Of a stretch of DNA of 33,981 bases, positions 1 through 33,981 are shown one piece after another. A program made the position numbers and the translations under genes. Source of the DNA: Bacillota bacterium (GTDB lineage: Bacteria; Bacillota_I; Bacilli_A; Erysipelotrichales; Erysipelotrichaceae); NCBI GenBank assembly GCA_023249475.1, contig JAHFCO010000026.1:1-33981 (forward strand). Direction: 5' to 3'. The notes below the pieces were generated by a model. The model searched no databases and had not been told where the DNA came from. It worked only from the letters and a program-made list of their open reading frames with translations. Every line of letters begins with the position of its first letter. Positions within the stretch are counted from its first letter, which is position 1.

Positions 1-2
1 CG

Positions 3-134
3 AGTTATCTTTTGGGGATGAGCGACCCGTAGTTCGTGGTGTTCGGAAGCGTCGCCGCATCGTCGATCTTTTCCATCGTCGCTTATCGTTTCTGGAAGTT
101 CGGCTTGGCCAGCTATAACAGCGCCGGCAGCTAA
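3..134 (+). pseudogene. C-terminal remnant of ABC-2 type permease with in-frame TAG
   Basis: Reading the frame that ends at TAA 132-134 gives a hydrophobic stretch followed by YRFWKFGLASYNSAGS, which resembles the C-terminal end of ABC-2 family permeases (the aromatic W-x-F-G-L-x-x-Y-x-S-A-G tail). The same frame upstream reads SYLLGMSDP, then TAG at 30-32, then FVVFGSVAASS, so the similarity appears to run through the stop. Either the gene is interrupted by a nonsense mutation or there is a base error. Only the last 43 codons are in the window, so the rest of the gene cannot be judged. The stop lies 12 bases before the next start. Confidence 0.45.
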
Positions 135-146
135 CGGAGGTATCGC

Positions 147-1010
147 ATGAATCAAAACCCCAACAGGAACCCCGCAGTCTTGGTGTTGCTGCTTCCATTG
201 CTTTTCATCTTCTTCATGTTCATGCCGTTCGGGAATTCGCTGATCGGCGGTTTCTTATTCACCATCATCTTCCAGTTCGCCTTCATCGCGATCTTCATCG
301 CGATCATCGTAAGAGTGGTCAGACGAGGTCAAATCACGCCGCAGAACTTCGCCCGGAACTACCGTCCGATTTCCCAAAGCACGCTCAAAGGTCAAATCAA
401 CCCGGCGTTCTTCCCGGTGATCGGGATTTTCATCCTGGTTTTCCTTTTCTTCGGCATCGCCAGCGAGAATTTCTTCTTCTTGATCTTCCCGATCCTCTTT
501 GTCTTCATCCTGGTGTTCGCCTTTGCCATCAACGCAAGCCGAACCGGAGTGACAGGCTGGACGAAGACCCCCGATGCCTATCAGGACCCGTTTGCGATCC
601 AACGCAAGAAGGCGTACGGCGACACAGCCGACCAAGCGGCGTTCACGCTCGACAGCAAGTCGAGATATGCGGACAAGGCCGAACAATCGAGTTCCAACGT
701 CATCGAGAAATCGCGTTACGCGGACAAGGCCGAACAAAGCGCGTTCAATGTAACCAAGACGTCGGGTGCGACGCAAAAAGCGGATCACCGTGCGATGACG
801 TTCGATAAGAGCCTGACCGATCTGGTCCGCAAGGATCAAAGCGCCTATAATTCGACGCGTAGCTCGGACGAACGCAAGGGCGACGCGGTCCGGAACGCGG
901 GGTATTACGGGATGCGGAAAGTCGGGCCTAACAGCACTTGCCTTTCCTGCGGCAAACCTGTGAGTAAAGAAGACATCTATTGTAAGAATTGCGGGAAAGC
1001 GTTATTTTAG
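147..1010 (+). CDS. Membrane protein with degenerate repeats and C-terminal zinc ribbon
   Basis: This is a 287-residue protein of unknown function. About four hydrophobic helices lie at residues 10-30, 33-58, 88-104 and 107-128. A hydrophilic segment (about 145-250) carries an imperfect 17-18-residue repeat built on SRYADKAEQS, with two near-identical copies and at least two more diverged ones. The last 25 residues form a zinc ribbon with two CxxC knuckles (CLSCGK and CKNCGK). The start is preceded by GGAGG at 136-140. It follows an ABC permease remnant and precedes a second small membrane zinc-ribbon protein, probably in one transcript. The architecture suggests a membrane-anchored protein with a cytosolic metal-binding tail; no function is assigned. 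Confidence 0.8.
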   Translation: MNQNPNRNPAVLVLLLPLLFIFFMFMPFGNSLIGGFLFTIIFQFAFIAIFIAIIVRVVRRGQITPQNFARNYRPISQSTLKGQINPAFFPVIGIFILVFLFFGIASENFFFLIFPILFVFILVFAFAINASRTGVTGWTKTPDAYQDPFAIQRKKAYGDTADQAAFTLDSKSRYADKAEQSSSNVIEKSRYADKAEQSAFNVTKTSGATQKADHRAMTFDKSLTDLVRKDQSAYNSTRSSDERKGDAVRNAGYYGMRKVGPNSTCLSCGKPVSKEDIYCKNCGKALF

Positions 1011-1039
1011 GTTAAGCACCATATACTCGGAGGGGAACT

Positions 1040-1396
1040 ATGAAATCGAAGAAAACCATACTTTGGCTCATCTACCTGATCATCTCGATCGCACTGATCC
1101 TGCTTGCGGGCGGTTTGGACTATCTGGACACCAAGGAAATCGCGACGTTGAATCTACCGGTCGTGGCGATCGCCGGGGTGATCGCGCTCTTCAGCGTTTT
1201 CCGTATTATTCTCGGGTTCATGCCGAAGAAGATCGTCGTTGAAGACGAAGGCATCGATCCCAAAGACCTGCCTGACATCGACGTTGCGAGTGGCGAAACG
1301 GAAAAGGATTTTAAAATCTGCATCCATTGCGGGAAGGCGGAACCCCTTGATACCGTGTACTGTTCTTCCTGCGGGAATCGCTTCCCTGAACGATAA
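1040..1396 (+). CDS. Small membrane protein with C-terminal zinc ribbon
   Basis: A 118-residue protein with two predicted membrane helices (about 8-25 and 37-60), a short acidic linker, and a C-terminal zinc ribbon formed by CIHCGK and CSSCGN knuckles. GGAGGGGAA lies just upstream of the ATG. It is 29 bases downstream of another membrane zinc-ribbon protein and has the same membrane-then-ribbon layout, so the two likely belong together, although they do not align outside the ribbon. No enzyme motif is visible and the function is unknown. No convincing terminator follows; the next 45 bases are AT-rich and contain a repeated ATTTTCAGA. Confidence 0.8.
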   Translation: MKSKKTILWLIYLIISIALILLAGGLDYLDTKEIATLNLPVVAIAGVIALFSVFRIILGFMPKKIVVEDEGIDPKDLPDIDVASGETEKDFKICIHCGKAEPLDTVYCSSCGNRFPER

Positions 1397-1441
1397 ACAT
1401 TAATTTTCAGAAATATTTTCAGATAAATGTAAAAATAGTGC

Positions 1442-1470
1442 GTGACAATTCATTCGATTCGCGTTACACT
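1442..1470 (+). promoter_or_regulatory. Promoter of the asnB T-box transcript
   Basis: GTGACA (1442-1447) and TACACT (1465-1470) are separated by 17 bases, giving a sigma-A-like promoter that starts transcription near 1477, just before the T-box leader. Confidence 0.6.
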
Positions 1471-1476
1471 ATAAAA

Positions 1477-1726
1477 AACATTGACGAGGACAGGTCGATC
1501 GGGCAAGGTCTACACAGCGAGTTGGGAAGGTGCAAGCCAACAGGAATAACCCGAATCGGTAACCCCTTGGAGTGCGACGGCGAAACGTTTGGAGTAGCCC
1601 TCGACGCATAGGCAGCGTTAACCGCCGAAGGGTTCATCAGCGACCCGGAAAGCGATCGGGAAAACCGATAATTAGGGTGGTACCACGGAGGCAGCCTTCG
1701 TCCCTTAGGGGACAGGGCTGCTTTTT
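1477..1726 (+). promoter_or_regulatory. T-box riboswitch (Asn-tRNA sensing) upstream of asnB
   Basis: The leader has the T-box hallmarks. The Stem I distal region is GTTGG ... GGTGCAAGCCAAC (about 1521-1541). A specifier region AATAAC lies near 1545-1550 and offers Asn codons. The antiterminator bulge AGGGTGGTACCACGG is at about 1673-1688, and a terminator hairpin follows. Uncharged tRNA pairing with the specifier and bulge would stabilise the antiterminator. The following gene, asparagine synthetase, fits an Asn specificity. The exact specifier base triplet (AAC or overlapping AAT) is inferred; both read Asn. Apart from this element the 1397-1748 gap holds only the promoter. Confidence 0.9.
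1691..1726 (+). terminator. T-box regulated terminator
   Basis: GCAGCC (1691-1696) pairs with GGCTGC (1716-1721), with an inner GTCCC/GGGAC helix and a five-T run. It is the conditional terminator of the asnB leader and competes with the antiterminator. Confidence 0.85.
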
Positions 1727-1748
1727 ATATTCAACGGAGGTATGAACC

Positions 1749-3323
1749 ATGTGCGGATTTCTGTTTACCGAAGGCGAGATTTCGGAACAAGCGTTTCTTG
1801 AAGCATTCGCGACCATTCAACATCGCGGACCCGACCAAAGCAAAGTGATGAAGGAACCCTGGGGGATTTTCGGATTCCACCGGCTTTCCATCATGGACAC
1901 CAGCGAACACGGGATGCAACCGTTCGACACAAGCGATGTCCGGGTCGTCTGTAACGGCGAAATTTATAACGAACATCTGTTCAGGACGATGTTCGCGGAG
2001 TATCCGTTCATATCGCATAGCGATTGCGAAGTGCTCATTCCGCTTTATCGTGCCGACGGGGTGGATATGGCGAAGAAGCTGGACGCCGAATTCGCGTTTG
2101 TGCTCTATGACAAAGAAAAAGGGGCGGTCCTGGCCGCCCGGGATCCCATCGGGATCCGTCCTCTGTTTTACGGAATCCTCAAAGAGAACCAAAAAATGGC
2201 GTTCGCTTCGGAAGCGAAAGCCCTTCATTCCCTTTGCCAGGAGGTTTATCCTTTTCCTCCGGGACATGTCTATTGCAACGGCGTCTTCACCGACTATTCC
2301 CACATCACCGATGTCGCCGAACAACTCAGCGACCTGGAGGAAATCGACCGTCGCATCCGTGAAGGTTTGACAAGCGCCATCGACAAGCGCTTGATGAGCG
2401 ATGTCCCGCTGGGATACTTGTTGAGCGGAGGCTTGGACTCGTCCTTGGTCTGTGCGATCGCGCAGAAGGCGACGCCGGTCCCCATCGACACCTTTGCGAT
2501 CGGGATGGCGAAAGACGCCATCGATTTGAAGTATGCCCGCATCGTGGCCGATCATATCGGCAGCCGCCACCATGAAGTGACCATGAGTATGGAGGATGTC
2601 TTGGAAGCGTTGCGCTACGTCATCTACCATCTGGAAACCTACGACATCACAACCATCCGCGCAAGCATGGGCATGTATCTGCTATGCCGCTACATCAAGG
2701 AAAAGACGGATATCAAAGTCCTGTTGACCGGGGAAATCAGCGACGAGCTCTTCGGATACAAGTACACGGATTTCGCGCCTTCGGGGGAAGAGTTCCAGAA
2801 GGAGAGCGAAAAACGGATCCGCGAGTTGTACATGTACGATGTCCTGCGTGCCGACCGGTGCATCGCCGCATGGTCGCTGGAAGCCCGCGTCCCCTTCGGA
2901 GACCTGGATTTCGTCCGCGACGTCATGGCGATCAAGCCCGAACTCAAAATGAACACCAACGGACAGGGGAAGTATTTGTTGCGGAAGGCGTTTGAAGGCA
3001 CGGGCTTACTGCCGGATGAGATTCTATGGCGCGAAAAAGCCGCGTTCAGCGATGCGGTCGGACATTCGATGGTGGAGGAACTGAAGAAGTACGCCGCAAG
3101 TCTCTACACCAAAGAAGATGTCATGTTCGCGCGGGAGAAATACACGCACTGTCCGCCCCATACGCCGGAAGCCCTTCTGTATCGCGTCATCTTCGAGGGG
3201 TTCTATCCCGGACGCTCCAACATGATCGACGGATTCTGGATGCCCAACGCCAGTTGGCCGGGGTGCGCGGTCGACGACCCGAGCGCACGTGTGTTAAGTA
3301 ACTATGGCGCAAGCGGAAAATAG
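1749..3323 (+). CDS. asnB: Asparagine synthetase, glutamine-hydrolysing
   Basis: Cytosolic enzyme that makes asparagine from aspartate, ATP and glutamine. The N-terminal class II glutaminase domain starts with MCGF, giving the catalytic Cys2 after Met removal, and includes HRGPDQ. The synthetase domain carries the PP-loop SGGLDSS at residues 226-232 and later the LTGEISDELFGY segment. The C-terminus (DDPSARVLSNY) resembles the E. coli AsnB ending. At 524 residues it is close to the usual 550. GGAGG at 1736-1740 selects this ATG; a nearby ATG at 1742 is out of frame. Expression is set by the T-box leader, so the gene should be induced when tRNA-Asn is uncharged. It stands alone, with a separate promoter for the next gene. 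Confidence 0.95.
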   Translation: MCGFLFTEGEISEQAFLEAFATIQHRGPDQSKVMKEPWGIFGFHRLSIMDTSEHGMQPFDTSDVRVVCNGEIYNEHLFRTMFAEYPFISHSDCEVLIPLYRADGVDMAKKLDAEFAFVLYDKEKGAVLAARDPIGIRPLFYGILKENQKMAFASEAKALHSLCQEVYPFPPGHVYCNGVFTDYSHITDVAEQLSDLEEIDRRIREGLTSAIDKRLMSDVPLGYLLSGGLDSSLVCAIAQKATPVPIDTFAIGMAKDAIDLKYARIVADHIGSRHHEVTMSMEDVLEALRYVIYHLETYDITTIRASMGMYLLCRYIKEKTDIKVLLTGEISDELFGYKYTDFAPSGEEFQKESEKRIRELYMYDVLRADRCIAAWSLEARVPFGDLDFVRDVMAIKPELKMNTNGQGKYLLRKAFEGTGLLPDEILWREKAAFSDAVGHSMVEELKKYAASLYTKEDVMFAREKYTHCPPHTPEALLYRVIFEGFYPGRSNMIDGFWMPNASWPGCAVDDPSARVLSNYGASGK

Positions 3324-3352
3324 TTGTATAATGAACCTTGCTTGCGTATAAT
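3324..3352 (+). promoter_or_regulatory. Promoter of the metallo-hydrolase operon
   Basis: TTGTAT (3324-3329) and a perfect TATAAT (3347-3352) with a 17-base spacer lie 24 bases before the chosen start. The -35 box follows directly after the asnB stop codon. Confidence 0.65.
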
Positions 3353-3376
3353 TACCCCATACGAAACGAGGTGCCT

Positions 3377-4183
3377 ATGAAGTTCAACGTATCCCAAGTC
3401 AAACCCGGCATCTACCATATCAAAGAAGCGGCCGTCCACTTCGATTTAATCGTCGGGGAAAAGAAAGCCTTGCTTTGGGATACGGGGTATGGCATCGATG
3501 AACTGATGCCTTTGATCCGAAGCCTGACGGATAAGGAACTGATCGTCTGTAATTCCCACGGCCACATCGACCATGTGGGGGGGAACTATGCGTTCGAGAA
3601 GGTGTTGATCCCTTTAGGTGCCGTCGCGGAAGCGGTCATGATGACCTCGCATGCATTACGCAGCCTTGGGGTGAAGCGGATCCTTGACGGCGGCGATGTG
3701 CCGCACCACGACTATTCCAAGGTCATCTATGAAGATTTGAACGAGTCGATGGTCTTTGACCTGGGGGGTCGGACCGCACGGTTCATATCCATCCCCGGGC
3801 ATACCCGCCATGATTTGGCGTTGTGGATCGAAGAAGACCGCTGCTTGTTGACGGCGGATGCCTTGAACTATGTCATGTGGCTGTACTTCAGCGACGGGAT
3901 GAAACAGTCCACGGTCGTCCGTTCCTTAACCAAACTGGTTGATTTGGAACCTGAATTCATCCTTGCCTCCCACCGCCATTCCCCGTTGGATGCACAATTC
4001 CTGACGATGATGAGGGACAAGATCAAGACGCTTCGAAGAGCCGATTTCAACTTTGCCCATCTGGATGCATTCACCTTGCGTCGGGACGATTTGGTGGAGT
4101 ATCATACAACCATTCAACACAAACGCGTCAGCATCGTATTCCGCGACGACGCGTTCGATCTGGAAGAAAAGGAGGGGCGATGA
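3377..4183 (+). CDS. MBL-fold metallo-hydrolase
   Basis: A metallo-beta-lactamase-fold hydrolase of 268 residues from this start. The signature HGHIDHVGG supplies the HxHxDH metal site. Further ligands are in GHTRHD, LTADAL and ASHRHS. The substrate cannot be told; relatives include glyoxalase II-like thioesterases and lactonases. ATG 3377 (MKFNVSQ) is preferred to an upstream in-frame ATG at 3338, because the upstream one lies inside the promoter and the GAGG at 3368-3371 fits 3377. Its stop overlaps the start of the SWIM-finger gene in ATGA, so the two are translationally coupled. Confidence 0.85.
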   Translation: MKFNVSQVKPGIYHIKEAAVHFDLIVGEKKALLWDTGYGIDELMPLIRSLTDKELIVCNSHGHIDHVGGNYAFEKVLIPLGAVAEAVMMTSHALRSLGVKRILDGGDVPHHDYSKVIYEDLNESMVFDLGGRTARFISIPGHTRHDLALWIEEDRCLLTADALNYVMWLYFSDGMKQSTVVRSLTKLVDLEPEFILASHRHSPLDAQFLTMMRDKIKTLRRADFNFAHLDAFTLRRDDLVEYHTTIQHKRVSIVFRDDAFDLEEKEGR

Positions 4184-4632
4184 AAACAAGTGTCCCGATG
4201 ACGTCGGAAGAACCGACCATCAAAAACAGTGAAAAAATCGGTTTGGGCGAACCTCGCCTGATTTTCTCCAACGAATCCGAGCGGGTCTATGCCTTCGATA
4301 AACCGGAGTCGCATTATGTCAGGATCCTTTTAAGCGAGAGCGGGGAAGTCGTGGAATGTTCATGCACCTGCCCCCATCGAAACTGTGAACACCGCAAGGC
4401 CGCATTGCTTGCGATGCGTACCGAACCGGAAGAAATGGAAGAAGTCGAAGAAGAAGAGTTCGACGAAGAAGCGGTCGCCCGCTTGCTTGAACGGATGCAG
4501 ATGTTGGACACGGGGCAGTTGTTGACGGTGATGTTCGATGCCCTGGCCCAACACCCCGAGTGGGTCGAATATTTTCAAGATGTATTGCCGCCGATCAATG
4601 AAGACGAAGAAGAAGAACCTTTGTTTAGTTAA
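4180..4632 (+). CDS. SWIM-type zinc-finger protein
   Basis: A 150-residue protein with the SWIM pattern C60-x-C62 ... C69-x-H71 in the segment VVECSCTCPHRNCEHRKAALL. SWIM fingers bind DNA or protein. A strongly acidic linker follows (residues about 82-95, mostly Glu) and the C-terminus ends in another acidic cluster. The start overlaps the metallo-hydrolase stop by 4 bases, and the two form a small operon closed by a terminator. The protein is far shorter than SWIM helicases and has no ATPase domain. A regulatory or adaptor role is possible but not shown. Confidence 0.75.
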   Translation: MKTSVPMTSEEPTIKNSEKIGLGEPRLIFSNESERVYAFDKPESHYVRILLSESGEVVECSCTCPHRNCEHRKAALLAMRTEPEEMEEVEEEEFDEEAVARLLERMQMLDTGQLLTVMFDALAQHPEWVEYFQDVLPPINEDEEEEPLFS

Positions 4633-4643
4633 GGTTCTTTTTT
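4613..4643 (+). terminator. Rho-independent terminator overlapping a stop codon
   Basis: AAGAACCTT (4613-4621) pairs with AAGGTTCTT (4631-4639), followed by a T run. The 5' arm is coding and the loop contains the SWIM gene stop. Confidence 0.85.
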
Positions 4644-4743
4644 TATCGGTTATCCGCTGATGGATAAGTTGACACTTGTTCACTTCAACGGGAAGTGTTA
4701 TCCTAAAAGCAAGCGAAACAGGATGTTTTCACGAGGTCGAATC

Positions 4744-5526
4744 ATGAAAGAAGAGGTTCTAGGCATCATTCAGGAAACGTTGCAGGAAGCGGGGTTGGTC
4801 GTGAAACGCGCGGAGAACGCGGATTTGCAGGCCGATGCCGAGTTTTTGGATGCTTCCGTCTCTTCGATTAAGAAACCCGTCGTGTATCATGCCCTGATCA
4901 GTGCCGACATCCGCGATCAAGTGATCTATCTATACGAGACCTTGGACGGGGTGAACGGGGAGTTCGCCGCGAAGAAACTGAAGCGGATCGTCAGTAAACC
5001 CTTCGGGAAAACGGAAGTTGTCCGCTTGAACGTCGGGTCGATCGTGAAGTCGTTGCGGGGCGCCGTAGCGGATCCGTGGAAAGTCCGCCTTGTCAATTCG
5101 GTGCAGAAAGTCGAGTTCGCCAAGGGCGGGTTCGATTTCGCCCCGACGGATGAACCGATCGTCGCCCCGGACGCCGAGATTGAAAACATCGCCGAACCGG
5201 AGATCCCGTCCTTCAACGCTTGGAGCGAAACCGCGAAGGAAACAATCGTGGAAGAACGAGTCGTAGAACCGATCCGGACAAGTACGGAGAAGATGGAAAT
5301 CAATCTTTTCTATCTCGCATGGGTCGTCATCTTCGTCATCACGGGCATGGTGTTGAACACCTCGCCCTTGGGCTACGTCATCGGCTTCGCCGTTTGGACC
5401 GTCTTTCTCTACCTTCACCGGAAATATGCCGAAAACCTGGGCCTGCGCATCGGACTCTGGCTTGCCTGCGGCGGATTGATGCTGATCATCGCCTACCTCA
5501 CCCTCATGACACAGGAGACACCATGA
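4744..5526 (+). CDS. Uncharacterised protein: N-terminal soluble domain plus C-terminal membrane helices
   Basis: A 260-residue protein of unknown function. Residues 1-120 form a soluble alpha/beta-looking domain containing YHALISADIRDQVIYLYET. A Pro/Glu-rich linker (about 135-175) leads to three hydrophobic helices (about 185-255). The N-terminal domain resembles the whole of the next gene product (YNALIGIDEDNKTVYLFEK), so the pair arose by duplication with one copy gaining a membrane anchor. ATG 4744 (MKEEVLG) is preferred over an in-frame ATG at 4660, which lies upstream of promoter-like sequence. The stop overlaps the next start in ATGA. An inverted repeat, CACTTC-N5-GAAGTG, lies at 4681-4697. 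Confidence 0.75.
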   Translation: MKEEVLGIIQETLQEAGLVVKRAENADLQADAEFLDASVSSIKKPVVYHALISADIRDQVIYLYETLDGVNGEFAAKKLKRIVSKPFGKTEVVRLNVGSIVKSLRGAVADPWKVRLVNSVQKVEFAKGGFDFAPTDEPIVAPDAEIENIAEPEIPSFNAWSETAKETIVEERVVEPIRTSTEKMEINLFYLAWVVIFVITGMVLNTSPLGYVIGFAVWTVFLYLHRKYAENLGLRIGLWLACGGLMLIIAYLTLMTQETP

Positions 5527-5942
5527 ACCTACGTGAATCACTTCAACAACGCATTACCGACTTCCAGTTTAACATCGTACCGCATGACTTCGCCGACCTG
5601 GCGTTCGATGCGGATTTCTTTACGAAGAGCCTTTTCTTCGGTGTGAAACGGATCAAGTACAATGCCTTAATCGGCATCGACGAAGACAATAAAACTGTTT
5701 ACCTATTCGAGAAAACGGAGGAGTTCGGCTTGAAATATTCCTCCTGCTGCACGCCCAACGAAAACTTCGTCAGTGAAAGCACGATGAAACAGATCGTGTA
5801 TTTCAAACGACCCGACCAGAGCGAAATCAAGATGGATGTGGCTTCCATTCGGAAGACGATCGATGCCGAGGTGAAAAAGCAGGGGTATAAATTAGTCGGC
5901 GTACTGAATCCAAAGAAGATCCACGAACTTAGGCAAAAATAA
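5523..5942 (+). CDS. Uncharacterised soluble paralogue of the preceding gene's N-terminal domain
   Basis: A 139-residue protein without membrane segments or a recognisable enzyme motif. It shares a core pattern with the upstream protein: a D-A-(D/E)-F start, then Y-(H/N)-A-L-I, an acidic turn, (I/V)-Y-L-(Y/F)-E, then a basic C-terminal helix. GGAG at 5513-5516 precedes the ATG, which overlaps the previous stop. The tight coupling implies the soluble and membrane-tethered versions are made together and may interact. Function unknown. Confidence 0.75.
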   Translation: MNLRESLQQRITDFQFNIVPHDFADLAFDADFFTKSLFFGVKRIKYNALIGIDEDNKTVYLFEKTEEFGLKYSSCCTPNENFVSESTMKQIVYFKRPDQSEIKMDVASIRKTIDAEVKKQGYKLVGVLNPKKIHELRQK

Positions 5943-5968
5943 ATGTGCGACGAATCGCACATTTTTTA
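5941..5968 (+). terminator. Terminator between convergent genes
   Basis: A perfect 10-bp stem, AAATGTGCGA/TCGCACATTT, with a CGAA loop and flanking A and T runs. It can end transcription of the plus-strand unknown gene and, from the other side, of mntP. Confidence 0.85.
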
Positions 5969-6526
5969 TAGGATGTGGGTGAACAGGATACGGCTACCGA
6001 TCAGGATCAGGACGATCCCGCCCAGGATTTCCGCTTTGTTATCAAGCAACACGGCGAATTTCTTGCCGATCATCACACCGAGCGCGGATAGGGAGAAGGT
6101 GACCGCGGCGATCAGGAGCGAGGATTCCAGGATGTCGACCGAGAGGAAGGCGAAGCTCACTCCGACGGCCAAGGCGTCGATCGACGTGGCGATCGAGAAG
6201 TAACACAGGTGAAGCCAATCCTTTTCCTGGTGGACATCGCAACTCAGGTCTTTGGGTTGAAGCCCCTCGTAAAACATCTTCCCGCCGATGATCCCCAAAA
6301 GGATGAAGGCGACCCAATGGTCGAAGGAATTGATCGAGGCGCTGAAGGAAGAGCCCAGCATATAGCCCAACCAGGTCATGAATCCCTGGAAGAACCCGAA
6401 GAACAAACCGACCCGCAACGCATAGCGGATCCGGCTTTGGGAAGCGCAGAGTCCATTGACCAGGGCGACGGCGAAGGCGTCCATCGATAACCCGATGGCG
6501 ATGAAAAACAGTGTGAAGGTCTCCAT
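5966..6526 (-). CDS. mntP: Manganese efflux pump MntP
   Basis: A 186-residue inner-membrane exporter of the MntP (DUF204) family, which exports Mn(II). Six hydrophobic helices are visible. The two inverted-repeat halves carry the family's acidic signatures: AIGLSMDAFAVAL near the N-terminus and SIATSIDALAVGVSFAF in the second half. The length matches the family (about 185). The start METFTLFF has AAGGAGA (complement of 6531-6537) immediately upstream; the longer frame to 6631 is not needed. A TTGACT/TAAAAT promoter lies upstream on the minus strand. I see no yybP-ykoY Mn riboswitch in the short leader. Confidence 0.93.
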   Translation of the reverse strand: METFTLFFIAIGLSMDAFAVALVNGLCASQSRIRYALRVGLFFGFFQGFMTWLGYMLGSSFSASINSFDHWVAFILLGIIGGKMFYEGLQPKDLSCDVHQEKDWLHLCYFSIATSIDALAVGVSFAFLSVDILESSLLIAAVTFSLSALGVMIGKKFAVLLDNKAEILGGIVLILIGSRILFTHIL

Positions 6527-6557
6527 GGCTTCTCCTTGATTCATAAGAATACTTACC

Positions 6558-6586
6558 ATTTTACAAAGCCAGGACGATAAAGTCAA
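6558..6586 (-). promoter_or_regulatory. mntP promoter
   Basis: On the minus strand, TTGACT (6581-6586) and TAAAAT (6558-6563) are 17 bases apart. The leader to the mntP start is about 25 bases. Confidence 0.65.
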
Positions 6587-6614
6587 CCCGAGCGACACGC
6601 TTGGGCGAAATAAG

Positions 6615-6643
6615 TTGAGAAGCGCGGACAACCTATGTAAAAT
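6615..6643 (+). promoter_or_regulatory. manA operon promoter
   Basis: TTGAGA (6615-6620) and TAAAAT (6638-6643) with a 17-base spacer, 23 bases before the manA ATG. It diverges from the mntP promoter. Confidence 0.65.
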
Positions 6644-6666
6644 AGAGATGAAATGAGGATACGAAA

Positions 6667-7611
6667 ATGGGACTCTATAAAATCAAACCGGTATTTAAGG
6701 AAATGATATGGGGCGGTACACGCCTAAACGGGAAATTCGGATTCGAGATCCCCTCCAAAACGACGGGGGAAGCCTGGGTCGTCAGCGCCCATCCGGACGG
6801 GGACGGGATCTTATTGAACGGTGAATTCGAAGGGCGACGACTCTCCGACGTCTATCGCGAACACCGCGGATTGTTCGGGAAAGGGGCGAATACGAAATTC
6901 CCCTTGATGGTGAAAATCATCGATGCGAACCAGGATCTGAGCGTCCAAGTGCATCCGGATGATGAGTATGGTCAGAAATTCGAGAATTCCTATGGGAAAA
7001 CGGAAGCATGGTATGTGTTGGACTGTGAAAAAGACACCCGCATGATCATCGGCCACACCGCAAGCGAAACGCAGGAACTGTTAAGCGCGATTCAAACCGG
7101 AACGCTGGAGAAGTACTTGAATTCCTTCAAAATCAACCCCGGCGACTTCTATTACATCCCCGCACGGACCATCCACGCGATCTGTGCCGGAAGTTTGGTC
7201 TACGAGGTGCAGCAAAACTCAAACGTGACCTATCGCGTTTATGACTATAACCGGAAAGACGCGCAAGGGAAGACCCGCGACCTCCACATCCGACAAGCCT
7301 TGGAAGTCACGCAAGTCCCGCATCGCAGCGTCGCCCCCCGCCCCTTGACCGTCACAAGCCAAGGGATGAGCGTCACGACCTACCTCGACGAGGATTATTT
7401 CGCCTTGTCGAAACTCGTGGTCCAAGGTAGCGGGACGTATCTGTTGCGCGGGGAATTCAGTCTGATCGGCGTTCTTGAAGGGGAAGCGAGCATCAACGGG
7501 GTTCCATTCAAACTCGGGGACCATGCGATCACGACCCATGACGAGAAGACGCTGGAGATCGTCGGCGATTGTGTCGTGATGGTCAGCATCCCCCGCGAGG
7601 TTCTCCTATGA
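6667..7611 (+). CDS. manA: Mannose-6-phosphate isomerase, class I
   Basis: Interconverts mannose-6-phosphate and fructose-6-phosphate in the cytosol. The 314-residue length fits the short Gram-positive type. Visible signatures are the start LYKIKPVFKEMIWGG, the zinc-site segment QVHPDDEYG (His near residue 96), KTEAWYVL and the IPARTIHAI cupin segment. AUGAGGAUAC-like sequence precedes the ATG and gives a modest ribosome site. The stop overlaps the fructokinase start in ATGA. With fructokinase this forms a hexose-phosphate entry module feeding fructose-6-phosphate. Confidence 0.94.
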   Translation: MGLYKIKPVFKEMIWGGTRLNGKFGFEIPSKTTGEAWVVSAHPDGDGILLNGEFEGRRLSDVYREHRGLFGKGANTKFPLMVKIIDANQDLSVQVHPDDEYGQKFENSYGKTEAWYVLDCEKDTRMIIGHTASETQELLSAIQTGTLEKYLNSFKINPGDFYYIPARTIHAICAGSLVYEVQQNSNVTYRVYDYNRKDAQGKTRDLHIRQALEVTQVPHRSVAPRPLTVTSQGMSVTTYLDEDYFALSKLVVQGSGTYLLRGEFSLIGVLEGEASINGVPFKLGDHAITTHDEKTLEIVGDCVVMVSIPREVLL

Positions 7612-8483
7612 AATTGTGCGGCATCGAAGCGGGCGGGACCAAGTTCGTTCTCGGGATCGGCGATGAGAACGGCAACATTTCGATTCGTGAAAGCATTCCG
7701 ACACTGGATCCGGAGACGACGCTGGAAGCCGTTTCCCAATTCATTTTAAAACATCAGCCCGATGCGGTGGGGATCGCTTCGTTCGGGCCGGTCGATTTGA
7801 ATCCGGATAGTCCAACCTACGGGGAAATCACGTCCACGCCGAAACCGCGCTGGGCGAACACCCCGATTCTTCGTTACTTATCGTCGCGATACGACGTTCC
7901 CTATGGGTTCGACACGGATGTCAACGCCGCCGCGGTCGGAGAATCGTTGTGGGGCAACGGAAGAGGCGTGGATTCGCTGCTCTATCTCACGATCGGTACG
8001 GGGATCGGCGGCGGCTTGGTGATCAACGGTCAAACCGTCCATGGTCTGCTTCATCCCGAAATGGGGCATATCCTGCTTCAACCCTATCCCAGTGAAACGT
8101 TTCTAGGGGTGTGCCCCTTCCATAAAGGTTGCTTTGAAGGACTGGCCAGCGGACCGGCGATCGAGCGTCGTTGGGGTACATCGGCGGCCAGCCTTAGCTT
8201 CGACCATCCGGCGTGGGACCTTCAGGCCTTCTACATCGGACAAGCCTTGATGTCCTATATCCTGACGGTATCCCCCCAACGCATCATCCTTGGCGGCGGC
8301 GTCATGCATCAGGAACAACTCTTCCCGAAAATCAGGGGACGGGTCAAGACCTTGCTTAACGGCTACCTTCAACACCCTTCGATCCTGAAACAACGGGATG
8401 ACTACATCATGGCTCCCGGCTTGGGGGATGACGCAGGGCTTTGCGGAGCCCTCGCCTTGGCGAAGCGGGCGCTTGAACGATGA
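7608..8483 (+). CDS. scrK: ROK-family fructokinase
   Basis: A 291-residue ROK sugar kinase that phosphorylates fructose with ATP, probably at C6. The N-terminus GIEAGGTKFVLGIG is the ROK phosphate motif in the variant typical of Bacillus-type fructokinases (EAGGTK). DVNAAAVGE and IGTGIGGGLVING follow. The zinc-binding segment is seen as HPEMGH, then CPFHKGC. ATG 7608 overlaps the manA stop; an in-frame ATG at 7569 lies inside manA and is not needed. Specificity for fructose is inferred from motif type and from pairing with manA. Confidence 0.88.
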   Translation: MKLCGIEAGGTKFVLGIGDENGNISIRESIPTLDPETTLEAVSQFILKHQPDAVGIASFGPVDLNPDSPTYGEITSTPKPRWANTPILRYLSSRYDVPYGFDTDVNAAAVGESLWGNGRGVDSLLYLTIGTGIGGGLVINGQTVHGLLHPEMGHILLQPYPSETFLGVCPFHKGCFEGLASGPAIERRWGTSAASLSFDHPAWDLQAFYIGQALMSYILTVSPQRIILGGGVMHQEQLFPKIRGRVKTLLNGYLQHPSILKQRDDYIMAPGLGDDAGLCGALALAKRALER

Positions 8484-8812
8484 ACGTCTACGATTTCGAT
8501 CTCCTCATCCCTTGCATGATGTTTTTCATCGGGTTGTGGATGAATCGCTTCCCACCCAAGACGATCAACGGAATCATGGGGTATCGTACCCGCCGGTCGA
8601 TGGCGAACCAGAAAAACTGGGACTACGCCAACACGACCACCGGCAAGATCTGGATGATCGAAGCATTCATTCTTCTTCCATTGATCTTTTTCTCCAAAGG
8701 ATTGGGCTGGAGCGATCCGGATACGATCTTACTTACGAATACGTTTGGGAGTTTCCCGTTTCTTTTCTATCCGGTCTTCTATGTCGAGCGGAAACTAAAG
8801 GATCGGGAGTGA
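8480..8812 (+). CDS. SdpI/YhfL-family small membrane protein
   Basis: A 110-residue membrane protein with about three helices. The central TINGIMGYRTRRSMANQKNWDYAN is the conserved stretch of the SdpI C-terminal/DUF3784-type family (NG-x-x-GYRT-x-x-S-M). SdpI itself is an immunity protein in Bacillus, but most family members have no known role and no toxin gene is visible here. It overlaps the fructokinase stop by 4 bases (ATGA) and is the last gene of the operon. Confidence 0.75.
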   Translation: MNVYDFDLLIPCMMFFIGLWMNRFPPKTINGIMGYRTRRSMANQKNWDYANTTTGKIWMIEAFILLPLIFFSKGLGWSDPDTILLTNTFGSFPFLFYPVFYVERKLKDRE

Positions 8813-8831
8813 CTTCCTGCAATGGATCACC

Positions 8832-8877
8832 AAAACCATGGAACTTTCGATAAAGAGCCATGGTTTTTATTTTTTTT
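8832..8877 (+). terminator. Terminator of the manA-scrK operon
   Basis: AAAACCATGG (8832-8841) pairs with CCATGGTTTT (8858-8867) and is followed by a long T-rich tract. Confidence 0.88.
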
Positions 8878-8917
8878 CGGTACAAGTCTGCAGAAAGTTC
8901 ATGAATCATCCTGGTGT

Positions 8918-8945
8918 TTCTTGAAATGTCGGGGAATGATATCCT
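8918..8945 (+). promoter_or_regulatory. Probable promoter and operator region of the fructose PTS operon
   Basis: TTCTTG (8918-8923) and TATCCT (8940-8945) are 16 bases apart. The box overlaps TTCTTGAA (8918-8925), whose reverse complement TTCAAGAA sits at the same place in the regulator's promoter (10885-10892). The -35 match is weak, as expected for an activator-dependent promoter. Confidence 0.4.
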
Positions 8946-8973
8946 TAGGGTGTCAACGAAGGAGGAAGTGAAT

Positions 8974-9420
8974 ATGGTCATCACGAAAGATCTTGTCTGC
9001 TTGAATCGGCCTGAACGGACGAAAGAAGCAATCCTGGATGCCCTCTGTGCAAAAGCGGTTGAAGCCGGCCGAATCGCCGATGTACAGGGATATCGAGAAG
9101 CGGTTGCGAAGCGGGAAGAGGAGTTCTCAACGGCCTTAGGTTATCTCGTCGCTTTACCGCATGGTCAAAGCGATGCGGTGACGACACCCTTCGTCGCAGT
9201 GGCAACGACATCGGAAGCCTTTCGCTGGGATGATCGCAGCGAGAATCTCGTTCGCTTGGTATTCATGATCGGGGTACCGTTGAAGAATCGGGAAAACACG
9301 CATCTGCGGATCTTGGCGAACATTAGTCGGAAACTGATGGAAGACGAGTTTAGGGAGAAGTTGCTGAGCTTGAATGACACCGAGGAAGCGTTCGCTCTCT
9401 TGAGTTCCATTGAAGCATAG
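8974..9420 (+). CDS. PTS fructose-type EIIA component
   Basis: A 148-residue PTS_EIIA_2 (fructose/mannitol family) protein that takes phosphate from HPr and passes it to EIIB. The phospho-acceptor is His63 in VALPHGQSDAV. A second conserved segment, LVFMIGVP, and the HLRILANISRKL helix follow. The start at 8974 is set by AAGGAGG (8959-8965); the longer frame from 8914 overlaps the promoter. It is the first gene of a three-gene EIIA-EIIB-EIIC unit with separate polypeptides. The sugar is fructose-family, but the exact substrate is not readable from sequence. Confidence 0.9.
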   Translation: MVITKDLVCLNRPERTKEAILDALCAKAVEAGRIADVQGYREAVAKREEEFSTALGYLVALPHGQSDAVTTPFVAVATTSEAFRWDDRSENLVRLVFMIGVPLKNRENTHLRILANISRKLMEDEFREKLLSLNDTEEAFALLSSIEA

Positions 9421-9429
9421 GGAGGGTCT

Positions 9430-9732
9430 ATGAAAATCGTCGGAGTAACGGCATGTCCGACCGGAATCGCACATACGTATATGGCACAGGCTTCCTTGAT
9501 GAAAAAAGGGAAAGAACTGGGGCATAACGTCTTGATCGAGACACAGGGAAGCATGGGCATCGAAAGTGAATTGAAGAAGAAAGACATCCAGGAAGCGGAT
9601 GTCGTGATCTTGGCCGTTGGATGCGCCGTTGAAGGATTGGAGCGTTTCAATGGGAAGAAAATCTTGAAGATCGAAGTCGGGGAAGCGATATCGCATCCCC
9701 AGGAAGTATTCGATAAAATCGCATCACTTTAG
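9430..9732 (+). CDS. PTS fructose-type EIIB component
   Basis: A 100-residue EIIB of the fructose family. The phosphorylated residue is Cys9 in GVTACPTGIAHTYMAQ, a family hallmark. It accepts phosphate from EIIA and donates it to the sugar carried by EIIC. AGGGAGG precedes the ATG and the gene is 9 bases from EIIA. A paralogue with about three quarters of its residues identical lies at 12922-13242, directly after the regulator. Confidence 0.93.
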   Translation: MKIVGVTACPTGIAHTYMAQASLMKKGKELGHNVLIETQGSMGIESELKKKDIQEADVVILAVGCAVEGLERFNGKKILKIEVGEAISHPQEVFDKIASL

Positions 9733-9770
9733 TTAATGATTGCATAAAACCACTATCAAGAGGAGGAACT

Positions 9771-10802
9771 ATGAAAGAATTTCTAAAAGACATCAAGAAT
9801 CATGTCATGACCGGTGTGTCGTACATGATCCCCGCGGTTGTCGTCGGGGGCGTCGGAATCGCCCTGGCCTTGGCAACCGGTACGGCAGGTGACACGGGGA
9901 TGGTTGTCACAAGTCCGTTTTGGAACAACATCCTGACGATCGGTGTCGCCGCCATCGGATTCATGACGCCCTTACTTGCCGGATACACGGCATACTCGAT
10001 CGCCGGTCGTCCGGGCTTGTTGCCCGGCTTGGTCGCCGGATCCCTCGCGGGAAGCGCCGTAGGGACGGCCGGAGTGAAGACCGGTTTCCTTGGTGCGCTC
10101 GTTTTGGGGCTTGCGGCCGGTTATTTGGCAAAATGGATCAAAGGGTGGAAAGTACCGACGTATCTGAAGCCGCTCATGCCGATCTTCGTTATCCCTTTGT
10201 TAACATCGATGATCGTCGGTTTGGTCTACATCTATGTCCTTGCCAATCCGTTGGGATCGGTCGTCACGGGGCTTGAAAACTTCTTGGCCAACATGGGAAC
10301 CGGAAGCACCGTCGCCTTGGCGATCGTCATCGGTTGCATGATCGCCTTCGACATGGGCGGACCGGTGAACAAAGTCGCCTTCTCTTTTGCCGCCGCGATG
10401 ATCGCCGCCGGTAAGCCTGAAATCATGGGGATGACCGGTGTCGCCATCTGTGTTCCTCCGATCGGTATGGGATTGGCTACATTCATCGCCAAGCATAAAT
10501 TCAATGAAGAAGAGCGCGAGGCAGGGAAAGCGGCCTTCGCGATGGGCTTCATCGGAATCACCGAAGGTGCGATTCCCTTCGCCGCCGCCGACCCTGCGCG
10601 CGTCTTGCCTTCCATCATGACCGGCTCGGCCGTCGGAGCGGTCATCGCCGCGTTAGGCAAGGCGACGGACATGGCGCCGCACGGCGGGTTGATCGTTCTC
10701 CCGGTCGTCGGGAACGCCCCGATCTATATCCTGGCTGTCGTCGTCGGATCCGTCGTCACCGCCTTGATGGTCAACTTCCTCAAGAAGCCTGTCCAAGCCT
10801 AA
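9771..10802 (+). CDS. PTS fructose-type EIIC permease
   Basis: A 343-residue integral membrane protein that translocates and helps phosphorylate the sugar. It has about nine or ten hydrophobic helices. Conserved segments are NHVMTGVSYMIPAVVVGG, AYSIAGRPGLLPG, DMGGPVNKVAF and GITEGAIPFAAADPARV, all typical of fructose-family EIIC. AGAGGAGG sits before the ATG. There is no attached EIIA or EIIB domain; these are encoded just upstream. A terminator follows. Confidence 0.94.
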   Translation: MKEFLKDIKNHVMTGVSYMIPAVVVGGVGIALALATGTAGDTGMVVTSPFWNNILTIGVAAIGFMTPLLAGYTAYSIAGRPGLLPGLVAGSLAGSAVGTAGVKTGFLGALVLGLAAGYLAKWIKGWKVPTYLKPLMPIFVIPLLTSMIVGLVYIYVLANPLGSVVTGLENFLANMGTGSTVALAIVIGCMIAFDMGGPVNKVAFSFAAAMIAAGKPEIMGMTGVAICVPPIGMGLATFIAKHKFNEEEREAGKAAFAMGFIGITEGAIPFAAADPARVLPSIMTGSAVGAVIAALGKATDMAPHGGLIVLPVVGNAPIYILAVVVGSVVTALMVNFLKKPVQA

Positions 10803-10811
10803 GAAATCCAG

Positions 10812-10843
10812 ACCGTCGCACGCCTTGTGCGGCGGTTTTTCTT
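10812..10843 (+). terminator. Terminator after PTS EIIC
   Basis: ACCGTCGCAC pairs with GTGCGGCGGT (one G-T wobble) with a GCCTT-type loop, followed by a T-rich run. Confidence 0.85.
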
Positions 10844-10884
10844 ATGGATTGAAATTGCAACATCTTTTCTGAAGAACAATGTAC

Positions 10885-10912
10885 TTCAAGAAATAGCGGA
10901 ATATGATACACT
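10885..10912 (+). promoter_or_regulatory. Probable promoter of the PRD regulator gene
   Basis: TTCAAG (10885-10890) and TACACT (10907-10912) with a 16-base spacer. TTCAAGAA overlaps the -35 and is the inverse of the motif at the PTS promoter. Confidence 0.45.
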
Positions 10913-10931
10913 ACCTCCATAGGTGAATAAC

Positions 10932-12905
10932 ATGCTGAACCTCCGCCAACGCCGATTGCTTCAAGCACTTCTGAATGAGCACGAAAGTCAAACCATTGAC
11001 TTTTTTGCGCAACGGATCGAAGTGTCGGTGCGTACGTTGCATAAGGACCTCGATGAAATCGAACGGTTCTTAAGCGGTAGCGAAGTGAGCCTTCTTCGGA
11101 AAGCCGGTGTCGGGATCAAGTTGTCCGGTTCGCATGAAGGACGTCAACGCGTCCTCAACGAGAGACTGATCGGAGTCGAATCCATCGATCCCTTGTCGAC
11201 AAGGCTACGTCGGATGAAAATCACCACGAAGTTGCTGAACTCGAAAGAAGGGACGTCGCTGATCAAACTGTCCGAAGAGTTCATGGTCGCTCGGACATCG
11301 ATCGTCGCCGACCTGGAAAAGATCGAAGAATGGGGTCGGGTCTATGCGTTGACGCTGGTTCGCGACAGGGATGGGACACGGGTGATCGGAAACGAGAAAG
11401 ACATCCGTCACGCCCTCGCCGGGTTGATCGGCGAGTTCAACCTCCTCGAAACCGAAGAAATGGATCGATACAATGCAAAGAGCAGAGTCGATATCGCGAC
11501 GCAATACCGCTTACGCCACCTTTTTCCGGATGTCGATCCTGAAAGCGTCGAAGAAATCATCTTGGACGCCGAGAAACACCTGAATTATCGGATCAATGAT
11601 GCTTCCTATACCGTTTTATTGACACATTTGCTGATTCTGATCCAAAGGGTTCGCTTCGGTGAAACATTGAATCAAGAGGCATTGGCGTCGACCTACGACG
11701 AAATCCCAAGCGAAATCGCGATCAAAACGGCATCCTATATATCACGTGAGATCGAGTCACGGTTCCATTGCATGATTCCACAGACCGAAGTGCGTTTCAT
11801 CGCGATCTACTTGATGTGTCTTGGCATTCAATCCAGTTACACGAACCTTGAGACGCAGGAATACGTCTTGGATATCGACGATACGATAAAGGAGACCACT
11901 CGGGATATCATCGAGCGTGTTTCCACAATCGCACAAATCGACCTTACCAAAGATAAACCTTTGTATTACGGGCTGATGACCCACATCAAACCCATGATGT
12001 CGCGTCTGCGATATGGCATCCTTTTACGAAACCCCTTGCTTGAACAAATCAAATCCCAATATTCACCGATCTTCAGCATCCTCTATCTTCTGACCCCCTA
12101 TTTTGAAGAGAAATTCGGGACGCCGGTCAATGACGATGAACTGAGCTATATGGCGATCCATCTTCAGGCGGCGCTCGAACGCTGTGTTTCCAATAAGCGT
12201 GTGATCATCGTCTGCCCCGAGGGGATCGGTTTCTCCCGTTTCCTCGCCAACCGGATTTCCCGTTTTGTTTCTTCCATCGAAATCGTGGATATCGTTTCGC
12301 TAGGGAAACTGAATAAAATGGACTTTCGGGAGATCGATTTCATCATTTCCACCGTACCGATCAAGCAAGTGCCGATCCCCGTTTTGCGTGTCAGTTCATT
12401 GGCGGGGTTCGACGATATTCGGAATGTCAATAATTTCATCATCGAACAATCGTTCCATAAACCGAAACTGGTGTTGGAATCGCTTGGAAAGGTGCTGGAC
12501 AAAGATTTGGTCCTGACCGGACTGAAGAATCTGACCCGCAGTGAAATCTTGAACCTGGCATGCGACCGTCTGGAATCCCTGGGTCGCGTCAAACCCGGAT
12601 TTCGGCAATCCGTCTTCCATCGTGAACAAACCATTCCTACGTGTTTGGGGAACGGGATCGCGATCCCCCATGGGAAAGAGGAATTCGTCCTAACCTCTTC
12701 CATCATGATCCTCTGTTGCGACCACGATGTGGACTGGGGGAACGGTAGTGCCAGGTTGATGTTTTTGATCGCTGTGAACTTCACGGGGGAAACCGACACC
12801 AAAGAAGTGTTGACCGATCTCTATAATGTGATCGATACCCCGACGTTGATCCAACAACTAAAAAACGCCCGCAACGCGGACGAAGTACTTGCGCTTTTCG
12901 CGTAA
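10932..12905 (+). CDS. PRD-containing PTS-linked transcriptional regulator (MtlR/LicR type)
   Basis: A 657-residue regulator with five parts in order: N-terminal winged helix (RQRRLLQALL, VSVRTLHKDLDEIERFL); a second HTH-like region (about 95-145); two PRD domains with candidate phospho-histidines in LLTHLLIL, YYGLMTHIKPM and MAIHLQAALER; an EIIB-like domain with Cys428 (IVCPEGIGFS); and an EIIA-like domain with His580 (AIPHGK). This is the plan of DNA-binding activators such as MtlR, LicR and ManR, whose activity depends on PTS phosphorylation. ATG 10932 with AGGTG just upstream is preferred to GTG 10923. It sits directly after the fructose PTS genes and before a lone EIIB, so it likely controls them. 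Confidence 0.9.
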   Translation: MLNLRQRRLLQALLNEHESQTIDFFAQRIEVSVRTLHKDLDEIERFLSGSEVSLLRKAGVGIKLSGSHEGRQRVLNERLIGVESIDPLSTRLRRMKITTKLLNSKEGTSLIKLSEEFMVARTSIVADLEKIEEWGRVYALTLVRDRDGTRVIGNEKDIRHALAGLIGEFNLLETEEMDRYNAKSRVDIATQYRLRHLFPDVDPESVEEIILDAEKHLNYRINDASYTVLLTHLLILIQRVRFGETLNQEALASTYDEIPSEIAIKTASYISREIESRFHCMIPQTEVRFIAIYLMCLGIQSSYTNLETQEYVLDIDDTIKETTRDIIERVSTIAQIDLTKDKPLYYGLMTHIKPMMSRLRYGILLRNPLLEQIKSQYSPIFSILYLLTPYFEEKFGTPVNDDELSYMAIHLQAALERCVSNKRVIIVCPEGIGFSRFLANRISRFVSSIEIVDIVSLGKLNKMDFREIDFIISTVPIKQVPIPVLRVSSLAGFDDIRNVNNFIIEQSFHKPKLVLESLGKVLDKDLVLTGLKNLTRSEILNLACDRLESLGRVKPGFRQSVFHREQTIPTCLGNGIAIPHGKEEFVLTSSIMILCCDHDVDWGNGSARLMFLIAVNFTGETDTKEVLTDLYNVIDTPTLIQQLKNARNADEVLALFA

Positions 12906-12921
12906 GAGAAACGGAGAGAGT

Positions 12922-13242
12922 ATGAAAATCGTCGGAGTCACCGCCTGTCCGACAGGCATCGCACATACCTACATGGCGCAAGCCGCACTAATCAAGAAGG
13001 GGAAGGAACTCGGGCATCAGGTTGCCATCGAGACCCAAGGAAGCATGGGGATCGAAAGCGAATTGAAGCGAAGTGAAATCAGGGATGCGGACATCGTGGT
13101 GCTTGCGGTGGGTTGCGCCGTCGAAGGACTGGAGCGATTCGAGGGGAAAAGGATCTTGAAGATCGAGGTGTCCGAGGCCATCTCGCACCCCAACCGGGTC
13201 TATGAAAAGATCCTTGAAATCGTCGCAAAAGAGTCAAAGTAG
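12922..13242 (+). CDS. Orphan second PTS fructose-type EIIB
   Basis: A 106-residue EIIB with Cys9 in GVTACPTGIAHTYMAQ, nearly identical in layout to the EIIB at 9430 (shared GKELGH, IETQGSMGIESELK, AVGCAVEGLERF and AISHP segments). It has no EIIA or EIIC of its own nearby. GGAGAGAG precedes the ATG at 12922. It follows the PRD regulator by 16 bases and probably shares its transcript. It may be a second donor for the same permease or a signalling partner of the regulator. Its 3' end overlaps the convergent YciI-like gene by 9 bases. Confidence 0.9.
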   Translation: MKIVGVTACPTGIAHTYMAQAALIKKGKELGHQVAIETQGSMGIESELKRSEIRDADIVVLAVGCAVEGLERFEGKRILKIEVSEAISHPNRVYEKILEIVAKESK

Positions 13243-13512
13243 ATAGTCGTTCGATGCATCCGCGATTTCCATCGTGCGGAGCGTGTGCGTTTTATACCCC
13301 TCATGGATGAATGGATCGTTTTGTGCGATCTTTTTTGCTTCATCCATCGATCCGGCGCTAAACACGACCATCCCGCCGGGTTCGTCGATGAAGGGTCCGC
13401 ACAGGATCAACGAGCCTTCTTGATCCAGTCGTTTCAGGTACGCGACATGACGTTCAATGACCGACGCATCCAAGGGATTCCGGTTGACCATCAATGAAAC
13501 ATAGACGCCCAT
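13234..13512 (-). CDS. YciI-family protein
   Basis: A 92-residue single-domain protein of the YciI superfamily, a small ferredoxin-like fold of mostly unknown function. Visible signatures are the HVAYLKRLDQEGSLILCGPF segment and the DPF-x-x-E-G-Y motif (NDPFIHEGYKTHTL). The ATG has AAGGAGG upstream on the minus strand. It is downstream of the polyprenol-kinase-like gene on the same strand with a small hairpin between. Its 3' end overlaps the opposing EIIB gene. Confidence 0.82.
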   Translation of the reverse strand: MGVYVSLMVNRNPLDASVIERHVAYLKRLDQEGSLILCGPFIDEPGGMVVFSAGSMDEAKKIAQNDPFIHEGYKTHTLRTMEIADASNDYLL

Positions 13513-13526
13513 GGGTTTTCCTCCTT

Positions 13527-13551
13527 AAAAAAAACCGCGACGAAGCGCGAT
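13527..13551 (-). terminator. Minus-strand hairpin with T run between two genes
   Basis: On the minus strand, ATCGCG and CGCGGT form a short stem (one T-G pair) with a CTTCGT loop, followed by eight Ts. It directly follows the upstream gene's stop and abuts the ribosome site of the YciI-like gene. Confidence 0.55.
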
Positions 13552-14201
13552 TACAGCATATAGACGAAATAAACGAACGAAGTCATCATCGGGACCAACA
13601 GATTATCCAAACCCCAAGGACAGATCGCTTCGACCAACGTGGCGACGGAAGCCACCAAGAGACAGGCGCCGATCGCGGCGTTCCCCGTGGCATAGTTCAA
13701 ATAGGTGTAAATGACGATGAAGGAAACCAGAAACATCGTGGCGCTTCCCTCGAAACTCTTTTTCGCCTGGAAAATCTGAAAGGGATGATTCCCCCACTTG
13801 CGTCCGACCAGGGAAGCAAGTCCGTCCCCATAGCCCATGACCAGGATCCCCAAACCGCCGACGGTTTGAAGGGCGCCGGGTTGGAAACTGATGAACGTCA
13901 GAAACAACGTGCTGACCGCATAATAGATCGTACCGAAATTCCTTTGCCCGTCCCGCTTGTTGATGGAAGGGATCCATCCGAAGAAATAGGTGACGCTATT
14001 GAAAATCACGAAGAAAAACGGGACGATCGACGCCATCCACGGGGAGCGGAAAGCATAGACCGCGATGAACCACCAGTTCGCGGCCAGGATGTGGACGAAC
14101 TTGCGGCTGAACTCGAAAGGGAGTTTCTGAAGTTTCAGCGAGATCAGAAGAACGATTCCCAAATAGGCGAAAGACAACGCCAAACCGACGTATTCATTCA
14201 T
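13551..14201 (-). CDS. Phytol/dolichol kinase-like or CTP-lipid transferase membrane protein
   Basis: A 216-residue integral membrane protein with about six or seven helices. RKFVHILAANWW near residue 33 and GYGDGLASLVGRKWG near residue 125, followed by KSFEGSATMF, are the conserved motifs of the phytol kinase/dolichol kinase/phosphatidate cytidylyltransferase-like superfamily. These use CTP or another NTP to phosphorylate or activate membrane lipids. The substrate here is unknown. GGAAGGATCC-type sequence precedes the ATG on the minus strand. Confidence 0.75.
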   Translation of the reverse strand: MNEYVGLALSFAYLGIVLLISLKLQKLPFEFSRKFVHILAANWWFIAVYAFRSPWMASIVPFFFVIFNSVTYFFGWIPSINKRDGQRNFGTIYYAVSTLFLTFISFQPGALQTVGGLGILVMGYGDGLASLVGRKWGNHPFQIFQAKKSFEGSATMFLVSFIVIYTYLNYATGNAAIGACLLVASVATLVEAICPWGLDNLLVPMMTSFVYFVYML

Positions 14202-14263
14202 TGGAAGGATCCTTTCATAAAACAGTTGTGCTTGTAAGTGTAATTATAACGAAGTTTATGCGC

Positions 14264-15073
14264 TTATGCATCCTTTTTTACAATTTTCGTTACACAGAGT
14301 ATGCGAAACGAAGCCCTGACGTGAAGCGACTCGAGGGTCTTCAAGCGATCCAGGCTTTCTTTGGGGCTTTTGTGGACATAGGGGGTCATCTGAAGAAGAT
14401 GAAGCAAATCTTGATTCGATAGATTCATTTCGAAGGAAACATCGTCGACGCCGATGGTTTCAAACCCCTCGATCGCCTCGGGCGCTACGGGGTTCAAGCG
14501 AACGACGGGATAGAGCGCTTCCTTCAATTCAAGAAGATGATCCTCATGCGGTAAGACGAATAAAGCGAATCCACCTGGACGAAGCACTCTTGTGATTTCA
14601 TCGCTAAACAAGGGGGCGAAAATGTTCAGTGTCAGATCGACGCTTGCGTCTTGGATCGGGAGATCGCGGATGCTGGCGGCGAGATAGCGCACGTTCCGCG
14701 AGCGTTTCCCCGCTTTCTTGAGGGCGTCGACGGAGAGATCCACCCCGGTCCATGAAGATGCGGGGAATGCCTCGGCGATCGCTTGGGTATAATATCCCTC
14801 GCCGCAGCCTAGATCCAAACCCAGGGTGAAGGGAAGCTGTTTCATCCGCTGGATCATCGCCTCCAATAACGGACGATAGTGGCCTTTCCCCAGAAACTCG
14901 CTCCGGGCAAGGATCATCGTCTTTTCATCGCCGCTTTTGCGTTGTTTCGATCCGATCGTCAGATTCACATATCCGCTTGAAGCACGGTCGAAACGATGGT
15001 TCTTCAGACAGACCATCCCCTGTTCATTCTCGATCATCACATTCTTGCATACCGGGCAACGTAGGATTCCCAT
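14264..15073 (-). CDS. rlmA: 23S rRNA (guanine-N1)-methyltransferase RlmA type
   Basis: A 269-residue SAM-dependent methyltransferase of the RlmA/TlrB family, which modifies G745 or G748 of 23S rRNA. The N-terminal zinc site is formed by CPVC (residues 6-9), then Cys22 and His26 in GMVCLKNHRFD. The SAM motif LGLDLGCGEGYYTQ and the LNIFAPLF segment, diagnostic of this family, follow. The ribosome site is AGAGGTGG on the minus strand. The start lies about 80 bases from that of the divergent exonuclease III gene. The exact target nucleotide is not readable from sequence. Confidence 0.88.
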   Translation of the reverse strand: MGILRCPVCKNVMIENEQGMVCLKNHRFDRASSGYVNLTIGSKQRKSGDEKTMILARSEFLGKGHYRPLLEAMIQRMKQLPFTLGLDLGCGEGYYTQAIAEAFPASSWTGVDLSVDALKKAGKRSRNVRYLAASIRDLPIQDASVDLTLNIFAPLFSDEITRVLRPGGFALFVLPHEDHLLELKEALYPVVRLNPVAPEAIEGFETIGVDDVSFEMNLSNQDLLHLLQMTPYVHKSPKESLDRLKTLESLHVRASFRILCVTKIVKKDA

Positions 15074-15094
15074 CTTCCACCTCTTTCAAAACCC

Positions 15095-15123
15095 ATGACA
15101 AACGGCTCTCTATTGATTATACT
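15095..15123 (+). promoter_or_regulatory. Promoter of the exonuclease III gene
   Basis: ATGACA (15095-15100) and TATACT (15118-15123) with a 17-base spacer. The opposite strand has a TATAAT over 15116-15121 that may serve rlmA. Confidence 0.5.
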
Positions 15124-15152
15124 TGAAGAGACATCCAAAGAGGAGAATCCTT

Positions 15153-15902
15153 ATGAAATTTGTATCCTGGAATGTGAACGGCCTACGTGCGATCGCGCAA
15201 AAAGGCTTCGACGAGATTTTCGAAAGTTTCAACGCAGACTTCTTTTGCCTGCAGGAAACCAAGATGCAGGAAGGGCAGCACGATTTCAGCCCCCTGGGGT
15301 ACGTGAAGTATTTCAACTACGCCGAGAAGAAGGGTTATTCCGGAACGGCCATCTATGCCCGCAAAGAACCGTTGTCCGTCGCGTATGGCATCAACCGGCC
15401 CGAACACGACACCGAAGGACGGGTCGTCACGTTGGAATATGAAGACTTCTTCCTTGTCTGTGTCTATACGCCCAACGCACAGGACGAACTCAAGCGTTTG
15501 GATTACCGCATGGCTTGGGAAGACGCGTTCAGGGAGTATCTGATCGGACTCGACCAGAAGAAACCGGTCATCGTGTGCGGCGACCTCAATGTCGCGCACA
15601 ATGAAATCGACCTGAAGAACCCCAAGACCAATCGTTTCAGTCCGGGGTTCAGCGACCAGGAACGCGCCAAGTTCAACGAATTCCTGAAAGCAGGTTTCGC
15701 GGATACCTTCCGTGTCTTGTATCCCGACACCGTGAAGTATTCCTGGTGGTCCTACCGCATGAATGCACGCGCCAAGGGCACAGGGTGGCGTATCGACTAT
15801 TTCGTCGTCTCCGAGCGTCTGATGCCCCGTGTGTTGGACGCGGCGATCCACGACGATATTTTCGGCAGCGACCATTGCCCGGTCAGCCTGATTTTGGAAT
15901 AG
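15153..15902 (+). CDS. xth: Exodeoxyribonuclease III (AP endonuclease, ExoIII type)
   Basis: A 249-residue Mg-dependent nuclease of the ExoIII family for abasic-site repair. Conserved stations are MKFVSWNVNGLRA, FCLQETKMQ (catalytic Glu), YSGTAIYARK, CGDLNVAHNEIDLKNP, the WWSYR segment, GWRIDYFVVS and the final GSDHCPVSL with the catalytic Asp-His. ATG 15153 with GAGGAG upstream is chosen over ATG 15123, which lies in the promoter. The next gene begins one base after its stop, so the two are probably co-transcribed. Confidence 0.94.
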   Translation: MKFVSWNVNGLRAIAQKGFDEIFESFNADFFCLQETKMQEGQHDFSPLGYVKYFNYAEKKGYSGTAIYARKEPLSVAYGINRPEHDTEGRVVTLEYEDFFLVCVYTPNAQDELKRLDYRMAWEDAFREYLIGLDQKKPVIVCGDLNVAHNEIDLKNPKTNRFSPGFSDQERAKFNEFLKAGFADTFRVLYPDTVKYSWWSYRMNARAKGTGWRIDYFVVSERLMPRVLDAAIHDDIFGSDHCPVSLILE

Positions 15903-15903
15903 C

Positions 15904-17205
15904 ATGGCCGTCGCGAAACAAGGCGTCTGCCGCAAGATCGACGAAAACGGTAAAGGATGGGTCGACGGGATCGCTTTCGACAACGTTTTGCCGTTGGAAG
16001 AAATCAAGTTCGATCCCAACACCAAGAAAATACTCCAGCGTGTCGTCGATGCGCCGACACGCATCAAACCCGTCTGCCCCTACTTCAGCCAATGCGGCTC
16101 CTGCCAGTTTCTGCATTGGGAATACGATGCGCAACTCGAATGGAAAACCGACCAAGTCCGCCATCATTTCAAGTCGATCACGAAAATCCCCGTCAAGGAC
16201 TGCCTTGGCACGGACCGTCAGTTCGGCTATCGATCCAAAAACATCCTGACCTTCAAGGCCGAGGGGAAAAGCGCCATCGCCGGTTACTATGCGGCCGGGA
16301 CCCATGCCTTGTTCGATGTGAAAAGTTGCGACGTCACCCATCCCAAAGCGATGGAAATCTTCACGACCTTGAAACAACTGGTGAACTCGTTTCGTGTCGA
16401 AGTCTATGACGAGAATCGGAAAAAAGGCTTGCTTCGCCATGCCTTGATCCGGGTCGCGGAGTCGACCGGGGAGATCCTTGTGGTTCTGGTCGTCGCGAAC
16501 TCCGACTTTAAAGGTCGCAAGAACTTCGTAAGCGAACTGGTGAAACGTCATCCTGAAATCACCTCGGTCATCGAAAACACCAATAGCCGCTCCACCAGCA
16601 TCGTGCTTGGGAACCAAGAGCGGACGCTTTATGGAAAAGGATACATCGTCGACCAACTCGGGAATTACACCTTCAAGATTTCCGCCCGTTCGTTCTATCA
16701 AGTCCATCCGACCCAGACCGAAATCCTCTACCAAAACGCCCTGGATGCGGCGCAACTTCGCAAAACCGATGTCTTGCTTGATGCGTACAGCGGTGTCGGT
16801 ACCATCGGGATCTACGCCAGCAAGCGCGTCAAGGAAGTGATCTGCGTCGAGAGCAACCCGGATGCGACGGAAGATGCACGCAACAACGGGAAACACAACC
16901 ACGTCAACAACGCACGTTTCATCTGCGCCGACGCTTCGCAGTGGCTGTTGGATACGTCCGCATCATCAACCAAGATCGACGTGTTCGTCATGGACCCGCC
17001 TCGTGAAGGTAGCGACAAGAACTTTCTCTATGCCTTGCGTAAACTTCAACCGCGTACCATCGTCTATATTTCATGCAACCCGGAAACGCAAGCCCGCGAC
17101 GTGAAGGAACTTCTCACGATCTACGATATCCAGTCCATCCAACCGGTCGACATGTTCCCTCAGACTTCCCATATCGAGTGTGTTGTTTTGTTGCAGAGAC
17201 GCTGA
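15904..17205 (+). CDS. rlmD: 23S rRNA (uracil-5)-methyltransferase, RlmD/TrmA family
   Basis: A 433-residue SAM-dependent RNA m5U methyltransferase. A 4Fe-4S site is indicated by Cys58, Cys64 and Cys67 (CPYFSQCGSC) plus Cys142 in VKSCDV. The SAM region LLDAYSGVGTIGIYA, the MDPPREG motif and the catalytic Cys391 in YISCNPETQARD follow. Full TRAM homology at the N-terminus is short (about residues 1-48). In Bacilli such enzymes modify U747 and/or U1939; which one applies here cannot be told. There is no strong ribosome site, only one base after the xth stop, so translation is probably coupled. Confidence 0.9.
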   Translation: MAVAKQGVCRKIDENGKGWVDGIAFDNVLPLEEIKFDPNTKKILQRVVDAPTRIKPVCPYFSQCGSCQFLHWEYDAQLEWKTDQVRHHFKSITKIPVKDCLGTDRQFGYRSKNILTFKAEGKSAIAGYYAAGTHALFDVKSCDVTHPKAMEIFTTLKQLVNSFRVEVYDENRKKGLLRHALIRVAESTGEILVVLVVANSDFKGRKNFVSELVKRHPEITSVIENTNSRSTSIVLGNQERTLYGKGYIVDQLGNYTFKISARSFYQVHPTQTEILYQNALDAAQLRKTDVLLDAYSGVGTIGIYASKRVKEVICVESNPDATEDARNNGKHNHVNNARFICADASQWLLDTSASSTKIDVFVMDPPREGSDKNFLYALRKLQPRTIVYISCNPETQARDVKELLTIYDIQSIQPVDMFPQTSHIECVVLLQRR

Positions 17206-17239
17206 ATCGAAGCCACTCAGTGCGATCAAGATGAATCGA

Positions 17240-17268
17240 TTGACATGGGATAGGATACGTTCTACAGT
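17240..17268 (+). promoter_or_regulatory. Promoter of the small membrane protein gene
   Basis: TTGACA (17240-17245) and TACAGT (17263-17268) with a 17-base spacer, 41 bases before the start. Confidence 0.55.
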
Positions 17269-17308
17269 TGAATCAGAATCATGGGTGAACCTTCATCCTG
17301 GAGGTAGA

Positions 17309-17749
17309 ATGAAAAACAAGAAAACCTTGTCGATTCTTATCCCTCTTGTTTCTGTTTTCATCGGTGGCGTATTGATCCTGGCGTTGACCTACATCGGCTA
17401 TGTCGCGCTCTATTTTTTCATCGAGGCGAACTTCATCAGAGACCCCCGACTCTTTCAAATGGGCATGTTTCGCTCTTCGTATATGATGGTCATGATTCTG
17501 ATTTATTTCGTGATCGAACGATCGAAAGCGAATGATTTGTTGAAAGCGGCGGCGTTGGTTTCTCCGTTGAGTATGGTTCTGGTGGTCGTGGTCTTGAGAT
17601 TCTACGATCGACTCCCTTATGCCTATCTTGGCATCGCCGTTGTTTTAGCCGGATTACTGACGTGGCTCATCGTGTCGAAAAAATCGTGGTATTACTATTT
17701 GTCTTCTTTGATCACCCTGACCGTCTCCATCGCCTATGCCTGGCCATGA
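17309..17749 (+). CDS. Small multi-pass membrane protein, unknown function
   Basis: A 146-residue protein of mostly hydrophobic helices (about 8-33, 47-63, 70-88, 95-117, 122-143). No conserved motif is recognised. ATG 17309 is chosen because GGAGGT lies at 17300-17305; the longer frame from 17180 runs through the rlmD end and the promoter. It is flanked by its own promoter and a weak terminator, so it appears monocistronic. Confidence 0.7.
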   Translation: MKNKKTLSILIPLVSVFIGGVLILALTYIGYVALYFFIEANFIRDPRLFQMGMFRSSYMMVMILIYFVIERSKANDLLKAAALVSPLSMVLVVVVLRFYDRLPYAYLGIAVVLAGLLTWLIVSKKSWYYYLSSLITLTVSIAYAWP

Positions 17750-17777
17750 TCGAAGGATGCTTCATAGCTTAAACCCG

Positions 17778-17799
17778 ACGCCTTTAGGCGTTTTCGTTT
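17778..17799 (+). terminator. Weak terminator
   Basis: ACGCC-TTTA-GGCGT followed by TTTCGTTT. The stem is only five base pairs and the T run is interrupted, so efficiency is uncertain. Confidence 0.45.
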
Positions 17800-17911
17800 G
17801 GGATTCGAATCGATCTTGACTCTTCCGTTTCTGTATGAAGCATGCAATGACGCGTTGTGCTCGATTTGTGGCACCCAAACGAGTAGAATGGAGAAAAGCC
17901 AGGAGTCCCTC

Positions 17912-18487
17912 ATGAACCTTTTCGATCTCATCGCCCGACCTTATGCCTTGTTTTATCGATATCAGATGCGCGGGTTCAATCAAAGCATCCCCGCGTTTCT
18001 AGCGTCTTTCCCTGAACCGATCGAATCCATCTTGGATGTGGGTTGCGGAACCGGTGCGATGTGCGAGGTATTCCAACAAAACGGATTGATCGTCGAAGGG
18101 TGCGACCAATCCGAAGCGATGTTGAAGCAGGCGAGACGGTTGACCTCGAAAGCGATACGTTATACGCGGGTCGATGCGACGAAAGGGTTGGATTATCCGG
18201 AGAAGTCGTTCGATGTGGTGATCGCATCGTTCGTCGCCCATGGTCTTCAAAAGAATGATCGAATGGCTCTTTATAAGCAAATGAAACGCGTCGCACGGAA
18301 AACCGTCGTCCTTCACGATTATGGTCAGAAACGACAGATTGTGTCGGACTTCTTGGAATGGTTGGAAAGAGGGGATTATTTCCGTTTCATTAAGGTCGTG
18401 GACGAAGAGTTGATTGAAACTTTCGGGAATCTTTCGAAAATCAATGAACACGGGAGTTCGGTTTGGTATAAAATGGAAGTCAAGTGA
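17912..18487 (+). CDS. Class I SAM-dependent methyltransferase
   Basis: A 191-residue methyltransferase. Motif I is ILDVGCGTGAMCEVF, followed by VEGCDQSEAML, a DAT/FDVVIASFV post-motif region and VLHDYGQKRQ. It resembles UbiE/Methyltransf_11-type small-molecule methylases; the substrate is unknown. ATG 17912 (MNLFDLIARP) has CAGGAGT upstream. An in-frame ATG at 17888 and one at 17798 are less well placed. The zinc-ribbon gene starts 8 bases after its stop, so the two are probably co-transcribed. Confidence 0.82.
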   Translation: MNLFDLIARPYALFYRYQMRGFNQSIPAFLASFPEPIESILDVGCGTGAMCEVFQQNGLIVEGCDQSEAMLKQARRLTSKAIRYTRVDATKGLDYPEKSFDVVIASFVAHGLQKNDRMALYKQMKRVARKTVVLHDYGQKRQIVSDFLEWLERGDYFRFIKVVDEELIETFGNLSKINEHGSSVWYKMEVK

Positions 18488-18495
18488 GGTAAACC

Positions 18496-18879
18496 ATGTT
18501 CTTTTTCTTCAGCTACGGTGCGAAACAAAAAAATCTCGGGATCGTGCAGGCGATCCTTTGCGATGTCTGCGGTCAATTCGGGAAGTACGAAGCGTACGCG
18601 ATTTTCAACGAGTTCGCGATGTTCTTCATCCCCTTGTATCGTTCGAAGAAAAAGTACGTCATCAAGATGACCTGTTGCCAAACGATCTATGAGTTGGACG
18701 AGGAAGTCGGTCGACGCATCGAACGCCAAGAGCGGGCTTCGATCAAGGAAGAAGATCTGAAGATGGTCAAACGGGGGAAAGGGGTGACCCTTTGCCCGAG
18801 CTGCCAAGCCGCGGTCGAAGATCACTTTCTCTTCTGCCCGAGCTGTGGGCAGCATCTCCACGACGATCACCGTAAATGA
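18496..18879 (+). CDS. Zinc-ribbon protein with two metal-binding segments
   Basis: A 127-residue cytosolic protein. The N-terminal part (FFFSYGAKQKNLG, then CDVCGQ, then FFIPLYRSKKKYVIK) matches the pattern of the zinc_ribbon_15-type family, although the expected second knuckle is CC rather than CxxC. A second ribbon at the C-terminus has CPSCQ and CPSCGQ knuckles before a His/Asp-rich end. GAGG at 18485-18488 precedes the ATG. It follows a methyltransferase and is closed by a terminator. Function unknown. Confidence 0.72.
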   Translation: MFFFFSYGAKQKNLGIVQAILCDVCGQFGKYEAYAIFNEFAMFFIPLYRSKKKYVIKMTCCQTIYELDEEVGRRIERQERASIKEEDLKMVKRGKGVTLCPSCQAAVEDHFLFCPSCGQHLHDDHRK

Positions 18880-18892
18880 CGGTGATTTTTTT
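18866..18892 (+). terminator. Terminator overlapping the zinc-ribbon gene stop
   Basis: ATCACCGT (18866-18873) pairs with ACGGTGAT (18879-18886) and is followed by seven Ts. Confidence 0.85.
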
Positions 18893-18911
18893 ATGCAACG
18901 GACTTGCATAA
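18891..18911 (+). promoter_or_regulatory. Palindromic operator 1 of the DUF134-NifX permease operon
   Basis: TTATGCAA-CGGAC-TTGCATAA is a perfect inverted repeat with 8-base arms. Its right arm includes the -35 box TTGCAT. It is a likely repressor site. Confidence 0.65.
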
Positions 18912-18931
18912 TCAGGAAAAGCGGATATACT
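18904..18931 (+). promoter_or_regulatory. Promoter of the DUF134-NifX permease operon
   Basis: TTGCAT (18904-18909) and TATACT (18926-18931) with a 16-base spacer, lying between two palindromes. Confidence 0.6.
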
Positions 18932-18933
18932 TA

Positions 18934-18953
18934 TTATGTGCATATGCCCATAA
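18934..18953 (+). promoter_or_regulatory. Palindromic operator 2 of the DUF134-NifX permease operon
   Basis: TTATG-T-GCATATGC-C-CATAA is symmetric at 18 of 20 positions. It has the same TTATG/CATAA ends as operator 1, with centres about 42 bases apart, and lies just before the ribosome site. Confidence 0.6.
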
Positions 18954-18963
18954 AGGAGAAACC

Positions 18964-19674
18964 ATGCCCAGACCGCAAAAAGGGAGAAGAGTCTGTCAGC
19001 GACCGATGTGTCGCCGATTCGAACCGATCGATTCCGCGACGTCGGTGTCCGTCATCTTGAATCTGGATGAACTGGAAACGATCCGCTTGTTGGATCTGGT
19101 CGGTTTATCCCAAGAAGCCACCGGACTACAGATGAACATCGGTCGTGCGACCGTGCAGCGGATCTATGAAGATGCGCGTCGCAAAATCGCCGATGCCTTG
19201 GTGAACGGAAAATCATTGCAGATCGAGGGAGGCAACGTCGATTTTTGCGACGGATGCGAGCCATCGGAAAACGGGGATTACGATATCCCACGAGGAGAAA
19301 CCATGAATAAAATCGCCATCCCTGTTTCAGGAAACGAAATCTTCGGCCATTTCGGCCATGCCCCGCAGTTTAAATTGGTGAGTGTCGAAGACAAGAGCGT
19401 TGTTTCGGTCGAAATCATCGACGCCCCGCCGCATCAACACGGATTCCTACCCGGCTTTTTAGCTGAAAAAGGAGTCGACACCATCATCGCGAATACCTTG
19501 GGTCAAGGCGCCATCGATCGCTTCAACGCCCTTTCAATCACGTTGTACAGCGGGTTAAGCGGCGATGCGGATGCCGCCGTGATGGCGGTTTTGTCCGGCG
19601 AGGCGCAACCCAATGCGAAAGCATGCGGGCATCATCATGGGGATGGTCATCATCACGGAGAACATCATGAATGA
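18964..19674 (+). CDS. DUF134 DNA-binding domain fused to NifX/NafY-like domain with His-rich tail
   Basis: A 236-residue fusion. Residues 1-100 match DUF134: MPRPQKGRRV, CQRPMCRRFEP, then an HTH-like LVGLSQEATGLQMNIGRATV, ending in CDGC. Residues 114-220 match the dinitrogenase iron-molybdenum cofactor (NifX/NifB-C/NafY) fold: KIAIPVSGNEIFGHFGHAPQFKLV and HGFLPGFLAEKGVDTIIA. The last 16 residues are mostly His and Gly with one Cys. Cys11, Cys16, Cys95, Cys98 and the His tail suggest metal binding. A strong internal ribosome site (GAGGAG at 19292-19297) precedes in-frame Met114. The gene overlaps the first half-permease by 8 bases. A metal-responsive regulator for the downstream permease is the best inference; it is not a nitrogenase gene. 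Confidence 0.85.
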   Translation: MPRPQKGRRVCQRPMCRRFEPIDSATSVSVILNLDELETIRLLDLVGLSQEATGLQMNIGRATVQRIYEDARRKIADALVNGKSLQIEGGNVDFCDGCEPSENGDYDIPRGETMNKIAIPVSGNEIFGHFGHAPQFKLVSVEDKSVVSVEIIDAPPHQHGFLPGFLAEKGVDTIIANTLGQGAIDRFNALSITLYSGLSGDADAAVMAVLSGEAQPNAKACGHHHGDGHHHGEHHE

Positions 19675-20143
19675 GGTTTTCTATGTCGCCGCTGGGCTTG
19701 GTTTAGTTTTCTCTTGGGTCAAAGACCAAAAGAAAACCAAGATGGCATTGAAGAAAGCCTGGAAGTCGTTTGAAAACATCTTGCCTCAGTTCTTGGCCGT
19801 TCTTTTGATCCTTGGCATCATGCTTGCGATTCTCACCCCCCAACAAATCTCATCCGTCATCGGAGGCGAATCCGGTTGGACGGGCGTCCTGGTCGCGTCG
19901 ATGTTGGGGTCGATCACCCTGATCCCCGGTTTCATCGCCTTTCCCCTGGCTTCCGCACTTTTAAAGAACGGGGCCGGATACATGCAAATCGCGGCGTTTG
20001 TCTCGACCTTGATGATGGTCGGGATCGTCACGATGCCGGTTGAAATCAAGTTCTTCGGGAAAAAAGCGACCTATCTCCGTAACGGACTCGCCTTTGTCTT
20101 TTCCTTGATCGTCGCTTTTGTGATCGGAGGGATCCTCGGATGA
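19667..20143 (+). CDS. Half-size permease, COG0701/DUF318-like, first half
   Basis: A 158-residue membrane protein with four hydrophobic helices. It matches one half of COG0701-type permeases (the superfamily including ArsP and YraQ), with the core SVIGGESGWTGVLVASMLGS, then IAFPLASALLKNGAG. The next gene encodes the matching second half. ATG 19667 with GGAG upstream overlaps the DUF134-NifX stop; longer in-frame starts lie within that gene. Its own stop overlaps the next start (ATGA). The substrate is unknown; a metal, metalloid or thiol compound is possible. Confidence 0.8.
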   Translation: MNEVFYVAAGLGLVFSWVKDQKKTKMALKKAWKSFENILPQFLAVLLILGIMLAILTPQQISSVIGGESGWTGVLVASMLGSITLIPGFIAFPLASALLKNGAGYMQIAAFVSTLMMVGIVTMPVEIKFFGKKATYLRNGLAFVFSLIVAFVIGGILG

Positions 20144-20676
20144 AAAGTACATTAAAAAAATATCGTATTTTTCTTCTCTTGGTCCTTGTCTATCTCGCTC
20201 TGTTCTTCCTCAAGCCCGACCTCTTCGCCAAATCCACCGAAATCACATGGAAGAGCCTTTTGGAGATGCTATCGGTTCTGCCTCCCATCTTCATCCTCCT
20301 TGGTTTACTGGATGTCTGGGTCAAGCGCGAGACCATGGTGAAATACATGGGTGAAGGTAGCGGTTGGATCGGAATCGTGCTGGCGTTCTTCCTTGGAAGC
20401 GCGGCCGCCGGTCCGCTGTATGCGGCGTTCCCGGTCGCCGTCATGTTATTGAAGAAAGGCGGATCCTTCACCAATGTCCTGATTCTGATCGGTGCCTGGT
20501 CGACGACCAAAATCCCGATGCTTCTCTTCGAAGCTTCCTCGATGGGCTTACCCTTCACCCTCTTGCGTCTGGGGCTGGATATCCTGGGCATCGCGATCAT
20601 TGCGATCGTCTCGAATAAAGTATTGAACGCCAAAGACAAAGCGGAAATCTACACATTGGTCGAAAAGAACGGATAA
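20140..20676 (+). CDS. Half-size permease, COG0701/DUF318-like, second half
   Basis: A 178-residue membrane protein with about five helices. The core YMGEGSGWIGIVLAFFLGSAAAGPLYAAFPVAVMLLKKGG parallels the first half gene (shared G-x-x-SGW-x-G, LGS, FP-(L/V)-A and LLK). Together the two gene products would make one full COG0701 permease with pseudo-twofold symmetry. The ATG overlaps the previous stop by 4 bases, so equal synthesis is likely. It is the last gene of the operon, meeting the AI-2E-type gene convergently. Confidence 0.8.
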   Translation: MKSTLKKYRIFLLLVLVYLALFFLKPDLFAKSTEITWKSLLEMLSVLPPIFILLGLLDVWVKRETMVKYMGEGSGWIGIVLAFFLGSAAAGPLYAAFPVAVMLLKKGGSFTNVLILIGAWSTTKIPMLLFEASSMGLPFTLLRLGLDILGIAIIAIVSNKVLNAKDKAEIYTLVEKNG

Positions 20677-20708
20677 AAAAAGAAGCCACCTCATTCGGGG
20701 TGGCTTTC
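20675..20708 (-). terminator. Terminator between convergent genes
   Basis: GAAGCCACC and GGTGGCTTTC form a 9-bp stem. The T run is on the minus strand, so it mainly serves the minus-strand permease gene, whose last codons lie in the stem. Confidence 0.8.
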
Positions 20709-21857
20709 GACGATTTGTTGGGAAGCTTTCTGTTCGAGGCGGTAATTCACCCAGTCCCGTAAGAGGGCGTAACAGAGGGAAGCGAAGGGGATGGAGATCA
20801 GAACCCCGAGGATGCCCATCAGGCTGGCACCGATCGTGATCGAGACCAAGATCCACATCGCGGGGAGGCCGGCGGCTTTTCCGACGACATAGGGATAGAT
20901 CAGGTTGCCTTCGATCTGCTGGATGATCTGGAAAAGGATGAAGAACCATAAGGCTTGCACAGGGTCGACGGTCAAGATCAAGAGGACGCCGATGGTTTGC
21001 GCGATCATGGCGCCGACGATCGGGACCAAGGCGGTGACCGCGACGATGACGCTGATCAGAAGGGTATAGGGGAAGCGGAAGATCGAGAGGGCGATGAAGA
21101 ACAACGTCCCGATGATGAAGGCTTCCAGGACTTGACCGAATACGAAATTGGTGAAGATTTCGTCCGCCATGTTGGTGATCGTGAAGATCCACATCGCGAT
21201 TTTCTTCGGGAAGACCGCCAGGCAGAGTTTCTTGACTTGATTCTGCAATGTTTCCTTATTCATCAAGACATAGACCGAGAAGATGAATGAAAGGATAAAG
21301 GTAAGGAAGGCGTTGAAGATCGATTGAACCAGTCCCCAGGAAGAATTCAACCAGGCTTGCCAACTGTTGGTGACCCAGGTGATGATGGTGGATTCCAACT
21401 TCGTCCAATCGAAGTTCGCCCGGACCAAGAGGTCGCCGATGGGGGTATCCGGTCCCAGGTTGGTTTGCGCCCACAATTGAAGGTTGTCGAAGGCGGCCGG
21501 GAGGGTGTTGATGAACGCGATGATCGTCGTGCTCAATTCGGGGATGATGGTCTGAAAGATGAAGACCATGACCATGACCACAAGCACCAGGGTGACAAGA
21601 TAACTCAAGATGCGATGATATTTTTTCGCAATGAAGCTGAGGGGGCTTTTCGGAAGGAACAGAAGTTTCTCGATGCGCATCATCGGCGCGTTGAGTAAAA
21701 ACGCGATCGCGAAACCGGTGATGAACGGGGTCAAAATCTCGATCGCCCGGTTCAATCCGCCGAATAACTGCTCGACGTGGTTGCCGATCCATAACATCGC
21801 GACGAAGAACACGATGAGAAACATGCCTTGTTTGATTTGGTTCGATTTATAATTCAT
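20691..21857 (-). CDS. AI-2E family transporter (PerM/YtvI-like membrane protein)
   Basis: A 388-residue polytopic membrane protein with seven or eight helices and a large central loop (about residues 95-210). Family signatures include TPFITGFAIAFLLNAPM near the N-terminus and the C-terminal ALVPIVGAMIAQTIGVLL, QQIEGNLIYPYVVGKAAGLP and GILGVLISIPFASL. Members include AI-2 exporters and Na+/H+ antiporters, so the family name does not fix the substrate. GGGGAAA precedes the ATG on the minus strand. A terminator overlaps its 3' end. Confidence 0.9.
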   Translation of the reverse strand: MNYKSNQIKQGMFLIVFFVAMLWIGNHVEQLFGGLNRAIEILTPFITGFAIAFLLNAPMMRIEKLLFLPKSPLSFIAKKYHRILSYLVTLVLVVMVMVFIFQTIIPELSTTIIAFINTLPAAFDNLQLWAQTNLGPDTPIGDLLVRANFDWTKLESTIITWVTNSWQAWLNSSWGLVQSIFNAFLTFILSFIFSVYVLMNKETLQNQVKKLCLAVFPKKIAMWIFTITNMADEIFTNFVFGQVLEAFIIGTLFFIALSIFRFPYTLLISVIVAVTALVPIVGAMIAQTIGVLLILTVDPVQALWFFILFQIIQQIEGNLIYPYVVGKAAGLPAMWILVSITIGASLMGILGVLISIPFASLCYALLRDWVNYRLEQKASQQIVESHPE

Positions 21858-21870
21858 ACGGTTTCCCCGC

Positions 21871-21899
21871 TTTCAATCTTGCTGTATTCATTATACACT
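21871..21899 (+). promoter_or_regulatory. Promoter of the TfoX-like gene
   Basis: TTTCAA (21871-21876) and TACACT (21894-21899), 17 bases apart. A minus-strand TATAAT (21890-21895) overlaps it and may serve the divergent permease gene. Confidence 0.45.
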
Positions 21900-21931
21900 A
21901 GGATTAGCGAGTTGGGGGAGAAGGAGGCAAG

Positions 21932-22270
21932 ATGGCGACGGATTTGGATTTCGCGCGTTATGTTCAGGATCAGTTATCGGACTTGGGGAAGATCGATGTC
22001 AACAAGATGTTCGGGGAATACGGGGTGTATTTGGATGGGAAAATCATCGCATTGCTATGCGATAACGTGTTCTATCTGAAACGGACGGCGGAAGTGGTCC
22101 CGTATCTTCGGGAGATCATTGAAGCGCCACCCTATCAAGGCGGGAAACCGACCTTCGTCATCGAGCAACTCGACGACCGGGAATATCTTCAGGAAATCGT
22201 GAAGGTGACCTACGACGCCCTTCCGCAACCCAAACCGAAAACTTCGCGAAAAGCAAAGTCGAAGACTTGA
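21932..22270 (+). CDS. TfoX N-terminal domain protein
   Basis: A 112-residue protein consisting of one TfoX_N domain (RYVQDQLSDLGKIDVNKMFGEYGVYLDGKIIALLCDNVFYLK, then YLREIIEAPPYQGGKPTF). In gammaproteobacteria TfoX regulates competence, but solitary TfoX_N proteins are widespread and uncharacterised. The last 16 residues are Lys/Pro/Ser-rich and basic. GAAGGAGG precedes the ATG. It stands alone between its promoter and a terminator. Confidence 0.85.
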   Translation: MATDLDFARYVQDQLSDLGKIDVNKMFGEYGVYLDGKIIALLCDNVFYLKRTAEVVPYLREIIEAPPYQGGKPTFVIEQLDDREYLQEIVKVTYDALPQPKPKTSRKAKSKT

Positions 22271-22287
22271 ATGTCTTCTTCTTTTCG
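22261..22287 (+). terminator. Terminator after the TfoX-like gene
   Basis: GAAGAC-TTGAAT-GTCTTC followed by a T-rich run. The 5' arm and loop contain the end of the gene. Confidence 0.7.
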
Positions 22288-22293
22288 GTTATT

Positions 22294-22321
22294 ATATCGG
22301 TATAGTTAAATATACTGATAT
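22294..22321 (+). promoter_or_regulatory. ArsR operator overlapping the ars promoter
   Basis: A 28-base inverted repeat with ATATC/GATAT and GTATA/TATAC arms around TTAA, symmetric at 24 of 28 positions. It ends just before AAGGAGGGG of arsR. A -10-like TATACT lies inside (22311-22316). It fits a site from which ArsR would be released by As(III). Confidence 0.7.
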
Positions 22322-22332
22322 AAGGAGGGGAA

Positions 22333-22710
22333 ATGGAACAACTGTTCAAAGTCTTCAGCGATAAAAGCCGGTTACGACTTTTCTGGGTGTTGCTTCACGG
22401 TGAATACTGCGTCTGTGAACTGGAAGTCTTTTTACGGATGAATCAATCCACCGTATCTTTTCATCTTCAACGGTTGCGTAGCGAAGAAGTCTTGAAGGCG
22501 TCGAAATCGGCCCAATGGGTCCATTACACGGTGGATCCGAAATTCACGCAGGAAAACCAACGTTTGATCGAGTTCATGAGAGAAAAGTTGGCGGTGGACG
22601 GAGAGTGCATGGAAGATTTGAAACGGGTCGAACGCTATACATCGCAGGGAATGAACTGCAAGATCATCGCGGATGACCGCGATCGCGTCGTCGACGCGTT
22701 GGGAGGGTAA
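22333..22710 (+). CDS. arsR: ArsR/SmtB-family arsenical repressor
   Basis: A 125-residue winged-helix repressor. The metalloid-binding motif is C26-V-C28 in GEYCVCELEVFL, and the recognition helix is QSTVSFHLQRLR. Further Cys residues (near 95 and 108) may complete an As(III) site. It is the first gene of arsR-acr3-arsC, with the operator in the leader and AAGGAGGGG before ATG. The acr3 start is two bases after the stop. It is slightly longer than typical ArsR (about 100-120). Confidence 0.9.
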   Translation: MEQLFKVFSDKSRLRLFWVLLHGEYCVCELEVFLRMNQSTVSFHLQRLRSEEVLKASKSAQWVHYTVDPKFTQENQRLIEFMREKLAVDGECMEDLKRVERYTSQGMNCKIIADDRDRVVDALGG

Positions 22711-22711
22711 A

Positions 22712-23836
22712 ATGGAAAAACAAGGAATCGGTTTCTTTGAGCGAAACCTTACGCTCTGGGTGGCGGGATGCATGGTCGTCGGTGTCCTCATCGGTGTCTA
22801 TCTTCCCCAAGTCCCCGCGTTTCTCAGTCGCTTCGAAGTCGCGAGCGTGTCCATTCCGGTCGCGATCCTGATTTGGCTGATGATCTATCCCATGATGCTG
22901 AAAGTCGACTTCGAGAGCATCCGCCATGTCGGGGACAACCCGAAGGGCTTGTATGTCACCTGGGCCGTCAACTGGCTGATCAAACCGTTCACGATGTACC
23001 TCATCGCCTACTTCTTCTTGTACATCGTCTTCGGCACATGGATCACGCCCGACTTGGCGAAAGAATACCTCGCCGGCGCCGTGCTTCTCGGCGCGGCCCC
23101 GTGTACCGCGATGGTCTTTGTCTGGAGCCATCTCACCAAAGGCAACCCCGCCTACACGTTGATCCAGGTCGCCACCAACGATTTGATCATCCTGGTTTTG
23201 TTCGTCCCCATCGTCGCCTTCCTGCTAGGCATCTCCGATATCGCCATCCCTTGGGAGACCTTGTTTCTCTCGGTGGTCCTGTTCGTCGTGATCCCCCTGA
23301 CCTTCGGCTGGCTCTCGCGAAAAATCATCGTCAAAAACAAAGGTCTGGACTATTTCGAACATTCCTTCATCCCTAAATTCTCCAACGTCACCATCGCAGG
23401 GCTCTTGTTGACGCTGATCATCATCTTCTCGTTTCAAGGCCAGGTCATCCTGGACAATCCCTTGCATATCCTGTTGATCGCCATCCCCTTGACCCTGCAA
23501 ACCTTCCTGATTTTCTTCATCGCCTACTTCTGGTCGAAATTATGGAAATTGCCGCACGACGTCGCCGCCCCGGCCGGGATGATCGGCGCCTCGAACTTCT
23601 TCGAACTCGCCGTCGCGGTCGCCATTTCGTTGTTCGGACTTCAGTCCGGCGCGACCTTGGCCACGGTCGTCGGCGTGCTCACGGAAGTCCCCGTGATGTT
23701 GATGTTGGTGAAAATCGCAAACAATACCACCCACTGGTTTAGTCAAAAGGAGGAAACATGTCCCATTTACCAAGAGTCGCCTTCGTCTGCGTCCACAATT
23801 CGTGTCGCTCCCAGATCGCCGAAGCATTATCGGTGA
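22712..23836 (+). CDS. acr3: ACR3-family arsenite efflux permease
   Basis: A 374-residue membrane exporter of As(III) with about ten helices. ACR3 signatures are MIYPMMLKVDFE, LGAAPCTAMVFVWSHLTKGNPAYTL (conserved Cys), QVATNDLIILVLFVPI and GMIGASNFFELAVAVAISLFGL. ATG 22712 (MEKQGIGFFERNLTLWVAG) with GGGAGGG upstream is the start; an in-frame ATG 22673 lies inside arsR. The frame runs 79 bases into arsC, adding 26 residues of non-family sequence after HWFSQKEET. It is unclear whether this tail is functional. Confidence 0.92.
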   Translation: MEKQGIGFFERNLTLWVAGCMVVGVLIGVYLPQVPAFLSRFEVASVSIPVAILIWLMIYPMMLKVDFESIRHVGDNPKGLYVTWAVNWLIKPFTMYLIAYFFLYIVFGTWITPDLAKEYLAGAVLLGAAPCTAMVFVWSHLTKGNPAYTLIQVATNDLIILVLFVPIVAFLLGISDIAIPWETLFLSVVLFVVIPLTFGWLSRKIIVKNKGLDYFEHSFIPKFSNVTIAGLLLTLIIIFSFQGQVILDNPLHILLIAIPLTLQTFLIFFIAYFWSKLWKLPHDVAAPAGMIGASNFFELAVAVAISLFGLQSGATLATVVGVLTEVPVMLMLVKIANNTTHWFSQKEETCPIYQESPSSASTIRVAPRSPKHYR

Positions 23837-24174
23837 AGAATGCCTCGTTGATTTTCGAAGCCTATTCCGCCGGCACCGAAACCAAACCTCGAATCAACCA
23901 GGATGCGGTACGGATCATGAAGTCCCGCTATGCCATCGACATGGAACTGACGCAACGATCCAAACTGATCAGCGACCTTCCGCGCATCGACATCGTCATC
24001 ACGATGGGATGCAACGTCGATTGTCCCTACCTGCCCTGCAAGTTCAGGGAAGACTGGGGCCTGGACGATCCTTCCGGAAAGGACGATGACGAATTCAACC
24101 GTGTCATCGACATCATCGAGTTCAAGGTGAAGGAACTTGCGGAACGGATCCAAAACGGGGAAATCAAGGTTTAA
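23758..24174 (+). CDS. arsC: Arsenate reductase, LMW-phosphatase-like type
   Basis: A 138-residue arsenate reductase, converting As(V) to As(III) for export by ACR3. The P-loop CVHNSCRSQ gives nucleophile Cys11 and Cys16. A redox Cys cluster in TMGCNVDCPYLPC (Cys85, Cys89, Cys94) follows, then the DDPSGKDDDEF segment with the catalytic Asp. The pattern fits thioredoxin-coupled ArsC, but the Cys spacing differs from the Staphylococcus enzyme. The ATG has AAAGGAGG upstream and lies inside the last codons of acr3. Confidence 0.93.
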   Translation: MSHLPRVAFVCVHNSCRSQIAEALSVKNASLIFEAYSAGTETKPRINQDAVRIMKSRYAIDMELTQRSKLISDLPRIDIVITMGCNVDCPYLPCKFREDWGLDDPSGKDDDEFNRVIDIIEFKVKELAERIQNGEIKV

Positions 24175-24180
24175 GTTCGC

Positions 24181-24210
24181 AACGCCGGTCAAGTTACCGG
24201 CGTTTTCTTC
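24181..24210 (+). terminator. Terminator of the ars operon
   Basis: AACGCCGGT (24181-24189) pairs with ACCGGCGTT (24196-24204), followed by TTCTTCT. Confidence 0.8.
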
Positions 24211-24236
24211 TGCTAAAATAGAGACGAGGTGAGACG

Positions 24237-25109
24237 ATGAACGATACGACCCGGGCGGTGATCGCGATGCAGGACTACATCGAAGCGCATTTGAACGAAC
24301 CGATCACACTGGTCCAACTGGCCCGTGCGGCGGGATATTCCCCCTATCATGCGGCGCATCTGTTTTCCGATGCGCTCGGCATCAGTCCGTTGCGCTATAT
24401 CCGCAAGCTCAGGTTAAGCCGAGCCGCCCAAGCGATCCGGGACCAGGACGAAGCGATACTGCAGATTGCCTTCGACTTTCAGTTCGACTCGCATGAAGGG
24501 TTCACCAAAGCGTTCGCCAAACAGTTCGGGATGAGTCCGAGGGAATACCGTCGCAATACGCCGGCCATCGCGCTCTTTCGCCCGTATCGTTTGCTTACCC
24601 GGAAAGAAGAAACGAAAACCATGACAAACAAGACCGTATTCGTCCAACTGGTCCAACGTCCCCATCGCAAGGCGGTGATCCTGCGCGGCAAGAAAGCCGA
24701 TGAGTATTTCGCCTACTGTGAAGAAGTCGGCTGCGACGTCTGGGGCGTGCTATGCAGTATCAAAGAAGCGTTGAATGAACCCATGGGGATGTGGCTCCCT
24801 GAAAAACTGATCAAACCGGGGACGTCGAGCTATGTTCAAGGGGTCGAAGTCCCGCTGGATTATCAAAAACCCATCCCCGAAGGCTTCGAATTCCTCGAGC
24901 TTGAACCCTGCACCTACATGGTGTTTCAAGGCGAGCCATATGACGACGAGAACTTCGAGAGCGAAATCGTCGCGATCCAGGAATCGATCCAACGCTATCA
25001 CCCCGAAAGCGTCGGGTATCGTTTCGACGACACCGTCGCCCCGATGTATCAGCTTGAACCTCGCGGGGAAAGAGGGTACATCGAAGCCCGACCCGTCACG
25101 AAGATCTAA
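24237..25109 (+). CDS. AraC-family regulator with GyrI-like effector domain
   Basis: A 290-residue transcription regulator. Two AraC HTH motifs occupy residues about 8-108 (TLVQLARAAGYSPYHAAHLF and ILQIAFDFQFDSHEGFTKAF ... FGMSPREYRR). The C-terminal part (about 130-290) is a GyrI-like small-molecule binding domain, as in Rob and SAV-type multidrug regulators. GACGAGGTGAG precedes the ATG. It stands alone between two terminators, so a target is not indicated. Confidence 0.9.
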   Translation: MNDTTRAVIAMQDYIEAHLNEPITLVQLARAAGYSPYHAAHLFSDALGISPLRYIRKLRLSRAAQAIRDQDEAILQIAFDFQFDSHEGFTKAFAKQFGMSPREYRRNTPAIALFRPYRLLTRKEETKTMTNKTVFVQLVQRPHRKAVILRGKKADEYFAYCEEVGCDVWGVLCSIKEALNEPMGMWLPEKLIKPGTSSYVQGVEVPLDYQKPIPEGFEFLELEPCTYMVFQGEPYDDENFESEIVAIQESIQRYHPESVGYRFDDTVAPMYQLEPRGERGYIEARPVTKI

Positions 25110-25138
25110 AAACGAAACGTCCGTTTCGTTTTTTTTCA
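25109..25138 (+). terminator. Terminator after the AraC-family gene
   Basis: AACGAAACG and CGTTTCGTT form a stem with a tight loop, with flanking A and T runs. Confidence 0.85.
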
Positions 25139-25189
25139 TCCCTTCTTCACATGCGACGTCGCGTGCAGGGTCCGTCCTTGGGGTGGCTA

Positions 25190-25198
25190 TGGTATAAT
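25190..25198 (+). promoter_or_regulatory. Extended -10 promoter of the phosphotransferase gene
   Basis: TGGTATAAT is an extended -10 element; no good -35 is seen. It lies 20 bases upstream of the start. Confidence 0.5.
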
Positions 25199-25218
25199 GA
25201 AGTCCAGGTAGGACGACC

Positions 25219-26097
25219 ATGGACATCGAAGAGCGAATCATCAGCGAAGTACCGCTCGATAAAGGGTGGTCAAACGATAAGAAATCGATCGTCACGACAC
25301 CGGACGGTCGTTTCGTGCGTCGGATCATCGATGATGCACGGATCAGTTCCACGACGACCCTGTTTTTCCATATCGGAAGCCTGAACCTTGATGACAACCC
25401 GTTCAGCCGTCCGATGGAACTGGATTGCGCCCCGCCGCCGGCCAGGCTCTACACGACCTATGTGGAAGGCGAGGATCTGGAAGAAGCGCTGGGCACCTTA
25501 AGTCAGAAAGAACAGATACGGCTAGGCTATGAAGCCGGATTCGCCCTGAAGAAAATCCATACCCGCGTCCGCGTAAAGGACGACGGGATGTGGGCGAATA
25601 AATACAATGCGAAAATCGACCGTAAAATCAAAGCGTATCAAGAGTGCGGCATCAAGGTCCCGGGGGACCAGCTTCTGATCGACCGGATCGACTCGTTACG
25701 GATCTATCTGGAAGGACGCCCCCAGACCTTCCAGCACGGGGATTATCATGTGGGGAATTTCGTGCTTACCCCGGATCGGCATCTAGGCATCCTGGATTTC
25801 GATCGGTGGGACATCGGGGATCCGTGGGAAGAGTTCAACCGCATCGTCTGGTGCGCCGATCTTTGCCCGGTGTTCGCGAGCGCCCGGATCGACGCCTATT
25901 TCAATTTCCAAGTCCCCGAATCCTTCTTCCCGCTCCTTTTCCTCTATCAAGCCGTGAATGCCTTGGCTTCCTTGCCTTGGGCGATTCCATACGGGGAGAA
26001 AGAAGTCGAAGTGATGCTTAAGAATGCGCGACGATTCAAAGAAGATACGGAAGATTTCGCAAACATAGTGCCGAGATGGTATGAAAAAACGAGGTAA
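25219..26097 (+). CDS. Aminoglycoside phosphotransferase (APH)-fold kinase
   Basis: A 292-residue protein kinase-like phosphotransferase. The catalytic loop is QHGDYHVGNFVL (near residue 172) and the metal-binding motif LDFDRWDIGDPWEEF follows near residue 193. The N-terminal lobe is less clear. Similar proteins phosphorylate choline, fructosamine, homoserine or antibiotics, and nothing here points to resistance. The AlkD-like gene begins two bases after its stop, so the two are co-transcribed. Confidence 0.82.
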   Translation: MDIEERIISEVPLDKGWSNDKKSIVTTPDGRFVRRIIDDARISSTTTLFFHIGSLNLDDNPFSRPMELDCAPPPARLYTTYVEGEDLEEALGTLSQKEQIRLGYEAGFALKKIHTRVRVKDDGMWANKYNAKIDRKIKAYQECGIKVPGDQLLIDRIDSLRIYLEGRPQTFQHGDYHVGNFVLTPDRHLGILDFDRWDIGDPWEEFNRIVWCADLCPVFASARIDAYFNFQVPESFFPLLFLYQAVNALASLPWAIPYGEKEVEVMLKNARRFKEDTEDFANIVPRWYEKTR

Positions 26098-26099
26098 CC

Positions 26100-26789
26100 A
26101 TGGAACTTCAAGAAACCCTTGCCTTGCTTGAAGAAGCGGGCGATGCTTCCACCAAGAAAATCTATCTCAACAACGGTGCGAAAGAACCGTTGTTCGGCGT
26201 GAAAATGGGGGATGTAAGGAAAATCGCCAAAAAGATCAAAGCGGATCAGCGTTTGGCGGATGAACTCTACGATACCGGGAACTTGGATGCGATGATGCTG
26301 GCGGGGATGATTGCCGAACCCGGGGAAATGAACGTCGACCGTTTGGATCGTTGGGTCGAGAAAGCGTATTGCGCGATGATTTCCGAGCGATGCGTCGCCC
26401 CCTTGGCCGCGTTAAATCCGCAACGGTTTGAAATCGCTGCGAAATGGATCGAGCGTCCGCATGAACAAACCGCGTGCGCCGGGTTCACGATCTACGGGAT
26501 GCTTTATTCCCATTTGCCCGATGATCAATTGGATCTCGACCAAGTGAAAAGCGTCGTCGATACGATCGAACGCCGGATCCAAAGCGAGCCGACCTACCTG
26601 CAAAACGCGATGAACAATTGCCTGATCATGATCGGGATCTATGTCTTGCCGCTGACGTCCTATTGTTTGGAAGTTTCGCGTCGGATCGGTTATGTCAAAC
26701 CGACGGTCAAAATCAACAGTTGCAACATCCAGTCCGCCACCGACTACATCGTGCGCTATGCGCCGCGGACGAAAGTGAAGAGTCTCTAG
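26100..26789 (+). CDS. DNA alkylation repair (AlkD-like HEAT) protein
   Basis: A 229-residue all-helical protein with the N-terminal signature GAKEPLFGVKMGDVRKIAKKI and the mid-region MLAGMIAEPGEM, matching the AlkD-type HEAT-repeat family that includes alkylpurine glycosylases. Charged active-site residues of true AlkC/AlkD cannot be confirmed by eye, so it may be a non-catalytic relative. It starts two bases after the phosphotransferase stop, with GAGG at 26092-26095 as ribosome site. cca follows 18 bases later. Confidence 0.72.
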   Translation: MELQETLALLEEAGDASTKKIYLNNGAKEPLFGVKMGDVRKIAKKIKADQRLADELYDTGNLDAMMLAGMIAEPGEMNVDRLDRWVEKAYCAMISERCVAPLAALNPQRFEIAAKWIERPHEQTACAGFTIYGMLYSHLPDDQLDLDQVKSVVDTIERRIQSEPTYLQNAMNNCLIMIGIYVLPLTSYCLEVSRRIGYVKPTVKINSCNIQSATDYIVRYAPRTKVKSL

Positions 26790-26807
26790 GATCAAACGAG
26801 GTAAGCC

Positions 26808-28154
26808 ATGATCAACCACGGGATTCCCAAGCATGTCTTGGGATGCATCGAACGACTTCAAAATAAGGGGTATCAGGCGTACTTGGTCGGAGGATCGGTA
26901 CGCGATTTATGCTTGGGTTTTTTCCCCAAGGATTTCGATCTGTGCACGGATGCGACCCCCGATCAAATCGAAGAAGTGTTCGCCGGCGAAATCCATAAAA
27001 CCTATGGCAAGAAACACGGTACCGTCGGTGTTCTTCAGGCCCAACATTGGATCGAAATCACGACCTTCCGTAAAGACGGAACCTATCGGGACCATCGACG
27101 CCCTGACAACGTCGTCTTCACGACTTCGCTTCAGGAGGATTTGGAGCGTCGCGACTTTACGATCAACGCGATGGCGATGGACGAGAACGGCAAGATCACG
27201 GATTACTTCGATGGCATGCAGGACCTCAACGACGGGATCCTGCGTTGCGTCGGATCGGCGAACCAACGGTTCCAGGAGGATGCGTTGCGCATCCTACGCG
27301 CTTTACGCTTCGCATCGCGCTTCGGGTTTATGATCGAAGAGAATACCGCGGATGCCATCCGCCGATTCGCCTATCTCCTGAAGGAAATCGCCCCGGAGAG
27401 GATCCGCGAAGAACTGAAAGGGATCCTGCTGGGCGACCATGCCGGCAAGATCTTGAGCGAATATGACGACGTGATGGGGATGATCATTCCCGAACTTGAA
27501 GCGGCCAGGGGTTTCGTGCAGTTCTCGCCCGACCACTACGAAGACGTTTATCGCCATACGATCCGCGTCTTGACCATGACGGAGAAAGACATCACCCTAC
27601 GCTTGGCCGCTCTGTTTCATGATTTATCCAAACCCCAAGGCTTGACCCTCAACATCGATCAGATCGCCCTCTATGAACATCATGCGGAAAGCTCGGGCTT
27701 GATTGCCCGGAACATCATGGAATCGCTACACTTCGAAAAGAAACTTTCGCACGAAGTCGGCGAAATCATCGCCTTGCATGAGACCTCCTTTCCCGAACAA
27801 CTCCCGGAGATGTGCCGTTGGCTTGCGAAGACCGGGGAAAAAGTGTTGTTGGCGGGGATCCGTTTGAAAGAATGCGATCTCTTGGCGATGGTCTCGGGGC
27901 AGGGAAGGAAACTTGAGAACTGCTCGCGGGCGCGAAGCTTGGTGATGGAAATCAAAAACAGACAATTGCCCTATCAAGTCAAACATCTCGCGATCAACGG
28001 GGACGACCTGCTTGAACTCGGGTTCAAAGGCAAACGCATTCAATCGACATTGGAAGAATTGTTGGAATGCGTATTGGACAATAAAGTCGCCAACCTGAAC
28101 GCCGACTTGCGTCGAATGGCGCTTGCGCTTGACACTTCGGGGGAAAAACCCTAA
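26808..28154 (+). CDS. cca: CCA tRNA nucleotidyltransferase
   Basis: A 448-residue class II nucleotidyltransferase that adds or repairs the tRNA 3' CCA. The head has YLVGGSVRDLCLG and the catalytic Asp42-x-Asp44 (KDFDLCTDATP), then RRDFTINAMAMD and a basic RFQEDALRILRALRFASRFGF segment. A C-terminal HD domain is present (LAALFHDLSKP, ALYEHHAESS), as in the longer bacterial form. ACGAGG precedes the ATG. The TTGACA promoter for the following genes lies inside its last codons. Confidence 0.9.
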   Translation: MINHGIPKHVLGCIERLQNKGYQAYLVGGSVRDLCLGFFPKDFDLCTDATPDQIEEVFAGEIHKTYGKKHGTVGVLQAQHWIEITTFRKDGTYRDHRRPDNVVFTTSLQEDLERRDFTINAMAMDENGKITDYFDGMQDLNDGILRCVGSANQRFQEDALRILRALRFASRFGFMIEENTADAIRRFAYLLKEIAPERIREELKGILLGDHAGKILSEYDDVMGMIIPELEAARGFVQFSPDHYEDVYRHTIRVLTMTEKDITLRLAALFHDLSKPQGLTLNIDQIALYEHHAESSGLIARNIMESLHFEKKLSHEVGEIIALHETSFPEQLPEMCRWLAKTGEKVLLAGIRLKECDLLAMVSGQGRKLENCSRARSLVMEIKNRQLPYQVKHLAINGDDLLELGFKGKRIQSTLEELLECVLDNKVANLNADLRRMALALDTSGEKP

Positions 28155-28157
28155 AAT
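28129..28157 (+). promoter_or_regulatory. Promoter in the 3' end of cca
   Basis: TTGACA (28129-28134) and TAAAAT (28152-28157) with a 17-base spacer, serving the small ORF and the CorC-like gene. Confidence 0.7.
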
Positions 28158-28186
28158 AAGTGATGATGTTTCAATGGAGGTAAACT

Positions 28187-28285
28187 ATGACCGAAGACAG
28201 TGAAGGGTGCGATCGAAGTATCGACACACAAACCCGAAAGGCGGATGAAAGGTCTTGCACACAGAATAGCGAGGTATCCTTATGA
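28187..28285 (+). CDS. Small ORF (32 residues) translationally coupled to the CorC-like gene
   Basis: ATG 28187 is preceded by ATGGAGGT (GGAGG 28176-28180), one of the best ribosome sites in the window. It encodes 32 mostly polar residues (MTEDSEGCDRSIDTQTRK ... SCTQNSEVSL) with two Cys. The TGA stop overlaps the next gene's ATG in ATGA. It begins about 23 bases after a strong promoter's expected start. It may be a leader peptide or a small protein; no family is recognised. Confidence 0.5.
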   Translation: MTEDSEGCDRSIDTQTRKADERSCTQNSEVSL

Positions 28286-29601
28286 TCGCCCAAGTCGGAT
28301 TTCTTATCGTGTTGATTTTCCTGAACGCTTTTTTTGCCGCTTCGGAAATCGCATTGATCTCCTTAAATGACAATAAGATTCGTTTGATGGCCGAGGATGG
28401 GAATAAAAAAGCCGTCCACCTTCAACGCATCCTCTCCCATCCGACCCGGTTTTTGTCGACGATCCAAATCGGCATCACCTTGGCCGGCTTTTTAGCCTCG
28501 GCGTTCGCATCCGAAAGCTTCGCGATCCCCTTGGTCGACCTACTGAAAACCTTCGATCTGGGAATCAGCGATTCGATCTTGAAAACATTCGCGATGATCT
28601 TCATCACGCTCGTCCTCTCGTTCTTCACCTTGGTCTTGGGCGAATTGGTTCCCAAGCGGATCGCGATGAACGTCGCCGAGCCGGTGTCGTTCGCCGTGGT
28701 CGACATCCTGCGTTTCCTCTTCGCAGTCACCAAACCGATGGTTCTCTTACTGACCTTCGCCACCAACTTCTTCGTCCGCTTGTTCGGCTTCGACCCCAAC
28801 GCCCAAGGCGACCAGGTCACCGAGGAAGAAATCCGGATGATGGTCGATGTGGGTGAGGAAAAAGGGACGATCCGCGAGACCGAAAAAGAGATGATCAACA
28901 ACATCTTCGAATTCGACAACAAGATCGTTTCGGACATCATGACCCACCGGACGGAAATCGCCGGGGTGAGTCTGGATGCGAAACTGGCGGACGTACTCAA
29001 AGTCGTCGCCGCCGAACAATACACCCGTTTCCCGGTCTACCGTGAAAGCATCGACGACATCATCGGCGTCCTCCACGTGAAAGACCTGATCCAATACGTC
29101 GAGTTCTCCGAACAAGACAGCTTCGACCTCCGCACCATCATCCGTTCCCCCTACTATGTCCCCGAATCCAAACGCATCGATGAACTGTTCCGTGAACTCC
29201 AACTCACAAAGACCCACATGGCGGTCGTCATCGACGAGTATGGCGGAACCGGTGGGATCATCACGATCGAAGACTTGATCGAAGAGATCGTCGGCAACAT
29301 TTTCGACGAGTACGACGAAGATGAAATCGAGATCAAGCAGATCAACGAGTCCACCTTCGACGTGGAAGGCTCGACGACCTTGGATGAACTGGAAGAAGAC
29401 TTGGATATCAAGCTACCCATCGAAGAATACGATACGATCAGCGGCTTCATCATCGGCCAGTTGGGGCGCATCCCCGGCGATGGCGAACAGCCCGAAGTGA
29501 CGGTCGACGGCGTTTTGTATCGCGTTTTGAAAGTCGATGAGAAACGCATCACGAAAGTCCAGATCGTCAAACCCGAGATTCTAAGCGAGCAGGAGAGTTA
29601 A
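28282..29601 (+). CDS. CNNM/DUF21-CBS-CorC_HlyC membrane protein
   Basis: A 439-residue membrane protein of the family often called hemolysin or CorC/TlyC, now linked to Mg2+ or Co2+ transport. Four DUF21 helices (about 3-165) contain AASEIALISLNDNKIR and IGITLAGFLASAFA. A CBS pair follows (MTHRTEIAGVSL ... VVIDEYGGTGGIITIEDLIEEIVGNI). The C-terminal CorC_HlyC domain (about 355-435) ends with VQIVKPE. GAGG is 8 bases before the ATG, which overlaps the small ORF. The named toxin activity is unlikely. Confidence 0.93.
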   Translation: MIAQVGFLIVLIFLNAFFAASEIALISLNDNKIRLMAEDGNKKAVHLQRILSHPTRFLSTIQIGITLAGFLASAFASESFAIPLVDLLKTFDLGISDSILKTFAMIFITLVLSFFTLVLGELVPKRIAMNVAEPVSFAVVDILRFLFAVTKPMVLLLTFATNFFVRLFGFDPNAQGDQVTEEEIRMMVDVGEEKGTIRETEKEMINNIFEFDNKIVSDIMTHRTEIAGVSLDAKLADVLKVVAAEQYTRFPVYRESIDDIIGVLHVKDLIQYVEFSEQDSFDLRTIIRSPYYVPESKRIDELFRELQLTKTHMAVVIDEYGGTGGIITIEDLIEEIVGNIFDEYDEDEIEIKQINESTFDVEGSTTLDELEEDLDIKLPIEEYDTISGFIIGQLGRIPGDGEQPEVTVDGVLYRVLKVDEKRITKVQIVKPEILSEQES

Positions 29602-29615
29602 CTCCTGCTTTTTCT
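29588..29615 (+). terminator. Terminator of the CorC-like gene
   Basis: AGCAGGAG (29588-29595) pairs with CTCCTGCT (29602-29609) and is followed by Ts. The loop contains the stop codon. Confidence 0.85.
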
Positions 29616-29619
29616 ATGT

Positions 29620-29647
29620 AAAAAAGGCTTACCGTTCACGGTAAGCC
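29620..29647 (-). terminator. Terminator of the Old Yellow Enzyme gene
   Basis: GGCTTACCG and CGGTAAGCC form a perfect 9-bp stem with a four-base loop; the T run is on the minus strand. The last codons lie in the stem. Confidence 0.85.
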
Positions 29648-30648
29648 CTCGCATAGGACGAGATGAGTCGATCCAATTGATTGTCTTTGGCATACGCTTC
29701 AAACATCCAGAACGGATTGCGCAGCAATTCTCTGCCCAGCGCGACCAGATCGGCTTTGCCTTCGGCCAGGATCTCTTCGACCTGGTCCAGACGCGTGATC
29801 AGTCCGACGGCGATGACGGGCAAACCGAGACGTTGTTTGATTTCATGGGCGAACTCGACCTGATATCCCGGTTTCAAGGGGATCGCACGGTTGACGTTGC
29901 CGCCCGAGGAAACGTGGACCAGATCGATCTTGTCTTTCAATGGCCACAATAGATTTCCGACTTCGTGCACATCCAAGCCGTTCTCATCCCAATCGCTGGC
30001 GGAAACACGGACTTGTAGGATTTTTTCACTCGGCCAGTACTTTTGCACTTCATCGACCACTTCCATTAGGAAACGTCCGCGGTTTTCGGTGGATCCGCCA
30101 TACATATCTTCTCGTAGATTCGACAAAGGGCTCATGAACTCATGGATCAGATAGCCGTGGGCGCCATGGATTTCGACGATGTCGAACCCCGCCGCTTCGG
30201 CACGACGCGCGGCTTGCCCGAACGCCTTGATTACTTCGTCGATATCCTTTTTCGTCATTTCTTCGGGAACGGCATACCGTTCGCTATGCGCGATGGCGCT
30301 TGGCGCCAAGCGCCGATAACTTCCGGCTTCGCTCTTTCTCCCCGCATGGATCAATTGGATCCCGATCTTGGAACCGTTGCGATGCACCTCGTCGACGATT
30401 TCCTTCAGCGCCGGGATGAACTTGTCGTCCCAAAGACCCAGGTCGCCATCGGAGATGCGGCCACCCTCCGTCACGCCGGTCGCTTCAATGATGATCATTC
30501 CGACCTTCCCGAACGCGGGGGTCGTGTAATGGGTGAAATGGAATTGATCCGCAAATCCGTTCTTTGCCTGATACATGCACATCGGCGGCATGACCAATCG
30601 GTTCGGTAAGGTAAGGTTCTTCAGTTGATAGGATTCGGTGATTCTCAT
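29629..30648 (-). CDS. namA: NADPH dehydrogenase, Old Yellow Enzyme family (YqjM/NamA type)
   Basis: A 339-residue FMN-dependent ene-reductase that reduces activated alkenes, acting on electrophile stress. Visible family features are PNRLVMPPMCMYQ (Cys24, the regulatory Cys of YqjM-type), IQLIHAGRKSE, VEIHGAHGYLIHEFMSPLSNLR, YGGSTENRGRF and the C-terminal DLVALGRELLRNP. GGAGG precedes the ATG on the minus strand. It diverges from a pirin gene, and the two promoters overlap. Confidence 0.93.
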   Translation of the reverse strand: MRITESYQLKNLTLPNRLVMPPMCMYQAKNGFADQFHFTHYTTPAFGKVGMIIIEATGVTEGGRISDGDLGLWDDKFIPALKEIVDEVHRNGSKIGIQLIHAGRKSEAGSYRRLAPSAIAHSERYAVPEEMTKKDIDEVIKAFGQAARRAEAAGFDIVEIHGAHGYLIHEFMSPLSNLREDMYGGSTENRGRFLMEVVDEVQKYWPSEKILQVRVSASDWDENGLDVHEVGNLLWPLKDKIDLVHVSSGGNVNRAIPLKPGYQVEFAHEIKQRLGLPVIAVGLITRLDQVEEILAEGKADLVALGRELLRNPFWMFEAYAKDNQLDRLISSYARAYRER

Positions 30649-30657
30649 GCTTCCTCC

Positions 30658-30674
30658 ACGGACGAATTGTCCGT
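30658..30674. promoter_or_regulatory. Palindrome between namA and pirin genes
   Basis: ACGGAC-GAATT-GTCCGT is a perfect inverted repeat covering the -35 of the pirin promoter and the namA leader. It may bind a regulator controlling both genes. Confidence 0.55.
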
Positions 30675-30695
30675 ATTCAGTTTATGACATATAAT
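30667..30695 (+). promoter_or_regulatory. Pirin gene promoter
   Basis: TTGTCC (30667-30672) and TATAAT (30690-30695) with a 17-base spacer. Confidence 0.65.
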
Positions 30696-30707
30696 GGAAA
30701 GTGTAAA
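30679..30707 (-). promoter_or_regulatory. namA promoter, overlapping the divergent promoter
   Basis: On the minus strand, TTTACA (30702-30707) and TAAACT (30679-30684) are 17 bases apart. It occupies the same DNA as the plus-strand promoter. Confidence 0.6.
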
Positions 30708-30720
30708 GGGAGGAACTCCG

Positions 30721-31554
30721 ATGAGTACTCAACGTCGTATCGTATCCACCATCGCGGGACAGCGTGCCATCGATGGCGCCGGTGTCCGATTGATCCGTGT
30801 CGTCGGTCATTCGGATGTGAAAGAATTCGATCCGTTTCTCTTACTGGATGCATTTGATTCGAAAGATCCGAAAGACTACACCAAAGGGTTTCCGTGGCAT
30901 CCCCACCGCGGCATCGAGACCTTCACCTATTTGGTGGAAGGCTTGATCGAACACGGGGATAGTCTTGGCAACAAGGGTTTGATCCGGAGCGGGGATGCGC
31001 AATGGATGACCGCCGGGTCGGGGATCATCCACCAGGAGATGCCCAAGGCCAGCGAGCGCATGTTGGGGCTGCAGCTCTGGGTGAATCTACCCAAAAAAGA
31101 GAAAATGTGCGATCCGGTCTATCGCGACTTGACGATGGAACACATGGTCGAAATCGACCAGGAGGGAAGCCACGTCCGTTTGATCGCCGGGGACTATGCG
31201 GGAAGGAAAGTCAACGTGGACCAAGCCAAGGTCGACGTGCGTCTGATGGATCTTCAAATGGATGAGGGGACCAGTCTTACGATCGATCTGGAAAAAGACC
31301 ACACGCTTTTCCTCTATGTCTATTACGGCCGGCTTCAGATCGAAGGCACCGATGTCCAACAACGTTGCGCCGTGTTGCTTGGGGAAGGGGATCAAGTCAC
31401 GATCCACTCCCTCGACGCTAGCCGGTTCATGTGGTTCCAAGGCAAGAAACTGAAGGAACCCATCGCATGGGGCGGTCCGATCGTCATGAACACGCGGGAA
31501 GAGTTGGATTTGGCGTTCACCCAACTGAACCAAGGGACGTTCTTGAAGAAATGA
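30721..31554 (+). CDS. Pirin family protein
   Basis: A 277-residue bicupin of the pirin/YhhW family, which bind Fe and in some cases act as quercetin dioxygenases. Metal ligands are His60 and His62 in WHPHRGIETFTYL, and His104 and Glu106 in GSGIIHQEMP. The C-terminal cupin has the family's WGGPIVMNT segment. ATG 30721 (MSTQRRIV) with GGGAGG upstream is chosen over ATG 30694, which lies in the promoter. It is divergent to the OYE gene. Bacterial substrate is unknown. Confidence 0.92.
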   Translation: MSTQRRIVSTIAGQRAIDGAGVRLIRVVGHSDVKEFDPFLLLDAFDSKDPKDYTKGFPWHPHRGIETFTYLVEGLIEHGDSLGNKGLIRSGDAQWMTAGSGIIHQEMPKASERMLGLQLWVNLPKKEKMCDPVYRDLTMEHMVEIDQEGSHVRLIAGDYAGRKVNVDQAKVDVRLMDLQMDEGTSLTIDLEKDHTLFLYVYYGRLQIEGTDVQQRCAVLLGEGDQVTIHSLDASRFMWFQGKKLKEPIAWGGPIVMNTREELDLAFTQLNQGTFLKK

Positions 31555-31561
31555 CGGCGTG

Positions 31562-31591
31562 TTGACAAAAGCGGGGGAAAAATGGTATAAA
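31562..31591 (+). promoter_or_regulatory. Promoter of the CDF riboswitch transcript
   Basis: TTGACA (31562-31567) and TATAAA (31586-31591), an 18-base spacer (17 if the hexamer is GTATAA). Confidence 0.65.
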
Positions 31592-31601
31592 ATGAGAAAC
31601 C

Positions 31602-31727
31602 TACCATCCATCTTGATGGTATGAGAAGCGAACAGGTGGTTGCGAAAGCAATGCACCGGGCCTTTAGGCAGCGGAGTGAAACGACACATCTGCGGGACGA
31701 AAACGATCCCCGGATGTGTTTTTTATC
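31602..31727 (+). promoter_or_regulatory. NiCo (czcD) riboswitch candidate upstream of a CDF exporter
   Basis: The leader matches the NiCo aptamer order. A short 5' hairpin (TACCATC/GATGGTA, 31602-31621) precedes an ACAGG segment, a GGTG-TTGC-GAAA-GCAA-CACC hairpin, CCGGGCC-TTTA-GGC-AGC, then the P4-like GCGGAGTG/CACATCTGC hairpin with one bulge, and GCGGGACG. NiCo RNAs show the same conserved AGG, CCGGG, GCAGC-type and GGGACAG segments in a four-way junction. The final arm overlaps the terminator, so metal binding would block termination. The P1 helix is weak by eye. The element precedes a cation exporter, as usual for this class. Confidence 0.7.
31684..31726 (+). terminator. Riboswitch-controlled terminator
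   Basis: ACACATC and GCGGGA (31684-31697) pair with TCCC and GATGTGT (31707-31719) with six Ts following. It overlaps the riboswitch's last hairpin, so both cannot form together. Confidence 0.75.
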
Positions 31728-31751
31728 AGAGGGGAAGAAACGGGAGGAAAC

Positions 31752-32633
31752 ATGGAAACAACGTACAAAGGAATTAAGCGCGTCTTATGGATTATCCTGA
31801 TCGCGAACTTGGCGGTCGCGCTGGCCAAGATTTTCGTGGGGGTGACGATCGATTCGGCTTCGGTATTGGCCGACGGTTTTCATTCGGTCACCGACGGGTC
31901 GGGGAACATCGTCGGCTTGGTCGGCATCGCCCTCGCCAGTCGTCCCCAGGACGACGACCATCCTTACGGACATGCGAAATTCGAGACCTTGGCCAGCCTG
32001 GTCATCGTCGGGATGCTTGTCTTTTTGAGCCTTCAGATCGCATCGGAAGCCTACGGAAAATTCATGAACCCCGTCGCGCCGCGCATCGAGTTGTCGACGT
32101 TCATCGTCATGGCCTTGACCTTCGTGATCAACGTGTTCGTGACGACCTATGAACACAAACAAGGGAAGAAACTGCATTCCTCGATCCTGATTAGCGACGC
32201 GTTGCATACCCGCAGCGATTTGTTCGTCACTTTGGGCGTCATCGCCTCCCTGGTCGCGGTGAAACTCGGCATGCCGGTCTGGATCGACCCCCTGGTTTCC
32301 TTGGTGGTCGCCGGATTCATTTTGCGTGCGGCCTATGATATCTTTAGAATGGCCAGTGCAATCCTGCTGGACTCCAAAGCGGCCGACGAGAAGGAAATCC
32401 GGGAAGCGCTGACCGTCATCCCCGAAATCAAGGGCATCCATCATATCCGCTCCCGCGGGACCGAACAGAACCTTTTCATCGACATGCATGTGTTGGCGGA
32501 CAAAGAAATGTTTCTGCTGGACGCCCATGCCTTGGCGCATCGGATCGAAAAGACCCTGCAAGCCCATTACGAACCCTCCCAGGTCCAAGTCATCACGCAC
32601 ATGGAGCCATTCATGGAGAATTATAAAAAATAG
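31752..32633 (+). CDS. Cation diffusion facilitator exporter
   Basis: A 293-residue CDF transporter with six helices, exchanging H+ for Zn, Co, Ni or Mn. The helix-2 metal site is VLADGFHSVTD; the loop DDDHPYGHAKFETL follows; the helix-5 site is ISDALHTRSD. A C-terminal cytosolic domain (about 200-290) begins near ADEKEIREAL. ATG 31752 with GGGAGGAAA upstream is preferred to an ATG at 31716 in the terminator region. Regulation is by the leader riboswitch, so Ni/Co (or another divalent ion) is the likely cargo. The 5' UTR holds the riboswitch and no other gene. Confidence 0.92.
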   Translation: METTYKGIKRVLWIILIANLAVALAKIFVGVTIDSASVLADGFHSVTDGSGNIVGLVGIALASRPQDDDHPYGHAKFETLASLVIVGMLVFLSLQIASEAYGKFMNPVAPRIELSTFIVMALTFVINVFVTTYEHKQGKKLHSSILISDALHTRSDLFVTLGVIASLVAVKLGMPVWIDPLVSLVVAGFILRAAYDIFRMASAILLDSKAADEKEIREALTVIPEIKGIHHIRSRGTEQNLFIDMHVLADKEMFLLDAHALAHRIEKTLQAHYEPSQVQVITHMEPFMENYKK

Positions 32634-32643
32634 CGGGTTCGCT

Positions 32644-32868
32644 GTGAAACGGTATCATGTCATACTCAAATGCGACGACGAATCGACCGATCTGGGCGAC
32701 CCCGGTCTTTTTCCTTCGACCGGCGCCGTGTATCGTACGATCCTCCGGTTGTATGAGACCGGTGGCGATACACCGATCGCATCGTCCCGACACGGACGGC
32801 GTGCGTCCGTCACCTTTAAAAAACAAAATGAAACGCGCATCGTCAGCCTCGAAGAGGTCGACTCGTAG
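32644..32868 (+). CDS. Possible small protein (74 residues), GTG start
   Basis: GTG 32644 opens a frame reading MKRYHVILKCDDESTDLGD ... RIVSLEEVDS and ending at TAG 32866-32868. It follows the CDF stop by 10 bases. There is no good ribosome site and no recognised family; the basic and acidic balance looks protein-like. A long hairpin (32828-32878) covers its end. It could be spurious. Confidence 0.3.
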   Translation: MKRYHVILKCDDESTDLGDPGLFPSTGAVYRTILRLYETGGDTPIASSRHGRRASVTFKKQNETRIVSLEEVDS

Positions 32869-32878
32869 CGCGTTTCAT
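32828..32878. repeat. 51-base inverted repeat with 11-bp perfect outer arms
   Basis: ATGAAACGCGC (32828-32838) and GCGCGTTTCAT (32868-32878) are perfect complements. An inner CCTC-GAA-GAGG stem (32847-32857) sits near the centre. No T run follows, so it is not a standard terminator. Confidence 0.6.
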
Positions 32879-32932
32879 GAAGATGAATATCGGCTTTCAG
32901 GCAAAGCGACAAACATAACCCGATCCTTGATT

Positions 32933-33355
32933 TTAGATGTAGAACATCGGTTCTTCGCGCCGACTCCGAGAAATCGCCACCAAAGATTCCAATGTGATCG
33001 ACTTCAAGGTTTCGTCCAGTGAAGCTTGCATCGGACCAAAGACGGTGTCGACCAGGATGTGTTGCAGGTCGAGGTTGGATCCGACCGACGTTTCGTGTTC
33101 AAACAAGGCCGGTTCCAGTACGTGTAGGATGTCGAAGACATTCATCGTGGAACCGCTGATGCGATAGCCACCCTGGGGACCTTTGGTCGATTGAACCAAG
33201 TCCCCGTTTTTTAAAAGGGAAAGGACTTGTTCCAAGTAGATTTTCGATAAGCCCAACTCCTGGCTTAAGGTTGAAATCGAAACCCAGTTCGTCGGTTGTT
33301 CCCCCAGTTTCACCATGACGGCAAGCCCGTATCTTCCTTTGGTCGAAATTCGCAT
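32933..33355 (-). CDS. cymR: Rrf2-family regulator, CymR-like
   Basis: A 140-residue winged-helix repressor. The N-terminus MRISTKGRYGLAVMVKLG, then LSKIYLEQVLSLLK and KGPQGGYRI are Rrf2 signatures. It contains no cysteine, so it cannot hold the IscR Fe-S cluster; this matches CymR, the cysteine-metabolism repressor that in Bacillus works in complex with CysK. cysK is divergent next to it. A palindrome covers the -35 of its own promoter. AAGGAGG precedes the ATG on the minus strand. Confidence 0.85.
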   Translation of the reverse strand: MRISTKGRYGLAVMVKLGEQPTNWVSISTLSQELGLSKIYLEQVLSLLKNGDLVQSTKGPQGGYRISGSTMNVFDILHVLEPALFEHETSVGSNLDLQHILVDTVFGPMQASLDETLKSITLESLVAISRSRREEPMFYI

Positions 33356-33375
33356 ATATCCTCCTTGCCTCCTGG

Positions 33376-33404
33376 TTGACAGGCGGGATAAAATCCGTCA
33401 TAAT
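33376..33404 (+). promoter_or_regulatory. cysK promoter
   Basis: TTGACA (33376-33381) and CATAAT (33399-33404) with a 17-base spacer, 44 bases upstream of the cysK ATG. Confidence 0.6.
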
Positions 33405-33430
33405 TATAACATATAAAACATAGTTGTAAA
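33403..33430 (-). promoter_or_regulatory. cymR promoter
   Basis: On the minus strand, TTTACA (33425-33430) and TATAAT (33403-33408) with a 16-base spacer. It overlaps the palindrome at 33419-33435. Confidence 0.55.
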
Positions 33431-33435
33431 CTATG
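33419..33435. promoter_or_regulatory. Candidate CymR operator
   Basis: CATAGTT-GTA-AACTATG is a perfect inverted repeat with 7-base arms, downstream of the cysK start of transcription and over the cymR -35. Binding would block both genes. Confidence 0.55.
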
Positions 33436-33447
33436 GTAGGAGGAAAG

Positions 33448-33981
33448 ATGAGTAAAATCTATACGAGCGTCACCGAAATGGTCGGCAATACACCCTTGTT
33501 GGAACTTGGGAATCTTGCGCGAAAGCATGGACTGAAAGCATGGGTCTTGGCGAAACTGGAATCCAAGAATCCGGGAGGGTCGGTGAAATGCCGCATCGCC
33601 AAGAACATGATCGAAACCGCCGAACGGGAAGGCAAGTTGAAGGAAGGTTCGGTCATCATCGAACCGACCAGCGGGAACACCGGGATCGGTTTGGCGTTCA
33701 TCGCCGCCGCGAAAGGGTATCGGATCATCTTGACCATGCCCGAGACCATGTCCATCGAACGTCGTAAACTGTTGGCGGCCTACGGGGCGGAACTGGTCTT
33801 GACCGAAGGTCCCAAAGGGATGAAGGGCGCGATCGCCAAGGCGGAAGAGCTGGTCAAAGAAACACCGAATTCGTTCATGCCGTCGCAGTTCGACAATCCG
33901 GCCAACCCGGAAATCCACTTCTTGACCACGGGTCCAGAGATCTACAACGACACCGACGGCAAGGTCGATTTCTTCGTCGGG
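33448..33981 (+). CDS. cysK: Cysteine synthase A (partial, 3' end off window)
   Basis: The first 178 codons of O-acetylserine sulfhydrylase, a PLP enzyme making cysteine from O-acetylserine and sulfide. It has [11 protein letters not shown], with the PLP Lys in SVKCR as in E. coli Cys[35 protein letters not shown] and the conserved [24 protein letters not shown] precedes the ATG at 33448. It is divergent from the CymR-like repressor and shares its operator. The gene continues past base 33981. Confidence 0.93.

Follow-up and report, generated by a model that had tools for sequence, protein, structure and literature searches.

A DUF134–NifX fusion gene with a two-gene permease and a candidate operator in a member of the Erysipelotrichaceae

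Results

A three-gene operon encodes a DUF134–NifX fusion protein and two half permeases

The window, by which we mean the whole 33,981-nucleotide stretch of DNA analyzed here, contains a three-gene operon on the plus strand that encodes a DUF134/NifX fusion protein and two half permeases, HP1 and HP2 (Table 1). The initial annotation had described coupled, overlapping genes, and we indeed found overlaps of 8 nt between fusion and HP1 and of 4 nt between HP1 and HP2. The start that it gave, 18891, falls upstream of the gene, as the fusion begins at the ATG at 18964 behind the ribosome-binding site AAAGGAGA. The operon begins 3′ of an intrinsic-terminator-like hairpin and is thus set apart from the upstream gene. 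A box resembling TATACT or TATAAT, comparable to the −10-like hexamer of the window, occurs at about the same position in the other six loci that carry fusion plus permease. No good −35 element is seen, and a promoter scan upstream of the fusion gene returned no full sigma-70 promoter. Single-strand folding of the same region yielded nothing (z +1.45), and hence a hairpin element upstream of the fusion is not suggested. Methyltransferase and zinc-ribbon genes lie directly upstream (17912-18879), in an order that is identical in the closest relative of the window, locus L085, and the terminator stands between them and the operon.

Table 1. Features of the DUF134–NifX operon and its surroundings (positions in the window).
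Feature	Position	Strand	Description
Intrinsic-terminator-like hairpin	18865..18887	+	stem of 9 base pairs, then a T run; ends the upstream gene
−10-like hexamer TATACT	18926..18931	+	read in the sequence; ends 3 nt before the palindrome
Candidate DUF134 operator TATGTGCATATGCCCATA	18935..18952		18-bp palindrome centred on CATATG, one mismatched pair
Fusion gene	18964..19674	+	236 aa; DUF134 residues 3-92, NifX/ORP-fold domain 115-213, Cys/His-rich tail from C221
HP1, first half permease (COG0701/PF03773 repeat)	19667..20143	+	158 aa, no Cys
HP2, second half permease	20140..20676	+	178 aa, no Cys
AI-2E-family gene	20691-21857	opposite	between the operon and the ars genes
ars operon	22333..24174	+	ArsR 22333-22710, ACR3 22673-23836, ArsC-like 23758-24174; genes overlap

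An ars operon is located 1.7 kb downstream of HP2, with profile matches to NCBIfam acr3 (E 6e-114), HTH_metalloreg and PRK13530. It lies past the opposite-strand AI-2E-family gene and a TfoX_N-domain gene, and is probably a separate transcription unit. This ars operon is an ordinary one; in L085, ArsR, ACR3 and ArsC-like genes follow the fusion and permease genes in the same order.

The fusion joins a predicted, sigma-region-4-like DNA-binding domain to a NifX-fold domain

Both domain calls of the initial annotation passed the respective Pfam cut-offs: DUF134 (PF02001) matched over its full length (E 5.9e-21; 75.3 bits versus 27) and Nitro_FeMo-Co (PF02579) matched with E 1.1e-16 (61.4 bits versus 26.3). 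The His-rich tail that it reported is present at the C terminus as ACGHHHGDGHHHGEHHE. The protein thus shares with the DUF134 family (PF02001, COG1342) a full-length match above cut-off, but adds to it a NifX domain and a Cys/His tail. In a fold search with a structural model of the fusion (pLDDT 86), the DUF134 part resembled sigma region 4 at a middling score (Z about 7 to several ECF sigma factors), and the NifX part matched TM1816 (1o13; Z 17.8), ORP (2wfb; 16.9), NafY (13.2) and NifX (11.6). A profile search found no HTH_5 or HTH_metalloreg domain in the fusion, leaving DUF134 as its sole predicted DNA-binding domain.

The best NCBIfam match of the NifX domain was the Di-Nase part of MrpORP (85 bits versus a cut-off of 450); only this part matches, and the P-loop ATPase domain of MrpORP is absent from the fusion. 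A [3Fe-4S] cluster has been reported in the Di-Nase domain of MrpORP, with the motifs CXHFGHCE and CDH proposed as its ligands (PMC6345978). The fusion carries HFGH and C-G-H-H, with the first Cys of CXHFGHCE absent. In an alignment of 27 fusions, five positions never vary, and the tail Cys that precedes the His residues (C221) is among them. The likeness to MrpORP and ORP of Desulfovibrio extends over the NifX/ORP-fold domain, the HFGH and the terminal C-x-H motif, as well as to the clustering of Mrp, NifX and DUF134 genes in relatives, whereas the fusion differs in lacking the Mrp ATPase domain and the Cys of the first motif and in being joined to a DNA-binding domain. From its fold and the invariant tail Cys, the NifX domain may plausibly sense a metal or cluster. 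Genes adjoining DUF134-NifX or the HP pair encode Mrp, rubrerythrin, desulfoferrodoxin, peroxiredoxin, rhodanese and thioredoxin, and this context, together with the NifX fold and the Cys/His tail, points to a metal-sulfur or redox-linked signal. Nitrogenase cofactor maturation is not supported as a role: in line with the initial annotation, the genome of the window (G000, 96% complete) contained no match to the nitrogenase-type subunit PF00148.

HP1 and HP2 are homologous half permeases without conserved cysteines

The initial annotation described HP1 and HP2 as complementary COG0701 halves. Both do match the ArsP_1 profile (PF03773), HP2 above the cut-off of 32.3 (score 46.5) and HP1 below it (27.4), but they match the same half of it. 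As the two are also homologous to each other by sequence match, they look like two repeats of one transporter fold. They stand in tandem in all 82 loci. The model of HP2 (pLDDT 91.5) describes a helical membrane half, in which D58, K106, K124, E131 and R143 are invariant across 61 homologues; a fold search with this model gave no convincing solved relative (best Z 6.1), a result that does not show a new fold. A positive loop follows the first helix in HP1 and sits at the N terminus in HP2, a charge pattern that suggests that the two may adopt opposite membrane orientations. We consider the case strong that HP1 and HP2 pair into one transporter, while the evidence for a transported substrate and direction is weak, the direction being a guess. 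The same genome encodes, separate from the split pair, a single-chain COG0701 permease (L002, G000:C8:81198-82058; E 4e-67).

Among the 82 HP1 and 82 HP2 sequences, there was no conserved Cys, and 77 of 82 had no Cys at all. ArsP homologues have a C(S/T)C motif in common (PMC4435449). Its absence from HP1 and HP2 makes the organo-arsenical mechanism proposed for ArsP unlikely here. The window permease shares the Pfam family of the ArsP/COG0701 (PF03773) permeases, but it is split into two genes, lacks C(S/T)C, has a regulator of a different kind and, in HP1, falls under the Pfam cut-off.

The permease clade of the window is distinct from the arsenic-linked one

More than 25 additional genomes encode the fusion, as shown by a protein search that covered 392 genomes from the phylum and 98 from the order. 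The fusion mostly has no permease beside it, which indicates that the permease is an optional partner; the complete set of fusion, HP1 and HP2 occurred in G142 and G234. A scan of 84,980 species genomes gave 296 HP1 relatives, from which 80, nearly all from anaerobic Bacillota, were retrieved by closeness to the window, so that fractions among these loci do not represent the whole HP family. In 69 loci, the sequence reached far enough to look for NifX or DUF134 genes within 1.7 kb upstream of the HP pair, and 15 of these loci carried one; given about two DUF134 genes and a few NifX genes per genome, we estimate that chance would produce far less than one such case. In a tree of HP1 plus HP2, the window formed one clade with L085, L086, L089, L090, L103 and L148 (support 99), with the fusion directly upstream in all seven. 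Unfused NifX or DUF134 genes adjoin the HP pair in about ten more loci. The genome-context survey proposed in the initial annotation thus returned a recurrent linkage, in six further fusion loci and about ten unfused ones.

The proximity of the ars operon raises the question of whether the fusion and half permeases export organo-arsenicals as a module that belongs with the ArsR-ACR3-ArsC genes downstream. The conservation of this arrangement in L085 would fit such a module, as would the 18 of 82 relatives of the HP pair that were classed with ArsR, ACR3 or ArsC. The tree, however, parts these from the lineage of the window: the half that holds the window has 18 NifX-linked rows, with ars genes nearby in the window and L085 only, whereas the other half has 18 ars-linked and two NifX-linked rows. 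In addition, the ars genes own an ArsR and are separated from the operon by an opposite-strand gene. The Cys test and this tree led us to drop direct arsenic export as the main explanation, and we regard it as distinctly unlikely. The frequent occurrence of the HP family in ars operons leaves room for a metalloid substrate, but as the clade of the window is the one outside them, "metal or metal-sulfur" is better supported than "metalloid". The overall interpretation of the initial annotation accordingly holds for the domains, the operon coupling and the linkage, and less so for its metalloid part.

Other surroundings of the HP pair were also seen. A search of plasmids gave few matches. On a Peptoclostridium plasmid (L219, NZ_CP007453.1), HP1-HP2 lies near the selenium/molybdenum cofactor genes yqeB, yqeC and mocA. 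ABC transporter and RND-type efflux-like genes flank the pair in four Sedimentibacter-like loci (L087, L091, L093, L138), and in six Acetobacterium loci (L095, L098, L129, L142, L155, L157) it lies 3′ of a methyltransferase gene that, among NCBIfam names, comes closest to trans-aconitate 2-methyltransferase.

A CATATG-centred palindrome precedes many DUF134 genes

The palindrome upstream of the fusion covers the likely transcription start and ends 11 bp before the ATG. Only 0.01 such sites are expected in the window, and a search of the whole genome with up to two mismatches returned a single site, at the fusion gene. The same core occurs at the same position before DUF134 genes in other genomes: CATATG was found upstream of 38 of 53 DUF134 genes, almost always inside a symmetrical 18-mer, compared to 4.4% of shuffled sequences. 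With at most one mismatch, the perfect form TATTGACATATGTCAATA occurred in 8 of the 98 genomes of the order, one copy per genome. Every one of these eight sites precedes a DUF134 gene that was identified independently by protein search, seven within about 70 bp and one (G164) at about 315 bp; a reversed-pattern control gave zero sites in the same 98 genomes. A looser pattern is not specific: it matched in 17 of 392 genomes searched, and some of the matches are not near a DUF134 gene, with three of these found ahead of ArsR/SmtB operons. Outside the class of the window, a comparable palindrome accompanied 12 of 30 DUF134 genes, and TTGAGCATATGCYCAA was present at DUF134 in each of the five Desulfosporosinus genomes. 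G221 has a site immediately upstream of a DUF5320-NifX-Mrp operon, with the DUF134 gene on another contig. Overall, these patterns make a strong case that DUF134 itself binds the palindrome as its candidate operator, and the DNA-binding role that the initial annotation assigned to DUF134 now appears well supported. Among titles and abstract openings of the literature, we found no description of DUF134 regulation or of a DUF134 operator.

Non-fused DUF134 genes that head Mrp clusters often lack the palindrome. In seven loci (L073, L074, L088, L107, L112, L207, L209), a GC-rich hairpin of variable sequence (e.g., TAACCGGAGGACGCTCTGGTTA) takes the place of CATATG, about 45-55 bp upstream of a non-fused DUF134 gene heading an Mrp/NifX cluster; it is possibly an RNA or attenuator element.

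Second DUF134-type sites were observed in three Desulfosporosinus genomes (L222, L227, L228; each at 1501-1516), where they precede a DsrE-family gene in two species as well as MOSC-NifX-Mrp genes, which are candidate regulon members. The DsrE sites could be taken to mean that the operon handles sulfur, with reactive sulfur (persulfide, sulfide or thiosulfate) rather than a metal being sensed and transported. The presence immediately upstream, in L047, L053 or L089, of genes for rhodanese, thioredoxin-like proteins and thioredoxin reductase fits this as well. The window, however, lacks those sulfur genes, the NifX fold and Cys/His tail indicate a metal, and the DUF134 sites stand before MOSC-NifX-Mrp genes too, so that we judge such a sulfur system to be unlikely.

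A further question is whether the palindrome belongs to another regulator, of Crp/Fnr or ArsR/SmtB type, with DUF134 not being its partner. The TTGACATATGTCAA form fits a Crp/Fnr-type box, TTGAC-N4-GTCAA, and in L149 a copy of it stands upstream of a Crp/Fnr-type gene. The TGAACATATGTTCA form resembles ArsR/SmtB operators and is found before ArsR/SmtB genes in G100, G144 and G146. Against this stand the single site per genome at the DUF134 gene, the invariant CATATG centre with arms that vary with the DUF134 recognition helix, and, in the L149 genome, a DUF134-NifX fusion that has a separate site (L235). Furthermore, the form in the window fits neither a Crp/Fnr nor an ArsR/SmtB box; by reading, it matches neither TTGA(T/C)-N4-(A/G)TCAA nor TGTGA-N6-TCACA. 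We therefore hold another regulator to be very improbable. The L149 copy (4730-4747) is a perfect TATTGACATATGTCAATA; genes for thioredoxin reductase and ferredoxin and the HP pair lie alongside. TGAACATATGTTCA-like sites in L174, L176 and L178 precede genes for ArsR/SmtB-type regulators and metal P-type ATPase-like proteins, and such sites before ArsR/SmtB genes suggest that the DUF134 and ArsR/SmtB families may use look-alike operators.

Bases of the candidate operator covary with residues of the DUF134 recognition helix

For 47 distinct DUF134 proteins that have a site, we compared the recognition helix with the operator. A helix whose conserved Arg is followed by Ala or Gly (R-[A/G]-T) went with GCATATGC, and one with another residue there with a ACATATGT-type core, in 45 of 47, and the Arg in TVQR/TFQR went with G at operator position 4 in 44 of 47 (20 of 23 with Arg; never G in the 24 of 24 without it), although these statistics overstate the evidence, as few of the comparisons are independent of ancestry. 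A paired tree test left one well-supported independent pair per trait. The direction of the covariation is as would be expected if DUF134 reads the palindrome DNA.

Discussion

The genes, domains and overlaps, their recurrence, and the conserved palindrome with its specificity can be read directly from the sequence. On this basis, we think it fairly probable that the fusion is a self-regulating one-component sensor of a metal or metal-sulfur species that works together with a two-gene transporter. In this proposal, the DUF134 part would bind the palindrome as a dimer through its sigma-region-4-like helix-turn-helix, and the bound fusion would repress its own operon, which we hold with moderate confidence. 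The NifX/Orange-protein-fold domain and the Cys/His-rich tail would bind a metal or metal-sulfur species (Fe-S, Mo-S or a soft metal), a metal-sulfur ligand again being held with moderate confidence, and gain or loss of this ligand would alter DNA binding and release the operon. The co-translated half permeases would then pair into one inverted-repeat transporter that may move the sensed or a related species, most likely outward. The fusion would thereby work like SoxR, ArsR and MerR-type one-component regulators, in which a DNA-binding part and a metal- or cluster-binding part control neighboring genes, but both its DNA-binding fold (the sigma-region-4-like DUF134) and its sensor fold are unrelated to theirs.

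The fusion might instead serve mainly to store or chaperone a metal or Fe-S while also regulating itself, with the permease pair a chance operon partner in one clade. The fusion usually stands alone, and its domain family includes proteins that store or carry Fe-S: IssA, which stores iron-sulfur (PMC5524996), and MrpORP (PMC6345978). Yet, unfused NifX genes repeatedly adjoin the HP pair as well, the genes of the operon overlap, and fusion plus pair form a single clade of seven members with high support. We see a store or chaperone as somewhat unlikely, and prefer the self-regulating sensor with its transporter.

New here are the candidate DUF134 operator, its tie to the recognition helix, and a permease clade that is separate from the arsenic-linked one. 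More broadly, and tentatively, DUF134 proteins may be widespread metal-sulfur-responsive autoregulators whose helix residues set the bases beside the invariant CATATG, and this family may control NifX, Mrp, MOSC, DsrE and a Cys-free two-gene permease in anaerobes as an unrecognised metal-sulfur homeostasis regulon; taken together, we regard this as possible, if short of probable. If the code is true, RATVQR and RTTVQR helices would differ in their preference between TATGTGCATATGCACATA and TATGAACATATGTTCATA. DUF134 is a large family without an assigned role, and an operator with a residue-to-base rule would make it a usable regulator family, whose regulon could then be read from genomes. NifX-fold domains outside nitrogenase are equally unexplained, and their tie to a promoter offers a reporter to find their ligand, while the COG0701 pair, split and devoid of Cys, defines a group of transporters apart from the arsenic-exporting ArsP.
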